From: Coprococcus eutactus
GTDB lineage: Bacteria; Bacillota; Clostridia; Lachnospirales; Lachnospiraceae
Direction of reading: 5' to 3'
DNA length: 64,000 nt
Assembly (NCBI RefSeq): GCF_025149915.1
Contig: NZ_CP102278.1
Span: 2,208,501 to 2,272,500 of the forward strand
Shown: one piece after another, positions 1 to 64,000 of the stretch
Position numbering within the stretch: the first letter of the stretch is position 1
Layout of the letters: every line of letters begins with the position of its first letter
Notes under the pieces: model-generated
What the model was told of the DNA's origin: nothing
Databases searched by the model: none
What the model saw: only the letters and a program-made list of their open reading frames with translations
Position numbers and translations under genes: made by a program

Positions 1-685
1 CTGCCTTCGACTTCATATCAGCAAGCTCCTTGTCTTCAAGATTTTCATAATTGCCACCGTCATCAGTCATTGGATTGCCATCATCGTCTAGCTTAACCTT
101 TGGGAATGTTAGATAGTATATCTTCTGAAAATTGTAATCCTTATACTGCTTCTTGATGTCGGCGGTCAGCTTCTTTCCAAGTTCGTTACGTGTGTTTGTC
201 TCTATCTTGTTCATTATAGAGGTGTCATTGAACACTGAGTCAATCAGCTCATCGCTTATTCCATATTTTTCACGAACTGACTTCGGCACATACGAAGTGA
301 AATCACTGATCAGTCTGTCTCTGGTATTCTCATCATCTTCCGTGAACTCCATTCCTGCATCCTTAGCTGCATCCCCTGCCATCTTGGTCTCCACGATATT
401 ATCTATAACCGTCTGCTTGTACTTATCCTCATCATTTTTGATATCATCATACTGAACCGTTCCTGACAGTATCTCAAGTATACTGTGCAGCATGAGTTCA
501 CCTTTACCTATATTATATTCACCAACAGTCATGACCGCATCACTGCTGTCTGTACCGCTCGCCTCACTCTGTGACTTGCTTTCCGATGCGCTTCCAGTCG
601 TATCTGATGTACTTCCACATCCTGTCAACATAGACAGTCCAAGTACCACCGCACATATACAGCTTGTCAATCTTAATCTCTTCAT
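1..685 (-). CDS. PrsA/SurA-like foldase lipoprotein (partial, C-terminus outside window)
   Basis: The visible 228 residues start with a lipoprotein signal (positive MKRLRL, hydrophobic stretch, LTGC lipobox with Cys near residue 22), then a Ser/Thr-rich linker. A SurA/PrsA-like chaperone region begins near VGEYNIGKGE, and a sequence like the start of a parvulin domain (QKIYYLTFPKV) lies near residue 185. Such proteins assist folding of exported proteins at the outer face of the membrane. GAGG precedes the ATG at 685. It is the last gene seen of the sugar-transporter strand; co-transcription is possible but the 140-nt gap leaves this open. The parvulin core lies beyond base 1, so the class is probable, not proven. 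Confidence 0.75.
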   Translation of the reverse strand, partial: MKRLRLTSCICAVVLGLSMLTGCGSTSDTTGSASESKSQSEASGTDSSDAVMTVGEYNIGKGELMLHSILEILSGTVQYDDIKNDEDKYKQTVIDNIVETKMAGDAAKDAGMEFTEDDENTRDRLISDFTSYVPKSVREKYGISDELIDSVFNDTSIMNKIETNTRNELGKKLTADIKKQYKDYNFQKIYYLTFPKVKLDDDGNPMTDDGGNYENLEDKELADMKSKA

Positions 686-825
686 AATCTACATCCTCTG
701 AATTCTAGATTTCTCTATTTATTATAAACTGAAATCCATGTGCTACCTAAACCGTAAACCCCCAGTTTCCGAAGCACATGTTCCTCACTTGTTATCGCCC
801 CTATTCACTATCTCCTTCAAAATAG

Positions 826-1626
826 CTACTTAATATTGTCTTTATCGTCCCCGCCTTCATCTTCATCAAGGAGCTCGTCTAGATCATCATCATTGAGATC
901 CTTTTCATCTAACTTCAGTCTGGTGATATCGACAAGCTGTTTTGTGACCTTGCCCACTGTGCTGTCATCATCTTCCTCATCTGTCTCAACAGCTTCTCCA
1001 TCCGGATTCTCTATCTTATCGTACAGTCTCACTACAACCATGGAACTTGCATACGCAATGACTCCTATAAGTATAATAAGCCATAACACCCATGTGTAAT
1101 AGAGGATCTTATTGTTTGACGCATAGAGCGCTATAGGCAGTACCCATATAAAAAACATATAGAACCATGATCCAAGATTCGCAATACATATCAGAAATGA
1201 GTTCTTTATATAGTTACCTGTCGTGTTCTCATATCTGGCCACCATCGGGAAAAGCATTGGAAGTGTAAAACTGAGGAACACTGCCTCAAGTGCCATAAGT
1301 CCGAGGATCAGTGCGTATCCCAGGCCTCCCATCGAAAACGAAAGTACATATTCCACATACATCGCTGCCAATATGACCAATATGACAAGCCACACCTTGG
1401 TGGCCGGTTTGAAGTTCTTCTTAAATGCAGACCAGTAGCTCTTCCATACCGGTCCCTCCTGATCCTTCACAAGCTTTGTTGTAAAGGCATACATAGCAGT
1501 AGTTGCCGCTCCTATGGTAAAAATGGGAATACTTGTGATTATAAACAAAATATTGATTATAAATAAGTCTCCGAATTTCTCCAGCTTCTGAAATATATTT
1601 GTTTTGATATTTCCATTCTGTGCCAT
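826..1626 (-). CDS. YesL-like (DUF624) integral membrane protein
   Basis: 266 residues with a DUF624/YesL-type N-terminus (KLEKFGDLFIINILFIITSIPIFTIGAATTA), about five to six membrane segments and an acidic C-terminal tail of about 60 residues rich in Asp and Glu. YesL-type proteins are typically encoded beside carbohydrate ABC transporters of the MalFG type; their biochemical role is not established. Here it lies 74 nt after the second permease gene on the same strand, which fits that context. The acidic tail (EDDDS, DDDLDELLDEDEGGDDKDN) is longer than I would expect and is probably cytoplasmic. Confidence 0.8.
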   Translation of the reverse strand: MAQNGNIKTNIFQKLEKFGDLFIINILFIITSIPIFTIGAATTAMYAFTTKLVKDQEGPVWKSYWSAFKKNFKPATKVWLVILVILAAMYVEYVLSFSMGGLGYALILGLMALEAVFLSFTLPMLFPMVARYENTTGNYIKNSFLICIANLGSWFYMFFIWVLPIALYASNNKILYYTWVLWLIILIGVIAYASSMVVVRLYDKIENPDGEAVETDEEDDDSTVGKVTKQLVDITRLKLDEKDLNDDDLDELLDEDEGGDDKDNIK

Positions 1627-1700
1627 ATGTTCTCCTCAAAAAATACAAGGCACACAATTGCTTGTGTACCTTGTGTGATAAATATTGTATATTGTTGCAA

Positions 1701-2561
1701 TTAACCCTTTACAGCTCCACTTGTCATACCAGCAACGATATTCTTTGCCAGGCACAAGTAAACTATGATAACTGGGAGGATTGAACATGCGATGAACATG
1801 TAAACCTGACCCATATCAAACTTAAGGAAGTCAGCTCCACGAAGAAGTGCTATCAGGATAGGCAATGTCTTCTTGTTGTCTTTCTTAAGAATAAGAGCTG
1901 GTGTGAAGTAGTTATTCCAGCTTGAAACGAATGAGAAGATCGCCTGTACTGCAATAGATGGCTTCATAAGCGGAAGCGCTATCTGATTGAAGATACGGAA
2001 CTCTCCTGCACCGTCTATACGTGCTGACTCAAGCAGCTCCTTCGGAAGTCCTGCGTCCATGGACTGCTTCATGTAGAAGAATACTACAGGTGAAGCAATT
2101 GCTGGAACGATCAGCGGAATAAAGCTGTCCATAAGTCCCATCTTGTCAACCAACTGAACGAAACCTAATGCAGTTACCTGTGTAGGGATCATCATGATTG
2201 CAAGTATGAATGTGAATATTACCTTCTTCAACTTGAAGTCGTATGCATAGATTGCAAACGCTGTTACTGTTGAGAAGTATGTACATAAGAATGCTGTGCA
2301 TGCAGCAACTATAAAACTGTTAAGCAAACCTGTAAATATAGGCTGTGAACCATGGATAATATTTTTGAAGTTCTGAGCAGCATATTTACTTGGAATCATG
2401 GTGAATCCACGATTAAGTTCAGCATTCGATCTTGTCGCATTTATAAAAAGTACATAGAACCAGAACAGACACAGAATTGATATAATAACGAATACTGTAT
2501 ACGCTATCACTCGTCTCGTCTTGACTGGCAAACCTTTTTCTTTCTTTCCGTCCATATTCAT
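1701..2561 (-). CDS. Sugar ABC transporter permease, MalG/AraQ type
   Basis: 286 residues, six predicted membrane segments and the inner-membrane permease signature with the EAA loop (ELLESARIDGAGEFRIFNQIALPLMKPS) that contacts the ATPase subunit. This is the second permease of a CUT1-type importer for oligosaccharides or glycosides. It starts 8 nt after the stop of the first permease gene, so the two are translationally linked. No ATPase gene is present; CUT1 systems often share an MsmK/MalK-type ATPase encoded elsewhere. Substrate cannot be read from the sequence. Confidence 0.92.
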   Translation of the reverse strand: MNMDGKKEKGLPVKTRRVIAYTVFVIISILCLFWFYVLFINATRSNAELNRGFTMIPSKYAAQNFKNIIHGSQPIFTGLLNSFIVAACTAFLCTYFSTVTAFAIYAYDFKLKKVIFTFILAIMMIPTQVTALGFVQLVDKMGLMDSFIPLIVPAIASPVVFFYMKQSMDAGLPKELLESARIDGAGEFRIFNQIALPLMKPSIAVQAIFSFVSSWNNYFTPALILKKDNKKTLPILIALLRGADFLKFDMGQVYMFIACSILPVIIVYLCLAKNIVAGMTSGAVKG

Positions 2562-2569
2562 CCCCCTTT

Positions 2570-3484
2570 CTATTTCTCGGTCTGCTTATTCATTTTGAAT
2601 ACAATCATACTCAAGATACCGGTTACAATGAACATGAATACGGAAAGGGCACCGCCCATACCATAATTCTTACTGAACAAGTGCTTGTTCAGAGCCATGA
2701 TAAGTGTCATGGTTGTGTTCTTCGGTCCACCTGCACCGTTTGTCAGGATCTGCGGAACATCGAACATCTGGAGACCACCGATAAGAGATGTGATCATAAC
2801 ATATATCAAGATAGGTCTCAGTATAGGAAGTGTGATCTTGAAGAACACCTGGTTAGATGTAGCTCCATCCACCTCGGCCGCCTCATAAAGTGATGTGTCA
2901 ATTCCAAGCATACCTGCCAGAAGAAGAATCGTTGTATTACCAAACCACATCAAGAAGTTCATGAATGCAACAAGTGTTCTTGCTGAACCTGTATGTCCAA
3001 GGAAATCGTATGGACTTCCCTCAGCTACTACTCCCATGCTCTGTAACATGCCATTGATAGGGCCAACCTTGGAGAACAGAGCAAAGAACAGCATCGCAAA
3101 AGCAGATGCCATGATCAGGTTTGGAAGATATATAACTGTCTGGAAGAATGCCTTACCCTTGAGTTTCAGGCTTGGGTTAGCAAACCATGATGCAAGGAGA
3201 AGTGATATAAGGATCTGTGGAATGAATCCCATGATCCACATGATCATTGTATTTCCTAAATATTTCCAAATGTCGCTACCAGAAAACATTGTTTTATAGT
3301 TATCCAATCCCACCGGGTCAGGACCAATTTCCATAATTCCATCAAAGAAGTGCTTGAAAAAACTGTTATAGATAGTTGAGCACAGAGGAACCAACTGGAA
3401 AATTATGAAAACAACCGCAAACGGAATCAAGAAAAAGTATCCCCAACGGTTATAGCGTACTACATTGCCTTTTTTACTTTTCAT
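2570..3484 (-). CDS. Sugar ABC transporter permease, MalF/UgpA type
   Basis: 304 residues with six membrane segments and the EAA loop (SLYEAAEVDGATSNQVFFKITLPILRP). It is the first permease of the CUT1 importer and pairs with the gene at 1701-2561. The ATG at 3484 is preceded by a GGGAGG-type site. A terminator-like hairpin separates it from the binding-protein gene upstream, an arrangement that usually gives more binding protein than permease from one promoter. Confidence 0.92.
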   Translation of the reverse strand: MKSKKGNVVRYNRWGYFFLIPFAVVFIIFQLVPLCSTIYNSFFKHFFDGIMEIGPDPVGLDNYKTMFSGSDIWKYLGNTMIMWIMGFIPQILISLLLASWFANPSLKLKGKAFFQTVIYLPNLIMASAFAMLFFALFSKVGPINGMLQSMGVVAEGSPYDFLGHTGSARTLVAFMNFLMWFGNTTILLLAGMLGIDTSLYEAAEVDGATSNQVFFKITLPILRPILIYVMITSLIGGLQMFDVPQILTNGAGGPKNTTMTLIMALNKHLFSKNYGMGGALSVFMFIVTGILSMIVFKMNKQTEK

Positions 3485-3516
3485 TCTATAACCTCCCTAG
3501 TCAAATCTGTATGAGC

Positions 3517-3556
3517 ATAAAAAACGTGCCTGTCTGGCACCTGCCAGACAGGCACG
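3517..3556 (-). terminator. Terminator-like hairpin between binding-protein and permease genes
   Basis: A perfect 15-bp inverted repeat (3525-3539 with 3542-3556) with a 2-nt centre is followed on the minus strand by six T. It sits 40 nt after the binding-protein stop codon and 40 nt before the permease start. It probably acts as a partial terminator and 3'-end stabiliser. Confidence 0.85.
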
Positions 3557-3596
3557 CGTATAATACTATGCTTGTGTTATACAGACCTATTATTGA

Positions 3597-5018
3597 TTAC
3601 TCTACTGTGATTGCTGGATACTTTGTAGCAACATCCTGCTTGAATGCCTCAATAGCCTCATCATATGTAGCGTACTGACCTGAGAAGTAATCCTTCATGA
3701 TCTTCTGGAATGACTCGTTACATCCCTGATCGTAAGCTGAAAGGTTTGAAAGATCAATCTTCTCAACATTCTCTGTGAATAATCCGAATGGGTTCTGTCC
3801 ACCAAGAACTGAGAATCCAAATGAATCATCTGATGCTAAGCTTGACAGAACGTTCTTATTGTTTATACAATCACTATCCTTTGAAACGATATCCTTAAGG
3901 ATTGTCTCATCTGTTGTCATCTTTCTCATGATATCAGCAACAAGTGTTGGGTTGTCTGTACCTGTAGCTGCACAGATCCATGTACCGCCCCAGTAGAATG
4001 CCTGAGGTCCTTCTGTTGCGCCCCAACCGCCTGCATGTGCGATTGACTTCTCATCATCCTGACCCATTGAGAAGTTGATCAGCCAAGCTGGTCCGAAGTA
4101 TGCGAATACCTTACCGTCTGGATAGAATCCTGCTGACCACTCATCGCTCCAAAGGTCACCAGTTGTTGTCTGTCCAGCTTCGTATGATGCCTTCTCTGCA
4201 TCTGCCCAAGCCTTGAACTGTGGATCGATGTTGAGCTTGCCATCCTCAACCCACTTGCTTGATACGTTGTTTGAATATACACGGTATGAGTCATTAACTG
4301 TTGCTGTGAGCTTGTAACCCTTAGCTGCTAACTCTGAACCTGTTGCATAGAATGTATCCCAATCTGATACGTGCTTCTGAACCTCTGCAGGATCATCTGA
4401 TCCCCACATATCCTTTGCGATTTCTCTGTTGTAGATAAGAACACCAGGTGTTGACTGCCATGATACACCCTTAAGTACTCCGTTTGAATCCTCAAGAATC
4501 TTCTTTGTGTAATCATACTGGTTAGCAAGTTCATCATCTGTGATACCAAGATCTGATACTGCCATTGTATAATCTGTATCACTGTACTTAAGTGCGTAAT
4601 CAGCCTCTACGAGGAAGATATCGATCTTGTCATCTGCTGATGCATCTGCCTGCTTAAGTAACTGCTGATCCAGGTTGTTCTGGTATGCATTGTCATTGTT
4701 TGGTGTGATTGTCCAAACAACGTCTACATCACCAATCTTACCATGTGTTGCATCAACCTCTTCGTATCCTGGATAGTGATCTGTAATTCTTGACTTGAAC
4801 TCCTCGTTCCAAGCGTAGATGTTAAGAACCTTGCCCTCATCACTGCCGCTTACTTCTGCCTCTGAAGTAGCATCTGATGCGTCGTCCTTTGCTGCCTCTG
4901 TTGTTGTGTCGTCCTTCTTAGCCTCTGTTGTTGCGTCATCATTACCACCACAAGCTACGAGTGAAAGTCCCATAGCACATGCTAATGAAAGAACTAATGC
5001 CTTCTTGAATTTTCTCAC
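3597..5018 (-). CDS. Extracellular sugar-binding lipoprotein of the ABC importer
   Basis: 473 residues. The N-terminus is a lipoprotein signal (MRKFKKALVLSLACAMGLSLVACGG) with lipobox LVAC, Cys near residue 23, then a low-complexity Asp/Thr/Ala linker to about residue 60. The rest resembles cluster-1 solute-binding proteins, including LNIYAWNEEFK at the domain start and aromatic residues near WGGTWICAATG late in the chain. It delivers a sugar to the permeases encoded downstream. A long leader (about 200 nt) separates it from the likely promoter. The codon for the start has a GGAGG site about 8 nt upstream. Substrate is unknown. Confidence 0.9.
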   Translation of the reverse strand: MRKFKKALVLSLACAMGLSLVACGGNDDATTEAKKDDTTTEAAKDDASDATSEAEVSGSDEGKVLNIYAWNEEFKSRITDHYPGYEEVDATHGKIGDVDVVWTITPNNDNAYQNNLDQQLLKQADASADDKIDIFLVEADYALKYSDTDYTMAVSDLGITDDELANQYDYTKKILEDSNGVLKGVSWQSTPGVLIYNREIAKDMWGSDDPAEVQKHVSDWDTFYATGSELAAKGYKLTATVNDSYRVYSNNVSSKWVEDGKLNIDPQFKAWADAEKASYEAGQTTTGDLWSDEWSAGFYPDGKVFAYFGPAWLINFSMGQDDEKSIAHAGGWGATEGPQAFYWGGTWICAATGTDNPTLVADIMRKMTTDETILKDIVSKDSDCINNKNVLSSLASDDSFGFSVLGGQNPFGLFTENVEKIDLSNLSAYDQGCNESFQKIMKDYFSGQYATYDEAIEAFKQDVATKYPAITVE

Positions 5019-5059
5019 AAAAAAACCCTCCTTAAAAAATATAATCTTTTACTCAAATG

Positions 5060-5072
5060 TGGCAACTTGCCA
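5060..5072. promoter_or_regulatory. Small perfect palindrome in the binding-protein leader
   Basis: TGGCAA-C-TTGCCA, 13 bp, lies 42 nt upstream of the start codon at 5018. It could be a LacI-type half-symmetric operator or part of an mRNA hairpin near the ribosome binding site. Function is not established. Confidence 0.3.
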
Positions 5073-5225
5073 AACCCCTTTCATACCGGCTAGGCAACCA
5101 ATAATCAGTCATCTGTCAATTTAGCCAACTTTCGAGTTTGTTTTATGAACTTGATAAGCAATTTTACTAATCGTTGCTAACAGTTCATTACCCATTTTAC
5201 ATCGCTTTTCCTTAGCGACAATGTC

Positions 5226-5254
5226 ATTATAGGACATATTAGACAATAATGCAA
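5226..5254 (-). promoter_or_regulatory. Candidate promoter of the sugar-transporter operon
   Basis: On the minus strand a perfect TATAAT (5226-5231) is preceded at 17 bp by TTGCAT (5249-5254). It would give a leader of about 200 nt before the binding-protein gene. The -35 match is only partial. Confidence 0.45.
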
Positions 5255-5307
5255 GTACTTTTTTCGCTTTTTTATGGTAAATTTGTAAATAACTCAGCTA
5301 AATAGCC

Positions 5308-6522
5308 TTATTTAACCCTGCTGCCTATGTATTCTTTGATCAAATCCGCCTCTTTTTGTGGATTATATACAATCAAGCGGTCAGGACCAGACATTTCGGT
5401 CATCTCTACATTGCTGTGCGACTCTGCATATTCTTTATAGTATGAATTGTATGTGCCAGCAGGGTCTTCCTCGGAATTTTGCACCAGATCTTCGTATGTC
5501 TCCAGTGTATCATCATCCTGATGGAGAAACGGATCTGTAAAAGGATTGCAGTATATCATATACATAGGTGTATTTTGTGGAAAACCAAGTGCAGCCACCT
5601 TGTTAGCATTTTTCACAAGGTTCTTGTCCTCATTGTACATACCCTGGGTATAAAGTCCCTTTTCAATAATGGCATTTCTCCTATCCATCTGATCCTTTGT
5701 GTATATATTGTAGGAATTATCAGGCAGCACACTGTCTGAAAGTCTCTGTCCGCCAATCTTGACAAGCTCAAGCATGATTTTATTTTCAAACGAACAATAT
5801 GCATCCTCATCCATTCCCTCATACTGATCTGGGAAATACATCTGGAGTCCCACTATCGCCTCCACCTCGTCAGGATACTCATCTGCCCAATCCACAGCCA
5901 ATGTTCCGCCGCTCTTGCTCGCCACAAGTATATATGAAGTTCTTCCTGTGACAGTCTTGACTGCCGCTCTTGTCTCGGCCAGCATTGAGTCTATGTCCTT
6001 CGGCGCATCCCAGTCATCACTGTAGCCACTTCCGCTCCTGTCCACATATATGAGTTCATAGTCAGAAAGTTCATCGAACAACGGTTCAAGTGCTATAGAA
6101 TCATCTGCAGTCTTATTCGAGTGTATGAACACAAGAGCATGCTTCGCTGTTTCATCTCCCCTATGTACGACATGTATCTCATGTCCGTCTATCTCCACCA
6201 TCTGTCCCGGAGGGGTCATATACTTCTCCTCTTCCTTAAGTGCTTTCCTATGTTTTACATTTGCATAGATAAGCACGCTGCCAAGTGTCACGATAGTCGC
6301 CAGCAGGACTATCCCCACGGCCTTAAGGATCATTTTCCCCAGTTTCTTTCGCTCTTTATTCTTTTCTTCCTTTGTCATACCCATGCTCACCGACTTCAGC
6401 GGCTCATTATGCGCAAGTTTCGGGATCATCTTCTCCCCCCCGGCTGTCGCGCTCTTCTTTTGTGCATTTCTCTCGTTAACTTTCTCATTGCTTTTTCCAT
6501 TTGTTTTCTTGTCAATACTCAT
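5308..6522 (-). CDS. Membrane-anchored alpha/beta-hydrolase-fold protein
   Basis: 404 residues. A Lys/Asn-rich cytoplasmic N-terminus (about 65 residues) is followed by one membrane segment (about 68-90) and an extracellular alpha/beta-hydrolase domain. ALVFIHSN is the oxyanion strand, YVDRSGSGYS follows it, and the nucleophile elbow is SKSGG in LVASKSGGTLAVDW. A C-terminal motif (SGPDRLIVYNP) sits where the catalytic His is normally found in the pattern H-x6-P; here that position is Asp. The Ser is present but the His seems lost, so ordinary esterase activity is doubtful. It is monocistronic, and diverges from the gene at 6735. Confidence 0.8.
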   Translation of the reverse strand: MSIDKKTNGKSNEKVNERNAQKKSATAGGEKMIPKLAHNEPLKSVSMGMTKEEKNKERKKLGKMILKAVGIVLLATIVTLGSVLIYANVKHRKALKEEEKYMTPPGQMVEIDGHEIHVVHRGDETAKHALVFIHSNKTADDSIALEPLFDELSDYELIYVDRSGSGYSDDWDAPKDIDSMLAETRAAVKTVTGRTSYILVASKSGGTLAVDWADEYPDEVEAIVGLQMYFPDQYEGMDEDAYCSFENKIMLELVKIGGQRLSDSVLPDNSYNIYTKDQMDRRNAIIEKGLYTQGMYNEDKNLVKNANKVAALGFPQNTPMYMIYCNPFTDPFLHQDDDTLETYEDLVQNSEEDPAGTYNSYYKEYAESHSNVEMTEMSGPDRLIVYNPQKEADLIKEYIGSRVK

Positions 6523-6642
6523 ACCCGCGCTTTTACCTCTATCTATTTTTAGTAATTGTGTCCAATTTTATATGGCACAGCATAATACAATCTATCATAT
6601 ACCAACAAATGTTAAAAGTAAATAAATTCTAATTTACCTCGG

Positions 6643-6671
6643 TTTACTTATATTTTTCTTTATGCTACTAT
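6643..6671 (+). promoter_or_regulatory. Candidate promoter for the exported protein at 6735
   Basis: TTTACT (6643-6648), 17 bp, TACTAT (6666-6671). It lies 64 nt before the ATG at 6735 in an AT-rich divergent spacer. Confidence 0.5.
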
Positions 6672-6734
6672 CAAATACAGAACAGGCCAAAAGTCTTTCT
6701 TAAATAATATAGAAAGGACATAACATCAAATACT

Positions 6735-7841
6735 ATGTCAGGAAAGAACAAGAAATCAAAGAATAAGCGCTCATCCTCCAACTCGCAGGTAAAGCCGGAG
6801 GCTCTGGCTAAACAGACGAAACAGGCAGTTCAGGATGTGCCAGCAAAACAGACGAAACAGGCTGCTCAATCCGGGCTTCAGGAAAACAGGGACATCAAGG
6901 CAGCCGATTACCAAAAGTGCAAGCAAAAGGCTAACAGCAAGCCGGAAACAAATGGCAAATCCGAACCCGATATCAAGTCAAAATCAACCGGCAAAATAGA
7001 GGTTGCCACAGAGAACCAGCCAGTGAAATTCCGCAGGATAAGCGTAGAGGGTGTGGACGACCGAATGCCCCACAGCAAACCGGCGAAGAAAAGCCTCCAC
7101 GCTGACAGCAACCTTGATATGCTGGGAATGAGTAAAAAGCAGCGCCGCGCTGCCAGAAAAGAGCTCTATCAAAAGAACACAGAGGGAATGTCCCGAAGGG
7201 AAAAGTTCTCCTATTTCTTTGACTATTACAAATGGAGAGTGATAACTCCTATCCTTGTCGTTGCATTTTTATGTTATCTCGGAGGCACCATATACATGAA
7301 CAAAAGACCAGTCGCCCTGGGGTTTGTCGTGTTGAACGCACAGGATGCAGACATTGTCAACCTGTCATTTGAAGATGACTATATCGACCACTTCGGCATA
7401 ACCGGCAGCTATCAGTTCAAGGAGTCGGTCGGACTCGATATCGACTACGACTATTACCTCGAGCACTCCGAATACGTCCAGACCAGCAATAGCACCGACT
7501 ACAGCATCCTGTCATCGGACTGTGATCTTGGATCTTATGATGTAATAATCAGCAACACCACAGGAGTTAAGTACTGTGCAGCTCAGAACATAGCAAAGCC
7601 CTTAAAAGGTTATCTGAGCGAGGACGCATACGCCAAGCTCGAACCTTATATGGTAGAATTTAACGATCCAAACGGAACAGCAAGAACATACGCCATCGAT
7701 ATCAGTGACACACAGTTTGCAAAGGATCTGGATACCGGATACGCAGATGTATACGTAGCATTTCCGGGAGTCATAGACAGAAATTATACCAACTCACTCA
7801 GGTTACTGAATTATGTCCTCGGCATAGATCTAACCGAATAA
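6735..7841 (+). CDS. Single-pass membrane protein with Lys-rich cytoplasmic head, unknown function
   Basis: 368 residues. The first about 155 are Lys/Gln/Ser-rich and disordered, including a near-repeat (AKQTKQAVQDVPAKQTKQAAQ). A membrane segment (WRVITPILVVAFLCYLGGTIYM) follows near residue 175, then an extracellular domain of about 180 residues rich in Asp and Tyr with no motif I recognise. The topology (positive head in, domain out) is clear; the function is not. It diverges from the hydrolase gene and ends at a strong bidirectional terminator. An AGAAAGGA site precedes the ATG. Confidence 0.75.
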   Translation: MSGKNKKSKNKRSSSNSQVKPEALAKQTKQAVQDVPAKQTKQAAQSGLQENRDIKAADYQKCKQKANSKPETNGKSEPDIKSKSTGKIEVATENQPVKFRRISVEGVDDRMPHSKPAKKSLHADSNLDMLGMSKKQRRAARKELYQKNTEGMSRREKFSYFFDYYKWRVITPILVVAFLCYLGGTIYMNKRPVALGFVVLNAQDADIVNLSFEDDYIDHFGITGSYQFKESVGLDIDYDYYLEHSEYVQTSNSTDYSILSSDCDLGSYDVIISNTTGVKYCAAQNIAKPLKGYLSEDAYAKLEPYMVEFNDPNGTARTYAIDISDTQFAKDLDTGYADVYVAFPGVIDRNYTNSLRLLNYVLGIDLTE

Positions 7842-7868
7842 TAGATCACTGTAAATCATATAAAAGGG

Positions 7869-7930
7869 AAAAACGCATGATGCATTTGCCTCCCGTCACA
7901 CGGAAAGGATAAAATACATCATGCGTTTTT
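7869..7930. terminator. Bidirectional terminator between 7841 and 7986
   Basis: A 14-bp perfect stem (7869-7882 with 7917-7930) has A-run on the left and T-run on the right, so it can stop transcription of both the exported-protein gene (+) and the ABC-F gene (-). Confidence 0.85.
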
Positions 7931-7985
7931 CGTTTGCTCATATCAATATATTCTATTATATATATTTTTGGGGGATCTGCCGCTA

Positions 7986-9611
7986 TCAGTCCTCAGAATC
8001 CATATTCATAACCTGTCTCTTTCTTGCAAGCTCGTCATTAGCAAGATACTCATCATATGTAGTCTGCTTGTCTATGAGACCGGTGTTTGTTATCTCTATA
8101 ATTCTATTGGCTGTTGTCTGCACAAACTGGTGATCCTGTGAGGAGAACAATACGACTCCAGGGAACTTGATAAGTCCGTTATTGAGCGCTGTGATCGACT
8201 CCATATCCAGATGGTTTGTAGGCTCATCAAGGATCAGTGTGTTTGAACCCATGATCATAAGCTTTGACAGAAGGCATCTAACCTTCTCTCCTCCTGAGAG
8301 GACTTTGACCTTCTTAACTCCATCCTCACCTGCAAAGAGCATTCTTCCAAGGAAACCTCTTACATATGTGGCATCCTTCTCATCTGAATACTGAGTGAGC
8401 CAGTCTACTATCACAAGGTCGTTGTCGAACTCCTTGGTGTTGTCCTTAGGGAAATATCCCTGTGAAGTTGTAACACCCCACTTGTAACTTCCCTCATCAG
8501 GCTCCTCCTCGCCTGCAAGTATCTTAAAGAGCATGGTTGTTGACTTTGTATTTGGTCCTACAAATGCTATCTTGTCGTCATGTCCAACTGTGAATGAGAT
8601 ATCATCTAGAAGCTTCTCACCGTCAACTATCTTGGAAATATGTGACACGGTAAGCACTTCATTTCCGATCTCTCTCTTAGGTCTGAAATCGATATATGGG
8701 TACTTTCTGCTCGATGGTTTAATATCATCCAGCTCGATCTTCTCAAGAGCACGCTTACGTGATGTCGCCTGCTTGGACTTTGATGCATTTGCCGAGAATC
8801 TCTGAATGAACTCCTGGAGCTCCTTGATCTTCTCTTCCTTCTTCTTGTTCGCTTCCTTCATCTGCTTGATCATCAGCTGGCTCGACTCATACCAGAAATC
8901 GTAGTTTCCTGCGTAGAGCTGGATCTTGCTGTAATCTATATCTGCTATATGTGTACATACCTTATTAAGGAAATATCTGTCATGTGATACAACGATGACT
9001 GTGTTCTCAAAGTTGATGAGGAACTCCTCAAGCCATGCAATAGCATCCATATCAAGGTGGTTAGTAGGCTCATCTAGAAGAAGCACATCTGGATTGCCGA
9101 AAAGAGCCTGTGCAAGAAGTACCTTGACCTTGAGTCCGCCGTCCAGATCCTTCATCAGGCTGTAGTGATACTCTGTGCCTACACCAAGGCCATTCAAAAG
9201 TGTTGAGGCATCTGACTCAGCCTCCCAGCCGTTCATCTCAGCAAATTCAGCCTCAAGCTCTGCCGCCTTTACTCCATCCTCATCTGAAAAATCTTCCTTC
9301 ATATATATAGCGTCTTTCTCCTTCATAATCTCGTAGAGGCGCTTATTTCCCATAATTACTGTGTCAAGCACTTGATAATCATCATACTTGTAGTGATCCT
9401 GCTGAAGTACTGAGAGTCTCTCTCCGTCATTCATGGTCACATCACCCTTTGAAGGCTCTATCTCTCCTGAGAGTATCTTTAGGAATGTCGACTTTCCGGC
9501 ACCATTTGCACCGATGAGTCCATAACAATTGCCCTCTGTGAACTTGATATTCACATCCTCGAACAAAGCTTTCTTACCAAATCTCAATGTTACATTATTA
9601 GCACTAATCAT
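7986..9611 (-). CDS. ABC-F family ATPase (YbiT/YkpA-like ribosome-associated factor)
   Basis: 541 residues, no membrane segment, two ABC domains joined by a charged linker (about 245-300), the ABC-F layout. Domain 1 has Walker A GANGAGKST near residue 34 and Walker B VLLLDEPTNHLD, but its signature is LDGGLKVK where LSGG is usual. Domain 2 has a regular signature (LSGGEKVR) and Walker B, but Walker A is degenerate: GPNTKSTTMLF lacks the GxGK core, with Thr at the Lys position. ABC-F proteins act on the ribosomal E site in translation rescue or antibiotic protection. The degenerate second site may be typical of this subfamily. It has a near-consensus promoter and a hairpin leader. Confidence 0.9.
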   Translation of the reverse strand: MISANNVTLRFGKKALFEDVNIKFTEGNCYGLIGANGAGKSTFLKILSGEIEPSKGDVTMNDGERLSVLQQDHYKYDDYQVLDTVIMGNKRLYEIMKEKDAIYMKEDFSDEDGVKAAELEAEFAEMNGWEAESDASTLLNGLGVGTEYHYSLMKDLDGGLKVKVLLAQALFGNPDVLLLDEPTNHLDMDAIAWLEEFLINFENTVIVVSHDRYFLNKVCTHIADIDYSKIQLYAGNYDFWYESSQLMIKQMKEANKKKEEKIKELQEFIQRFSANASKSKQATSRKRALEKIELDDIKPSSRKYPYIDFRPKREIGNEVLTVSHISKIVDGEKLLDDISFTVGHDDKIAFVGPNTKSTTMLFKILAGEEEPDEGSYKWGVTTSQGYFPKDNTKEFDNDLVIVDWLTQYSDEKDATYVRGFLGRMLFAGEDGVKKVKVLSGGEKVRCLLSKLMIMGSNTLILDEPTNHLDMESITALNNGLIKFPGVVLFSSQDHQFVQTTANRIIEITNTGLIDKQTTYDEYLANDELARKRQVMNMDSED

Positions 9612-9640
9612 TGACGTATATACCTTTCACTATTTGTTCT

Positions 9641-9656
9641 GTCTGCGTCCGCAGAC
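9641..9656 (-). promoter_or_regulatory. Compact hairpin in the ABC-F leader
   Basis: GTCTGCG-TC-CGCAGAC is a 7-bp perfect stem with a 2-nt loop in the about 60-nt leader, 30 nt before the start codon at 9611. It could affect translation initiation or mark an attenuator, as known for some ABC-F genes. No T-run follows on the minus strand. Confidence 0.4.
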
Positions 9657-9676
9657 GTCTCCATTATCAGTGATTA

Positions 9677-9705
9677 AGTATATCAATACATACCTTTGGT
9701 GTCAA
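9677..9705 (-). promoter_or_regulatory. Promoter of the ABC-F gene
   Basis: Minus strand TTGACA (9700-9705), 17 bp, TATACT (9677-9682): a near-consensus vegetative promoter giving a leader of about 60 nt. Confidence 0.8.
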
Positions 9706-9719
9706 CTTTACTTTATGTA

Positions 9720-9752
9720 CAGGGCTGACACATTTGTCACGCATCAGCCCTG
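9720..9752. repeat. Intergenic hairpin, possible weak terminator
   Basis: CAGGGCTGA (9720-9728) pairs with TCAGCCCTG (9744-9752), and the loop itself contains TGACA/TGTCA. It lies just downstream of the small Cys-rich gene (minus strand) and just upstream of the ABC-F promoter. No T-run follows, so termination would be weak. Confidence 0.4.
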
Positions 9753-9784
9753 CTCTTCCATCGTCATTTACGCTTTTCCGCTTT

Positions 9785-9970
9785 TTATTTGAGATTTCTG
9801 ACTATCGGATCATACAGATCAAGTTCGCAGTGCTCTGTGTCTGTAAAATGATCACAACTCAGACAGCTCTTGCCTGTCACATCATTTGTGTGACCCTTGC
9901 ATGAACACCTCTTCTCATATGCACTGCATCTCTCTGCTACTTCCTTGTAAGTTTCTGCTGAACTTCTCAT
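9785..9970 (-). CDS. Small Cys-rich protein, unknown function
   Basis: 61 residues from the ATG at 9970, which has AAAGGAGA 7 nt upstream; the longer frame to 10003 has no such site. Six Cys (RCSAYEKRC-SCKG, GKSCLSCDHF, EHCELD) suggest a zinc or Fe-S binding knuckle, with a CxxC near residue 42. No signal peptide, so it is cytoplasmic. I do not recognise a named family. Confidence 0.6.
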   Translation of the reverse strand: MRSSAETYKEVAERCSAYEKRCSCKGHTNDVTGKSCLSCDHFTDTEHCELDLYDPIVRNLK

Positions 9971-10153
9971 GTCAATCTCTCCTTTGCTCTGTTTGCTATA
10001 CATTTTTCTGCTGCCCTATTATTATCTGCATTTTTCACCACCATATTCATATAAGATCAGATTTTCGATCTTCGCCATATCTTTGCCATTCAGATGTTTG
10101 AATTCTTGACATTGCACTATATATTAAGTACAATCAAAAATAAAAATTTTTAA

Positions 10154-11455
10154 ATGATTGGAGATGAAGTTTTGGGCGCGGGTTCCATAATAAACATTAT
10201 AATTCTGGTGGTGCTAGTGGCACTGTCTGCATTCTTTTCATCAGCTGAGACGGCTCTTACAACCGTCAGCAAATTCTCCCTTAGATCGCTTGCTGACAAC
10301 GGCAACAAAAGAGCATCAAGGGTTCTAAAAGTCACTGAGAATTCAAGCAAGCTGATAAGCACTATTCTTATAGGAAACAACATAGTCAATATATCGGCAT
10401 CATCTCTCACAACTACATTTGTCACAAAGGCTTTCGGAAGTGCAGCAGTTGGAATCGCAACAGGTATCCTCACACTCGTTGTTCTTCTCTTTGGCGAGAT
10501 CACTCCAAAGACTATTGCGCAGAGATATAACCTGAAGATATCACTACTGTATATCGACATAATCCAGTTCCTCATGGTTGTTCTCACGCCTGTGATATTT
10601 ATTGTAAACAAAATTGCAGATTTTATTTTCTGGGTAATAAGGCTTGACAAGGACGGTGGGAACCAGAAGATGACCGAAGACGAACTCATAAGCATGGTAA
10701 ACGTCAGTGAGGAAGAGGGGGTCATCGAGGGCAAGGAAAAAGAAATGATAACCAACGTTGTGGACTTCGGAGATTCCATCGCCCGTGATGTCATGATACC
10801 AAGGGCAGACATGACGATCGCATCTGTGGATATGGCATACGAGGATCTGCTGAATCTGTACATGGAAGTTCCATATACCAGAATTCCTGTGTATGAGGAT
10901 TCAAGGGACAACGTGATCGGCATTCTCCATGTGAAGGACTTATTCTTCTACAAAGCAACACATAACATCAACAATTTCAGTGTGCGCAATATCATGAGAA
11001 AGCCACTGTATGTATATGAGTATCAGAAAACAAATGATCTTCTGCACTCCATGAAGTCCGATTCCAACACAATGGCGATAGTACTCGACGAGTACGGCAT
11101 TTGTATCGGACTGATAACCATCGAAGATCTCATCGAAGAAATCATCGGAGATATCAAGGACGAATATGACATAGAGGAGCACAACAATATCATCAAGATC
11201 GATGATGGTCATTACAACATAGATGGATCTATCAAGCTTGATGACTTAAATGACGCACTTGAACTAAACATAGAGTCCGAGGATTATGATTCTCTCGGAG
11301 GTTACATCACAGAGCTTTTGGACCATATTCCATCAAAGGGTGAATCCGTTACAGACAATGCCTGCATATACAAGGTTATCGAGATGGATAAAAAACGAGT
11401 TGCCAGAGTGCTTGTGACAATGATGCCAAAGGCACACAATGATAACGAAGAATAA
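10154..11455 (+). CDS. CNNM/CorC-type transporter with DUF21, two CBS and CorC_HlyC domains
   Basis: 433 residues. An N-terminal DUF21 domain with four membrane segments (to about residue 175, motif SSAETALTTVSKFSLRSLADNGNKRA and GEITPKTIAQRYN) is followed by a CBS pair (about 200-320, DVMIPRADM and LITIEDLIEEIIGDI) and a C-terminal CorC_HlyC domain. The family handles Mg2+ or related divalent cations. The ATG at 10154 has no ribosome site; an in-frame TTG at 10172 has GGAG 8 nt upstream and would place the start directly before the first membrane segment, so 10172 may be the true start. It ends at a terminator at 11484. Confidence 0.9.
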   Translation: MIGDEVLGAGSIINIIILVVLVALSAFFSSAETALTTVSKFSLRSLADNGNKRASRVLKVTENSSKLISTILIGNNIVNISASSLTTTFVTKAFGSAAVGIATGILTLVVLLFGEITPKTIAQRYNLKISLLYIDIIQFLMVVLTPVIFIVNKIADFIFWVIRLDKDGGNQKMTEDELISMVNVSEEEGVIEGKEKEMITNVVDFGDSIARDVMIPRADMTIASVDMAYEDLLNLYMEVPYTRIPVYEDSRDNVIGILHVKDLFFYKATHNINNFSVRNIMRKPLYVYEYQKTNDLLHSMKSDSNTMAIVLDEYGICIGLITIEDLIEEIIGDIKDEYDIEEHNNIIKIDDGHYNIDGSIKLDDLNDALELNIESEDYDSLGGYITELLDHIPSKGESVTDNACIYKVIEMDKKRVARVLVTMMPKAHNDNEE

Positions 11456-11483
11456 ATGCAGATTTTTCAAATAACTACAAAAC

Positions 11484-11518
11484 AAACGGCTATGTGAATG
11501 ATTCCATAGCCGTTTGCT
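11484..11518 (+). terminator. Terminator after the CNNM/CorC gene
   Basis: AAACGGCTATG (11484-11494) pairs with CATAGCCGTTT (11505-11515), followed by GCTTT. It lies 29 nt after the stop codon. Confidence 0.75.
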
Positions 11519-11570
11519 TTGCGCATTTTCACCATTTTCACAAATTTATATGTTTTATCGTAAAACAACC

Positions 11571-11599
11571 TTGTAATGTAGTTTTGAATACTATATAAT
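11571..11599 (+). promoter_or_regulatory. Promoter of the DUF1836 gene
   Basis: TTGTAA (11571-11576), 17 bp, TATAAT (11594-11599). The predicted leader of about 80 nt holds a short stem TGCGC/GCGCA. Confidence 0.65.
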
Positions 11600-11687
11600 A
11601 TGTCATGTTGGCTTTAACATAGCAATTTGCGCATTTGGCGCAGCGATACAGACATACTACTATCCAAATATAACAAGAGGTGTCTAC

Positions 11688-12410
11688 ATGGATAAAAAGA
11701 CTAACATAAAAGATATAATATCAATGGCCGGAGGCCTTGATTACATAAACCCGAAGGATATCCCGTCGATCGACCTGTACATGGATCAGCTAACAACATT
11801 CATGGAGGATCAGCTTGGCAAGAATAGGCGCAACGACGAGGACAAGGTGATGACGAAGACAATGATCAACAATTACACCAAGAACAACCTCCTCCCATCG
11901 CCCAACAAAAAGAGATATTCCAAACAGCACTTGATTCTGCTCATATATATTTATTACCTGAAAAATATGCTCAGCATAAATGATATACAGACACTGCTGC
12001 AGCCACTTATTGACGGATATTTCAACGCGAACAAGGACGGCAAGGATATATCAGATATATACGCCCATCTCTATGAACATCTGTCGCAGCATTACGGTGA
12101 CATCATAAAGGACATTGTGAGAACTGCCAACAAGGCGGATGCGATGTACGATCCTGAGAAGGATTCATATCTCCATGACCTGAGCATGATATCATTGCTG
12201 TCCGTAGACATATACGCCAAGAAGAAATATGTTGAGCACCTTGTAGATAAACTGAGACTCGAATCCGAGGACGAGGCACGAGTTCAGGCACAGAAAACAC
12301 AAAAAGCACAGAAAGCAAAGGAACAACAGGCTGCCACCAAAAAGTCCAGACAGCAGGCTGCCGCAAAGTCAGCAAAAAACCAGCAGAGCAGACCTTCAGG
12401 CGACAAATAA
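11688..12410 (+). CDS. DUF1836 domain protein (HTH-like, putative regulator)
   Basis: 240 residues. The conserved part (about residues 25-170) has the DUF1836 pattern: VMTKTMINNYTKNNLLPSP and KRYSKQHLILLIYIYYLKN, reminiscent of a winged-helix/MerR-like DNA reader, followed by a helical region. The C-terminal 45 residues are Gln/Ala/Lys-rich and probably disordered. Members are common in Clostridia and Bacilli and have no assigned function. It is monocistronic between its own promoter and a strong bidirectional terminator. Confidence 0.8.
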   Translation: MDKKTNIKDIISMAGGLDYINPKDIPSIDLYMDQLTTFMEDQLGKNRRNDEDKVMTKTMINNYTKNNLLPSPNKKRYSKQHLILLIYIYYLKNMLSINDIQTLLQPLIDGYFNANKDGKDISDIYAHLYEHLSQHYGDIIKDIVRTANKADAMYDPEKDSYLHDLSMISLLSVDIYAKKKYVEHLVDKLRLESEDEARVQAQKTQKAQKAKEQQAATKKSRQQAAAKSAKNQQSRPSGDK

Positions 12411-12424
12411 TTCATATAATAAAT

Positions 12425-12491
12425 AAAAAATGCCGGCACAGATACGCATGAGGTACCTCCTCAATATGCATTATCCGTGCCGGCATTTTTT
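12425..12491. terminator. Bidirectional terminator between 12410 and 12490
   Basis: A 15-bp stem (12425-12439 with 12477-12491) has A-run on one side and T-run on the other, and a GAGGTACCTC palindrome in the loop. It serves the DUF1836 gene (+) and the yerC-like gene (-), whose last codons overlap its right arm. Confidence 0.9.
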
Positions 12492-12813
12492 ATTTCTGAC
12501 TGTCGTCCTTCTTGTCAGGCTGCTGAAAACTCTTCATTCTGGAGAATACCAGCTCATATCCATCCTTGCCATAGTTCAAAGATCTGTTGACTCTACTTAT
12601 TGTAGCTGTGGACGCTCCAGTCTTCTCCGCCACCTCGAGATATGTATTATCCTCTTTCAGCATCTTTGCCACTGCAAACCGTTGTGCTATAGATAACAGC
12701 TCATTCACCGTACAAACATCCTCAAAGAAATTAAAGCACTCTTCCTCTGTCTCCAATGTAAGTATTGCCTCAAACAGATCCTGTACTGCTTCTGTGTGTA
12801 CTGTTTTTCCCAT
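12490..12813 (-). CDS. YerC/YecD-type TrpR-like regulator
   Basis: 107 residues from the ATG at 12813, which has AAGGAG 7 nt upstream. The sequence matches the YerC/TrpR-repressor-like family: ELLSIAQRFAVAKML followed by the helix-turn-helix YLEVAEKTGASTATISRVNRSL. TrpR-like folds bind DNA as dimers. The ligand and targets of YerC proteins are not established, and no trp gene is nearby. The last bases overlap the shared terminator. Confidence 0.88.
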   Translation of the reverse strand: MGKTVHTEAVQDLFEAILTLETEEECFNFFEDVCTVNELLSIAQRFAVAKMLKEDNTYLEVAEKTGASTATISRVNRSLNYGKDGYELVFSRMKSFQQPDKKDDSQK

Positions 12814-12879
12814 AATCAAGCTCCTTTATAACTTTCACAACTTTAGTGTGATAAAGTAGTTATACTATATACCACTTTT

Positions 12880-14379
12880 TTATAATTTGCAATCCTTTTT
12901 GATCCACACTGAAAGTCCTCGTCTGTTCACATAGAACTCACCGCAGCCTTCTTCGTCTATCTTTATATCATACTTGGCATTGCCCATAACGTCAGCGAAA
13001 TGTGTGCCAGCAAACTGTCTGCCGACATACATCCTCTTGGTTCCGCCAACGCCGTCTGACATAACAACTGCCAGTCCAGAATCTTTATGTTCCTCATCGC
13101 CCTCTCTAGTCCAGCCAACCACGTCGCTGTGATCAAAATAATCATGCTGATTACCATAGGCATATTTCTTTCTGAGTTTCAAAAGCTTGTTTAATATAGT
13201 CTTCTTGGACTTCACCTTTATCTGCGGTATTCCGGCGTAATCGCCGATGTACAGGCACGGATACCCTTGCTGTCTGAGCAGAACAACCGCGTATGCCAGA
13301 GGCTTGAACCAGTCCTCAACATACGACTCAAGTATTCCTCCAACCTGTGATTCGTGGTTGTCAACGAACGTGACTGCCTTCTCTGGATTGCTCATCATCA
13401 GTGATCCCTTGAGAAGATCCGCCATGTTATACGCTCCATCGGCAACTGACGCATCGTGGAAGTTGAAATGCAAAGGCACATCAAACAGAGCCGCCTGATC
13501 ATCCGTTGCCTTTATATATCCATTCAGATAATCCACATTCCAGTGCCAGAAATCTCCCACTGCAAATATGTCTTTATGTATAAACTCAGGTGCATCCTCA
13601 TTAGTCTTCTTCCTTGATGTCACTGGTATATCAGAAACCGCTGCAACAAAGTCCTTTATAAACCATGCCGGTATAGCCTCAGCCTCCTGGAATCTGTATC
13701 CATCCACATCTGTATTCTTCTCATACCACTGCGCCCAGCTCATGAGCTCGTCATAAACTTCCTGATTGTAGAAATCTATCTCGCAGCCAACGATATAATC
13801 ATACTTTGAAAATTCCTTCTCTGCCTCCTCAGGATTTCTTCCCTCAAGCGCGCACACACGCTTTCTGAATTCGTCCTGCTGCCAGTCTATTCCCGCAAAA
13901 TGCCTCCAGTTCCACTTGAACTTTGAATATTTTGTCTTTCTACCTGGGAATGTGAACTTTGAAAGTGCACCCACTGTCTTTTTGTTTCCTATCATCTGTG
14001 GAATATCCTTGGAATTGAAGTCCGCAGCTGTCACCTTCTCTATCTTATCTGCACCGAGCTTCTGTCTCACTGCCACATCTGCATACACATTGATACCCTC
14101 AGCCTTCATAGCCTTGATGGCTGCCAGATATTCTTCCTTCGTTCCATACCGGGTTCCCACCGAACCCTTCTGATCAAACTCACCCAAGTCGTACAGATCA
14201 TAAGGTGCATAACCCATATCCTCTTTGCCCTGTGCCCCCTTTGTTGCAGGCGGAAACCATACAGCCGTAGCCCCCATCTTCTTGAGTGCAGCAGCATCCT
14301 CTGCTGCTTTCTTCCACAAATTCTGGCTATCGGTCGTATTTGCTGTAAAATACTGAACCAAAAGTCCGTTATCCTTCAT
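12880..14379 (-). CDS. GH13 alpha-amylase homologue with all three catalytic acids substituted
   Basis: 499 residues, cytoplasmic (no signal peptide), collinear with bacterial GH13 subfamily 5 amylases (MGYAPYDLYDLGEFDQKGSVGTRYGTKEEY; WFKPLAYAVVLLRQQGYPCLYIGDYAGIP; QHDYFDHSDVVGWTREG). Key positions differ. The nucleophile Asp of GFRLD is Gln231 (GYRFQEAEAI). The acid/base Glu of VGEYW is Asp276 (VGDFW). The third Asp of VDNHDT is Glu343 (VDNHESQ). The region-I Asn-His is Arg105-Gln106. The frame is intact and well folded in outline, so this looks like a maintained non-enzymatic or altered-function protein (inference). ACGGAGG precedes the ATG. Confidence 0.85.
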   Translation of the reverse strand: MKDNGLLVQYFTANTTDSQNLWKKAAEDAAALKKMGATAVWFPPATKGAQGKEDMGYAPYDLYDLGEFDQKGSVGTRYGTKEEYLAAIKAMKAEGINVYADVAVRQKLGADKIEKVTAADFNSKDIPQMIGNKKTVGALSKFTFPGRKTKYSKFKWNWRHFAGIDWQQDEFRKRVCALEGRNPEEAEKEFSKYDYIVGCEIDFYNQEVYDELMSWAQWYEKNTDVDGYRFQEAEAIPAWFIKDFVAAVSDIPVTSRKKTNEDAPEFIHKDIFAVGDFWHWNVDYLNGYIKATDDQAALFDVPLHFNFHDASVADGAYNMADLLKGSLMMSNPEKAVTFVDNHESQVGGILESYVEDWFKPLAYAVVLLRQQGYPCLYIGDYAGIPQIKVKSKKTILNKLLKLRKKYAYGNQHDYFDHSDVVGWTREGDEEHKDSGLAVVMSDGVGGTKRMYVGRQFAGTHFADVMGNAKYDIKIDEEGCGEFYVNRRGLSVWIKKDCKL

Positions 14380-14421
14380 CTCAATACCTCCGTTTTTGGC
14401 ATTTAATCACCCTTATGAATC

Positions 14422-14450
14422 ATTATATCAAATCTGAATATATGAGTAAA
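14422..14450 (-). promoter_or_regulatory. Promoter of the amylase-like gene
   Basis: Minus strand TTTACT (14445-14450), 17 bp, TATAAT (14422-14427), about 45 nt before the start codon. Confidence 0.7.
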
Positions 14451-14461
14451 GACCGACAGAC

Positions 14462-14511
14462 AAAAACAGTTCGGGACTTCACTCGTCAAAAGGAAGTCCC
14501 GAACTGTTTTT
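14462..14511. terminator. Terminator after dapL
   Basis: A long stem (14462-14480 with 14493-14511, 19 bp) has A5 on the left and T5 on the right. It stops the glnA-dapL strand and can act in both directions. Confidence 0.9.
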
Positions 14512-14606
14512 ATATAGTATAGCATACATACGAAAAGCAATCATAATAGCGTCCGCGCATATCATAAGCAGTCACCGGCTAAAGCCCTATGACCATTTAT
14601 AACATA

Positions 14607-15824
14607 TTAAAGATTCTTTATTCTCTCTATAGCCTCAACTGTATTCTCGTATGTTCCGAATGCTGTGAGTCTGAAGTATCCCTCACCGCTTGGGCCGAAT
14701 CCTGAACCTGGAGTTCCGACTACATTTGCGTTCTCAAGCAGGTAATCGAAGAAATCCCATGAAGACATGTTATCAGGTGTCTTGAGCCAGATATATGGTG
14801 CATTTACGCCGCCTGACACAGTATATCCTGCATCCTTAAGCCCCTGTGATATAACCTTTGCATTGTTCATGTAATATGCGATCTGTGCCTTTGTCTGAGC
14901 CTTGCCCTCGTCTGAATATACAGCATCACCTGCTGCCTGAACAATGTAAGGAGCTCCGTTGAACTTGGTTCCATGTCTTCTTGCCCAGAGGCTATGCATG
15001 GACACTCCGTCAGCATCCTTAAGATCCTTTGGAACTACAGTATATCCAAGACGGGTTCCTGTAAATCCTGCATTCTTTGAGAAGCTTTTAAGCTCGATGG
15101 CACATGTTTTTGCGCCCTCACACTCGTATATAGTATGCGGAACATCCTCCTCGCTTATATATGCCTCGTATGCAGCATCATAAATAATGACCGCACCGAC
15201 TTTATTTGCGTAGTCTACCCACTCCTGGAGCTGCGCTTTCTTGATGGTGGCACCTGTAGGGTTGTTCGGGAAACACAGATATATGATATCAGGTGTCTTC
15301 TTTGGAAGTTCTGGTGCAAAGTTGTTGTCAGCCAAGCATGGCATGTATATTACATCGCTCCAAAGTTCTGTATCCTTGTCGTATGTGCCAGTTCTTCCAG
15401 CCATTACATTTGAGTCAACATACACTGGATATACAGGGTCACATACTGCTATCTTGCTGTCAGCTGTGAATATCTCCTGGATATTTGCTGAATCGCTCTT
15501 TGCTCCATCACTTACAAATATTTCATCGGCAGATATGTCTACGCCTCTATCAGCGTAATCGTTCTTTGCTATTGTATTTCTGAGAAACTCATAGCCGAGA
15601 TCAGGGGCATATCCCTTGAATGTCTCTGCCACTGCCATCTCATCTACTGCTTTGTGAAGTCTCTCAATGATCGCAGGTGCAAGTGGCTGTGTCACATCCC
15701 CGATGCTGAGTCTGATAACCTTCTTGTCTGGATGCGCAGCGCTGTACTCTCTCTGCTTTCTTCCAACTGTTGAGAAAAGGTAACTTCCTGGAAGCTTTAA
15801 ATAGTTTTCATTTGCCTTAAACAT
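14607..15824 (-). CDS. dapL: LL-diaminopimelate aminotransferase
   Basis: 405 residues from the ATG at 15824. Class I/II PLP aminotransferase of the DapL type: NENYLKLPGSYLFSTVGRK at the N-terminus, SIGDVTQPL, FVSDGAKSDSANIQEIF, CFPNNPTGATI and the PLP-lysine region ELKSFSKNAGFTGTRLGY. It converts tetrahydrodipicolinate directly to LL-diaminopimelate for lysine and peptidoglycan synthesis, bypassing the acyl routes. A perfect AGGAGG formed by the last codons of dapF precedes the start; only 1 nt separates the two genes, indicating coupling. Confidence 0.96.
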   Translation of the reverse strand: MFKANENYLKLPGSYLFSTVGRKQREYSAAHPDKKVIRLSIGDVTQPLAPAIIERLHKAVDEMAVAETFKGYAPDLGYEFLRNTIAKNDYADRGVDISADEIFVSDGAKSDSANIQEIFTADSKIAVCDPVYPVYVDSNVMAGRTGTYDKDTELWSDVIYMPCLADNNFAPELPKKTPDIIYLCFPNNPTGATIKKAQLQEWVDYANKVGAVIIYDAAYEAYISEEDVPHTIYECEGAKTCAIELKSFSKNAGFTGTRLGYTVVPKDLKDADGVSMHSLWARRHGTKFNGAPYIVQAAGDAVYSDEGKAQTKAQIAYYMNNAKVISQGLKDAGYTVSGGVNAPYIWLKTPDNMSSWDFFDYLLENANVVGTPGSGFGPSGEGYFRLTAFGTYENTVEAIERIKNL

Positions 15825-15825
15825 G

Positions 15826-16695
15826 TTATTCCTCCTGTGAAAATATATCAACCTGACCGTCAAACACTTTTCTCGCCGGTCCTGTCATATTTATTGTTTT
15901 TTTATTTCTATCGTATTCTATGTGAAGTTCTCCCCCGCCAAGCTGAACCGTCACCACATTGTTTGTATAGTTTTTCGCCATGCATGCCGCAGCTGCAGCA
16001 CATGCTCCAGTGCCACACGCCATAGTCTCTCCCGAACCGCGTTCCCACACTCTTATCTGAATAAGATCCCGGTCAATAACTCTAACGAATTCCACATTTG
16101 TTCCCGAGGGAAATGCATCATGTTTTTCCATTAATGCCCCTATAGACATAGTCTTTTCACCGTCAGTCACACAAGCCACATCTAGACCATCTAGCCACAC
16201 GACCGCATGAGGATTGCCCATGGATACCCGGATAAACGATATCATTTTACCAGATACATCAATCCGCTCCTCCAGCATTTTCTCAGTTAGAGCAGCATCC
16301 ACTGTCATTCTATCCCGGCCTATCTCCGGAGCACCCATGTCCACAGTGACAATGCTCTGCCTCCTGTCACCCGATATGCACCTTAGATATTTTATCCCTG
16401 CAAGCGTCTCTACAGAAATTCTTCTACTCTCTGTCATATGATTGTCATACACATATTTGCATACGCATCTTATCCCATTTCCGCACATCTCGGCTATACT
16501 ACCGTCAGAGTTATAGACAGCCATACTAAAATCAGCTTTATCAGAGGGACCAATAAGGATAAGGCCATCACTTCCAACACCGCGGTGTCTGTCGCTAAGC
16601 AGCCTCGCCAGTCTCTGCGGATCATCCACTTTCTCTTCAAAGCAATTCACATATACATAGTCATTTCCCAAGCCTTCCATCTTCGTGAAATGCAT
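15826..16695 (-). CDS. dapF: Diaminopimelate epimerase
   Basis: 289 residues. Both catalytic cysteines are present: Cys71 in EMCGNGIRC and a second near residue 230 in ETMACGTGACA. N-terminal MHFTKMEGLGNDYVYVN is typical. It turns LL- into meso-diaminopimelate, the product of the DapL step encoded next. The gene lies between the ANTAR regulator and dapL, so diaminopimelate synthesis may be co-transcribed with nitrogen assimilation genes here. Confidence 0.96.
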   Translation of the reverse strand: MHFTKMEGLGNDYVYVNCFEEKVDDPQRLARLLSDRHRGVGSDGLILIGPSDKADFSMAVYNSDGSIAEMCGNGIRCVCKYVYDNHMTESRRISVETLAGIKYLRCISGDRRQSIVTVDMGAPEIGRDRMTVDAALTEKMLEERIDVSGKMISFIRVSMGNPHAVVWLDGLDVACVTDGEKTMSIGALMEKHDAFPSGTNVEFVRVIDRDLIQIRVWERGSGETMACGTGACAAAAACMAKNYTNNVVTVQLGGGELHIEYDRNKKTINMTGPARKVFDGQVDIFSQEE

Positions 16696-16752
16696 TCATG
16701 ACCTCCAGAACATATTTTGTCAAATACACGACTTTCTCTGTAGCGCAGGCTA

Positions 16753-17304
16753 TCAGAAAGAATCCGTATTATTTAATATCATATATGCCATCTCAACTAT
16801 ATTGATACCATGATCCATACTTTTCTTCTGCAGGTATCTGTGTGCCCCCTGCTCATCATACTCATAGTCATTCATAAGTTTGAGCTTCGCTGCCTTGATA
16901 ACTTTCTTTTCTTCTTCTGTTCGTTCCTTCGGCTGAGACTTACGTTTTTTTCTCTCCCACAACAGATTCTCTATGGTGAGAGATACAGTATTTACAAAGT
17001 CCGCTGATTTGACAGGCATAGAAATACATACCACACCGCTGTCCCGTACTTCCTCGTAGTTCTTCCGGCTACTTAGAACTATCATGTCAAAATACTTCGG
17101 GATATAACTCTCCAGGTCAGTATACATCATATCCGAGAATTTGTATCCACATATTATAACTCCATCATCACAGGCGTCCGCTGCCTGGGCGGCCTGTGAA
17201 CCAGTTGTACACACCTTTGTCACACTTATACCGTTGCGGATGAGCAGGTTCTTAACGCTTTTTGCCTCTTCTATTTTGGGAAACACCACTATTACATTTA
17301 CCAA
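16753..17304 (-). CDS. ANTAR-domain response-regulator-like protein
   Basis: 183 residues: a divergent receiver-like domain (about 1-115; VIVVFPKIEEAKSVKNLLIRNGI) and a C-terminal ANTAR domain (about 125-180; AAKLKLMNDYEYDEQGAHRYLQKKSMDHGINIVEMAYMI). ANTAR proteins bind paired RNA hairpins and prevent termination. The receiver lacks an obvious DD/D/K phosphorylation set. It follows glnA by 105 nt, as is common in Clostridia, so a role in nitrogen control by antitermination is likely; no canonical pair of hexaloop hairpins was found nearby. Confidence 0.88.
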   Translation of the reverse strand: MVNVIVVFPKIEEAKSVKNLLIRNGISVTKVCTTGSQAAQAADACDDGVIICGYKFSDMMYTDLESYIPKYFDMIVLSSRKNYEEVRDSGVVCISMPVKSADFVNTVSLTIENLLWERKKRKSQPKERTEEEKKVIKAAKLKLMNDYEYDEQGAHRYLQKKSMDHGINIVEMAYMILNNTDSF

Positions 17305-17345
17305 ATCTGTGTCCTCTCAATCGTGTGCCTATATCTCTTCAAATA

Positions 17346-17380
17346 TATAGGTAAGCAATTCCCCGAACCGCTTACCTATA
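17346..17380. repeat. Hairpin between glnA and the ANTAR gene
   Basis: TATAGGTAAGC (17346-17356) pairs perfectly with GCTTACCTATA (17370-17380) around a 13-nt loop. On the minus strand no clear T-run follows, so it may be a weak terminator, a processing site or a regulator target that sets the ratio of GlnA to the downstream genes. Confidence 0.55.
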
Positions 17381-17409
17381 CCACTCATCGTTTTTTTAAT
17401 TGTAAAAAA

Positions 17410-18741
17410 TCAGACTTTATAAAGATAATTTGAAATCTCCCAGTCTGTAACCTGTCTTGTATACTCATTCCACTCATCCATCTTGGCTTTTGTATATCTC
17501 TCAAAGATATGATTGCCGACAGCCTCCTTCATGAAGTCACTCTCGCTCATGGCGAGTGTTGCCTCTCTGAGGTTTGCTGGAAGGCTGTGGATATGGCGTT
17601 CCTTCTTCTCCTCTGCTGTGAGGTTGAATATGTTTGTATCTACGCTTGCTGGGACTGGAAGCTGACGCTTAATTCCATCAAGACCAGCCTTGAGGCATAC
17701 AGCCATTGCAAGGTATGGGTTTGCTGTTGGATCTGGACATCTGAGCTCAACTCTTGTACCAGCGCCTCTTGCACTTGGTATTCTGATGAGTGGGCTTCTG
17801 TTCTTTGCTGACCATGCGATGTAGATAGGAGCCTCGTAGCCAGGAACAAGTCTCTTGTATGAGTTTACAAGAGGGTTTGTGATGGCTGTCATCTCTTTCA
17901 TATGCTCCATGATACCTGCGATGAACCAATATGCCTCCTGACTAAGACCAAGCTTATCGTTCTCATCTGCAAATATGTTCTTGCCATCCTTCTGAAGCGA
18001 CATGTTCATATGCATACCCGAACCACATACACCGTATTTTGGCTTTGGCATAAACGTTGCGCAAAGGCCATGTCTCTTTGCAATAGTCTTGACAACGAGC
18101 TTGAATGTCTCGATGTTGTCAGCTGTCTTAAGTGCCTCTCCATACTTGAAATCTATCTCATGCTGTGCAGGAGCAACCTCATGGTGTGATGCCTCTATCT
18201 CAAATCCCATCTGCTCAAGAGTAAGTACCATGTCTCTTCTTGCATTCTCGCCGAAATCTAATGGGCCAAGATCAAAATAGCTTGCTCTCTCATATGTATT
18301 TGTGGTAGGCATACCATTCTCATCTGTCTGGAAGAGGAAGAACTCGCACTCAGGGCCAACGTTCATCTTGTATCCCATCTCCTTGGCCTCTGCCAGAGCT
18401 CTCTTAAGTACATATCTAGGATCGCCCTCGAAAGGTGTTCCATCCGGCTTATACACATCACATATAAGTCTCGCAACTTTTCCCTGCTGTGGTCTCCATG
18501 GGAATGTCTCATATGTATCATAATCAGGATACAGGTACATATCTGACTCCTCTATTCTGGCAAATCCCTCGATCGATGAACCATCAAACATGATCTTATT
18601 GTCAAGTGCCTTCTCGATCTGGCTCGCAGTTATCGCTACGTTCTTAAGGTCACCAAAAATGTCTGTAAACTGGAGTCTGATAAACTCTACGTCATCTTCT
18701 TTAACCTTCTTCAATATGTCTTCCTTTGTGTACTTTCCCAT
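17410..18741 (-). CDS. glnA: Glutamine synthetase, type I-alpha
   Basis: 443 residues, the length of GSI-alpha enzymes. Seen: [36 protein letters not shown], the ATP-binding [17 protein letters not shown] and the [13 protein letters not shown] segment. It lacks the adenylylation-site region of GSI-beta, so feedback or regulator-based control is expected. It forms glutamine from glutamate, ammonia and ATP. A near-consensus promoter and a structured leader lie upstream, and the ANTAR gene lies downstream. Confidence 0.97.
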
Positions 18742-18772
18742 CGTTATACTCCTTTTCTACACATTCTCTGAG

Positions 18773-18820
18773 CAGCCGCATGCCACTGCACATATATGCA
18801 GCATCTGCGCACTGCGTAGC
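18773..18820 (-). promoter_or_regulatory. Structured glnA leader
   Basis: The about 80-nt leader has overlapping GCAG/CTGC inverted repeats. The best hairpin on the minus strand is CTGCA-TATATG-TGCAG with an extra AUG/CAU clamp. Loops do not show the A1/G4 pattern expected for ANTAR targets. A regulatory role is inference. Confidence 0.35.
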
Positions 18821-18827
18821 TAGAGTA

Positions 18828-18856
18828 ATAATAAACTTTGACAGTCTTTTTGTCAA
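18828..18856 (-). promoter_or_regulatory. Promoter of glnA
   Basis: Minus strand TTGACA (18851-18856), 17 bp, TATTAT (18828-18833). Perfect -35 and good -10; transcript start near 18821. Confidence 0.8.
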
Positions 18857-18883
18857 CACGGTTGAACCGATGCTTTTTTATCA

Positions 18884-19654
18884 TTATCTCAGATCTCTTC
18901 TGCGAAATACCGTCCATGTAGCTACTATCATTGCCACACCATAAACTGCCGCGATACCCATTGCTATTCCAGCATGTCCCCAATCAATATTCCATCCCCC
19001 CATCTCATTCACTGCCACAAATGGCAGATATGACAGGAACTTTTCCAGCTTTTCTGACTGAAATATCAACGGCATGACTGTAAGTCCAAGGTCTATCACA
19101 AAAAACAGCAGTATATTTATCGACACTGATGCAGCCTTTGATGTCAGTGAAAATGCGATGAATACGCACGTCATGAACATCATTGTCAGAACAAAGCCTT
19201 CACACACTATCGATCTCAACATATATAATGCGACATCCCCATCAAAAGCCCTTCCAAATCCTCCTGCAATAGAAGAACCAACTACATATACAAGTATATC
19301 CTCCGCAGCTAGTATCCATATAGCCACAACATATACTATGATCTTCGAAAACATTATATGTACACGACTGTGTCCCTGTGCAATGGCACACTGTATATCT
19401 CGCGACTTATAATCGCTGGTGATCAGAGATGCCGCCATGAATCCAAATAACATTCCGGACACCGTACTTCCTGAAAATGCTGTCAGAAGATAATTAAACT
19501 GTTCAAAACCATTCAATTCCATCCCGAGCAGATCTCCCACAAATCCTACAGATAACAGATATATCACATCCTGAATAAAGAACACTATGAGGCAAACCCT
19601 GAACCCCACACTCTTCCATAACTTATAGAATTCTGCTGACAATAATCTACGCAT
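18884..19654 (-). CDS. ABC-2 type transporter permease
   Basis: 256 residues from the ATG at 19654 (GGGGG 8 nt upstream). Six predicted membrane segments; starts MRRLLSAEFYKLWKS, typical of ABC-2 permeases of the bacitracin/lantibiotic-export type. YKSRDIQCAIAQGHSRVHIMFSKI is the usual cytoplasmic coupling stretch. It overlaps the ATPase gene by 8 nt and pairs with it. Substrate unknown; no linked histidine kinase or bacteriocin gene. Confidence 0.85.
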   Translation of the reverse strand: MRRLLSAEFYKLWKSVGFRVCLIVFFIQDVIYLLSVGFVGDLLGMELNGFEQFNYLLTAFSGSTVSGMLFGFMAASLITSDYKSRDIQCAIAQGHSRVHIMFSKIIVYVVAIWILAAEDILVYVVGSSIAGGFGRAFDGDVALYMLRSIVCEGFVLTMMFMTCVFIAFSLTSKAASVSINILLFFVIDLGLTVMPLIFQSEKLEKFLSYLPFVAVNEMGGWNIDWGHAGIAMGIAAVYGVAMIVATWTVFRRRDLR

Positions 19655-20564
19655 GGCTGCCACCCCCTATCATCCTTATAAAGTAATTCTCCAGGCTCTC
19701 CTCCTCCATGTGATACTCCGCCACAAATACCCTCTCGTTGTACAGTACCCACGCAAATTCATCAGGGTCTACTGGTCTGTCTATCACCATCTCCGGCCCG
19801 TTCACGAACACCTGGGTAATGTTGTATCTCTCTGCAAGAATCGACAATACTTTCTGCACATCATTTGTCTTCAGCTTTATCCTGCGGCCGCATCTCGCAT
19901 CTAACTGCTGAGCAGAAATGCAGTCCTTTATACATCCGTGATCTATGATTATATAATCAGTCGCCAGCTCATGAAGCTCTGTAAGTATATGGCTTGATAT
20001 GAGCATAGTAACCCCAAATCTCTTGTTGAGCTGTTTAAGAAGATTCCTAATCTCCACTATCCCCACAGGATCAAGGCCGTTGATCGGTTCGTCTAGCAGC
20101 AGCAGTTCAGGGCCAGACAGCATGGCACAACCTATTGCAAGTCTCTGTTTCATTCCCATAGAGTAATTACGAAACTTTCGAGGGCCAACACCACTAAGCC
20201 CTACATTGTTGATTGTCCTCTGCACCAGCTCGTCATTATCTATTCCCCTAAGTTTCATATTGAGCTTTATATTTTCCCTCGCATTGTAATTCGCATGTAG
20301 GCCCGCATGCTCACTTACAGTTCCTATCCTTGTCCTCGCCTGAACCAAGCCTTTTTTGTCCGAACTTCCAAACAGTTCTATCGTCCCCTCATCTGGAAAC
20401 AGGAGTCCATTGATATGATTGATCATGGTTGTCTTTCCAGCACCATTTTGTCCTATAAAACCATATATTTTTCCTCGTTCAAGCGTTATATTCACCCCCG
20501 ACAAAACTTTGTTTTTGCCGTATGACTTGGTGAGATTGCTCACCTTTACTACCGTATCCACCAT
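19647..20564 (-). CDS. ABC transporter ATP-binding protein
   Basis: 305 residues from the ATG at 20564 (GGAGG, 4 nt spacing; the longer frame lacks family homology). Walker A GQNGAGKTT, signature YSMGMKQRLAIGCAML, Walker B LLLLDEPINGLD and the H-loop ISSHIL are all intact. A C-terminal domain of about 80 residues follows the core, as in BcrA-type exporters. Partner of the permease at 18884. Confidence 0.92.
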   Translation of the reverse strand: MVDTVVKVSNLTKSYGKNKVLSGVNITLERGKIYGFIGQNGAGKTTMINHINGLLFPDEGTIELFGSSDKKGLVQARTRIGTVSEHAGLHANYNARENIKLNMKLRGIDNDELVQRTINNVGLSGVGPRKFRNYSMGMKQRLAIGCAMLSGPELLLLDEPINGLDPVGIVEIRNLLKQLNKRFGVTMLISSHILTELHELATDYIIIDHGCIKDCISAQQLDARCGRRIKLKTNDVQKVLSILAERYNITQVFVNGPEMVIDRPVDPDEFAWVLYNERVFVAEYHMEEESLENYFIRMIGGGSHA

Positions 20565-20628
20565 TTTCCCTCCACCTTTCTCTATTTTCTTCTTATAACA
20601 TACCTCACAAATAAGCATTAAAATCGTA

Positions 20629-20668
20629 TAAAAAAACCACTATCCAATAATAACATTGAATAGTGGTT
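20629..20668 (-). terminator. Terminator of the rpsF-ssb-rpsR operon
   Basis: AACCACTATCCAA (20635-20647) pairs with TTGAATAGTGGTT (20656-20668), one mismatch, followed on the minus strand by a run of T. Confidence 0.85.
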
Positions 20669-20694
20669 CTGTATACACTTATCACTGATAAGAA

Positions 20695-20958
20695 TTAATC
20701 CTGAACGTATGGTAATACTGCAATCTGTCTAGCTCTCTTGACAGCAATTGTGATTGCTCTCTGATGCTTAGCACATGTTCCTGTGATTCTTCTAGGAAGG
20801 ATCTTACCTCTCTCTGAGATATACTTTCTGAGTGCGTTTGAATCCTTGTAATCAATCACAGCCTCTTTATTAGCACAATACTCGCAGACTTTCTTTCTTC
20901 TACGGATATTTCTTCTCTTCATTGGAGCGTCAGCTCTATCAGTTTTATTGTAAGCCAT
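20695..20958 (-). CDS. rpsR: 30S ribosomal protein S18
   Basis: 87 residues; [46 protein letters not shown] and AIKRAR-like [12 protein letters not shown] are characteristic. Cys-containing (C-) paralogue with CxxC and one further Cys, a zinc-binding form. Last gene of the rpsF-ssb-rpsR operon. Confidence 0.97.
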
Positions 20959-20975
20959 TGTATTTACCTCCTGTT

Positions 20976-21428
20976 TTATTTGAATGGTAAATCGTCCTCT
21001 ATACCTTCTGGTATGCTCATGAATCCCTCAGTGCCTGCATTGCTCGGCTCAGGTCTTCCTGCCGGCTGATATCCACCACCTGATGTCTGTCCACTGGCAG
21101 CTTTGCTCTCTGCAAACTCCTGCTCCTCAATGACAACATCTGTTGTGTATACCTTGTTACCATCCTTATTCGTGTAGCTACCAGTCTGAATTCTGCCTGT
21201 AACGGCAATCTTAGTACCCTGCTTAAGATACTTCTCTGCGAACTCTGCACTCTTGCCGAATGCAACACAGCCTATGAAATCTGCATTCTGGTCGCCATTT
21301 CTATTAAATCTTCTGTCTACAGCCAATGTATATCTTGCGATGGCCATCTGACCGTCACTTGAGTTTGACTGTGAATATCTAACTTCTGGGTCTCTTGTAA
21401 GTCTACCCATCAATATTACCTTGTTCAT
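20976..21428 (-). CDS. ssb: Single-stranded DNA-binding protein
   Basis: 150 residues: OB fold ([55 protein letters not shown]), Gly/Ser/Pro linker, and acidic tip ending DDLPFK, the protein-interaction tail. It coats single-stranded DNA in replication and repair. Placed between rpsF and rpsR as in most Firmicutes. Confidence 0.97.
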
Positions 21429-21444
21429 TATAGAATACCTCCTA

Positions 21445-21735
21445 TTACTCGGCGTCTAATCTAACGCAAAGATATCTAAGAACGGATTCCATAATACGAA
21501 TGTTAGCCTCAAGCTGAGCTGGAACATCAGCGTCTGCATCAAACTGAATGAAGTAGTAGTATGCTTCGCCCATCTTCTGAATCTCATAAGCAAGCTTCTT
21601 AAGTCCACACTCGTTAACATCTGTAATTGTTGCGTTAGCCTTCTCAATATAAGACTTAACCTTATCAACAACAGCTGTTCTGGCTTCCTCATCAATCTTT
21701 GCACTAACAACTAAAGTCAATTCATATTTGTTCAT
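21445..21735 (-). CDS. rpsF: 30S ribosomal protein S6
   Basis: 96 residues from the ATG at 21735 (GGAGG 9 nt upstream): MNKYELTLVVSAKI, ITDVNECGLKKLAYEIQKMGEAYYYFIQFDA, ESVLRYLCVRLD. The longer frame to 21783 has no family homology. First gene of the operon; the leader has a stem (CACAG-ACAG-CTGTG near 21765-21778) that may belong to the S6:S18 autoregulatory element. Confidence 0.97.
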   Translation of the reverse strand: MNKYELTLVVSAKIDEEARTAVVDKVKSYIEKANATITDVNECGLKKLAYEIQKMGEAYYYFIQFDADADVPAQLEANIRIMESVLRYLCVRLDAE

Positions 21736-21812
21736 TACATTGCACCTCCTTATGGTCTCTGGCCCACAGCTGTCTGTGAGCAAGGAATATGATTAATACA
21801 TCACAAGGATTG

Positions 21813-21841
21813 ATATTATCATATTTTTCCAGGCAATTCAA
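21813..21841 (-). promoter_or_regulatory. Promoter of rpsF-ssb-rpsR
   Basis: Minus strand TTGAAT (21836-21841), 17 bp, TAATAT (21813-21818), about 75 nt before rpsF. Confidence 0.65.
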
Positions 21842-21896
21842 GCACTTTTTTGTTGAAAATAAGTTGCAAAAACGGATAAAAAACAACTTATTGCAT

Positions 21897-22655
21897 TTAC
21901 CTGAATTCAGTTGCATGCTTTCTTATCCATAGCGGGAACAAATTCCTCTGGCATCTGTAGTTTTCTCTATGTTCTATGGCTACCGCACTGAAAAACGTTC
22001 TCCACATATCCGTGTATTCATCCTCCTCATACTCCGCCCGCTCCAGAGTCGTGAACTCCTCATCCGTAAGATGCTTCACATACATACATTCATCTGCCGG
22101 ATGCACCACAGCCGTGCGTCTGCCGTCATCGACTATAACCCAGTGTTCCGACGGCATCCTGTCAGCAAAATGCCCCGCCACCAAAAGCGACACGTCGCAC
22201 CGAGGCTCTATATGGCTTACATACACTTTTCTGTCCACCGATGTGAAACGCGTCATCTCACGGAACTTGTGTGACTCATTGCTGACATTTCTCACAAGCT
22301 CCATAATGCACATGACCTCCCGTTTTATAAGCATGTGCTCGATATCTTTTCCCACTTTGAACGCAAGTATCAGATACCTGTACACCGCATCCACAGCATC
22401 TTCCCGCCAAGAGCGGAGCGCATAGAACACATTCCGGTAGACCAGATCTGATATACGCCTCACCGATCTGGTAAACTTCTCTGCCTTATCCGAGTCAGCA
22501 TCAACATGTACATACTCTGCAAACATATCAAGCTGTGCAACTGGTTCCCTGACTATCCTGACATCGTCATGTCCTACTTTCAATGCATACTCCCACGCCG
22601 AATATATGCAGGATGCCGCATCCTCATAACTGCCTCCACACGTAAAAATCATCAT
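21897..22655 (-). CDS. DUF4130 / TIGR03915-type putative DNA repair protein
   Basis: 252 residues; N-terminus MIFTCGGSYEDAASCIYSAWE and C-terminal FFSAVAIEHRENYRCQRNLFPLWIRKHATEF match the DUF4130 family, always paired with a radical SAM partner. The start overlaps the partner stop by 4 nt (ATGA), so the two are translated together. The pair is annotated as putative DNA modification/repair; the reaction is unknown. The SOS-type operator upstream of the partner supports a DNA-damage role. Confidence 0.9.
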   Translation of the reverse strand: MMIFTCGGSYEDAASCIYSAWEYALKVGHDDVRIVREPVAQLDMFAEYVHVDADSDKAEKFTRSVRRISDLVYRNVFYALRSWREDAVDAVYRYLILAFKVGKDIEHMLIKREVMCIMELVRNVSNESHKFREMTRFTSVDRKVYVSHIEPRCDVSLLVAGHFADRMPSEHWVIVDDGRRTAVVHPADECMYVKHLTDEEFTTLERAEYEEDEYTDMWRTFFSAVAIEHRENYRCQRNLFPLWIRKHATEFR

Positions 22656-24202
22656 AACGCGCTTCCTCCTTGAAGTCCTATATCGAACAACGTCATCTGC
22701 CTGTACTGTTCATTCTGATGGGTGACCTGCCAGTTCTCCCTGCGGCTCATATCAGTCATCTCACCGACGATATAATCTCGCTCGATCGGAATTCTGTACA
22801 TCATACGCCCACCGCATGTTATAAAGTAATGCGCTCTCTTCAGCACCACCCCCATCTTCTTCATACTGTCAAAGTCAAGGCTTCCGTATCTACGCGCCCT
22901 GACTATCCTCGCCGCTGACTTTGGTCCTATTCCGGGAATGCGAAGCAAAAGATCATACGGCGCAGTTTGTACCTCAACCGGAAACTGATCTAGATGTCTA
23001 ACAGCCCAGTTGCACTTTGGATCCATGCGCTGATCCAGATTCGGTTCATCAGCCGTGACTATCTCATCAGCACGAAATCCATAATACCTGAGAAGCCAGT
23101 CAGCCTGATAGAGTCTGTGTTCTCTCAGCAACGGAACCTCTGTCCCCAGTGACGGAAGTGCTGAATCATCGTTGATTGGTATGTATGCCGAATAAAACAC
23201 CCTCTTCAGGTCGTAACTCTGATAAAGTCTCTGAGCAGTATGAATAAGAGTATAATCCGAACCTCCATCAGCACCCACTATCATCTGTGTACTTTGTCCT
23301 GCCGGTGCAAATGGTCTTCTTCTGTCTGTATCTCCAAACATAGACGGAAGCACTGTACCTGTTCCGCCGACAGTTGAAATACTAATTTCGTCTGCAGATT
23401 CTCGCAATGTACTAGCTTGAAGTGATGACGCTTTGTCTGTGTCCGGAAGTTCGACTTGTCCTGCTGCCACATCAGATGCCAGAAGATCCTGCTCCAGATT
23501 CTTCTCGTTGAATATGCTCCCAGTCAGATATCTGTTTATACTGCTTCTCTCCATGCGCGCAGACTTTCCAATCGCCAACCTGTGCGACTGTATCGTGCTG
23601 GTAAGCTTGCCCATGGGGTCAAGAATGGTCTTAAAACTCTTATTTGGAGCAAGTCGTTCCAGCCCCTCCTCAGTTGGCAGTTCCATATTAACACTTACCC
23701 TGTCCGCTAAATACCCCACCATACTTATAAGTTCATCGGGAGCTCCCGGTATCGTCTTGACATGTATATAGCCGTTGAACCTGTACTTTGTCCGCAGCAT
23801 ATAGAGTGCCTCACACATGAGCTGCATGGTATATGTAGGGTTCTTCATAACCCCGGAACTCAGGAACAGGCCCTCTATATAATTCCTCTTGTAAAACTCC
23901 ACGACTAGATCGCACAGTTCTTCCGGTGCAAATGCGGTTCGTGGTACATCATTGCTCTTTCTATTCAGACAATACTTGCAGTCGTATACACAGTGATTGG
24001 TCATAAGGACCTTCAGGAGTGATATGCACCGTCCATCTGCAGCAAAGCTGTGGCATATCCCGCAGGACACACTATTGCCAAGGGCTCCTTTCTCGCCTTT
24101 TCTGTCCACTCCGCTGGATGTACAAGCCACATCATACTTGGCCGCATCAGCCAGTATCTTTAATTTTTCATTTGTTGTAAGTCCTTTTATTATCTCGCTC
24201 AT
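22652..24202 (-). CDS. Radical SAM putative DNA modification/repair protein (TIGR03916 type)
   Basis: 516 residues from ATG 24202. A Cys triad C71-x3-C75-x2-C78 (HCVYDCKYC) binds the SAM cluster, and a preceding CGIC adds two more Cys. The N-terminal EKLKILADAAKYDVACTSSGVDR is the family hallmark. A helix-hairpin-helix DNA-binding motif (LLRIPGIGPKSAARIVRARR) is near residue 430. No ribosome site precedes the ATG and the predicted transcript begins at or within 1-2 nt of it, so translation is probably leaderless. Partner of the DUF4130 gene. Confidence 0.9.
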   Translation of the reverse strand: MSEIIKGLTTNEKLKILADAAKYDVACTSSGVDRKGEKGALGNSVSCGICHSFAADGRCISLLKVLMTNHCVYDCKYCLNRKSNDVPRTAFAPEELCDLVVEFYKRNYIEGLFLSSGVMKNPTYTMQLMCEALYMLRTKYRFNGYIHVKTIPGAPDELISMVGYLADRVSVNMELPTEEGLERLAPNKSFKTILDPMGKLTSTIQSHRLAIGKSARMERSSINRYLTGSIFNEKNLEQDLLASDVAAGQVELPDTDKASSLQASTLRESADEISISTVGGTGTVLPSMFGDTDRRRPFAPAGQSTQMIVGADGGSDYTLIHTAQRLYQSYDLKRVFYSAYIPINDDSALPSLGTEVPLLREHRLYQADWLLRYYGFRADEIVTADEPNLDQRMDPKCNWAVRHLDQFPVEVQTAPYDLLLRIPGIGPKSAARIVRARRYGSLDFDSMKKMGVVLKRAHYFITCGGRMMYRIPIERDYIVGEMTDMSRRENWQVTHQNEQYRQMTLFDIGLQGGSAL

Positions 24203-24209
24203 ACGTTCT

Positions 24210-24238
24210 ATTATACGAACATTAGTTCGATAATACAA
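24210..24238 (-). promoter_or_regulatory. Promoter of the radical SAM/DUF4130 pair
   Basis: Minus strand TTGTAT (24233-24238), 17 bp, TATAAT (24210-24215). The predicted start of transcription coincides with the ATG at 24202. Confidence 0.75.
24216..24229. promoter_or_regulatory. LexA/DinR-type SOS box
   Basis: CGAAC-ATTA-GTTCG is a perfect palindrome fitting the Gram-positive SOS consensus GAAC-N4-GTTC. It fills the spacer between -35 and -10, so bound LexA would block RNA polymerase. Confidence 0.85.
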
Positions 24239-24292
24239 GTAATTTTATACAAATTTCTGTCGGTGTCCTTCCTGTCCCAGGTTGGCATAAAA

Positions 24293-24314
24293 GGGGTCAG
24301 GTACCTCCGTCCCC
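24293..24314. repeat. Possible REP-like imperfect palindrome
   Basis: GGGG..GGTACC..CCCC, 22 bp with GGTACC at the centre, lies between the pckA terminator and the radical SAM promoter. Similar GC-rich palindromes occur as dispersed repeats in Clostridia; only one copy is visible here. Confidence 0.3.
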
Positions 24315-24330
24315 AAAGAATCCGCAGAGA

Positions 24331-24379
24331 CTGAAAAACCGGATATATCCAGGCATAACGCCTTGAATATATCCGGTTT
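24331..24379 (-). terminator. Terminator of pckA
   Basis: AAACCGGATATAT (24336-24348) pairs perfectly with ATATATCCGGTTT (24367-24379), followed by T5 on the minus strand. Confidence 0.88.
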
Positions 24380-24420
24380 GCATATTGCTTATATTGTCTA
24401 ACTGTTTGTCAGTTTATATC

Positions 24421-26025
24421 TTAGAGCTGTGGACCTGCAGCAACTAATGCCTTACCTGCTGCATTTCCCTCATACTTAGCAAAGTTCTTCTGGAATCTTG
24501 CTGCAAGATCCTTAGCCTTTGTCTCCCACTCTGAAGCATCAGCGTATGTGTCACGTGGGTCAAGGATTGCTGGATCTACACCAGGAAGCTCTGTTGGAAC
24601 CTCGAAGTCGAACATAGGGATCTTCTTTGTAGGAGCCTCATTGATAGCACCGCTAAGGATTGCATCGATGATTCCTCTTGTATCCTTGATAGAGATTCTC
24701 TTGCCTGTTCCATTCCATCCTGTGTTGACAAGATATGCCTTAGCACCACTCTTCTCCATCTTCTTAACAAGCTCCTCTGCATACTTTGTAGGATGCAGCT
24801 CGAGGAATGCCTGACCGAAGCAAGCTGAGAATGTAGGTGTTGGCTCTGTGATACCTCTCTCTGTACCAGCAAGCTTTGCTGTGAATCCTGACAGGAAGTA
24901 GTACTGTGTCTGCTCTGGTGTAAGGATTGATACTGGAGGAAGTACTCCAAACGCATCTGCTGAAAGGAAGATTACGTTCTTTGCAGCTGGTGCTGATGAT
25001 ATAGGTCTTACAATGTTCTTGATGTGATCTATTGGGTAAGATACACGAGTATTCTCTGTTACGCTCTTATCAGTGAAATCAATCTTGCCGTTTGCATCAA
25101 GTGTAACGTTCTCAAGAAGAGCGTTTCTCTTGATAGCGTTGTAGATGTCTGGCTCTGAATCCTTGTCAAGGTCGATAACCTTAGCGTAGCATCCACCCTC
25201 GAAGTTGAATACGCCGTTGTCATCCCAGCCGTGCTCATCATCACCGATGAGGAGACGCTTTGGATCTGTTGAAAGTGTTGTCTTACCTGTTCCTGAAAGG
25301 CCGAAGAAGATAGCTGTGTTCTCACCGTTCATATCTGTGTTAGCTGAGCAGTGCATTGAAGCCATTCCCTTAAGTGGAAGGTAGTAGTTCATCATTGAGA
25401 ACATACCCTTCTTCATCTCTCCGCCGTACCATGTGTTAACTATAACCTGCTCATGGCTTGTGATGTTGAATGCTACACATGTCTCTGAGTTAAGTCCTAA
25501 CTCCTTGTAGTTCTCAACCTTAGCCTTTGATGCATTGTATACTACGAAATCTGGCTCGAAATTCTTAAGCTCTTCCTCAGTTGGCTTGATGAACATGTTT
25601 GTTACGAAATGAGCCTGCCAAGCAACCTCAACGATGAAACGGATAGCCATACGAGTATCAGCATTTGCTCCGCAGAATGCATCAACTACGAAAAGTCTCT
25701 TGTTTGAGAGCTCCTTCTTTGCAAGGTCCTTAACTGATGCCCATGTCTCCTCTGTCATTGGATGGTTATCGTTCTTGTACTCATCTGATGTCCACCATAC
25801 AGTATCCTTTGAATTCTCATCTACTACGATATACTTATCTTTAGGTGAACGGCCTGTATAAATACCAGTCATAACGTTAACTGCGCCAAGTTCACTAACC
25901 TGTCCCTTCTCGTATCCCTGAAGGTCAGCCTTTGTCTCTTCCTCGAATAACAATTCATATGAAGGATTGTGTACGATCTCTGTTGTGCCTGTAATGCCAT
26001 ACTTAGTTAAATCAACTGTTGCCAT
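24421..26025 (-). CDS. pckA: Phosphoenolpyruvate carboxykinase (ATP)
   Basis: 534 residues. Kinase-1a [14 protein letters not shown] near residue 240, kinase-2 [12 protein letters not shown], metal-binding GEMKKGMFS and GRSPKDK near the N-terminus are intact. It interconverts oxaloacetate and PEP with ATP/ADP; in fermenting gut anaerobes it often works towards oxaloacetate. Monocistronic with its own promoter (130-nt leader) and terminator. Confidence 0.97.
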
Positions 26026-26158
26026 TTTTCTTAACTCCTTTTCTTTAAATGTATTTCATTGATAGGTGCATGTCGCCTGTACCCTGCCGGCACCGCAACT
26101 ATACAGCACTCAATAATCTGAAAATAAATATGAACACTTTCTCTCATATTCAGTTGAA

Positions 26159-26187
26159 AGTATACCCAATTAGTCAAAATAAATCAA
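26159..26187 (-). promoter_or_regulatory. Promoter of pckA
   Basis: Minus strand TTGATT (26182-26187), 17 bp, TATACT (26159-26164). An imperfect TCAATA/TATTGA stem at 26184-26203 overlaps it and may also be the weak end of the channel operon upstream. Confidence 0.6.
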
Positions 26188-26266
26188 TATGATTATTGAG
26201 TTTTTTTTGTAGTTTACAGAAACTTCTCAATTATAATCTGAATTTTATATTTATTACTTGCATAAC

Positions 26267-27256
26267 CTAAGATAATGAGCTTCCACGTCTCTTCTCAAGG
26301 AATTTTGACTTCACTATCAGAATATCACCTGTCTGTATCTTCAGATCACCTGTCGGCAGTATAGACATATTATCCCTGAGTACCATATATATATTCACAC
26401 CATACTCCTCCGTAGCCTGGAGTATGGTCCTGCCGCAAAACTTGCTCACATCATCTACGAGCAGTTCTCCAATCTCGTCCACATCAACAACTTTGGACTC
26501 CTCGTTAGCATTGTTCTGATACTGCTCTACAAATCCGGCACTTATGATACCTGTAGGTATCGCTACCAGCAGAACTCCCATAAATGCTATGACTATCGCC
26601 ATGCATTTGCCCATCAGCGTGATCGGGTAAATGTCTCCATATCCCACGGTAAGAACCGTGGACACCGCCCACCATATTCCGCTGAAAGCATTGCTGAACA
26701 CCCCTGGCTGTGCAGCGTGTTCCGTGCTGTACATGCACAGACTGCTCGCCATCATCAATATAAATATGATGAACATAGATGAAATAATCTGCCTGCTCTT
26801 TCTTACCAGTACAATCTTGATGACATTGAAACTATCATACCTCGAGTTGATCCTGAACAGATGAAATATCCTGACGACCCTGAGCATTCTGAATGCCACA
26901 AAACCAGAAAGGAAAAATACCGGTATGATTGTCAAAAGATCGACAACACCGTCATACGATATTAGAAACTTTCCTATCGCCTTTCCTCTGGTGCATGTGG
27001 GATACAAAAAGTCCGCCGTCCATATGCGGAGGGTGTACTCAACACAGAATACGCCTGTAGTCACCCACTCGATAACACTCAGTATTCCATAATATGGTTC
27101 AAGCTGATCGTAGGTCTGCAGGAACATCACCGATATGTTAGACAATATGACAATCACTATAAATATGTCAAATGCCCTGCTCAGCAGATTGCTTTTGTCT
27201 CCTATCTGTATTATGTCAAATATTTGTTTTTTTAGTTTTGTCTTGTTTACCGCCAT
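26267..27256 (-). CDS. Kv-type six-TM potassium channel with C-terminal TrkA-C-like domain
   Basis: 329 residues. Six membrane segments; S4 has spaced arginines (RMLRVVRIFHLFRINSRYD); pore helix and filter SGIWWAVSTVLTVGYGDIYP contain the K+ signature TVGYGD near residue 205. The cytoplasmic C-terminal 90 residues end in ILPTGDLKIQTGDILIVKSK, as in TrkA-C/RCK-C ligand domains. This is a voltage-gated K+ channel homologue of the prokaryotic Kv type. It lies 52 nt after a MotB-like gene on the same strand with no terminator between, so co-transcription with the MotAB-like pair is likely. Confidence 0.9.
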   Translation of the reverse strand: MAVNKTKLKKQIFDIIQIGDKSNLLSRAFDIFIVIVILSNISVMFLQTYDQLEPYYGILSVIEWVTTGVFCVEYTLRIWTADFLYPTCTRGKAIGKFLISYDGVVDLLTIIPVFFLSGFVAFRMLRVVRIFHLFRINSRYDSFNVIKIVLVRKSRQIISSMFIIFILMMASSLCMYSTEHAAQPGVFSNAFSGIWWAVSTVLTVGYGDIYPITLMGKCMAIVIAFMGVLLVAIPTGIISAGFVEQYQNNANEESKVVDVDEIGELLVDDVSKFCGRTILQATEEYGVNIYMVLRDNMSILPTGDLKIQTGDILIVKSKFLEKRRGSSLS

Positions 27257-27308
27257 TGTATCCCTCTTGATTATGCCTGTTAGCTATAGTCCTTCCCCTG
27301 CAGATGGC

Positions 27309-28064
27309 CTATTTATCCTTGAGAATATCCATCATCTCATCTATCATCTCTTCATCCTGAAGTCTGAACTTTATCTCAACACGTCTGGATGCATCCATGT
27401 CAACCTCTCCATCATCACCATATATCGGATTGCTGTAGGACTTTCCATTTGCCGTAAGCACTGTCCTCAGCTGTTCTTCCTGCCCACTGCTGATTATGCC
27501 ATTGCTCTCCGTCAGGCAGTACCTTGCCACCGAAAATGCTCTCTGCTGTGAAAGTTCGAGATTGTATATATAGGAACCATTCGTATCCGTATGTCCCTCT
27601 ATGATTATCTCCGAAACGTAATCCCTGTAATCATCACTTAAAAGTACACTACAATACTTAGGAAGAAACTGGTTGATAAATTTCTTTCCATCCTCCTTCA
27701 GTTCACTGTCCGACACGTCAAACAGCACTCCAGCGTCAAATGTGATCGCACCGGTCTTCTCATCTATCTTAACATTTAGTGAGCTGCCTGAAAACTCATC
27801 CCTGAGTGCCTTTACCAGATCACTTCTGATTCCAGCAATTCTGTCGAGTTCTTTCTGCTGCTCACCAAGCATCTTCTCCTGATCAGCAATTATCTTCTTC
27901 TGCTCGTCAAGCTGTTCCTGTTTGCTCTCATACTGCCTCTTGGACTGCATGAGTGTGAACGATATAATAAGAATAAATATCAGAAGCAGAGCAGCCATCA
28001 TGTCCGAATATGACAACCAGTAGGACGTTTCTTCATCCTCGTGTCTTCTTCTCTTTCTGCTCAT
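27309..28064 (-). CDS. MotB-like protein with OmpA peptidoglycan-binding domain (non-flagellar)
   Basis: 251 residues. A charged N-terminus, then one membrane helix (SYWLSYSDMMAALLLIFILII) with Asp21 at the position of the proton-carrying Asp of MotB. A coiled coil follows (about 48-90), then an OmpA-type domain (EIIIEGHTDTNGSYIYNLELSQQRAFSVARYCL). No flagellar or chemotaxis gene is nearby. The start overlaps the MotA-like stop by 4 nt (ATGA). Related to the stator subunit ZorB of Zorya defence, but no ZorC/D/E gene is adjacent. Confidence 0.88.
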   Translation of the reverse strand: MSRKRRRHEDEETSYWLSYSDMMAALLLIFILIISFTLMQSKRQYESKQEQLDEQKKIIADQEKMLGEQQKELDRIAGIRSDLVKALRDEFSGSSLNVKIDEKTGAITFDAGVLFDVSDSELKEDGKKFINQFLPKYCSVLLSDDYRDYVSEIIIEGHTDTNGSYIYNLELSQQRAFSVARYCLTESNGIISSGQEEQLRTVLTANGKSYSNPIYGDDGEVDMDASRRVEIKFRLQDEEMIDEMMDILKDK

Positions 28065-29080
28065 GACCTATCCTCCCCACTATTTACACCTATAGCCCTC
28101 GGACGGTTTATACGCCCTCTGAATATGTCATTCTGATCCCTTGTCAGTGTTCGGATATCCTCTATATTCTCCCCCATAGCTCTGAGATATGGAAGAAGTT
28201 TTTCCTCTATAGCCTTCTGTGTTGCAAGCATCGCCTCGAGCTGTTTTTTCTGGAAGTGAAGCTCCAGATTGCCGTTGTCGTACGCCGCATCCGGCTTGAC
28301 GTATCTCTTGAATTCAAATATAAACCCATCAAGCTTATGATATGCCTGTTCAAGCACTGACTTAAATATCAGGTTAAATGTCAGAGAAAATATCATTCCA
28401 TATATGGACGTATGGAATGCTACCTTTATTCCATCCATAAGAGGTCCGATACTGTTTGTTATCTCCTCCGCCGAGCCCGTGTTGAACGCCTGGAGTCCAA
28501 TGGAAAGTCCGATGAATGTTCCAAGAATACCAAGTCCCGTCATGGCTCCCGGCACCAGCGAGAGCCTGCCCTTCTCGACCGCATCATCGATAAGCTGATA
28601 GTTTATGAAATCCTCGATATCACAGGAATACTTTCCTTCCTCGTCATTTTCAAGACGTTTCATCTCCTCAATGTAATCAACATACGAGTTTCTGAGATGT
28701 TCCTCGTTAAATATACCATATCTGGTCTCCGTGCGGTAGAGTTCCCACAGAAGCTTCTTTTCCTTGGCATAGTCACCCTTTATGTAGCTTATCGCTATAT
28801 GAAAATCCTCACCCATCTGGTCGATGTGCTTCAGATGCTTATATGCGTACACAAATATAGCACCGGTTATGGCAAACATACACGCACTTATCATCACATT
28901 TGCCAGATTCAGGCTGTCATTCGTGACGTTAAGAAGAATACATATCCCCAGCATCGCCACGTACACAACCGGAAGCCATTTCTTGTTCAGTTCCACCCTC
29001 ATATTCTGCTTCTTGCGAAACGATCTTGCAGCCTTCTCATTCTGCGGTCTGACTGTCTTCAGTCTGTTTCTTTTGTTCAT
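28061..29080 (-). CDS. MotA/TolQ/ExbB-like proton-channel protein (ZorA-like)
   Basis: 339 residues from the ATG at 29080 (GGGAGG, 7 nt). Four membrane segments: about 32-48, 56-80, 180-205 (VPGAMTGLGILGTFIGLSIGLQAF, the MotA/ExbB core) and 225-250 (VAFHTSIYGMIFSLTFNLIF). A cytoplasmic loop lies between TM2 and TM3, and a coiled C-terminal tail of about 80 residues follows TM4. It is shorter than classic ZorA, which has a long tail. With the MotB-like partner it should form an ion-driven stator; the driven process is unknown. Confidence 0.85.
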   Translation of the reverse strand: MNKRNRLKTVRPQNEKAARSFRKKQNMRVELNKKWLPVVYVAMLGICILLNVTNDSLNLANVMISACMFAITGAIFVYAYKHLKHIDQMGEDFHIAISYIKGDYAKEKKLLWELYRTETRYGIFNEEHLRNSYVDYIEEMKRLENDEEGKYSCDIEDFINYQLIDDAVEKGRLSLVPGAMTGLGILGTFIGLSIGLQAFNTGSAEEITNSIGPLMDGIKVAFHTSIYGMIFSLTFNLIFKSVLEQAYHKLDGFIFEFKRYVKPDAAYDNGNLELHFQKKQLEAMLATQKAIEEKLLPYLRAMGENIEDIRTLTRDQNDIFRGRINRPRAIGVNSGEDRS

Positions 29081-29101
29081 ATTGTTTCCTCCCATTGAAC
29101 A

Positions 29102-29171
29102 CCAGCCATGCAAAATTTGCCTTCGGCAAATGGCTGGCGCTACATGTCAAGTTTTCATAGAAAACTTGACA
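29102..29171. repeat. Two tandem hairpins in the leader of the MotA-like operon
   Basis: Hairpin 1: CCAGCC (29102-29107) with GGCTGG (29132-29137), enclosing ATTTGCC-TTC-GGCAAAT (29115-29131). Hairpin 2: TGTCAAGTTTT (29145-29155) with AAAACTTGACA (29161-29171), 11 bp perfect. The compact pair looks like a palindromic repeat unit or a structured leader, starting 22 nt upstream of the start codon. Confidence 0.6.
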
Positions 29172-29523
29172 CATCCATACAATATATCCTTTCTGCCATG
29201 TTTTAAACAACCGGCAGCAGCAGACTCCCCCGTTCCACCTTTTCTATTTTATCATAGTTAAAAAACAGGGATTTTACCAGTTGAAATACTTACTCTTTTT
29301 AATATTTTTAACTGCTATATCCATCACAATGTGCACACCGCACAATTCGCCATATCCTTTTTGTGCATTTTACAAATAAGGTCATATTTTTTTAAATTTT
29401 GAAGATTTTATTTTGCAAAACGTTTTTTTTCTGTACATATTCTGTTCATATTTTATGTTTATACTGAACTCAGTTGTTAAGGAGAACGTAATTTACTCTT
29501 TGTTGTTTAAGTTGTTGTAAAAA
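29172..29523. other. Non-coding AT-rich spacer upstream of the MotA-like operon
   Basis: No supported gene. The promoter of the MotA-like operon should be here, but no clear -35/-10 pair was found. On the plus strand a weak TATACT (29460-29465) is followed by AAGGAG and a short open stretch rich in TTG codons before the terminator at 29524, so a short plus-strand transcript is possible. Confidence 0.4.
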
Positions 29524-29558
29524 AGAACCGCTGAGATTTATCAAGTGGTTCTTTTTTT
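29524..29558. terminator. Bidirectional terminator in the 29.1-29.8 kb spacer
   Basis: AGAACCGCT (29524-29532) pairs with AGTGGTTCT (29544-29552), one G-T pair, with T7 on the right and A-run on the left. No gene on the plus strand ends here, which hints at an unannotated short transcript. Confidence 0.7.
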
Positions 29559-29647
29559 GCGCTTTTTTAGTCTTTTTCCCCAGCAACTTATCGTCTTCAC
29601 ATGTTGCCTATTATCCATAACTTGGCTATTTAGGCGTTAAAGGAATA

Positions 29648-29690
29648 AAAGCTGATATACAGATGAGATCAGAACCTGTACACCAGCTTT
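29648..29690 (-). terminator. Terminator of putP
   Basis: 29648-29662 pairs with 29676-29690 (15 bp with two wobble pairs), followed on the minus strand by TTTTATT. Confidence 0.75.
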
Positions 29691-29775
29691 CCTTGTATTT
29701 ATCTTTTTTATATTTATCTTTATATATTCATCTTCATGTCTATATCTGTCAACTCAATATGCAAGGACGTATTTC

Positions 29776-31257
29776 CTACTCTGTAGGAAGCTTTGCCTGC
29801 TCAAATATCTCAGCAACCTTGTCATCAGGCTTCTTTGTGAGAAGTGAGACCACAATGGCTGTGATAAATGCTGCTGCAAATCCAGGAACGATCTCATAAA
29901 GTCCTGTTGGTGTTGCAAGGAACTTGTACCAGAGCATGTCAACAGCAAATCCGACTATGATAGAAGCAAGCGCTCCGTTGTAATTCAGTCGCTTCCAGTA
30001 CAGTGACAGAACGATGACCGGTCCAAACGCTGAACCGAAAGCGCCCCATGCATTTGACACGAGTGCCATGATTCCCTCGCAGTCTGGGTTCATAGCTATG
30101 GCAAGTGCCACAACTGAGATGATGATTACCACAATTCTTCCTGCCCAGAGCATCTCCTTGTCAGATGCACTCTTCCTGAATATAGGCTTGTACACATCAG
30201 ACGAAAATGCTGATGATGAAGCAAGGAGCTGTGAATCAGCTGTACTCATGGACGCTGCAAGGATAGCTGAGAGAAGTATACCAGCTACAAGTGCAGGGAA
30301 CACGCCTCTTACAAGTCTGATGAATACCTGTGAGTTGTCTGTAAGTCCGCCACCGAGATACTTAAGGCCGACCATACCAACTACGGATGCCATAACGAGA
30401 ATGATTCCTGTCCAGCAAGTACCGACTATTCTGGACTTCTTCATCTCCTTCTCTGACTTGATCGAAATGTATCTTATAAGAATATGTGGCATACCCATAT
30501 ATCCAAGTCCCCATGCAAGTCCTGATATGATATTGATCACACTGGTCTTGTCAAATGAACCACTTATAAGGGCATTGTAATAATTGTCTGGAATGACAAC
30601 ATCAGGTGCTATAAAGCCAGCGCCCTGCATGGTGATGACCGCAATGATAGGTGCGATCATGAGAGCTGCAAGCATCAGAAGTCCCTGGAAGAAATCCGTC
30701 CAGCACACTGCATTAAAACCACCAAGGAATGTGTACACGATGATGATGACTGCAGCGCCGATCATGGCTGTATTCCTGTCGATGCCCATAACAGTATTGA
30801 ACAGAGTACCGCAGGCCGATATACTTGACGCAGCGTATATACAATATGCAACCACAAATATAACTGCACATATTATGAGAAGCAGCTTATTGTCTGACTG
30901 AAAACGATTTGTCAGATACTGAGGTATAGTGATCGAATCGTTGTACGCTATCGAGAATCTTCTGAGTCTCGGTGCTATGAATATCCAAGCACATGCTGTT
31001 CCGATGAACAGACCAACTGATATCCACATGTTGCTGAGTCCTGTCGCATAGAATGCTCCGGGCAGTCCCATGAGAACCCACGCACTCATATCAGAGGCTC
31101 CGGCGCTGAGTGCAGCCACCAGACCATTCATATCTCTTCCTCCAAGGAAATAATCCTTCTCTCCGGCATTCCCCTTGGATTTGAAGAAGAAATAAATTCC
31201 TACACCGATTACCAGGACAAAATACGCTATAAACGCAATCATCTCGTAAACATTCAT
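29776..31257 (-). CDS. putP: Sodium/proline symporter
   Basis: 493 residues of the SSS family with about 13 membrane segments. Typical PutP stretches: KDYFLGGRDMNGLVAALSAGASDMSAWVLMGLPGA, GGFNAVCWTDFFQGLLML, LSAILAASMSTADSQLLASSSAFSSD. Imports proline with Na+. Monocistronic, though proline import may feed the oxidase cluster at 47-53 kb (speculative). Confidence 0.93.
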   Translation of the reverse strand: MNVYEMIAFIAYFVLVIGVGIYFFFKSKGNAGEKDYFLGGRDMNGLVAALSAGASDMSAWVLMGLPGAFYATGLSNMWISVGLFIGTACAWIFIAPRLRRFSIAYNDSITIPQYLTNRFQSDNKLLLIICAVIFVVAYCIYAASSISACGTLFNTVMGIDRNTAMIGAAVIIIVYTFLGGFNAVCWTDFFQGLLMLAALMIAPIIAVITMQGAGFIAPDVVIPDNYYNALISGSFDKTSVINIISGLAWGLGYMGMPHILIRYISIKSEKEMKKSRIVGTCWTGIILVMASVVGMVGLKYLGGGLTDNSQVFIRLVRGVFPALVAGILLSAILAASMSTADSQLLASSSAFSSDVYKPIFRKSASDKEMLWAGRIVVIIISVVALAIAMNPDCEGIMALVSNAWGAFGSAFGPVIVLSLYWKRLNYNGALASIIVGFAVDMLWYKFLATPTGLYEIVPGFAAAFITAIVVSLLTKKPDDKVAEIFEQAKLPTE

Positions 31258-31499
31258 TAGTTAATCCACCTTCCATAATAATTATAATTTATCTGCTCCG
31301 CACCAACTTTACCACTGCAGTGCAGTATCTCACTGTCAGTGCACATAACAAAGCAAATTTTACACGGAAATATACCAAAATGCAAGGTTTTTCAGCATTT
31401 AGCGATTTTATCTGTTTTGCCAGTTTTCTGGCGGCAGGCCTCACAGCTGATATCTGCCAGTGCAAACCTCCCAAGCTAACTGCCTGATCCCTTCCTGAT
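31258..31499. other. Spacer between putP and the paaK terminator
   Basis: The putP promoter should lie here. A TATAAT at about 31282-31287 (minus strand) lacks a good -35 partner. A short repeat of CACTG/CAGTG units (31312-31342) can form small hairpins. No gene seen. Confidence 0.4.
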
Positions 31500-31568
31500 A
31501 AAACAGCCGGCTCACGGCGGCATGTCCGGTCGCGATCCCGGAAAGCTCACCATTGAGCCGGCTGTTTT
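31500..31568. terminator. Terminator after the CoA ligase gene
   Basis: AAAACAGCCGGCTCA (31500-31514) pairs perfectly with 31554-31568; A-run and T-run flank it, so it works in both directions. The 39-nt loop contains further GC-rich pairing. Confidence 0.9.
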
Positions 31569-31640
31569 ATTCTCTCTATATAGTCTTTTAATCTCAAACT
31601 TTTCAGTCCTGTGATTCGTCTGACTAGCTAAGCTTACTAA

Positions 31641-32966
31641 TTAGAATCCGATATGTCTGTTATCTGTGATTCTCTTTGCCTTACCCTCTGAACGTGGAAT
31701 GGTCTTAGGCGGAACCAGCTCAACCTTTGCGCTGATAAGCAGTGTCTGCTTGATATTTGTCTTGATGCGGGATGCAATAGCCGCAAGCTTTGCAGCATCG
31801 CCCATATCCACATCTTCCTTGAGCTCTACCTGAACTGTCAGCTTATCCTGTGAATTCACACGATCAACCACGATCATATAATGAGCTGAAGCCTCCTCCA
31901 CGCCGAGAAGGACTGACTCTATCTGACTAGGGAATACATTTACACCACGGATTACAAGCATGTCGTCTGTACGGCCTGTGATACGGCTCATCTTGACTGT
32001 TGTTCTTCCACATGCACATGTGCCGTGTGTTAGTGTGCATATGTCATGTGTCCTGTATCTGATCATAGGTGTACCTGTCTTGGTAAGGGTTGTAAACACA
32101 AGCTCTCCAGGAACTCCGTCTGGAAGCGGCTCCTCTGTGACAGGATCAATGATCTCTGCAAGAACATGATCCTCGTTGATGTGCATTCCGTTCTTCTCGA
32201 AGCACTCAAATGCAACACCAGGTCCACCGATCTCTGTTAGTCCATATATATCAAATGCATCGAAGTCAAGAAGCTCCTCAAGGTGCTGTCTCATCTCCTC
32301 TGTCCAAGGTTCTGCTCCGAAGTAGCCTGACTTGATCTTCAGTTCTGATGGATCGATGCCCATTTCCCTGATGGTCTCTGCGAGGTATGTAGCATATGAA
32401 GGTGTACAGCAAAGCATGGTTGCGCCGAGCTCTTTCATCATCATGATCTGTCTCTGTGTGTTGCCTGATGACATCGGAACTACCATGGCACCAACCTTAG
32501 TCGCGCCCTGATGTGCTCCAAGTCCACCTGTGAACAATCCATAACCATAAGCTATCTGGATGACATCATCCTCTCCGCCACCAGCGCACTTGATAGCTCT
32601 GGCTACCATCTCCGTCCACACATCTATATCATTCTGGGTGTAGCCAGATACAACAGGCTTACCTGTGGTTCCTGATGAACCCTGGATTCTGATGATGTCC
32701 TTCCTGTCTGCTGCAAACAGTCCAAATGGGAAGTTATCCCTGAGATCTGTCTTCTGCATAAATGGCAGCTTGACGATATCGTCTATGCTGTTTATATCCT
32801 CCGGCTTTACTCCCGCCTCGTCCATTCTGGCTCTGTATGCCGGTACATTTGCATATTCAAGTTCTACTGTCTTTCTGAGTCTCTCACCCTGAAGCTTTCT
32901 TCTCTCCTCAGGATCCATACACTCCATCTCTTTATTGTAGATGTAATGAATCTTCTTCTGTCTCAT
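31641..32966 (-). CDS. paaK: Phenylacetate-CoA ligase family protein
   Basis: 441 residues from ATG 32966 (GGAGG 11 nt upstream). Adenylate-forming enzyme: IQGSSGTTGKPVVSGYTQND is the nucleotide motif, then YGYGLFTGGLGAHQGATKVGA, DIYGLTEIGGPGVAFEC, RYRTHDI and a C-terminal lid (GRTDDMLVIRGVNVFPSQIE). It activates an aryl acetate to the CoA thioester. In gut Clostridia such stand-alone genes usually accompany amino-acid fermentation; no iorAB gene is adjacent here. Strong own promoter. Confidence 0.93.
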   Translation of the reverse strand: MRQKKIHYIYNKEMECMDPEERRKLQGERLRKTVELEYANVPAYRARMDEAGVKPEDINSIDDIVKLPFMQKTDLRDNFPFGLFAADRKDIIRIQGSSGTTGKPVVSGYTQNDIDVWTEMVARAIKCAGGGEDDVIQIAYGYGLFTGGLGAHQGATKVGAMVVPMSSGNTQRQIMMMKELGATMLCCTPSYATYLAETIREMGIDPSELKIKSGYFGAEPWTEEMRQHLEELLDFDAFDIYGLTEIGGPGVAFECFEKNGMHINEDHVLAEIIDPVTEEPLPDGVPGELVFTTLTKTGTPMIRYRTHDICTLTHGTCACGRTTVKMSRITGRTDDMLVIRGVNVFPSQIESVLLGVEEASAHYMIVVDRVNSQDKLTVQVELKEDVDMGDAAKLAAIASRIKTNIKQTLLISAKVELVPPKTIPRSEGKAKRITDNRHIGF

Positions 32967-33054
32967 AACTTCACTGTCCTCCATAAGATAAATCAGGTCA
33001 ACCTTTGTGCAACCTGCCGATTTTGTATAACGCTTTAGCGCGCCAAACAACTAA

Positions 33055-33083
33055 ATTGTACATATATATAAGGACTATGTCAA
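33055..33083 (-). promoter_or_regulatory. Promoter of the CoA ligase gene
   Basis: Minus strand TTGACA (33078-33083), 17 bp, TACAAT (33055-33060): near consensus. Confidence 0.8.
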
Positions 33084-33188
33084 GGAAAAGCCATTAATCG
33101 CGGAATATTCGCAGGATAATTTCCATATATTTCTGAGTCAGCATCGAATATTTGCGGTAAAAAGACATCTTTGCCACATAACTTGCTC

Positions 33189-33217
33189 TTGCATTCCGGA
33201 TTTTCAAGTCGTATATT
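33189..33217 (+). promoter_or_regulatory. Promoter of the thi operon
   Basis: TTGCAT (33189-33194), 17 bp, TATATT (33212-33217), just upstream of the riboswitch. Confidence 0.6.
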
Positions 33218-33235
33218 AGTATTTGATAACAAAAT

Positions 33236-33330
33236 AAGGACGCGGGAGCTTGTAGTACAGGCTGAGAGGAAGGTACAACCTTCGACCGAAAACCTGATTT
33301 GGATAATGCCAACGTAGGGATGCCTAATAG
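33236..33330 (+). promoter_or_regulatory. TPP riboswitch (THI element)
   Basis: The conserved blocks are present in order: GCGGGAGC, GGCTGAGAGGA (33260-33270), ACCTGATTTGGATAATGCCA (33292-33311) and CGTAGGGA. It senses thiamine pyrophosphate and controls thiSGHE. An imperfect hairpin (GAACGGCT with AGCCGGTTC, 33333-33374) and a terminator follow. Confidence 0.95.
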
Positions 33331-33415
33331 TGAACGGCTGTAAGCTCTTTAATGCTTCACACAAGCCGGTTCTTTTCCATAACATCTAGGAATTTATTAG
33401 AGTGCAAATTTTATT

Positions 33416-33444
33416 GGAGTTACCAGATCGGTAACTCCTTTTTT
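33416..33444 (+). terminator. Riboswitch-controlled terminator before thiS
   Basis: GGAGTTACC (33416-33424) pairs with GGTAACTCC (33430-33438), followed by T6. It lies between the riboswitch and the thiS ribosome site, so TPP binding should cause early termination. Confidence 0.88.
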
Positions 33445-33475
33445 GTGCAGATAAAAGACTTTGGAGGAAAGTGCT

Positions 33476-33676
33476 ATGGTAACAGTGAACGGAAAAGCTC
33501 TCGACATCACCGGCCAGAATCTGGCGGCATTTCTCGAGGAATCCGGCTACAAACCGGTGCGCATAGTTGTTGAGATCAACGAGGAGATCATACCGAGAGA
33601 GACTTACGCAGACATTACATTTAACGACGGCGACTGTGTGGAGGTCGTGAGTTTCATGGGAGGAGGAGCATTATAA
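33476..33676 (+). CDS. thiS: Thiamine sulfur carrier protein ThiS (with extended C-terminus)
   Basis: 66 residues from the ATG at 33476 (GGAGG 7 nt upstream). Ubiquitin-like fold: [21 protein letters not shown], then [16 protein letters not shown]. ThiS normally ends in Gly-Gly, which is adenylylated and thiocarboxylated; here two residues (Ala-Leu) follow GGG before the stop. Either they are removed or the thiocarboxylate chemistry needs trimming. The extra codons coincide with the thiG ribosome site, and the stop overlaps the thiG start (TAATG). Confidence 0.9.
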
Positions 33677-34446
33677 TGAAAGAAGACAAGCTGATAATCG
33701 GAGGACACGAATTCAATTCAAGATTTATTCTGGGTTCAGGAAAGTATTCCATGAAGCTGATCAAATCAGCCATAAAGGACGCTGGAGCAGAAATCATCAC
33801 TCTGGCCGTCCGCCGTGCAAATACAAAGGAAGAGGAAAATATACTTGATTTCATACCGGAGGGAGTTACTCTCCTGCCAAATACAAGCGGCGCGAGGAAT
33901 GCCGAGGAGGCCGTGCGCATAGCAAGGCTTGCAAGGGCTTTGGGCTGTGGAGACTTCGTGAAGGTTGAGATCATGCGTGACAGCAAATATCTCCTTCCCG
34001 ACAACCAGGAAACGATAAGGGCAACCGAAGCACTGGCAAATGAAGGATTTGTTGTATTGCCTTACATGTACCCGGACCTGAATGCCGCCCGTGATCTGGT
34101 AAACGCGGGAGCCGCAGCAGTCATGCCCCTTGCATCACCTATAGGCTCTAATAAGGGACTGGCTACTAAAGACTTCATCCAGATCCTCATCGACGAGATC
34201 GAGCTTCCGATCATAGTTGACGCCGGTATCGGAAGGCCATCCCAGGCATGTGAAGCCATGGAGATGGGCGCTGCCGCCATCATGGCCAACACTGCCCTCG
34301 CCACAGCCGGAAATCTGCCACTCATGGCATCGGCATTCAAGGACGCAATAAATGCAGGCCGAAAGGCTTATCTGGCAGGTCTTGGAAGAGTTCTCACCAG
34401 AGGGGCATCCGCTTCAGATCCACTGACCGGATTTCTGCATGACTAA
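33676..34446 (+). CDS. thiG: Thiazole synthase
   Basis: 256 residues, TIM barrel: [94 protein letters not shown]. Combines deoxyxylulose 5-phosphate, dehydroglycine and the ThiS sulfur into the thiazole. Start overlaps the thiS stop. Confidence 0.97.
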
Positions 34447-34459
34447 AGGAGGGGCTCAG

Positions 34460-35755
34460 ATGGACAATAAAAAATCAATCAAACACTCACAGACGGAGTC
34501 CCCGATAAATCATTTTCTGATAGACTCCGAATATCTTTCACCGGAGGCGCTTGCTATCAAGCACCGTCTGGAGACAGATCCATCGTCAAGGAAAAGCCAT
34601 ATGGAATACCTTCCGGGCATGGAGGTTATTGAATCTGACATCCGCAGCAAGGTCATGGAGCACATGGATAGCTACGACTACAGCAGTTACACAGGCAGAG
34701 ACGTCATGGCTGCCCTTGAACACGAGACGTGCAGCATAGAGGACTTCAAGGCTCTGCTCTCCCCCGCCGCCGAACCATTTCTTGAGATGATGGCGCAGCG
34801 TGCAAGCTGTGAGACTAGCAGTCACTTCGGCAATACTGTCTACATGTTCACACCACTCTACATAGCCAATTACTGTGAGAACTACTGCGTATACTGCGGA
34901 TTCAACTGCTACAATCACATCAACCGAATGAAGCTCTCCTCGGAGCAGATTGAGAAGGAGATGAAGATCATCGCAGACAGCGGCATGGAGGAGATCCTTA
35001 TACTAACCGGTGAGAGCCGCAGCCAGAGCGACGTAAAATATATCGGCGAGGCATGCAAGCTTGCAAGGAAATACTTCCGCATGGTCGGTCTCGAGATATA
35101 TCCGGTGAACACCGATGAATACCGTTATCTCCACGAATGTGGCGCAGACTACGTGACAGTATTCCAGGAAACCTACGATGCAGACAAATACGAAACTCTT
35201 CACCTGATGGGGCACAAGAGGGTGTGGCCATATCGTTTCGACGCGCAGGAGCGCGCCCTCATGGGCGGAATGAGGGGCGTTGCATTCTCGGCACTGTTAG
35301 GACTCTCCGACTTCCGCAAGGATGCACTGGCAACAGCCCTTCACGCGTATTTTCTTCAGAGGAAATACCCGCACGCAGAGATTTCTCTCTCCTGTCCAAG
35401 ACTAAGGCCGATCATCAACAACGATCAGATCAATCCTCTAGACGTACATGAGAAGCAGCTCTGTCAGATACTGTGCGCATACAGAATATTCTTGCCATTT
35501 GCCGGAATAACTGTATCATCAAGGGAGAGTGCCGACTTCAGGAATGGTATAGTAAAGATCGCAGCAACCAAGGTATCGGCAGGCGTGTCAACAGGAATCG
35601 GCGACCATGAGAGCAAATACAGCGGCAAGGATTCCGGAAGCGAGCAGGGTGATGAACAGTTCGAGATCAACGACAACAGAAGTCTTGAACATATGTATTC
35701 AGACATAGAAGGTGAGGGACTGCAGCCAGTCCTCAACGACTATCTGTATGTGTAA
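34460..35755 (+). CDS. thiH: 2-iminoacetate synthase ThiH (radical SAM)
   Basis: 431 residues from ATG 34460 (GGAGG 7 nt upstream). Radical SAM Cys motif C-x3-C-x2-C in NYCENYCVYCGFNC, then GLEIYPVNTDEYRYLHECGADYVTVFQETYD. Cleaves tyrosine to dehydroglycine and p-cresol for the thiazole, the anaerobic alternative to ThiO. A Ser/Gly/Glu-rich insert lies near residue 400. Confidence 0.96.
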   Translation: MDNKKSIKHSQTESPINHFLIDSEYLSPEALAIKHRLETDPSSRKSHMEYLPGMEVIESDIRSKVMEHMDSYDYSSYTGRDVMAALEHETCSIEDFKALLSPAAEPFLEMMAQRASCETSSHFGNTVYMFTPLYIANYCENYCVYCGFNCYNHINRMKLSSEQIEKEMKIIADSGMEEILILTGESRSQSDVKYIGEACKLARKYFRMVGLEIYPVNTDEYRYLHECGADYVTVFQETYDADKYETLHLMGHKRVWPYRFDAQERALMGGMRGVAFSALLGLSDFRKDALATALHAYFLQRKYPHAEISLSCPRLRPIINNDQINPLDVHEKQLCQILCAYRIFLPFAGITVSSRESADFRNGIVKIAATKVSAGVSTGIGDHESKYSGKDSGSEQGDEQFEINDNRSLEHMYSDIEGEGLQPVLNDYLYV

Positions 35756-35839
35756 TATCACCTGATTAAGCAAATACAGATCTGAGCAATCTACGCACTA
35801 TAACATACCGCCACTTGCAGGCGGAGAAAGGAAATGTAA

Positions 35840-36490
35840 ATGTATACATTTAATCCTACTTTATATTTTATAACTGACAGCACCGGTCTGTCCGAGGAGG
35901 AATTTCTATACAGGGTGGAATGTGCCCTCGACGGCGGTGCAACGCTCATACAGCTTCGGGAAAAGGATCGTACAACCCGTGAGTACATACATCTAGCGTA
36001 CAAGGTGCATTCCATAGCGCGCCGCTACAATGTACCACTCATCGTAGACGACCGTGTTGATGTAGCTTTGGCGGTTGGCACCGAAGGCGTCCATGTGGGA
36101 CAGACCGACATGCCTGTCTCCATAGCCAGAAAACTCATGGGGCCTGACCGCATCGTGGGTGCAACCACCAAAACTGTCACTCAGGCCGTGGAGGCATATG
36201 AGCAGGGGGCTGATTATCTAGGAGTCGGAGCCATCTACCCTACTACCACCAAGGTCAAGACTGTACTCACGACCACAGACACACTGAGGGATATCTGTGC
36301 AGCCGTACCTATCCCTGTAAACGCTATCGGAGGACTGAACAAAACCAATCTGGATGTTCTCACTGGAATACCCATCGCAGGAATATGTGTCGTATCTGCG
36401 ATAATGAAGTCCGATAATCCATGTAAATCGGCCCACGACCTACTGATTTTGTCAAAACAACTCCAAAATAAGCTTCAAAATGGAAAATAA
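35840..36490 (+). CDS. thiE: Thiamine phosphate synthase
   Basis: 216 residues: LYFITDSTGLSEEEF, GGATLIQLREKD, VPLIVDDRVDVALAVGTEGVHVGQTDMP, GADYLGVGAIYPTTTK, VNAIGGL. Joins thiazole phosphate and HMP pyrophosphate. AAAGGAAA precedes the ATG. Last gene of the riboswitch operon; thiF, thiC, thiD and thiM are not in the window. Confidence 0.96.
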   Translation: MYTFNPTLYFITDSTGLSEEEFLYRVECALDGGATLIQLREKDRTTREYIHLAYKVHSIARRYNVPLIVDDRVDVALAVGTEGVHVGQTDMPVSIARKLMGPDRIVGATTKTVTQAVEAYEQGADYLGVGAIYPTTTKVKTVLTTTDTLRDICAAVPIPVNAIGGLNKTNLDVLTGIPIAGICVVSAIMKSDNPCKSAHDLLILSKQLQNKLQNGK

Positions 36491-36554
36491 CGTCCTTATA
36501 AACCAGGGAATGCATCAAAATGTCAATAAATACCTAATAAAATTAATTTTATGA

Positions 36555-36583
36555 TTGCAAATCTTCACATTTCCATATAGAAT
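36555..36583 (+). promoter_or_regulatory. Promoter of the PadR gene
   Basis: TTGCAA (36555-36560), 17 bp, TAGAAT (36578-36583), giving a leader of about 14 nt with AGGTG before ATG 36604. Confidence 0.65.
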
Positions 36584-36603
36584 TAGTAATACGAGGTGAA
36601 ATT

Positions 36604-37032
36604 ATGGAAAATTTAGCAATCGAAAATACAGACAACAATAACAACGACAAAAAATCGAATATTGTCGTAAATCAGAAAAGTAATTTTAGACGCGGTTCTG
36701 TAGAATTGATGGTTCTCTATCTCCTGAGCCAGAAGGACTGCTATGGATATCAGTTAACACAGCTCATCGAGGAACTTACAGACGGTGTCATTTGTATCCC
36801 TATCGGTTCCCTGTACCCAGCACTTTACAAGCTCATTGACGCAGGATACATTTCCGATGACAAAAGACTTGTTGGCAAGAGAATGGAGCGAGTTTATTAT
36901 CACATCGAGGATACTGGAAGAGAGAGACTTAAGATTCTTCTTGAGGATTATTCAGCAACAACAATCGCTATCCAGACTGTACTTGCTTATCATCCAACCA
37001 AAGGAAAAGAGGGCAAACGTAAGAAAGACTAA
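36604..37032 (+). CDS. PadR-family transcriptional regulator
   Basis: 142 residues. An Asn-rich N-terminus of 25 residues precedes the winged helix: RRGSVELMVLYLLSQKDCYGYQLTQLIEELTDGVICIPIGSLYPALYKLIDAGYIS and RVYYHIEDTGRERL. The dimer helix is short. It is followed by its own terminator and then by a HAAS-like membrane-protein gene, the usual partner of small PadR proteins. Confidence 0.92.
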   Translation: MENLAIENTDNNNNDKKSNIVVNQKSNFRRGSVELMVLYLLSQKDCYGYQLTQLIEELTDGVICIPIGSLYPALYKLIDAGYISDDKRLVGKRMERVYYHIEDTGRERLKILLEDYSATTIAIQTVLAYHPTKGKEGKRKKD

Positions 37033-37046
37033 ACAGTCAACTAGGA

Positions 37047-37077
37047 GCGTATGAGCATTTTGTTCATACGCTTTTTT
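37047..37077 (+). terminator. Terminator of the PadR gene
   Basis: GCGTATGAGC (37047-37056) pairs with GTTCATACGC (37062-37071), one wobble, followed by T6. Confidence 0.85.
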
Positions 37078-37199
37078 ATTAGTTTTTCTACGCAATTATT
37101 TATATATATTTGTGCTTCTCCTTGGGATATATTTTGTTCCCGCCAGCTATATTTCAATAAATTTTTGTCAAATTATACAGCTAAATTGTCAAAAAATTA

Positions 37200-37227
37200 T
37201 TGAATTGTATATACGCTAGTATATAAT
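37200..37227 (+). promoter_or_regulatory. Promoter with internal palindrome, candidate PadR operator
   Basis: TTGAAT (37200-37205), 16 bp, TATAAT (37222-37227). A perfect palindrome TATATAC-GCTA-GTATATA (37208-37225) fills the spacer and enters the -10. It is a natural place for the PadR protein encoded just upstream to bind (inference). Confidence 0.6.
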
Positions 37228-37269
37228 ATGTATAGAAATCTTAAATATTGTTACGCAGAGGAATTTTAT

Positions 37270-37752
37270 ATGAAAAGTGACTTGCAATTCAAAGAAGACT
37301 CAAAACTAATACATGAATACTTGAAAGCAATCAAAAAGAAGCTACGCCCTCATACTAAAGCAGAAAAGAAATATCTGACCGAACTTAAAAATGCCATGTA
37401 TGATTATGCTGAATCCTCTGGCGACAAACCAATAACAATGGAGGAACTCATTGAGAAATTTGGAGAGCCTAAGGAGTGTGCAAATCAATATAATGTAGAA
37501 TTTGATACCACACACACTGATAGCAAAAGTAAGAGACTTACTGCCGTTGTAATATCACTTGTATTATTCATTGCTCTAATTATTACCATCTGCTTTACAA
37601 TCTTTCTGCGCAGCGAATTGAAAAATTCCCGCAATTCTGAAATTTCAAAAATCGAGTCTAAAACAATAATAATACAAGAACAAACGGCAACGGAAACCGA
37701 TTACCAGGAGAGTCGCAAAATCACTCCAGTTTCTCAACCAACTATTAAATAA
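37270..37752 (+). CDS. HAAS/DUF1700-like membrane signalling protein
   Basis: 160 residues from ATG 37270 (GAGG 8 nt upstream). The cytoplasmic N-terminus (about 1-85) resembles HAAS-type domains: HEYLKAIKKKLRPHTKAEKKYLTELKNAMYDYAE and ITMEELIEKFGEPKECANQY. One membrane segment (LTAVVISLVLFIALIITICFTIFL) near 95-118 and a short extracellular tail follow. Such proteins pair with PadR regulators in envelope-stress modules. Followed at 17 nt by a secreted-protein gene. Confidence 0.75.
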   Translation: MKSDLQFKEDSKLIHEYLKAIKKKLRPHTKAEKKYLTELKNAMYDYAESSGDKPITMEELIEKFGEPKECANQYNVEFDTTHTDSKSKRLTAVVISLVLFIALIITICFTIFLRSELKNSRNSEISKIESKTIIIQEQTATETDYQESRKITPVSQPTIK

Positions 37753-37769
37753 AAATGGAGGGATTATCT

Positions 37770-38243
37770 ATGAAACAAAAACTTATTACATTAGGTCTTA
37801 TTGTCGCAATGCTCATCTCTGTTATATATGTAGCACCTGTACAGGCAGCTGAAGCAGATGATGACTCCGAAATTATAACATGCAAAGTTATTATATACGA
37901 ATACCCTACTGAACCCACTGAAAATTCAGCAGCAAGAGCAACCTCTACAAAATCAGCTTCTAAAACAGTCGTCTTCCAAAATGCAAATGGCGATGTTCTT
38001 TGGCAGGTAACTCTTGATGCAACTTTCAGATATAACGGATCCACAAGTGTTTGTACAGCTGCAAATGCATCAACTCAGACCTTTTCATCCAGTTGGAAAA
38101 CTCGGGTATCCAGCTGCTCTAAATCTCAAAACAGAGCATATGCAAGTGCATACGGCAATCGATACTCTGTCAAAGGCAAATTACTAGAGACTGTAACTCA
38201 AAATGTTACCCTAACATGTTCAAAAACAGGAGCTATATCATAA
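37770..38243 (+). CDS. Small secreted protein, unknown function
   Basis: 157 residues from ATG 37770 (GGAGGG 7 nt upstream). Signal peptide MKQKLITLGLIVAMLISVIYVAPVQA with AQA-type cleavage near residue 26, no lipobox. The mature part has a Thr/Ser/Ala-rich linker then a beta-rich domain (TVVFQNANGDVLWQVTLDATFRYNGS) with three Cys. Co-transcribed with the HAAS-like protein, so it may be the effector or ligand of that module (inference). Confidence 0.65.
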   Translation: MKQKLITLGLIVAMLISVIYVAPVQAAEADDDSEIITCKVIIYEYPTEPTENSAARATSTKSASKTVVFQNANGDVLWQVTLDATFRYNGSTSVCTAANASTQTFSSSWKTRVSSCSKSQNRAYASAYGNRYSVKGKLLETVTQNVTLTCSKTGAIS

Positions 38244-38276
38244 CCTGTATATACACTCAAACAAAACAGTCTAAAT

Positions 38277-38324
38277 AAAAACCCTGTTATCTTATTTTTG
38301 GCACATAAGATGACAGGGTTTTTT
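38277..38324. terminator. Bidirectional terminator between 38243 and 38342
   Basis: A long stem, AAAAACCCTGT-ATCTTA (38277-38294) with TAAGAT-ACAGGGTTTTTT (38306-38324), flanked by A- and T-runs. Confidence 0.88.
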
Positions 38325-38341
38325 ATTTTATTATCCACTTC

Positions 38342-39640
38342 TTATTTTACTATCTTGAACGTTCTTGTGATTGATCCTGAATATCGTCCGCTAAAGGTGA
38401 TAACAACTTTGTATGTTCCAACCTTTGATCTGGACTTTGGATATGTAATCTTATAATACTTTGCCGAGACTGTCTTGCCATCGCTGTCCCTGACTACAAC
38501 CGAAGGTGTCTTTGCCTTTCCATCATACTTATAGGATGTTTTCGACAAATTCACACTCTTTACAGATTTTACTGTAATGTATCTCTTATTGCCACATACT
38601 TTGCATGTGTGAAGTACTTTTCCATCTGTCTTTGTTGTCGCATATTTCACAACCTTGCCCGAATATGAATGGCGGCACTTTCCAGATACTGTCACGGTAA
38701 ATGATGCAGATTTTGTCCCTATCTTAGCAGTAATCTTCGTTGTTCCCTTCTTGAGGCCTGTCACGACACCCGACTGGCTGACTCTGGCAACAGACGGATT
38801 AGATGATGTCCACTTCACACTTGACGTAACCTTATATGAAGTTTTTGAATAATTTCCAAGCACCGCTCTCAGTGCGTATGTGGACTTCTGTGCACGGTCT
38901 ATTGTCTTCGGTCCCGTCACCTTGAGTGAAGTTATATTCTTCGTACTGACTTCCACTGTGGCGCTGCACTTACCTGTTGCCTTTGCCACTTTCTCCGACT
39001 GGGTTCCAGCTCCCATGAACTGGGCAACCGTTGTATTGTAGAACGACGCTGAATCATTGAGAAATGTACCTATTCCCACATACCTGTTGTTCGGATCTAT
39101 CATCGATGTGTAGTGACCAGTCACAGCATTCTTGGTTCCTGCCACATAATCCGCCTTCTCGCTTGCCCACTGGTCAATAGCCATCGTCATGCCCTCCGAC
39201 CAGTTCCATGCTATAACCTCGGACGTAACCCATCCGCTTCCCGGATACTTGAAACTGAATACGTTTTTTCCGTTCAATCTCTGGTGATACATAGTTACAC
39301 TCGACTCTGCCGCCCTAATACGCGCTATCTTTTCAAGTCCTGCAGACCACTTTATAGGAACATAATCCTTAAGTGTCAGTTTTTTACCGTTCATCTTAAT
39401 TCCCTGCTTACATGCCTGGTATCGAAGCTGGTTAATCTTCTTAACCGCTGCCGCAGCGCCCGATGCATACTGTCCTCCCATCGCTATGAACACACATCCT
39501 GAGGAAGGTTTCGATACATCCGCCGGTATAGTTGCAGCCTGAGCCTTATTGACATCAACCGGTATCAATGACAACAGCATCGCCAGCCCCAGCACAGCTG
39601 TGATAATCCTGCCAAATACTTTTTTCTTTCGTACTCCCAT
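38342..39640 (-). CDS. Secreted CAP-domain protein with Big-2-type and C-terminal Ig-like domains
   Basis: 432 residues from ATG 39640 (GGAGAGG upstream). Signal peptide ending near KAQAAT (about residue 35). A CAP/SCP domain (about 60-210; INQLRYQACKQGIKMNGKKLTLKDYVPIKWSAGLEKIARIRAAESSVTMYHQRLNGK). A Big-2-like domain (about 235-320; VKWTSSNPSVARVSQSGVVTGLKKGTTKITAKIG). A zinc-ribbon-like CxxC (HTCKVCGNKR), then an Ig/MBG-like end (about 355-432). Probably released or wall-associated; no LPxTG. Confidence 0.85.
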   Translation of the reverse strand: MGVRKKKVFGRIITAVLGLAMLLSLIPVDVNKAQAATIPADVSKPSSGCVFIAMGGQYASGAAAAVKKINQLRYQACKQGIKMNGKKLTLKDYVPIKWSAGLEKIARIRAAESSVTMYHQRLNGKNVFSFKYPGSGWVTSEVIAWNWSEGMTMAIDQWASEKADYVAGTKNAVTGHYTSMIDPNNRYVGIGTFLNDSASFYNTTVAQFMGAGTQSEKVAKATGKCSATVEVSTKNITSLKVTGPKTIDRAQKSTYALRAVLGNYSKTSYKVTSSVKWTSSNPSVARVSQSGVVTGLKKGTTKITAKIGTKSASFTVTVSGKCRHSYSGKVVKYATTKTDGKVLHTCKVCGNKRYITVKSVKSVNLSKTSYKYDGKAKTPSVVVRDSDGKTVSAKYYKITYPKSRSKVGTYKVVITFSGRYSGSITRTFKIVK

Positions 39641-39698
39641 ACTTTTCCTCTCCTTTAAACATATTTTTTTATTATACACTATATGGGAGCATATTTCA

Positions 39699-40211
39699 TC
39701 AATATCTATGCAATGCTTTCGCTACAGATATCGCTATAACAAATTCCAACACTGTAGTTACCACATATATCGCTATACATATAGCCACTTTCTTACCAGA
39801 AGACAGTTTCTTGTTATTCACAATCGTCGTAGTTATGGTTGCCATGGTCGCATTGATCAATGCACCTACCGCACCGCCAAGCACCGCAAAAATATTTATA
39901 ATATACAACACATAGAACACAACGACCCAGCCCGGCAACTTTGGCACCTGGTACTGTTGTCCTGTGCTCATATCTATTCCATCCATCAAAAGCACAACTC
40001 CGTCTATCTGGCCTATCACCAATGTCAGTTCCTTTCCAGCCAGCGGCACAGTATAACTCATTCTTGAAGGTATAAACTTTCTCTTGTATTCCAGCGATCT
40101 GAGCTTGAACGCCTCACCGCCATTGATATACACACTGCCCTTCATATACTCCACCAGATACACAACTCCATTTATCTGGACATTCCAACTGTACCTCTCC
40201 ACATTTGCCAT
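39699..40211 (-). CDS. Small membrane protein with N-terminal beta domain, unknown function
   Basis: 170 residues from ATG 40211 (GGAGG upstream). The first about 85 residues are beta-rich and cytoplasmic (WNVQINGVVYLVEYMKGSVYINGGEAFKLRS; DGVVLLMDGIDMSTGQQY), with a spacing that faintly recalls FAIM-type domains. Two membrane segments follow (about 95-125 and 140-165). I do not recognise the family. Upstream, GTTGC/GCAAC repeats near 40288-40317 can form a hairpin. Confidence 0.6.
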   Translation of the reverse strand: MANVERYSWNVQINGVVYLVEYMKGSVYINGGEAFKLRSLEYKRKFIPSRMSYTVPLAGKELTLVIGQIDGVVLLMDGIDMSTGQQYQVPKLPGWVVVFYVLYIINIFAVLGGAVGALINATMATITTTIVNNKKLSSGKKVAICIAIYVVTTVLEFVIAISVAKALHRY

Positions 40212-40412
40212 AAATTTGTTCCTCCTATAAAATAAAATTAGCAATAAGTAAATTATAAAAAAACATATCATCCTACAAGCTATTTATGGTTGCAAGTCTC
40301 GCAACCGGCAGTTGCAAGCCTTGATTTTATTGACTTTCTCCTGTTTTCGAGCTTTCATTAACTATCAAATCGCTATTCATGTGCTCATTCTTTATATGAT
40401 TTCTGCAGATGC

Positions 40413-40470
40413 AAAAGCCCCACACCGTACGAAATATCTCTAAGATATATCATAACAGTGTGGGGCTTTT
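40413..40470 (-). terminator. Terminator of the rpmG-to-rplA strand
   Basis: AAAAGCCCCACAC (40413-40425) pairs perfectly with GTGTGGGGCTTTT (40458-40470). Confidence 0.9.
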
Positions 40471-40501
40471 GATCGTAACTGATGATCAGATCAACCAGCT
40501 T

Positions 40502-41194
40502 TTACACGTAACTTGTTGTGTTGATCTTGACACCAGGTCCCATTGTTGAAGCAATTACAACACTCTTAAGGTACTGACCCTTAGCAGCTGCTGGCTTTGC
40601 CTTAACAATAGCATTTATTAAAGTCTGGAAATTCTCGTTTAACTGTTCCTCTGTGAAAGAAACCTTTCCCACTGGCACATGGATAATGTTGGCTTTGTCA
40701 AGTCTGTACTCTATCTTACCAGCTTTGATATCTGTGATAGCCTTTGTTACATCCATAGTAACTGTTCCAGCCTTAGGGTTTGGCATGAGACCCTTTGGTC
40801 CAAGTACACGGCCAAGACGTCCTACAACGCCCATCATATCAGGTGTTGCAACTACAACGTCGAAATCTAACCATCCCTCGTTCTGGATCTTTGGTACGAG
40901 CTCGTCTCCACCAGCGTAATCAGCGCCTGCTGCAAGAGCCTCGTCAACCTTTGCACCCTTAGCAAATACGAGAACTTTAACAGTCTTACCTGTTCCGTGT
41001 GGAAGTACTACAGCACCACGAACCTGCTGATCAGCGTGACGTCCATCAACACCGAGTCTGAGGTGTGCCTCTACTGTCTCATCAAACTTAGCTGAAGCCA
41101 TCTTCTTAACTAAAGCAACAGCCTCTGTTGCCTCGTAAGCAGCTGTCTTATCATAGAGCTTGCTTGCATCTACATATTTCTTACTCTTTATCAT
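40502..41194 (-). CDS. rplA: 50S ribosomal protein L1
   Basis: 230 residues: [86 protein letters not shown]1 binds 23S rRNA and can repress its own mRNA. Last gene before the terminator; follows rplK by 55 nt. Confidence 0.98.
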
Positions 41195-41249
41195 TATTAT
41201 AAACCTCCTGTGGTCATATCGGGAGCGACCCTCCCACTAAATATCTGTA

Positions 41250-41675
41250 TTACTCTTCAACTGTAACGCCCATTGAACGAGCTGTTCCAGCGATCATGCT
41301 CATAGCAGCCTCAAGGCTTGCAGCGTTCAGATCCTTCATCTTAAGTTCAGCGATCTCCTGAACCTTAGCCTTAGAAATTGTTGCAACCTTAGTCTTCTTT
41401 GAGTTTGCAGAACCTGACTTGATGTTACATGCCTTCTTAATAAGAAGTGCTGCAGGTGGAGTCTTTGTAATGAAGCTGAAGCTCTTATCCTGGTATACTG
41501 TGATAACAACAGGAATAACCATGTCACCCTCATTAGCTGTTCTTGCATTGAATTCCTTTGTGAAAGCAACGATATTTACACCGTGCTGACCAAGTGCTGG
41601 TCCAACAGGTGGTGCAGGAGTTGCCTTTCCTGCAGGTATCTGTAATTTGATGTATCCTTCTACTTTCTTTGCCAT
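41250..41675 (-). CDS. rplK: 50S ribosomal protein L11
   Basis: 141 residues from ATG 41675 (GGAGG upstream): [35 protein letters not shown] and the C-terminal RNA-binding half with [13 protein letters not shown]. Part of the GTPase-associated centre. Conserved order after nusG. Confidence 0.98.
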
Positions 41676-41732
41676 TTTAGCATTCCTCCAAAATACTGTG
41701 GTAATAACGGGCAAAACCCTTCCACTTGATAA

Positions 41733-42260
41733 TTACAACTTCTTGATATCAGCAAACGCAATATCAACAGTATTTACTCGACCAAACATTTCTACTTCGA
41801 TGGCTACGGTCTGTTTTGCAGTATTAATTGCCTTAATTGTTGCTACTGTGCCTTCCCAGGCACCTGAAGTAACCGTGATAGAATCACCCACTTCAACGTC
41901 GATGACAACCTCATCTGAAGTCTGATACAGATTGCTCAGTTCTTCCTCTGTGAGCGGAACAGGCTTTCTTGGATCTGATCCAACAAATCCTGTGACACCT
42001 CTTGTATTACGAACAACATACCATGTAACATCATTCATGATCATGTTGATGAGAACGTAACCAGGAAGTATCTTCCTTTCTATTGACTTTGGCTTGCCAT
42101 TCTTAATCTCTGTGGCATCCTCTACAGGTACGACTACCTCAATGATCTGGTCCTGTAAATTTCTGTTTTCTTTTGTTTTCTCAATATCAGCCTTTACTTT
42201 GTTTTCATATCCTGAGTATGTATGAACAACATACCATCTTGCATTCTCTGCCTCTGACAT
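41733..42260 (-). CDS. nusG: Transcription antitermination protein NusG
   Basis: 175 residues from ATG 42260: ARWYVVHTYSGYENKVK (NGN domain), GYVLINMIMNDVTWYVVRNTRGVTGFVG, then a KOW domain (VEVGDSITVTSGAWEGTVATI). Couples RNA polymerase to elongation control. The GTG/ATG codons upstream are close to the secE stop; GGTGG supports 42260. Confidence 0.96.
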   Translation of the reverse strand: MSEAENARWYVVHTYSGYENKVKADIEKTKENRNLQDQIIEVVVPVEDATEIKNGKPKSIERKILPGYVLINMIMNDVTWYVVRNTRGVTGFVGSDPRKPVPLTEEELSNLYQTSDEVVIDVEVGDSITVTSGAWEGTVATIKAINTAKQTVAIEVEMFGRVNTVDIAFADIKKL

Positions 42261-42275
42261 ATTCTCCACCATCCT

Positions 42276-42488
42276 TTACCCAACTATGAAATTCAAACCA
42301 ATCTGGATCAGCCAATCCACAATAGCTATGATACAGCCGAGAACAACTGTCGATAAAACTACCGCAACTGACTGCCTTGCAAGGGATTTCTTATCAAGCC
42401 ATGTTATCTTGTTAAATTCTCCCTTTAATTCCTGAAACCAGCTTCTCTTGAGAGTATTTGACTTTTCTTCTTTATTAGATTTAGACAT
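42276..42488 (-). CDS. secE: Preprotein translocase subunit SecE
   Basis: 70 residues; charged N-terminus, KRSWFQELKGEFNKITWLDKKSLARQSVAVVLSTVV, one membrane segment. Conserved position between rpmG and nusG. Confidence 0.95.
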   Translation of the reverse strand: MSKSNKEEKSNTLKRSWFQELKGEFNKITWLDKKSLARQSVAVVLSTVVLGCIIAIVDWLIQIGLNFIVG

Positions 42489-42516
42489 AACTCTTTTCCT
42501 CCTTACTGGTTCAGAC

Positions 42517-42666
42517 TATTTTGTCTCCTTGTGTACTGTATGAGCCTTGCAGAATCTACAGTACTTCTTTGTTTCCATTCTGTCTGGATGCGTTTTCTTA
42601 TCCTTTGTCATATTGTAATTACGCTGTTTACAATCCTGACATGCCAATGTTATTTTAACGCGCATT
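42517..42666 (-). CDS. rpmG: 50S ribosomal protein L33
   Basis: 49 residues, ATG at 42666 with GGAGG upstream: [20 protein letters not shown], ending [15 protein letters not shown]. Two CxxC pairs identify the zinc-binding form. First gene of the rpmG-secE-nusG-rplK-rplA strand. Confidence 0.95.
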
Positions 42667-42727
42667 TCCACTTACCTCCATTGTTATTTTAAGGCACAAA
42701 AAAAAGACCTCTTTCATCGCAAAGTCT

Positions 42728-42757
42728 ACAATAACACAATCAGACTATGCAAGTCAA
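42728..42757 (-). promoter_or_regulatory. Candidate promoter of rpmG-secE-nusG
   Basis: Minus strand TTGACT (42752-42757), 18 bp, TATTGT (42728-42733). Confidence 0.5.
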
Positions 42758-42809
42758 GAAGTCTTTTATAAAATTTTGCTTTATAAAGGTAATATTTTTG
42801 TACTTTCCG

Positions 42810-43058
42810 CTATCTCGCGTTTGAGCTCATGTCCTTTATCATATCAATGAGCTCCATATCTGAACTGGTGAGCTTGACGTTGGTACATATCGCCTTTCCC
42901 TCCGTGTCAGTTATCTTTACTTCTATTATATAGCCCTCTTTTATTCCTGTGGCTGATGCTGCCCTGAGGAACATCGGAAACTTTGGATGATTGTTCACGA
43001 ATTTGTCCCACGCGCTCTTTATCTTAAACAGCATTGCTGGATTCATAGCCATATTCAT
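42810..43058 (-). CDS. Small conserved-looking protein, unknown function
   Basis: 82 residues, soluble: FKIKSAWDKFVNNHPKFPMFLRAASATGIKEGYIIEVKITDTEGKAICTNVKLTSSDMELIDMIK. One beta-rich domain, no Cys pair, no signal. AAGGAAG lies close to ATG 43058; ATG 43052 is an alternative start with better spacing. I do not recognise the family. Confidence 0.6.
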   Translation of the reverse strand: MNMAMNPAMLFKIKSAWDKFVNNHPKFPMFLRAASATGIKEGYIIEVKITDTEGKAICTNVKLTSSDMELIDMIKDMSSNAR

Positions 43059-43087
43059 TCTTCCTTTCTGGTATTACTTCTTACATA

Positions 43088-43564
43088 CTACTTCAGCAGT
43101 CCTATGGCGCCAAATACTCCCACGCTGCCGAGATACATTATAACTCCTGCCATGACGACTCCAAGCATGACCATGATAACGCTTTTCCTCCAGTCAAGTT
43201 CGAGGAAGCTTGCTGCCAGAGTTCCCGTCCAGGCTCCCGTTCCCGGAAGTGGTATCCCCACAAACAAGAGCAGTGCAATATACACACCCACGCCAGACTT
43301 TTCCATAAGTTTCTGTCCGCCCCGCTCTCCTTTGACCAGGCACCATGTGAAAAATCTCCCTATAAACCTCTTATCTTTTCCCCACTCAAGCACTCTTCTG
43401 GCAAACCAATATATAAATGGTACTGGTATCATATTTCCTATAACGCACACTATGAACGATGGTATACTTGGAAGTCCAAATCCTACCGAATAAGGTATAG
43501 CTCCACGAAGCTCGAGTATAGGAACCATGGAAATTAAAAATATAGTCAGGTATTTTTTCAGCAT
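43088..43564 (-). CDS. Small multidrug export family protein (COG2426-like)
   Basis: 158 residues with about four membrane segments: MVPILELRGAIPYSVGFGLP, VCVIGNMIPVPFIYWFARRVLEW, LFVGIPLPGTGAWTGTLAASFLELDWRKSV. The ELRG and PGTGAW motifs mark the family, which sits in the DedA/SNARE-associated fold. Despite the name, transport substrate is unproven. Runs 29 nt ahead of the small gene at 42810, likely co-transcribed. Confidence 0.85.
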   Translation of the reverse strand: MLKKYLTIFLISMVPILELRGAIPYSVGFGLPSIPSFIVCVIGNMIPVPFIYWFARRVLEWGKDKRFIGRFFTWCLVKGERGGQKLMEKSGVGVYIALLLFVGIPLPGTGAWTGTLAASFLELDWRKSVIMVMLGVVMAGVIMYLGSVGVFGAIGLLK

Positions 43565-43652
43565 AATAAACCCCTTGTCTTATTTTTTTAATATGCACAT
43601 ACTATCATGTATACGCACATATATGCAATATCATTTTAAGGTCTGCTGCTGT

Positions 43653-44516
43653 CTATTCCTCTGAATCAGAATTTTCTTCTTCTGTATCTTCTGACACATT
43701 CTCTGCTGTCTTTTCTGTAGCTGCATAGCCTTCTCTTGTATAGAACGGGTCTGTCATGCGTATAGTCTGACTTCCAAGAGATCCCTTTGATGTGACGAAA
43801 GCTATCTCTATTCCAAATGAATGCGGCTTTAACAGAGGTATAAGTCCTGCTATTACCGGTTTTTCATCCTCACCCTCTGCCATATCGAGTGTTATGAGAT
43901 ACTTATCTTCCTTACCAGCTTCCTCCATCATCTGAATATATGCTCTGTTGACATTTCCCTTTTCCTCAAGATACTTTGTTGCTTCCTCAAGCATATTTAT
44001 AGGCTGATACTTTGGCTTTCTGAGTTTTACCTTTGTTCCTGGCTTGATCTTATTCTCGACAAGACCTGTATCCTGATGCTCCCTGTATTGTCTTATGAAA
44101 TCTCCTGACACAAAACAATTCTCTGTAAATGGATTCATTGCAATTCCGCCAATTCCACCCTTGGAGTTTAGTACGAGATCCTCAACTTGCTTGTAAGCAA
44201 ATATGATTCTCTTGAATCCCTCATTGAACTGTGATGCAGCAAATGTATCCTCATCCGTGAAACAAGGAAGAACCTTCTCCCCATTGCCGTTTGTAAGCAG
44301 TGCAAAGTTAATCTTAACACCCTGCTCAAGGGTCTGTTTTCCATCGGCTGTGACAACCGGATCTTTATCAAATGTTGCAGGCACTACAAACACTGCATGT
44401 ACTACTGCTCCAAAGAAAGCTCTCAGTGTCTCACTGTTCTCATTCTCTCTGAGTTTCTTCATCGCCTCCAGTAATACCGGATTCTCAACCTTTTTTCCTA
44501 TATCTTTTGCGTCCAT
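43653..44516 (-). CDS. SseB-family protein (N- and C-terminal SseB domains)
   Basis: 287 residues, soluble. N-terminal SseB domain (about 1-140; NPVLLEAMKKLRENENSETLRAFFGAVVHAVFVVPA, LPCFTDEDTF, GIAMNPFTENCFVSGDF) and C-terminal SseB_C domain (about 170-255; INMLEEATKYLEEKGNVNRAYIQMM), then an acidic Glu/Ser tail. Named for serine sensitivity in E. coli; molecular role unknown. Confidence 0.85.
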   Translation of the reverse strand: MDAKDIGKKVENPVLLEAMKKLRENENSETLRAFFGAVVHAVFVVPATFDKDPVVTADGKQTLEQGVKINFALLTNGNGEKVLPCFTDEDTFAASQFNEGFKRIIFAYKQVEDLVLNSKGGIGGIAMNPFTENCFVSGDFIRQYREHQDTGLVENKIKPGTKVKLRKPKYQPINMLEEATKYLEEKGNVNRAYIQMMEEAGKEDKYLITLDMAEGEDEKPVIAGLIPLLKPHSFGIEIAFVTSKGSLGSQTIRMTDPFYTREGYAATEKTAENVSEDTEEENSDSEE

Positions 44517-44594
44517 GTATTTTCCCTTTCATATTTAAATTTAAAATCTTCTTGATTATTTTATTACTTTATTTTTTATTCTATGTATGCCTTC

Positions 44595-45428
44595 TTACTT
44601 CTTGTCACCTTCACCGAAATGATCTTTGTACTCCGCAACCATATGCTCATATGTCGCTTCGTCCGACTTTGCCTGCTCTGAACGCTTGGAAAGCACCAGA
44701 TCAGGTCTGACATCCGGCATGCTCTGTCCTATTCTGTCTGTGAACTCCTTGAAGAATTCCTGACCGCCCGCATATGATGCCATTGGTATTGCGACAATTT
44801 CCTTTGATGTCGCAAATACATATCCCCTGTTGACATGATAAAATGGTTTTACGATTTTCTCACATGCCACTATATCATCTATGTCGTATTTCTTCCATAT
44901 GAATGGCACTTTGCTGTAGTATATCGCATCCTTATCAAGCTTTGCCGCTGATGCTACAACTATCCTGCAGAATATTGCAAGCACAACGCTCACGACAAAT
45001 GCAAGTATAACTGCTATCCTTCCCATTCCCTTTGACAGACTGTCAACGCCAAACACTGCTACAACTATAAGGAACAATATGAATAAACTCACAACGAACA
45101 CCATCGGTCCCACTGTGGAGATCCCCCTCATGATTCCTTTTTTACTCTTTCTGCAACGTCCGTAGTAGCTTATCCTCGACGGTCTCATGCCGAGATCCTC
45201 CCCACATAGCGGACAATACTTTTGATTTACTGTACTGTTGGCAGGTATTGCCTTCCCACAATGCGGGCATCTGAAAAATATCGTATTTATCAAACCTGAT
45301 ATCAACGCAAGCGCAACAAATAATACCCATCCAAGGGCTATATTTCCAGCGAATGCAAATCCGAATATACACATTACTCCGACTACAGGCAGAATTGTAG
45401 ACAGCATTTTTGATATATATAGTTTCAT
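44595..45428 (-). CDS. Membrane protein with zinc ribbon and PH-like domain, unknown function
   Basis: 277 residues. Two membrane segments at the start (about 10-50), a zinc ribbon (FRCPHCGKAIPANSTVNQKYCPLCGEDL, about 52-82), two more membrane segments (about 105-125 and 140-160), then a YcxB-like cytoplasmic beta domain (KLDKDAIYYSKVPFIWKKYDIDDIVACEKI). Combination suggests a membrane scaffold or sensor; no named family recognised. It precedes the SseB gene by 78 nt. Confidence 0.65.
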   Translation of the reverse strand: MKLYISKMLSTILPVVGVMCIFGFAFAGNIALGWVLFVALALISGLINTIFFRCPHCGKAIPANSTVNQKYCPLCGEDLGMRPSRISYYGRCRKSKKGIMRGISTVGPMVFVVSLFILFLIVVAVFGVDSLSKGMGRIAVILAFVVSVVLAIFCRIVVASAAKLDKDAIYYSKVPFIWKKYDIDDIVACEKIVKPFYHVNRGYVFATSKEIVAIPMASYAGGQEFFKEFTDRIGQSMPDVRPDLVLSKRSEQAKSDEATYEHMVAEYKDHFGEGDKK

Positions 45429-45507
45429 TTCTGTATCTTTCCTCTTCTTTTTCTTTCAGCTGACACCCAAGCCAGCTTTGTTAAGTATAACATAACTGAA
45501 TATTTTT

Positions 45508-46053
45508 TCAATATTTCAGAGAAAACAGCTGTCTGCAAAGCCACTTCCCAGATTCTGTCACAAATATATTGTCGTATGCCTTAATTATCGTGTCCATATC
45601 CGCCTTATCCTCGTACATGTTCACAAGAAAATCCGCCTCCACAAGTATCTGATAATCAAGACCATCTATATTCCTGTATGTGTGATGATGTGCTACCAGG
45701 TAACAGGCTCTCTCAACTGCCCGCTCATCAGCTCCTGCGTCTCTCAGTAGACGTCTTGCCTCCGGTGGTCCTTCCTGCTCCTGCAGTCTGCCATTATTAT
45801 ATCCATATTTCAGTTCGGCATTCTTTATACCTATATCGTGAGTGAGTGCCGCAATCTCCAGCACCTCCTGCTCTCCCGGATCCATATTCTCTATCTCTGC
45901 TATCAGTTTAGCAAATGAGTGTACCTTCAGAAAGTGGTGCACTCTTCTGGAATCTCCAGCATAGTATTCTATCATTTTCTCTTTTACTATAGAAACCAGT
46001 TCTCTTGCCATATCGATCATCTCTTTTCTGTCCTCTGATATATCAATATTCAC
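45508..46053 (-). CDS. HD-domain phosphohydrolase
   Basis: 181 residues from a GTG at 46053; ATG 46020 (GAGG 11 nt upstream) is an alternative giving 170. HD motif: RRVHHFLKVHSFAKLIAEIE, ALTHDIGI (His-Asp), YLVAHHHTYRNIDGLDYQILVEADFLVN. Metal-dependent nucleotide or phosphate-ester hydrolase of unknown substrate. Confidence 0.85.
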   Translation of the reverse strand: MNIDISEDRKEMIDMARELVSIVKEKMIEYYAGDSRRVHHFLKVHSFAKLIAEIENMDPGEQEVLEIAALTHDIGIKNAELKYGYNNGRLQEQEGPPEARRLLRDAGADERAVERACYLVAHHHTYRNIDGLDYQILVEADFLVNMYEDKADMDTIIKAYDNIFVTESGKWLCRQLFSLKY

Positions 46054-46158
46054 ACGACCTATATCATTTTAACACTACTCTTTGTCAGCAGTCCACTTAT
46101 TTATAAATATTTTATCTCTGACCCAGCCTGCCTGAGGTAAATGTACCGCTCTTATAAG

Positions 46159-46187
46159 TTGTTTTTTGTCATCACAGGGAGTATAAT
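46159..46187 (+). promoter_or_regulatory. Promoter of murI
   Basis: TTGTTT (46159-46164), 17 bp, TATAAT (46182-46187), about 35 nt before ATG 46224. Confidence 0.6.
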
Positions 46188-46223
46188 CTTTTTGTGACTT
46201 TGAGAGATAAAGGGAGATATGTT

Positions 46224-46991
46224 ATGGACACACGTTCAATTGGAGTATTCGACTCAGGACTCGGCGGAATAAGCGTTCTCCGCGACATCGTGGAGCTCAT
46301 GCCCTATGAAAATTATATATATTTTGGCGATTCGGCACACGCACCTTACGGAACAAAGACCAGAGAGGCTATTCTTGAGAGATCGGAGCAGTGTACCAAT
46401 TTTCTTCTCGCAAAGGATGTGAAGGCGATCGTCATCGCCTGCAACACCGCCACAAGTGTTGCAGCCTCGACACTGAGACAGCAGTATCCTTCCATACCGA
46501 TCATCGGTATTGAACCGGCTCTGAAGCCTGCGGTTCTGTGGAAGGAGCACGACAAGGTAGCTGTCATGGCCACCCCTGCCACACTGGCTCTACCTAAATT
46601 TCATGAACTCATGAAACATTATTCAAAGGAGTCCGATATTTACCCGATTCCATGTCCGGGGCTTGCAGATTATGTTGAGAGAGGAATATTCGATGGTGAG
46701 GAGATCACAGAATTTCTAAGAGAGCTTCTGGCTCCATATCTTGCCAAAAAAATAGACGCCATAGTCCTTGGCTGTACGCATTATCCATTCGTGGAAAAAG
46801 TGATAAAACGTATTGCCGGACCTGACGTGAAGATCTTCAACGGAGCCCACGGCACCGCCCTTGAACTTCAGCGGAGACTGCGCATCGCTGAGCTTCTCAC
46901 GCCTTCCATAGAGAAGGGCTCTGTAGAGTTCTACAGCAGCAGTACAAATCCTAAAACCATTAAACTTTGTCACCAATTGTTTGAAGCGTGA
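46224..46991 (+). CDS. murI: Glutamate racemase
   Basis: 255 residues from ATG 46224 (GGGAG upstream): SIGVFDSGLGGISVLRDI, YFGDSAHAPYGTKT, IACNTATSVAA (first catalytic Cys) and LGCTHYPF (second Cys). Makes D-glutamate for peptidoglycan. Monocistronic; followed by the long palindrome at 47033. Confidence 0.96.
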   Translation: MDTRSIGVFDSGLGGISVLRDIVELMPYENYIYFGDSAHAPYGTKTREAILERSEQCTNFLLAKDVKAIVIACNTATSVAASTLRQQYPSIPIIGIEPALKPAVLWKEHDKVAVMATPATLALPKFHELMKHYSKESDIYPIPCPGLADYVERGIFDGEEITEFLRELLAPYLAKKIDAIVLGCTHYPFVEKVIKRIAGPDVKIFNGAHGTALELQRRLRIAELLTPSIEKGSVEFYSSSTNPKTIKLCHQLFEA

Positions 46992-47032
46992 AAAATATAT
47001 ATCTATGCCATAATCACACAAAATGCATAACA

Positions 47033-47255
47033 GGCTACAGGCATATTTACCTAAAAATATAAGTCCATGTAGGTACATGGGCAATCGGTAGTGAATACAT
47101 CCAAGCTTCGGCAGTTTCTGTGCTAAGGCGTCGCACGCAAACGCTCTTATCGCGTGCAGAGCCGCATGCATATAGAAACTGTTGAAGTGACAGATGTAGA
47201 ACGTGATTGAACATGTACCTACATGGACTTTATTTGGGTAAATATGCCTGTAACC
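47033..47255. mobile_element. 223-bp non-coding near-palindrome (MITE-like element)
   Basis: Terminal arms 47033-47051 and 47237-47255 match 18 of 19. Inside them GTCCATGTAGGTACATG (47063-47079) is perfectly mirrored at 47212-47228. Further pairs are CAATC..TACATC with GATGTA..GATTG (47082-47101/47193-47209) and GCAGTTTCT with AGAAACTGT (47111-47119/47174-47182). No coding frame and no T-run. It abuts the stop of the next gene (47261). Looks like a non-autonomous inverted-repeat element or long RNA hairpin; no clear target duplication. Confidence 0.6.
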
Positions 47256-47260
47256 GTCCG

Positions 47261-48406
47261 TCAGAACGCGTATGGTCTGTCCCACACTTTGAGTTTCGTG
47301 CCTATATCATGAACCAGTGCGTAGGTGTAACATTCATATGCCCATGCCACGTCCTCTGTTGGCATGCCCTCTATGGATACGAGGATGATCTCGTCATCGG
47401 ATTCACGGCCAGGCTTCTTGCCGCGGATTATCTCTCCGAATGTAGTAAGGGAATCCCTCTCGATCAATCCATCCTGCACCATATAGACGAAGTCCTCTCC
47501 CATGCAGCCTGTGTGGAGTCTGTTGCCATTTTCATCGTATCCAACATTATCTTCCTCTGCGTAGTTCTCGTACATTCCGTAGTTGTCTATGACTTTTTTC
47601 AAGTCAACAATACTCTTATGCTCCATATTGAAGGTACTTGTAGATATGACCAGCGCTCCAGGCTTGAGCCACTCTCGTTTGTACTCTGGCCACTCGCCCT
47701 CCTTGCATGAGACTGCCTCAGTTATGATATCAGCATCCTTGAGTGCCTCCTCCATATCCCTGCACAGAACTATATTCTTTACCTGAGGATAATTTTCCTC
47801 TATGTATTCCTTCATCTTGATCGCATTTGCCGATGTTGGAGAGCTGCCCTTTATCTTGATGGTGTCTATGTCAAATCTCTGTGACATGATGGCTCTCAGG
47901 CTTGATCTGCATATGACTCCGGGGCCGACCAGTGTGAGTACCTTTGAGTCATCCCTTGCAAGCAGTTTTGCCGCAAGTCCAGGCATAGCACCTGTTCTCA
48001 TAGAACTAAGAAGATTTCCGGACATATATGCCAGAGGTTTTCCTGTCTCCACATCATTGAGCATCATCATCAGTATGGAGCGTGGAAGCCCTATCGATCT
48101 GTTGTTGCCATTTGAGCCATACCATTTCTCACCACACATATGAAATCTGCCGCCAAGGTATGCCGGCATCGCCATGAATCTTCTGTCTGCAGAATCCGCA
48201 AGTGGGAAGTTCGGAATATCCGACTTCTCCGGGAATATGAGCTGTACACCGTGGTCGTTATGCGCCCTGCCGCCCATGAGATAATCACCCTCACTTAAGA
48301 GTGTTATAACCTCTCCTACGGTATCCACAGCTCTGTCCGCATCTAGTACGCCTGCCTTTATCATGTCCTCTTCATTCAGGAATAAGAATTCAACCTTGCT
48401 GTCCAT
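47261..48406 (-). CDS. Ornithine-cyclodeaminase/mu-crystallin family enzyme
   Basis: 381 residues from ATG 48406 (GGAGG upstream). N-terminal FLNEEDMIKAGVLDADRAVDTVGEVITLL, catalytic-type MPAYLGGRFHMCGEKWYGSN, and an NAD-binding Rossmann region (VLTLVGPGVICRSSLRAIM). The family covers ornithine cyclodeaminase, ketimine reductases and alanine dehydrogenases. I recall near relatives in such clusters labelled tyramine oxidase subunit B, which I cannot confirm. Last gene of the oxidase cluster; likely acts on an imine or amino-acid intermediate. Confidence 0.82.
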   Translation of the reverse strand: MDSKVEFLFLNEEDMIKAGVLDADRAVDTVGEVITLLSEGDYLMGGRAHNDHGVQLIFPEKSDIPNFPLADSADRRFMAMPAYLGGRFHMCGEKWYGSNGNNRSIGLPRSILMMMLNDVETGKPLAYMSGNLLSSMRTGAMPGLAAKLLARDDSKVLTLVGPGVICRSSLRAIMSQRFDIDTIKIKGSSPTSANAIKMKEYIEENYPQVKNIVLCRDMEEALKDADIITEAVSCKEGEWPEYKREWLKPGALVISTSTFNMEHKSIVDLKKVIDNYGMYENYAEEDNVGYDENGNRLHTGCMGEDFVYMVQDGLIERDSLTTFGEIIRGKKPGRESDDEIILVSIEGMPTEDVAWAYECYTYALVHDIGTKLKVWDRPYAF

Positions 48407-48433
48407 ACTGCCACCTCCTGCTGTATACATTGG

Positions 48434-49603
48434 TTACTTAAAACATCTTCTATATATCTCCACTACATCCGTCTTCGTCAGAGGCACTCTGCAATACTCA
48501 AGGCCCTCTGCTGCCGCCTTCTCAGCCATCTCGTCAAAGTCCTTCTCATACGGCACGCCCAGCTCGCCAAGATCCGAGGTAAGTCCCATGTCCTCATACA
48601 GCTTCTGTGTCTTCGAGATAGCTTCACGTGCTATATCATAAGGATCCTTTGTCCTGTCTATATCCCACACATTCACGCCGTAATTTACGAGAACTGGAAG
48701 GCTCTTCTCGTTAAGAATGTAATCCATCAGAACCGGCGTGATGATCGCAAGTCCGTGTCCATGTGTTATGTCATAGTAAGCACTGAGCTGATGCTCTATG
48801 GAGTGCGCCGGCCATGGACCGTCCTTGCCACACGCTATGAATCCATTTATCGCCCACTCAGATGCCCAGAGGATATTTGCCCTGGCGTCATAGTTGTCCG
48901 GCTCAGCTACAGCCACCGGGCCATACTTGATAAGTGTTTTAAGAAGCGCCTCCATCATGCGGTCCTGCATGTATGTGTCTCCGTTATCTGCAAAATAAAC
49001 CTCAAATATATGGTTCATGATATCCGCCACACCTGCTGCCGTCTGGTATGCAGGAACAGAAAATGTATACTCAGGGTCAAGTATCGCATATGCCGGATAG
49101 AGCAGATCAGATGCAATGTCCTTCTTCTGCTTTGTCTCCTCATTTGTGATAACTGCAAATGGATCCATCTCGGAGCCCGTCGCAGCCATAGTTGCAACAG
49201 CTATGATCGGCACTGCTTTTTTTATCTTCTCAGAGTGTCCCACCAACTCCCACGGATCTCCATCATAGCACGCTCCGGCTGCTATAGCTTTGGAACAGTC
49301 TATCGTACTTCCACCACCCACAGGCAATATAACCTTCACATCATTTTCCGCACACAGCCTTACTCCCTTCTTCACAGTTGTGAGTCTCGGGTTGGGTTCC
49401 ACACCCGAAAGCTCAATGTGGGAAATGTGACTACAGTCAAGTAACTCGATTATCCTATCGTACAGCCCTGTCCTCTTTATACTTCCGCCTCCGTACACCA
49501 GCAGAACACTATCTCCGTATTCGCTAATGTACCCCGGCAGATCATCAATGGCGCCCTTGCCAAATGATACCTTTGTCGGAATATTGTAAAAAAAGTTCTC
49601 CAT
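48434..49603 (-). CDS. Iron-type alcohol dehydrogenase
   Basis: 389 residues, BDH/YqhD-like: VLLVYGGGSIKRTGLYDRI, VGGGSTIDCSKAIAAGA, ATMAATGSEMDPFAVI and the metal-binding end HSIEHQLSAYYDITHGHGLAI with conserved His. NAD(P)H-dependent reduction of an aldehyde or ketone. Between the beta FAD subunit and the cyclodeaminase-like gene, it may reduce the aldehyde made by amine oxidation (inference). Confidence 0.9.
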   Translation of the reverse strand: MENFFYNIPTKVSFGKGAIDDLPGYISEYGDSVLLVYGGGSIKRTGLYDRIIELLDCSHISHIELSGVEPNPRLTTVKKGVRLCAENDVKVILPVGGGSTIDCSKAIAAGACYDGDPWELVGHSEKIKKAVPIIAVATMAATGSEMDPFAVITNEETKQKKDIASDLLYPAYAILDPEYTFSVPAYQTAAGVADIMNHIFEVYFADNGDTYMQDRMMEALLKTLIKYGPVAVAEPDNYDARANILWASEWAINGFIACGKDGPWPAHSIEHQLSAYYDITHGHGLAIITPVLMDYILNEKSLPVLVNYGVNVWDIDRTKDPYDIAREAISKTQKLYEDMGLTSDLGELGVPYEKDFDEMAEKAAAEGLEYCRVPLTKTDVVEIYRRCFK

Positions 49604-49717
49604 GTTATATCTCCTTTTCTGACTGTCATCATTGATACTTTTTACTCTCTGAAGTTTTCTTATCTTACTCCACAGAATTTCTCAGCCAATAATATACAAC
49701 CATGATTCATATATTGT

Positions 49718-49762
49718 CTACCTAACAGCCTTGAACCTGGCGCACCTGAGAGAATGGCCAAA
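49718..49762 (-). pseudogene. C-terminal remnant of a second FAD-oxidoreductase (beta-subunit paralogue)
   Basis: The 184-nt gap holds, in one minus-strand frame, the residues SLRCARFKAVR before a TAG at 49718-49720. The intact beta subunit 68 nt upstream ends SLRYDRFKAVR. Nine of 11 residues match while synonymous codons differ (AGG/AGA, TTC/TTT, AAG/AAA), so it is a diverged copy, not a fresh duplication. Preceding codons show no further homology. Confidence 0.55.
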
Positions 49763-49787
49763 TATTATTATAATCAACAACGTTATG

Positions 49788-50927
49788 CTATCTCACAGCT
49801 TTAAATCTGTCATACCGTAGAGAAGATATATCCACAACCGTCTCCTCGCCGAGTGCCATCTGTGAGAGCATCAGTCCCACAGCCGGTGCCGTTCCAAATC
49901 CATGCCCTGTAAATCCACATGCCAGTATAAGTCCCGGAACCTCGTCAACCTTGCTTATGACTGGAACACCATCGTAGCAGAGATCAAGCCATCCGCCCCA
50001 GGTTCTTACGATCTTGGCATCAGCCAGCATCGGAATGTAGCCCATGATCGCCCTGCATCCGGCAGATACGGTGAGTGGTGAAGTCCTGAGCTCATCCAGT
50101 CCCATGTCCGTTGTCTCCTCAAGTCCCGAATCCGAACCAAATACAAATGATCCGTGCTGTGACTGATGTCCGTAAAAGTCAGCGGATGCAACACCAAGCA
50201 TGATGTCGAACATGTGCGGCTGCACCTCCGTAACCAGCGCCTCCTCAAAATACTTTGTCATCGGCACATCTATTCCAACTGTCCTTGCGATGAATCTGCT
50301 CTCATATCCGGCAGTCAGGATAACCTTGTCCGCCTCAAACACCTCACCTGATTCCAGTATGACCTTTCTGAGTTTTCCTTTTACTTTCTCAAGGGCAACA
50401 ACCTTTGCGTCAGTAAAGAAATTTACCCCAAGCTCCGTTGCCCTCTTGTAGTACGCCAGAGTCGTCAGCATAGGATTTGCATGTCCATCCGTAGGACACC
50501 AGCTGGCGCCTATTATCTCGTCAGAGAGGTATGGGCATATCTCTTTCACCTCTTTGCCATCTATGATCTTCATGTCAAGTCCGAGGGAGTTTGCATTTGC
50601 CGCAAGGTTCCTGAGCTTTTCCATGTGGGCGTCTGTCTTGCCAAGTCTAAGGTTGCCCTTCTGGTAATACTCCACGTCAACTCCAAGCTCCTCGGAAAGT
50701 ATCGGCCACATATTCTGCACAGCATACATAGCGTATGGCAACTCCCTTACATCTCTTCCCGACTGTCTGACTCCACCTCCGTTTCGTGAAGAGCCTCCGT
50801 GTCCTATGCTCGGACTGCCCTCAAGCACTATGACATCCTTCATCCCGGCCTTTGCCAGATAGTAAGCTGCAGCGCATCCATTTACACCGCCGCCGATGAT
50901 TATAACCTCTGCTGTATGTTTACTCAT
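49788..50927 (-). CDS. FAD-dependent amine/imino-acid oxidase beta subunit (DAO family)
   Basis: 379 residues from ATG 50927 (GGAGG upstream). Dinucleotide motif EVIIIGGGVNGCAAAYYLAKAG, the GHGGSSRNGGGVRQS segment of sarcosine/hydroxyproline oxidase beta subunits, and the C-terminal GFTGHGFGTAPAVGLMLSQM. Relatives (SoxB, OoxB, HcnC, D-hydroxyproline dehydrogenase beta) oxidise secondary amines or D-imino acids. Overlaps the BFD-like gene by 8 nt. Confidence 0.9.
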   Translation of the reverse strand: MSKHTAEVIIIGGGVNGCAAAYYLAKAGMKDVIVLEGSPSIGHGGSSRNGGGVRQSGRDVRELPYAMYAVQNMWPILSEELGVDVEYYQKGNLRLGKTDAHMEKLRNLAANANSLGLDMKIIDGKEVKEICPYLSDEIIGASWCPTDGHANPMLTTLAYYKRATELGVNFFTDAKVVALEKVKGKLRKVILESGEVFEADKVILTAGYESRFIARTVGIDVPMTKYFEEALVTEVQPHMFDIMLGVASADFYGHQSQHGSFVFGSDSGLEETTDMGLDELRTSPLTVSAGCRAIMGYIPMLADAKIVRTWGGWLDLCYDGVPVISKVDEVPGLILACGFTGHGFGTAPAVGLMLSQMALGEETVVDISSLRYDRFKAVR

Positions 50928-51252
50928 GAGCCTCACCTCCATCTCTCGCAAGTATGCGCATCTCCGTAGGTCTCATAGGTGCCCTTGACGTGGCTGGCTC
51001 TATGTCAAGAGGTGACACGCGCAGTTCCCTTGCCACAATGCCCTTCACCAGCTTGCCACAGGTCTGTCCCTGACACAATCCCATTCCGCACCGGAGGAAT
51101 CTTCTTATCTCTTCTATAGTCAGCATTCCCGCATGGACTGCCTGCCTTATCTCGCCCTTTGTGACCTCCTCACATCTGCACACCAGCATGTCGTCATCCG
51201 GTGCCGGAACATAAGGTCCTATGGCGTCAAGTTTTTCTCTGATATCTATCAT
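50920..51252 (-). CDS. BFD-like [2Fe-2S] subunit of the oxidase
   Basis: 110 residues: MLVCRCEEVTKGEIRQAVHAG and RRFLRCGMGLCQGQTCGKLV contribute Cys in the BFD pattern (CxC, then C-x4-C-x4-C). In SoxA/HcnB-type enzymes this domain is fused to the alpha subunit; here it is a separate gene between alpha and beta. It should carry electrons between FAD centres. Confidence 0.88.
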   Translation of the reverse strand: MIDIREKLDAIGPYVPAPDDDMLVCRCEEVTKGEIRQAVHAGMLTIEEIRRFLRCGMGLCQGQTCGKLVKGIVARELRVSPLDIEPATSRAPMRPTEMRILARDGGEAHE

Positions 51253-51328
51253 AACTGCACCTCCTTGTATGAATCTCAGCCCGTCTAAAATGTATTATTC
51301 ATGGCTGATTCCCATCTGAATTTCTATC

Positions 51329-52903
51329 TTAAATTGCCGTCTTAAAAAATCTCGCCTTCATAACCATGTCCTTCGGCACCTTCATGGTCAGCAGATTGGT
51401 ATGGTCAAATGCTTTTGCACTTCTGACACTTACGACCTCCGCCTCGCACACCTCATGTCCATCACGTCCAAGTGCCACACCCTTAGTTCCTTTCTCTGGA
51501 ATAGGCAGGAATTCATATGGTAATGTCACCGTTCCATAGCCATCCCCGGTGTCCTCGTCCACCAGGAATATGGCCTGTCCTGAACAGCTTGCAACGCACA
51601 TGCCACATCCTATACATGGATTTTCCGTCACTGTCGGAAGAGAGGTTATATTTGCCCCTATGCTTATGCACCCCTTCGGGCACGCATTCTGGCACGGGTT
51701 GCACGGGATGTTCTGGGTACACTCTATAACCGGGTGTATTCCCTTCCTGTGAGTCACTCCCGGATATCTCTCTATCTCATCATCTGCCACAAAGCCATGC
51801 TCCAGCAGATTCATCGATATGTCTATGCCTTCCTCTGTCTTCTCGATCAGCTTGCCTCTGTTCTTCGGTGCAAACATTCCCTCACGGAGGCTGCCAAGCG
51901 CATCCTCAAGCTCTGATGCACGCTTTTCCATCTCTGCCTTTTCTATAAATCCGAGATCCTGAGATATGACAGAGCCCGCTATCCTGCCCTCGATCATGGC
52001 TGAACTTGCCTCCTCGATTCCGGACACATCGCCGGCTGCAAATATTCCCGGCACGGATGTTCTGCCCCACTCGTCACACTCAGGAACATATCCGCCCGGA
52101 GTATCCTTCATCTTTACGTCCGCCTGCTTTAAAAGCTGTGACATAGGCGAAAGTCCAACTGCAACGCATATCGTATCAACGTCAAATGTCTTTTCGGTTC
52201 CCTCTATGAAATTGAAATGGCTGTCTACCTGTGCGATCGTCACTCCTGTCACCCTGTCGGTTCCACTCGCCTCAACTATTGTATGTGACAGGTAAAACGG
52301 AACTCCGCATCTCGATATCTTTGCAGCATGTACTCCGTATCCTCCGATCCTCGGTGCCGCATCAACCAGTGCCACTACCTCACAGCCAGCCTGCATGAGC
52401 TGATAGCTGACGACAAGTCCGACATTTCCTGATCCGAGCATCAGTATCCTGTTGCCCGGCTTTATGTGATGAAGATTCATCATAGTCTGGGCGGCACCTG
52501 CGCCGATGACTCCCGGAAGTGTCCAGCCCTTGAAGGTTACCATGTTCTCGCTGGCTCCTGTCGCCACAAGCACACTGTCTCCTTTGAAATGCTTTATCTC
52601 ATCACCGATCCTGACTGTTACCTCCTTCTCATCATAGAGTCCAACAACTGTGGCATTGAGCCTCACATCCACGCCCAGTTTATTCGCCTCCTCAAGAAGT
52701 TCGTAACCTATGTTGAATCCTCTTATCTTCGCCTTGTGTTCCTTTGAACCAAAGAACTTGTGTATCTGCTTGAAGAGCTGACCGCCCGGCTTTGCATTTT
52801 CATCAAATACTATCGGTCTCATTCCGTTCTTCGCAGCCTCTATTGCAGCGGAAAGTCCTGCCGGGCCTGCGCCTATCACTATCAGATCATACCTCTCTAT
52901 CAT
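51329..52903 (-). CDS. FAD/NAD oxidoreductase alpha subunit with C-terminal 4Fe-4S ferredoxin
   Basis: 524 residues from ATG 52903 (GGAGG upstream). N-terminal FAD site (YDLIVIGAGPAGLSAAIEAAKNG), second nucleotide site (RILMLGSGNVGLVVSYQLMQAG) and VPGIFAAGDVSG. From about residue 400 a ferredoxin-like section (CTQNIPCNPCQNACPKGC and CIGCGMCVASCSG) supplies up to two 4Fe-4S clusters. This clostridial-type extension suggests transfer to ferredoxin or an anaerobic carrier, not O2. Confidence 0.9.
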   Translation of the reverse strand: MIERYDLIVIGAGPAGLSAAIEAAKNGMRPIVFDENAKPGGQLFKQIHKFFGSKEHKAKIRGFNIGYELLEEANKLGVDVRLNATVVGLYDEKEVTVRIGDEIKHFKGDSVLVATGASENMVTFKGWTLPGVIGAGAAQTMMNLHHIKPGNRILMLGSGNVGLVVSYQLMQAGCEVVALVDAAPRIGGYGVHAAKISRCGVPFYLSHTIVEASGTDRVTGVTIAQVDSHFNFIEGTEKTFDVDTICVAVGLSPMSQLLKQADVKMKDTPGGYVPECDEWGRTSVPGIFAAGDVSGIEEASSAMIEGRIAGSVISQDLGFIEKAEMEKRASELEDALGSLREGMFAPKNRGKLIEKTEEGIDISMNLLEHGFVADDEIERYPGVTHRKGIHPVIECTQNIPCNPCQNACPKGCISIGANITSLPTVTENPCIGCGMCVASCSGQAIFLVDEDTGDGYGTVTLPYEFLPIPEKGTKGVALGRDGHEVCEAEVVSVRSAKAFDHTNLLTMKVPKDMVMKARFFKTAI

Positions 52904-52915
52904 AGCGGTCACCTC

Positions 52916-53233
52916 CTAAAAATCCTTCTCTGCCGATGCACCATACTGCGTTCTCACGTCCATTCCCTCTTCCAAAGGAGTGATGCACGTTCTTATATTT
53001 GGTTTGCCATTTACGACCATGACACAGTCCGTACATCTTCCTATGGCACAGAATACACCTCGCGGCTCATGTCTCTTCTTGGTATATCTGTGTGTCATGA
53101 CACCCGCCACTCTGAGCGCCGCCGCAATCGGCTCGCCCTCTATTCCCTGAAGTGTCTGCCCATCATATGTAAAATTCACCAGCCTGCCCTCTGGGGTATC
53201 CCCCAGTATCGGGTGAGTTAATATCCTATCCAT
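52916..53233 (-). CDS. [2Fe-2S] ferredoxin-like subunit (SoxA/HcnA N-terminal type)
   Basis: 105 residues from ATG 53233 (GGAGG 7 nt upstream; ATG 53239 is too close to it). VNFTYDGQTLQGIEGEPIAAALRVAGV is the Fer2_4 fold; GVFCAIGRCTDCVMVVNGKPNIRTC supplies four Cys. First gene of the oxidase cluster, 12 nt ahead of alpha. Confidence 0.9.
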   Translation of the reverse strand: MDRILTHPILGDTPEGRLVNFTYDGQTLQGIEGEPIAAALRVAGVMTHRYTKKRHEPRGVFCAIGRCTDCVMVVNGKPNIRTCITPLEEGMDVRTQYGASAEKDF

Positions 53234-53385
53234 AGCCATTCCTCCTTTTTGTGATGAAGTGACGGAGCCTTAATTTAATCTGTGAAGCCTGGTCCGGGCA
53301 TTAACATTATTAATTCGGCTCCTGATATCAGCTTCATCCAATAACTCGTCATACTTTATCTTGTGTGGTTGATTAACTTGGTGAA

Positions 53386-53416
53386 ATGGTAAACCCTTGT
53401 ACCATGCTAGAGTCAA
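53386..53416 (-). promoter_or_regulatory. MerR-type promoter (19-bp spacer) of the oxidase cluster
   Basis: Minus strand TTGACT (53411-53416), a 19-bp spacer, TACCAT (53386-53391). The spacer carries a dyad (ACTCT...AGGGT). A 19-bp spacer with internal dyad is the hallmark of MerR-activated promoters, and a MerR gene is divergently encoded at 53568. Confidence 0.75.
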
Positions 53417-53473
53417 TATACTTGATTTGCTTTTGATGATTTCGGAATATGTGAAGATTTCTCTATATATTAG

Positions 53474-53488
53474 CTTAATTTTATTAAG
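53474..53488. promoter_or_regulatory. Palindrome upstream of the MerR gene
   Basis: CTTAAT-TTT-ATTAAG, a perfect 6+3+6 dyad, 80 nt before the MerR start. Possible second operator; AT-rich, so chance is possible. Confidence 0.35.
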
Positions 53489-53567
53489 TATTTTCAAAGA
53501 AAATAGAATTTGATTAGGTGGTGTGTTACGATACAGTTATATGAGATCAGGAATTGGAGATTATATT

Positions 53568-54395
53568 ATGAAGAAAAAGGATACTTTCAAGATTGGGGAG
53601 CTGTCTAAGCTTTTTGATATCGGCGTAGATTCCATCAGATATTACGAAAAAGTTGGTATACTGCACCCTGTGAGAAATGATGAGAACAATTACAGAATGT
53701 ACACCATAGACGATGTGCGCCGTCTTGCACTTATCCGTGAACTTCTAGGACTCAGTTTCTCTACTGACCAGATACGTGAATATGACGAGGACAGAAATGT
53801 CGAAAGTACCACAGAACTGCTGCAAACGGAGCTTGATGTGGTCGACTCTGAAATTGCCAAGCTCAAAGCCACAAGGGACAGCATCCAGAACCGCCTTGAC
53901 ACCATCACGTCTCTCGGAAGTATGACATCACAGGATACATTTGAGAAAGTTCTGATCAAAGAATTCCCTGACCGTGGCTGCGTCATGGTGACGGATGATA
54001 ATCTCCCGGACGATTACGTATCTTACTATGTCGTCAAATACATGCAATGCCACCACACCAAGATAGACACAATCGGAGCCTGCGACTGCTACACACTGGA
54101 TATTCCCGGCAGCAATCCCAAGTCAAAATACTACCGCACCAAAAACGTATTCTTCTATGCTCCATATGTTGAGAAAACGGAATGCAATTACACCCTCCCG
54201 GCGGGCAGGTATATCTCTCTGACATACCGCGGCGCACTAACCAAGACCAGAGAACTGCTGCCCAAACTCTATGAATACGCAAAGAGCCACCAGCTGCAAT
54301 TAGCTGGTGACCCTATTGAAATGTGCCATATTGATGACTACGAAACCAACGATGAGAATGAATATATTATTGAGTTGCAGATACGATTGAAATAG
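53568..54395 (+). CDS. MerR-family regulator with GyrI-like effector domain
   Basis: 275 residues from ATG 53568 (GGAG 9 nt upstream). Winged helix FKIGELSKLFDIGVDSIRYYEKVGILHPVRNDENNYRMYTIDDVRRL, a coiled dimer helix (about 80-120), then a GyrI/BmrR-type ligand domain (about 125-275). BmrR-like proteins bind hydrophobic cations or amines. Divergent to the oxidase cluster and its 19-bp-spacer promoter, so it very likely controls it. Confidence 0.9.
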   Translation: MKKKDTFKIGELSKLFDIGVDSIRYYEKVGILHPVRNDENNYRMYTIDDVRRLALIRELLGLSFSTDQIREYDEDRNVESTTELLQTELDVVDSEIAKLKATRDSIQNRLDTITSLGSMTSQDTFEKVLIKEFPDRGCVMVTDDNLPDDYVSYYVVKYMQCHHTKIDTIGACDCYTLDIPGSNPKSKYYRTKNVFFYAPYVEKTECNYTLPAGRYISLTYRGALTKTRELLPKLYEYAKSHQLQLAGDPIEMCHIDDYETNDENEYIIELQIRLK

Positions 54396-54472
54396 ACTCT
54401 AGCCATTTTTAATTCAAACTATCATATCTACACGGTATTGCGCTATCTGTAATTCATCTTCCTTCAACAACG

Positions 54473-55594
54473 TCACCTTGTTCTCAGCGCCGGTATATTG
54501 TTTTTTCGGGTTGCAACCCATTTACCCTTTGTTCTTGGGCTTGAGCTTCTGAATTTCCCTGTCAGTGTTGACACTACCGCCGTCACATAATAATTTACAG
54601 GTGCTTTTTCGACTATATTGCCCTTCTTATCTCTCTTTATCGTCCTTGTCAGAAGATTTTTATCTATGATTGAAAGAGAATCCCCTGCCTTAACTCTAGC
54701 TATCAATAGGTTGTTTCTCAGCACGCCATCCTTATAACCTGATCCCCTCACCTCGTAGTACGTGGCATATTGAACCCTTTTCCATGATACCTTTACGCCC
54801 TTTGAGGTATTTGTTACAGATGGAGTGGAGAGCTTTTTCTCTTTATACACGACTGACTTTGGTGGCGTCATACTCGCCGAACCATATGCATCATCCCCAT
54901 ATGGATAACATATTACATCTACCTTATATGTGTACTTAACCCCAGGAGTTTTAGCATGTTGATCTAGGAAACTTTGTCCTCCCTCCATCGATGTAAACAG
55001 CAATTCACACTTTCCGCCATTTATGCTTCTATATATTTGGTATGCATATGATCTGTTTCCGGGTGCTGACCAAACTATTCTTGTTCCCCAAGCAGTATTC
55101 TCCACCTTTGTCAGGGTTACCTTGCCAAGATATATCTTAAAAGCACGCTCAATCGTTCCCCTGTAATTGCCTTTAAATGTGACTTGGGCAACAGCCCTTC
55201 CCGGCCATACATTGTCAGAATACCTCACCGTATAATTAGATGCTGAAATTTTCTTTCCATTACTGTCCGTAACCTGAATCTGTGGTTTAAATGCTTTGCC
55301 GTTACATATAAGCTTCTTGTGGATAACTCTGACTGATGCTATACAGGGGATTTTTTCACACTTCACTGCAATACCGCATACCTTGCATAACTTGACTCTT
55401 TTGCCATCTGAATTGAATCTGGCATATCTCTTGATTACCCATTCATTCGCCGGTGTGTGACCATTCTCACATACCTTGATATCCTCCTTTGTCTGTTCAG
55501 CAGCATTTGCACTTAATACATTTTCCCCCATCAACGCAAATCCAGCTATAAGTACAAAGGCTACGATCATAAAATAGTTAACATGTTTCTTCAT
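54473..55594 (-). CDS. Secreted Ig-like/FN3-like domain protein
   Basis: 373 residues with signal peptide (MKKHVNYFMIVAFVLIAGFALMG...SANAA, cleavage near 31). A Cys-rich stretch (CENGHTP, LCKVCGIAVKCEKIPC), then an Ig/MBG-like domain (about 90-160; GKAFKPQIQVTDSNGKKISASNYTVRYSDN), resembling the end of the CAP protein at 38342. Two FN3-like segments follow (about 165-245 and 255-340). No sortase motif. Surface or secreted, function unknown. Confidence 0.75.
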   Translation of the reverse strand: MKKHVNYFMIVAFVLIAGFALMGENVLSANAAEQTKEDIKVCENGHTPANEWVIKRYARFNSDGKRVKLCKVCGIAVKCEKIPCIASVRVIHKKLICNGKAFKPQIQVTDSNGKKISASNYTVRYSDNVWPGRAVAQVTFKGNYRGTIERAFKIYLGKVTLTKVENTAWGTRIVWSAPGNRSYAYQIYRSINGGKCELLFTSMEGGQSFLDQHAKTPGVKYTYKVDVICYPYGDDAYGSASMTPPKSVVYKEKKLSTPSVTNTSKGVKVSWKRVQYATYYEVRGSGYKDGVLRNNLLIARVKAGDSLSIIDKNLLTRTIKRDKKGNIVEKAPVNYYVTAVVSTLTGKFRSSSPRTKGKWVATRKNNIPALRTR

Positions 55595-55796
55595 AAAGAA
55601 TCACTCCCTTCTGTGATACTGTATAAAATCAATAATGTTAATTCCCTAAGCTGCCCTTTATTCTGTCATTTCATATATTAATCGTAACAAAGCCCCATTC
55701 TTATTACAATCTTATTATCAAAATAACCGCCAGATATAGGTGTATAATCTATATATGGCGGTTATCCAAATGTAATCTAATTGTCTACGAAAATGA

Positions 55797-58046
55797 TCAC
55801 AGGTACTCTCTCATAAATAGTTCCGTATCATATGGTGTTATCACTTTTCTATCCTGAGATTTATCATCGCGTTCTATCTCTTGCTCATCTGCTCGACGTT
55901 TAACTGTCTTCTGTTTACCCGATTCTGTCTCATTCGTGTATGTCTCCGTCCACTGCTCAACGTCAAACACAAGGTCTGCCTCTTCCCTGTCAGATGTAAA
56001 TTCACCCCTGGCTCTTACATTGAGGGTTATAAGATCATAAAGGTTTGGTTTTTGCATGTTCACCATGGAATAACATACCGCAGTGATTCCTGAGATATTA
56101 CTCTCCACGTTGTTTCCCCCGATGTGCGTATGGACCCCAGTGAGGGACAAATTCATGTCGCACCAAATGAATTCCCGTTTCACACAGTCAAATATAACTG
56201 GAATACACGCTGTGCTGTTCGCTGTGAGATCCATCTTCTGTTCAACTGTCTTCGGCTCGTATATCTCGCCCGAATTCACATCAGCTCTCTCCATCCATCC
56301 AAACATTGCGTGAGGCATGTCCGCATAAGTCTGTCCTGTATAACTGTACACCTGGTACACCACATATCTTGCACCATATCTCACAACGGAATCTACGTCC
56401 ACATCAAGAAACTCACTGACACCATCACCATCCACAGGACCGCCATTTACAATGTCCCCCGAATGACATGCTTTATACTTCTCAGATTTCAGATTTGTAT
56501 ATGACACATGCTCCATGTAGTTCCAGTTCTCGTCAAATATAGCCGCCGACAGGTCTATGTCGACTCTTCCATCGTCATACGACCCAAAATCACATTTGTC
56601 CATATTCGTCCACCATATAAATGCCCTCACAGCATTTGTCTGCGAAGCCATAGGGAGTCGCGAGCCTCTGACTATAGTCTTAAGCGACTTGCTGGCACTT
56701 CTCTGGCTGAATGGAACCACATAATTCCTGTAATCGTCAGACAGATACACCCTTCCCATAGGCTCCCTCTGTCCATAGATCTTCACAAGGGCATTTTCGC
56801 AGATCCGAACAACTTCCTGACAGTATCTCTCATCTATACCTGGCAGATCGTTTCGCTCGCTGTGGCACTTTGCAAGGCTCCCCTTAGGGAAGAACACTCT
56901 CACATCTGTATGCTCAGATCTGTGCAGAAAATGCTCCCTCACCTGAAGCAGTACTGGTGTTGACACCTTCTCCGCCACAGACGCAAAGCTTCTTATAACA
57001 GGCTCTTTATATGTCTCTCTGAGCAGCTGATCCAGTCTCCTTGCCAGTTCACCCGGTCTCTTCACCAGCTCGGCAAGCGCACTTTCATACTCACCATAGG
57101 CAAGGTCAAACTCAACCTTTCCTGCAAATGTCTCTATCTTCCTGTTATTTCTCAGCTTGTCAAATGCATTTATCGCCCTGTCATACTCCAGAGTGTATCT
57201 GCTGCAATCAAACTCAGAAGGATGGATCCTCTCCCCAATTCTGATCCATCTCTCCTTATATCTGAGCATATCCTCCTCTATATTCGGGCAGCCAGACAGA
57301 AGCTCCATGATCATCCTTCTCTGTCTGCGTGAAAAGCTTCTGTATCTAATATTCTCCGCAAGGCTCACATCGCCATCACTCATGGCAGTCACAAGTCTCA
57401 GCACATCAGTTGCGGTCTTTACATACTTCCTGAGCTCACTGACATTTGCCAGGGGCTTCTTCTGCAGATAGAACGCAGCGATGTATGCAGCATTCTCCTT
57501 GTGTGGTATATCATCAGGCAACTTCATATTCTCAGTCTCGAATAAATATGCTATATCCTCCCTGTCAGTTTTTGATATAGATGTTCTCGACATGCAGATA
57601 TTGTCAAATATCTGTCTCACATCATCCTCGCTTCCAAGCTGCAAAACCTTGACCTTCGTCTCGTCAAAAAGTGGCAGTCTGACATTTACACGCTTTCTGT
57701 ACTTCTTGGGATACAAGATACCATACGACCAGTAATGAACCATCGCATTTATATACAACTCAGAAAAATGTGCATCCATAACGCCCTTAGGGAAATCGGC
57801 ATACATAGGCATATATACAACATTTGCACCTTTCAGCTTCATAAGCGTAGCTTTGAGTTCAAAGTAAAAATCTGACAGTTCGTTGACACTGTATGTTCTG
57901 AGAACGTCAAATACCTCCCTGGAAAATGTATATCCAAGTTCTTCGATGTTCTTCATAATGGCTGTTATGTAGCGATCATTTGCCACCCTTGCAGTACCAG
58001 TGCCAAGTATCACTTTGTTTTTACGCCTGAGCAATATCTCATTCAT
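55797..58046 (-). CDS. Large cytoplasmic protein, MXAN_6230/SCO0854-like with TerD-like C-terminal part
   Basis: 749 residues, no signal or membrane segment. The central and C-terminal parts (LARRLDQLLRETY, VSTPVLLQVREHF, VRVFFPKGSLAKCHSERND, PMGRVYLSDDYRNYVVPFSQRSASKSLKTIVRGSRLP, DIDLSAAIFDENWNYMEHVSYTNLKSEKYKACHSGDI) resemble a family seen in actinobacteria and myxobacteria whose C-terminus is TerD-like. The N-terminal RING of those relatives is not evident. Function unknown. A charged tail ends the chain. Monocistronic. Confidence 0.65.
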   Translation of the reverse strand: MNEILLRRKNKVILGTGTARVANDRYITAIMKNIEELGYTFSREVFDVLRTYSVNELSDFYFELKATLMKLKGANVVYMPMYADFPKGVMDAHFSELYINAMVHYWSYGILYPKKYRKRVNVRLPLFDETKVKVLQLGSEDDVRQIFDNICMSRTSISKTDREDIAYLFETENMKLPDDIPHKENAAYIAAFYLQKKPLANVSELRKYVKTATDVLRLVTAMSDGDVSLAENIRYRSFSRRQRRMIMELLSGCPNIEEDMLRYKERWIRIGERIHPSEFDCSRYTLEYDRAINAFDKLRNNRKIETFAGKVEFDLAYGEYESALAELVKRPGELARRLDQLLRETYKEPVIRSFASVAEKVSTPVLLQVREHFLHRSEHTDVRVFFPKGSLAKCHSERNDLPGIDERYCQEVVRICENALVKIYGQREPMGRVYLSDDYRNYVVPFSQRSASKSLKTIVRGSRLPMASQTNAVRAFIWWTNMDKCDFGSYDDGRVDIDLSAAIFDENWNYMEHVSYTNLKSEKYKACHSGDIVNGGPVDGDGVSEFLDVDVDSVVRYGARYVVYQVYSYTGQTYADMPHAMFGWMERADVNSGEIYEPKTVEQKMDLTANSTACIPVIFDCVKREFIWCDMNLSLTGVHTHIGGNNVESNISGITAVCYSMVNMQKPNLYDLITLNVRARGEFTSDREEADLVFDVEQWTETYTNETESGKQKTVKRRADEQEIERDDKSQDRKVITPYDTELFMREYL

Positions 58047-58152
58047 AACTTTTCTCCTTATTAATGAGGAAACCGGTGGCGGTAATTTTTATATCGTCCA
58101 CCTGTTAAAGAAGGAACCACCACCATAGCCTCTTTGTATTTACAGCCACAAT

Positions 58153-58172
58153 TTACATAATAGCTTATGTAA
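58153..58172. promoter_or_regulatory. Perfect inverted repeat upstream of the large TerD-like gene
   Basis: TTACATAA-TAGC-TTATGTAA, 8+4+8, 107 nt before the start at 58046. Candidate operator; no consensus promoter could be fixed around it. Confidence 0.4.
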
Positions 58173-58285
58173 TCATTTATCGACCATATATCTATCTTGT
58201 GAAATCAATATATCAAATCCGGTCTGCCCAATCAATGAATCTGTGGTTTAACCTGTTATATCTAAACACCATTCCTATAATGCAA

Positions 58286-58329
58286 AAGGCACATAGAATA
58301 TGTGCATCACTGCATACTCTATGTGCCTT
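58286..58329 (-). terminator. Terminator of the NCS2 permease gene
   Basis: 58286-58302 pairs with 58313-58329 (17 bp, one wobble), followed by TTTTG on the minus strand. Confidence 0.75.
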
Positions 58330-58370
58330 ACAATGTATATTTTATTGTTTTTAAATATATAGCATATGAA

Positions 58371-59789
58371 CTATCCCTCAAGAGCAACCTTCATAGTCTT
58401 TTTCTTTCTGGGAAGACAGAGCTGGAGTACAACCGCTATAGTCGCACCAACTGCAGTGCCTGATGACATGAAATAGTTCAGGAACTGAGGCATCGCATTC
58501 ATGACGTCTGAAGGAATGACTATAGTTGCCACTGCTGCTACCACTGAGATTCCCACGATAAGTGACGATCTCTCATCAAGAGGCTCACTCTGTATGATTT
58601 TTATTCCATTTGATATGAGCAGGATACATACAACTGCAAATACACCGTTTACTACAGGTGTCGGGATGCATGATATAACCGTCATAAGCTTTGGACATAC
58701 ACCGAGCACCATGAGTATCATACCACCTGCAATGATTGCCATACGACTTCCAACCTTTGTGATCGCAAGCACGCCGGCATTTGACGAGTATCCGGTCATC
58801 GGGGTTCCGCCAAACAGTGAACCAACGAGACAGCCAACGCCCTCACCTATTGTGGCACGATCTATTCTCTTATCGCTGAGATCCTCACCTGTGATGGCAC
58901 TGATCGTTACCCAAGTTCCGGTTGTATCAAGGAGTACGATAAGGTAAATGAACATCATAAGTATACATGATTTGATCTCAAATTTTGGGAGTCCAAAGTG
59001 GAAGAACTCTGGCAGCTTGAACCATGCTGCATCGTGTACTGAACTGAAATCGGCTGCTCCCAGTGCCGCTGCAACGACAGTTCCTGCGACCAGCGCGAGT
59101 ATTACTGATACCATGTGAAGTATTCTGTTGTGCTTAAGCTTGTACTGAAGTATCATACACACGATAAGCACACCAGCAGCAGTGAGACCTGATGCAACAT
59201 TTGCACTTAAGTTTCCATCTGAGCTTGCGATCCCCTTGGCAGCTGTAGGTGTCAGGGATATTCCAACTATAAGTATGATGATGCCACCGATAAAGGGTGG
59301 TATTGCCTTCTTGACAAACTTCGAAAATCCTTTAAATATTCCCAGCAATATTATCATGATCGCGCCAGGTATCAGACTTCCTATCATGGCACTAACTCCC
59401 ATGGTCGCACCTATCGTACATAGCGCTCCAAGTGGTACATATGAAGGTCCCTGTATAATCGGATACTTCATGAAAAATCCCGCCTGGAGTATAGTCGCAA
59501 TACCACAGGCAAAGAAACTCATCTGAAGGAAAAATGACAACTCCCCTCCGACAAGTCCTATCGCCGCACCGAGTATCAACGGCATAATGTAAAGATCCAT
59601 TGACAATACATGCTGCATTCCCAGAAATGCAGCCTTGCCACAGCTTATCTTCTCGTTCACACCAACTATCAGCTGGCTGCCATTTGCAGACTTTCCAGAA
59701 ATATTCTCATCGCAAGGCGAACTAGTTCCGCCTGACACGCTCTCTGCCCTCATCATATCTGTTTCTGTCACTATTTTCTTATCTTCCAT
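58371..59789 (-). CDS. NCS2 nucleobase:cation symporter (xanthine/uracil permease family)
   Basis: 472 residues. An N-terminal hydrophilic stretch of about 50, then about 14 membrane segments. Motifs: FLGMQHVLSMDLYIMPLILG, GPSYVPLGALCTIGATMG, LLDTTGTWVTISAITGEDL, GTPMTGYSSNAGVLAITKVGSRMA (the NCS2 signature region). Imports a purine or pyrimidine base. Follows the amidohydrolase gene by 79 nt on the same strand; the two likely form a base uptake and deamination unit. Confidence 0.9.
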   Translation of the reverse strand: MEDKKIVTETDMMRAESVSGGTSSPCDENISGKSANGSQLIVGVNEKISCGKAAFLGMQHVLSMDLYIMPLILGAAIGLVGGELSFFLQMSFFACGIATILQAGFFMKYPIIQGPSYVPLGALCTIGATMGVSAMIGSLIPGAIMIILLGIFKGFSKFVKKAIPPFIGGIIILIVGISLTPTAAKGIASSDGNLSANVASGLTAAGVLIVCMILQYKLKHNRILHMVSVILALVAGTVVAAALGAADFSSVHDAAWFKLPEFFHFGLPKFEIKSCILMMFIYLIVLLDTTGTWVTISAITGEDLSDKRIDRATIGEGVGCLVGSLFGGTPMTGYSSNAGVLAITKVGSRMAIIAGGMILMVLGVCPKLMTVISCIPTPVVNGVFAVVCILLISNGIKIIQSEPLDERSSLIVGISVVAAVATIVIPSDVMNAMPQFLNYFMSSGTAVGATIAVVLQLCLPRKKKTMKVALEG

Positions 59790-59868
59790 GCAAATGCGCC
59801 TCCTTGTCTATTTACTTCTTTGACAGTCCTCATCTTTGTTTCGATATTCTTTGTTTAGCTATTCTTTT

Positions 59869-61248
59869 TTATCTGTCTTCAAGCTGTTTTTTCAAAACCA
59901 CTAACTCGCTGTTTATCTCGTCGATCAAGCTCCTCTCATTGATTCCACAATTGAACTTTCCGCCCTGATATACAATCTTTCCATTTACTATCGTTGTGTC
60001 AATGTTCTCCTCAGATGACGCATATACGACCGTGGCCTTCGCGTCATGCATAGGTGCTGACTTCAGATGATTTGGATCAAAAATTATGATATCTGCGATC
60101 TTGCCTGTCTCCAATGTTCCCAGCTTATCCGCCATGCCAATAGCCTTTGCCCCGCCTGCAGTTGCCATGTGTATTATGTCATCAGCACTTATGACTGCCG
60201 CATCTCTGTGGATTCCTTTCTGTATGAGGGCTGCCAGTTTCATGCTCTCAAGCATATCCGTACTGTTGTTGGATGCCGCACCATCTGTTCCTATAGAAAC
60301 ATTTACCCCAGCCGCAAGGCTCTCAGGAATAGGTGGTATTCCTGAACCCAGATAAAGGTTAGGTGCAGGATTGTGGCTTATCGACACTCCATACTTTGCA
60401 AATCTCTCTATGTCGTGAGGTGTGAGATTTACACAATGGACTGCCAGGAATTTGTCTGTCAGGAAACATATCTCCTCAAGCATATCAACTATATCCTTAC
60501 CGTAATATCTGCCACACATCTCATTGTCGACCTCCGTCTCCTTGATGTGCATTGAATACCTAACATTCTCGCTAAGACAATACTCAAGCATCTCCTGATA
60601 ACCTTCCTTCGTGGTCGACCATGTAACATCCGGACCAGTCCAGATCGAAAGCATATCATTTTCTTTATAAGCTTTCTTCAGTGCATCGACTTCTTTCATT
60701 GCCTTACCTGCCGGCTCAAGAAAGCACTTCGGCATTCCGTATTCCTCACCGGTATCCTGAAATGTTCTGATAAATACACTACGGATACCTGTTGAAACCA
60801 TTCCGTCTATACAGGAATGAGCAAGTTCCGTATCCTGATTTGTATAGAAAAACTCACTCATGGTCGTACATCCACTCTTTATTGCCTCCATACATGCAAG
60901 CTGTGCTGCCAGCTCATGCTGATGTGGTGTCATATACTGTCCATATGGGAGTGCTGAAAGATTCAACCACTCTATCAATCTGTGATCAGCTCCAAGACCT
61001 TTCAGGAACGACTGGAATATATGTATATGTGTATCTATAAATCCCGGAAATACCACCTTGCCCTCGGCATCTATCACCGTATTGGCGCTTTCACACTCCT
61101 GAAGTTCCTCCGCTGTGAGTTCGCTCATCTCCTTCATGAGTGTTATCTTCTCTCCCTCTATTCCTACAACACCCTTCGCAAATATCTTTCGTTTATCATC
61201 CATTGTGTGTATCTGTGCATTTTTGATTATCAGATTATATCTTTTCAT
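59869..61248 (-). CDS. Amidohydrolase (TRZ/ATZ or guanine-deaminase-like)
   Basis: 459 residues from ATG 61248 (GGAGG upstream); the longer frame to 61359 runs through a terminator-like hairpin. Metal sites: VFPGFIDTHIHIFQSFLKG (HxH), MHIKETE, LAVHCVNLTPHDIE and GTDGAASNN. The family deaminates or dechlorinates N-heterocycles (guanine, 8-oxoguanine, SAH, cytosine analogues). Next to an NCS2 permease, a nucleobase deaminase is most likely; exact substrate open. Confidence 0.88.
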   Translation of the reverse strand: MKRYNLIIKNAQIHTMDDKRKIFAKGVVGIEGEKITLMKEMSELTAEELQECESANTVIDAEGKVVFPGFIDTHIHIFQSFLKGLGADHRLIEWLNLSALPYGQYMTPHQHELAAQLACMEAIKSGCTTMSEFFYTNQDTELAHSCIDGMVSTGIRSVFIRTFQDTGEEYGMPKCFLEPAGKAMKEVDALKKAYKENDMLSIWTGPDVTWSTTKEGYQEMLEYCLSENVRYSMHIKETEVDNEMCGRYYGKDIVDMLEEICFLTDKFLAVHCVNLTPHDIERFAKYGVSISHNPAPNLYLGSGIPPIPESLAAGVNVSIGTDGAASNNSTDMLESMKLAALIQKGIHRDAAVISADDIIHMATAGGAKAIGMADKLGTLETGKIADIIIFDPNHLKSAPMHDAKATVVYASSEENIDTTIVNGKIVYQGGKFNCGINERSLIDEINSELVVLKKQLEDR

Positions 61249-61306
61249 TGTATCTGCCTCCTGTATGTCATATATAAATATGGATTTGCCATCTGCCCAA
61301 ACTGTG

Positions 61307-61378
61307 AAAAAGGAGCCTTCCCACATTGATATGTCACTAAAAATCCAGTCACACATCAACTCTTGGAAAGACTCCTTT
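61307..61378 (-). terminator. Leader attenuator-like hairpin before the amidohydrolase gene
   Basis: 61364-61378 pairs with 61309-61323 (15 bp with wobbles) around an inner stem (61326-61334 with 61351-61359), and five T follow on the minus strand. It lies 58 nt upstream of the start codon, so full-length transcripts must read through it. Confidence 0.7.
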
Positions 61379-61427
61379 GTCTCATATTGTATCTCAATAT
61401 TATATTTTTATTTTCCGCGGTATAAAC

Positions 61428-61491
61428 AAAAAAGGAACCCAATAGCTATCTGTTTTGGTTTTAAGGAAAACAGATAAAACTTTTGGTTCCT
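61428..61491 (-). terminator. First terminator-like hairpin of the amidohydrolase leader
   Basis: AGGAACC with GGTTCCT (61485-61491/61433-61439) encloses a 10-bp stem (61447-61456 with 61467-61476), followed by a T-run. It starts only a few nt after the predicted transcription start, so it could end a short RNA or act as a sensor element. Confidence 0.7.
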
Positions 61492-61501
61492 GATGGCTCA
61501 C

Positions 61502-61530
61502 ATACTAGCACCGCTACGCCAAATGGTCAA
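61502..61530 (-). promoter_or_regulatory. Promoter of the amidohydrolase-NCS2 operon
   Basis: Minus strand TTGACC (61525-61530), 17 bp, TAGTAT (61502-61507); transcript start near 61495. Confidence 0.65.
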
Positions 61531-61726
61531 TACTTATAATCACTGTTGTTCTTTTTTTATTTTTTTAATAGATTTCACTTTATTATATTACAAAGAATTA
61601 CTTTTGCCTTGCCATAATTAAGTTGCTTCGCATTCTCATATTCTTGTCTTTTTTAATGAAATTATAAATCTCTATTTTTTGACTTTTTGTCCCTATTTTG
61701 CCCCTACGGCATATTTTAAGGTAAAT
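61531..61726. other. AT-rich spacer between the tRNA cluster and the amidohydrolase leader
   Basis: No gene or RNA seen. Runs of T and A dominate; no start codon with a ribosome site opens a usable frame. Confidence 0.5.
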
Positions 61727-61770
61727 AAAAAAGCCTGAAACCCTTGATTTTTCTTAGGTTTCAGGCTTTT
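61727..61770 (-). terminator. Terminator of the rRNA-tRNA operon
   Basis: AAAAGCCTGAAACC (61729-61742) pairs perfectly with GGTTTCAGGCTTTT (61757-61770); T6 follows on the minus strand. Confidence 0.92.
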
Positions 61771-61777
61771 AATTTAA

Positions 61778-61863
61778 TGCCGGCGACCGGAATCGAACCG
61801 GTACGGGAGGTTAGTCCCGCAGGATTTTAAGTCCTGTGCGTCTGCCAGTTCCGCCACGCCGGC
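61778..61863 (-). tRNA. tRNA-Leu (anticodon TAA)
   Basis: 86 nt with a long variable arm (class II). Acceptor GCCGGCG/CGCCGGC, anticodon loop CTTAAAA, T-loop GTTCGATTC. Last tRNA of the cluster. Confidence 0.96.
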
Positions 61864-61895
61864 ATTCTGCACCTTTTATTAAAAGGCTTAGAAAA

Positions 61896-61968
61896 TGGGA
61901 CCTATAGGGCTCGAACCTATGACCCTCTGCTTGTAAGGCAGATGCTCTCCCAGCTGAGCTAAGATCCC
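61896..61968 (-). tRNA. tRNA-Val (anticodon TAC), copy 2
   Basis: 73 nt. Acceptor GGGATCT/AGGTCCC, anticodon loop CTTACAA, T-loop GTTCGAGCC. Sequence identical to the copy at 62187-62259. Confidence 0.96.
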
Positions 61969-61997
61969 ATTATAATATGTATTCCGTAGAATACAAG

Positions 61998-62071
61998 CGA
62001 CCTGGATGGGGTTCGAACCCACGACCTCCGCCGTGACAGGGCGGCGCTCTAACCAGCTGAGCTACCAGGCC
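61998..62071 (-). tRNA. tRNA-Asp (anticodon GTC), copy 2
   Basis: 74 nt. Acceptor GGCCTGG/CCAGGTC, anticodon loop CTGTCAC, T-loop GTTCGAACC. Identical to the copy at 62289-62362. Confidence 0.96.
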
Positions 62072-62086
62072 ATATAAAATTGTAAG

Positions 62087-62160
62087 TGGACGTTCGGGGA
62101 CTCGAACCCAGGACCGATCGGTTATGAGCCGATTGCTCTAACCAACTGAGCTAAACGTCC
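62087..62160 (-). tRNA. tRNA with CAT anticodon, probably tRNA-Ile2 (lysidine type)
   Basis: 74 nt. Acceptor GGACGTT/AACGTCC, anticodon loop CTCATAA. The GGCTCATAACC arm and GGAC acceptor resemble tRNA-Ile(CAT) whose C34 is changed to lysidine; elongator Met is the alternative. Confidence 0.85.
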
Positions 62161-62186
62161 TCATATAATAATATTTATTATATTAG

Positions 62187-62259
62187 TGGGACCTATAGGG
62201 CTCGAACCTATGACCCTCTGCTTGTAAGGCAGATGCTCTCCCAGCTGAGCTAAGATCCC
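62187..62259 (-). tRNA. tRNA-Val (anticodon TAC), copy 1
   Basis: 73 nt, identical to 61896-61968. With the adjacent tRNA-Asp it forms the duplicated unit (period 291 nt). Confidence 0.96.
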
Positions 62260-62288
62260 ATTGTAATGTGTATTCCGTAGAATACAAG

Positions 62289-62362
62289 CGACCTGGATGG
62301 GGTTCGAACCCACGACCTCCGCCGTGACAGGGCGGCGCTCTAACCAGCTGAGCTACCAGGCC
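62289..62362 (-). tRNA. tRNA-Asp (anticodon GTC), copy 1
   Basis: 74 nt, identical to 61998-62071. First tRNA after 23S rRNA. Confidence 0.96.
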
Positions 62363-62504
62363 ATTAAAGGTATTGTACCTTCAGAATTTCACACAGAAAG
62401 TTGTTAAGACTTCTATCTTCTGTCTATCTTTTTGTCCATTTCCAAGTAAACTTTTTTCTTCCGCTTTTTTGCGTATCTCCAAAGCTTATCTCTTAGAAAC
62501 CTCT

Positions 62505-64000
<1,496 letters not shown>

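Follow-up and report, generated by a model that had tools for sequence, protein, structure and literature searches.

Do the MotA- and MotB-like genes of Coprococcus eutactus, which are followed on the same strand by a potassium channel gene, encode one device together with that channel, and are they a defence system? The three genes lie in a stretch of 64,000 nucleotides of contig NZ_CP102278.1 (hereafter the window), and an initial annotation had read them as a single ion-driven envelope device, perhaps for defence or stress sensing. The open reading frame (ORF) calls and the sequence confirmed the three frames it had described, with their coordinates on the minus strand, a 4-nt overlap between the A and B subunits (28061-28064) and a 52-nt gap before the channel. 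The features of the locus are the following.

28061..29080, minus strand: ZorA/MotA-like subunit (A subunit), 339 aa, from ORF calling, Pfam, fold model and structure comparison
27309..28064, minus strand: ZorB/MotB-like subunit (B subunit), 251 aa, with an N-terminal membrane segment and an OmpA peptidoglycan-binding domain
28002..28004, minus strand: codon of B-subunit D21, a residue unchanged across 23 aligned relatives and aligned with D26 of solved ZorB
26267..27256, minus strand: Kv-type K+ channel, 329 aa, with Ion_trans and TrkA_C (RCK C-lobe)
26633..26650, minus strand: TVGYGD selectivity filter of the channel, read from the sequence
27257..27308, minus strand: gap between the B subunit and the channel, 52 nt (21 nt in L001, the corresponding locus of a congener)
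29081..29171, minus strand: leader of the A-B pair, containing a palindrome of 27 bp (29145-29171) and another hairpin

The longest form of the A-subunit frame starts from a TTG at 29113, and the ATG at 29080 is preceded by a GGGAGG site. A terminator and promoter scan showed no terminator-like site between 27256 and 27309, and one weak promoter-like match (9 of 12 positions) extended into the gap at 27283-27255, in a scan that returned 18 sites in total versus 12.5 in shuffles. The channel is probably on the same transcript as the motor pair. No nuclease or helicase adjoins the three genes, as the initial annotation had noted, and the flanking genes are an SSF symporter upstream and PEPCK downstream. 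The leader palindrome occurs at a single place in the window. It was considered as a conserved regulator and rejected, as the palindrome and hairpin words were absent from the loci of three congeners (L001, L073 and L002). The Rfam scan of 26000-29900 gave RF02621 as its sole match up to E=1; it scored 22.2 bits, where the gathering score is 114.

The identity of the two motor subunits was examined by profiles, fold and kept residues. The A subunit matched MotA_ExbB (2.4e-5) and the B subunit matched OmpA (1.4e-14) and MotB_plug (1.1e-6), in agreement with the earlier reading of a MotA/ExbB-like protein beside an OmpA-domain MotB-like protein with an aspartate (D21) in its membrane segment. 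The PADLOC ZorB1 model matched the B subunit strongly. The best solved relatives were ZorB for the B subunit and, by sequence and fold, ZorA for the A subunit, whose model is of moderate quality (pLDDT 72.8, pTM 0.61) and of a helical kind that easily reaches high Z. This model showed long helices at 26-53, 59-107, 176-198 and 204-261, followed by a short low-confidence helix at 268-320. A crude count of hydrophobic segments gave three for A, one for B and four for the channel, which is below the four membrane segments that had been assigned to A and the six assigned to the channel. T188 and S225 of the A subunit, the presumed ion pathway, are kept and align with the threonine and serine of solved ZorA, and D21 and the OmpA peptidoglycan-binding motif of the B subunit are kept as well. 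T147, S184 and D26 are reportedly the ion-path residues of ZorAB in the 2025 work of Hu et al. In comparison with L001, the B subunit had a dN/dS of 0.033 and the channel one of 0.041, with dS saturated for the A subunit; the motor parts are under purifying selection.

The MotA_ExbB and MotB_plug domains would also suit a flagellar stator, but FliG_C found no match in the organism's own genome or in four congeners (the control matched in 4 of 14 named genomes), and in the fold comparison flagellar MotA scored far below ZorA. Because the genome (3.1 Mb, one contig) gave no FliG_C match and has only a single MotA_ExbB protein, the pair is not a flagellar stator, a reading to which we assign a negligible probability. 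The earlier description of a non-flagellar stator akin to ZorAB therefore holds, and sequence profile, predicted fold and tree together identify the stator pair as a ZorAB motor.

The tree was built from joined A and B columns of 59 rows and rooted on L159 and L160, with L161, L164, L156 and L158 left out for their long branches and L163, which has no B, also left out. It placed the window in a 49-row, mainly Lachnospiraceae clade (support 99/96), whose sister was a group of eight ZorABCD rows from other Bacillota families (support 94/86); the outgroup rows of this tree have long branches and odd composition. Profiles run over 1369 ORFs, from the window and 167 loci, picked out ZorC-like genes in just three rows of the 49-row clade (L018, L019 and L031) and no ZorD-like gene in any of its rows, the sequence after B being shorter than 3 kb in 8 of the 48 clade loci and shorter than 0.2 kb in L012 and L034. 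The three ZorC-like genes matched a ZorC alignment at E=7.7e-32 in a profile-profile comparison, and PADLOC made no call on them. Within the 64-kb window there was no profile match to ZorC, ZorD or ZorE, and a ZorE profile built from L159 and L160, which otherwise matched only L164, found no ZorE-like gene in the window or the clade loci. EH_Signature was above its cut-off in none of 39 genomes, the organism's own included, with a sub-threshold match in the genome of L031 (G332); it also matched none of 14 control genomes and missed the ZorC of L152, so it is a weak test for ZorC.

Loss of ZorCD was considered as the simpler history and was not upheld. The presence of ZorC required three changes on the tree under equal-weight parsimony, compared with four losses if a single gain was followed by losses only, and forcing the three ZorC rows into one clade was not rejected (p-AU 0.52). 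A late gain of ZorC is thus as good an account as repeated loss, and effector loss and an effector-free origin of the clade are both compatible with the tree.

The length of the A subunit differed among relatives, being 390-620 aa in most and 322-374 aa in L001, L002, L073 and L016. In the window only about 75 residues follow the membrane core, and the long cytoplasmic tail of ZorA is absent. With no adjacent effectors and a short ZorA tail, the pair is an orphan ZorAB that cannot work as Zorya is described. We consider it reasonably probable that the locus is best explained in this way: a self-standing, ion-driven Zorya-type motor, anchored to peptidoglycan, that has no ZorC, ZorD or ZorE as neighbour and in the genus has a short tail, and next to it a separate, widespread K+ channel. 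Among the titles listed in a search of the open PMC literature, none was on orphan ZorAB in Lachnospiraceae, which is not proof of absence.

According to PMC11890865, ZorB binds peptidoglycan, a contact proposed to unblock the ion path and set ZorA turning. The ZorA tail recruits the nuclease, and deletion of any component of Zorya I, or of the ZorA tail, abolishes protection; no Zorya-linked depolarisation was seen. The pair resembles the ZorAB core of Zorya type I (8QYD, 8VVN; PMC11890865) in having A and B subunits in A-B order, the aligned threonine, serine and aspartate, and the OmpA domain. It differs from Zorya type I in that the window has no ZorC or ZorD, in the roughly 75 residues after the A membrane core as against several hundred, and in its housekeeping neighbours, with a K+ channel after the pair in two species. 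The ZorAB core is likewise common to Zorya type II (ZorABE) and type III (ZorABFG), although, unlike type II, neither the window nor the clade loci have a ZorE-like gene by the profile from two ZorE. The generic ion transporters TolQR, ExbBD and AglRS (PMC12505986) may share the non-flagellar motor fold; their fold scores were lower than that of ZorA, and the B subunit here carries an OmpA domain.

We then considered how the pair is distributed. A single scan of genome contigs gave 36 loci, 28 of them titled Lachnospiraceae. The A subunit was matched in 17 of 299 family genomes at E<=1e-5 (15 of these at 7e-61 or better) and in 12 of the 61 genomes of the genus of G311, one of these matches being distant; the pair is present in four of the five genomes of the organism's own genus. 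In a phylum search the B subunit was matched (E<=1e-15) in 16 of 398 genomes, including the organism's own. The 15 regions from this search showed A-B-C-D order in nine (L152, L153, L154, L155, L157, L158, L162, L165 and L166), A-B-E order in three (L159, L160 and L164) and neither order in L156, L161 and L163. PADLOC called ZorD at E=0 in L152 and L154 and ZorE in L159, with ZorC weak in L152 and L154 (3.4e-7 and 7.7e-15). The C and D names are independent of our own profiles in L152 and L154 only; the seven others owe their names to profiles made in this analysis, and the ZorC and ZorD profiles match their own source rows by construction.

Several other records with related genes were observed. 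Thirty-six plasmid records matched the B subunit, all below 60% identity, and 11 of the 15 among the matches listed are annotated ZorB1 or ZorB2. The one matching phage record, L167 (MT837639.1, titled Bacteriophage sp.), also carries ZorC- and ZorD-like genes (ZorD profile 5e-145), so this record may be bacterial DNA. Distant Lachnospiraceae MotA-like proteins lie in apparent polysaccharide (Wzz-like) clusters in L145, L149 and L089, and in L145 and L089 the protein after the MotA-like one is some 550 aa long and begins like MotB, all named by eye. A transglutaminase-core/fn3 protein lies directly upstream of the pair in both L086 and L087, and L088 (G226) has no A or B frame.

The pair could still be a cut-down or specialised antiphage system with its effectors elsewhere in the genome or with ion flux as the effector, a reading we regard as unlikely. 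Its kin are defence genes, and its occurrence in the family and in the genus of G311 is patchy. An orphan pair on an IMG/VR contig (L150:3590-5654) is flanked by large serine recombinases, and the same pair occurs in L151. Furthermore, L156 (9076-12992) has a related A-B pair, 17 nt upstream of whose A lies the gene of an NYN-domain protein (PF01936); the profiles used found no ZorC-, ZorD- or ZorE-like genes in this region, and the NYN-domain protein is a possible further Zorya-like effector. Against an antiphage role, the identified neighbours are mostly housekeeping genes, the ZorA tail is short here, and Zorya I, as summarised above, needs each component and the tail, with no depolarisation seen to go with it.

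The K+ channel matched Ion_trans (6e-32), Ion_trans_2 (9.8e-14) and TrkA_C (8e-10), and its best solved sequence relatives were KQT and Kv1-type channels. It has the TVGYGD filter and an Arg-rich S4-like stretch in common with Kv/KQT-type channels, and differs from them in its TrkA_C tail. The filter that had been reported is thus present, and the RCK-like tail stands for the C-lobe, as only TrkA_C was matched after the pore. Channel matches were found in 128 of 299 family genomes at E<=1e-3 and, by hand count, in 83 at E<=5e-55.

In a single device, wall strain received through the B subunit would drive the motor and the channel would serve as the output, through membrane potential or loss of K+, in a stress or antiphage response. 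The two share a strand, and no terminator-like site separates them. Linkage is moreover not confined to one strain, as the channel also stands next to the pair in L001 (21 nt behind B) and, in another genus, in L010 (14 nt ahead of A). Twelve matched genes are in the same order in L001 and the window (19647-33050), which makes L010 the only independent case of linkage and L001 no separate event. The L010 channel and that of the window fall into two separate supported clades, and the two linkages thus probably have independent origins; the expectation among the 20 genomes with both was 0.016 adjacencies, or 0.008 on the same strand, with gene number guessed from genome size. Among the 35 genomes with an A-subunit locus, a channel was matched in 29 at 1e-20 and in 20 at E<=1e-50, with some of the matches partial, the latter number to be set beside the 83 of 299 in the family (E<=5e-55).

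Only 2 of the 54 relative loci are linked to a channel, however, in a neighbourhood set where L009 has no called A frame, L015, L021 and L036 have no called B, and six loci reach a contig edge on one side. In the organism's own genus, the channel is found only in the window genome and in that of L001 (G301), beside the pair in both; neither G299 (one contig) nor G300, which both have the pair, gave a channel match at E<=1e-3, and G302 (79% complete) shows neither pair nor channel. In the family draw, a strong channel match was present in 4 of 17 A-subunit genomes versus 83 of 299 overall, which is no excess. In other family genomes, none of 29 channel loci (L039-L067) had A or B within the 1.5 kb or less covered on each side. 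The proposed motor-channel device was therefore not borne out, and we judge it quite improbable. The channel is probably a neighbour and not an obligate part of the motor; it may help to set the membrane potential, and the motor exists without it.

Exchange of motor and channel as one cassette was also unsupported, since their dS in comparison with L001 (channel 1.09, B 1.87, A saturated) falls among the values of the flanking genes. These were 1.05 for SSF, 1.59 for the radical-SAM gene and 1.87 for the DUF4130 gene, with lower values for PEPCK (0.15), the CoA-ligase-like gene (0.79) and the small genes at 20695-21783 (0.04-0.79).

Transporters beside the pair were counted in the related loci. 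At least eight hydrophobic segments were counted in 8 of 51 neighbours and in 9 of the 272 other genes (p 0.0018 by Fisher's test), and at cut-offs of four and six segments p was 0.08 each. Near-duplicates (L001, L008, L022, L025, L030, L033 and L146) had been dropped by hand before this count, and L032, L034 and L076 in it are still related, so the p is too small; K+ channels score only four segments and are not among the eight. An NhaC-type Na+/H+ antiporter (PF03553) lies next to the pair by the scan in L003, L013 and L032, by the blast cluster in L033 and L034, and also in L076 (match at G193:C63:7019-7966), upstream of the pair in five loci and downstream in one. The expected number of such adjacencies was 0.044, from a hand tally of 60 matches at E<=3e-40 over 56/57 genomes with 2700 genes assumed (G302, without matches, was not entered). 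L032, L033, L034 and L076 belong to a single clade, and a common ancestral event may lie behind all three groups, which leaves one to three independent events. Together with the K+ channel, this weakly suggests a link to ion balance, in that cation transporters are slightly commoner than expected beside the pair, in a post hoc test on related loci. It is very unlikely that the motor of this clade works through neighbouring monovalent-cation transporters instead of DNA-attacking effectors, coupling wall strain to membrane potential. If it did, the K+ channel (two lineages) and the NhaC-type antiporter (one to three) would be its output partners.

Returning to the orphan ZorAB as the preferred reading, solved ZorAB and MotAB suggest how it would work. 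The motor would consist of five A and two B subunits, with the B dimer taking hold of peptidoglycan under wall strain or damage and thereby opening the ion path. H+ or Na+ would then flow and rotate the A ring around the fixed B dimer. Since neither a long tail nor an adjacent nuclease is there to relay a signal, the ion flux itself or the torque on the wall might, with less confidence, be the output, and the role one of envelope maintenance or stress. On this reading the K+ channel is a separate Lachnospiraceae channel that lies behind the pair in two sister species and is likely co-transcribed with it.

Zorya as described carries nuclease, helicase or other effector genes. A pair like this one can give strong matches to defence models, as with PADLOC ZorB1 here, despite the missing effectors. 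If a clade of gut and rumen bacteria keeps the motor without effectors, ZorAB would have a purpose in its own right, and the clade offers natural tailless and effector-free versions for testing motor function.
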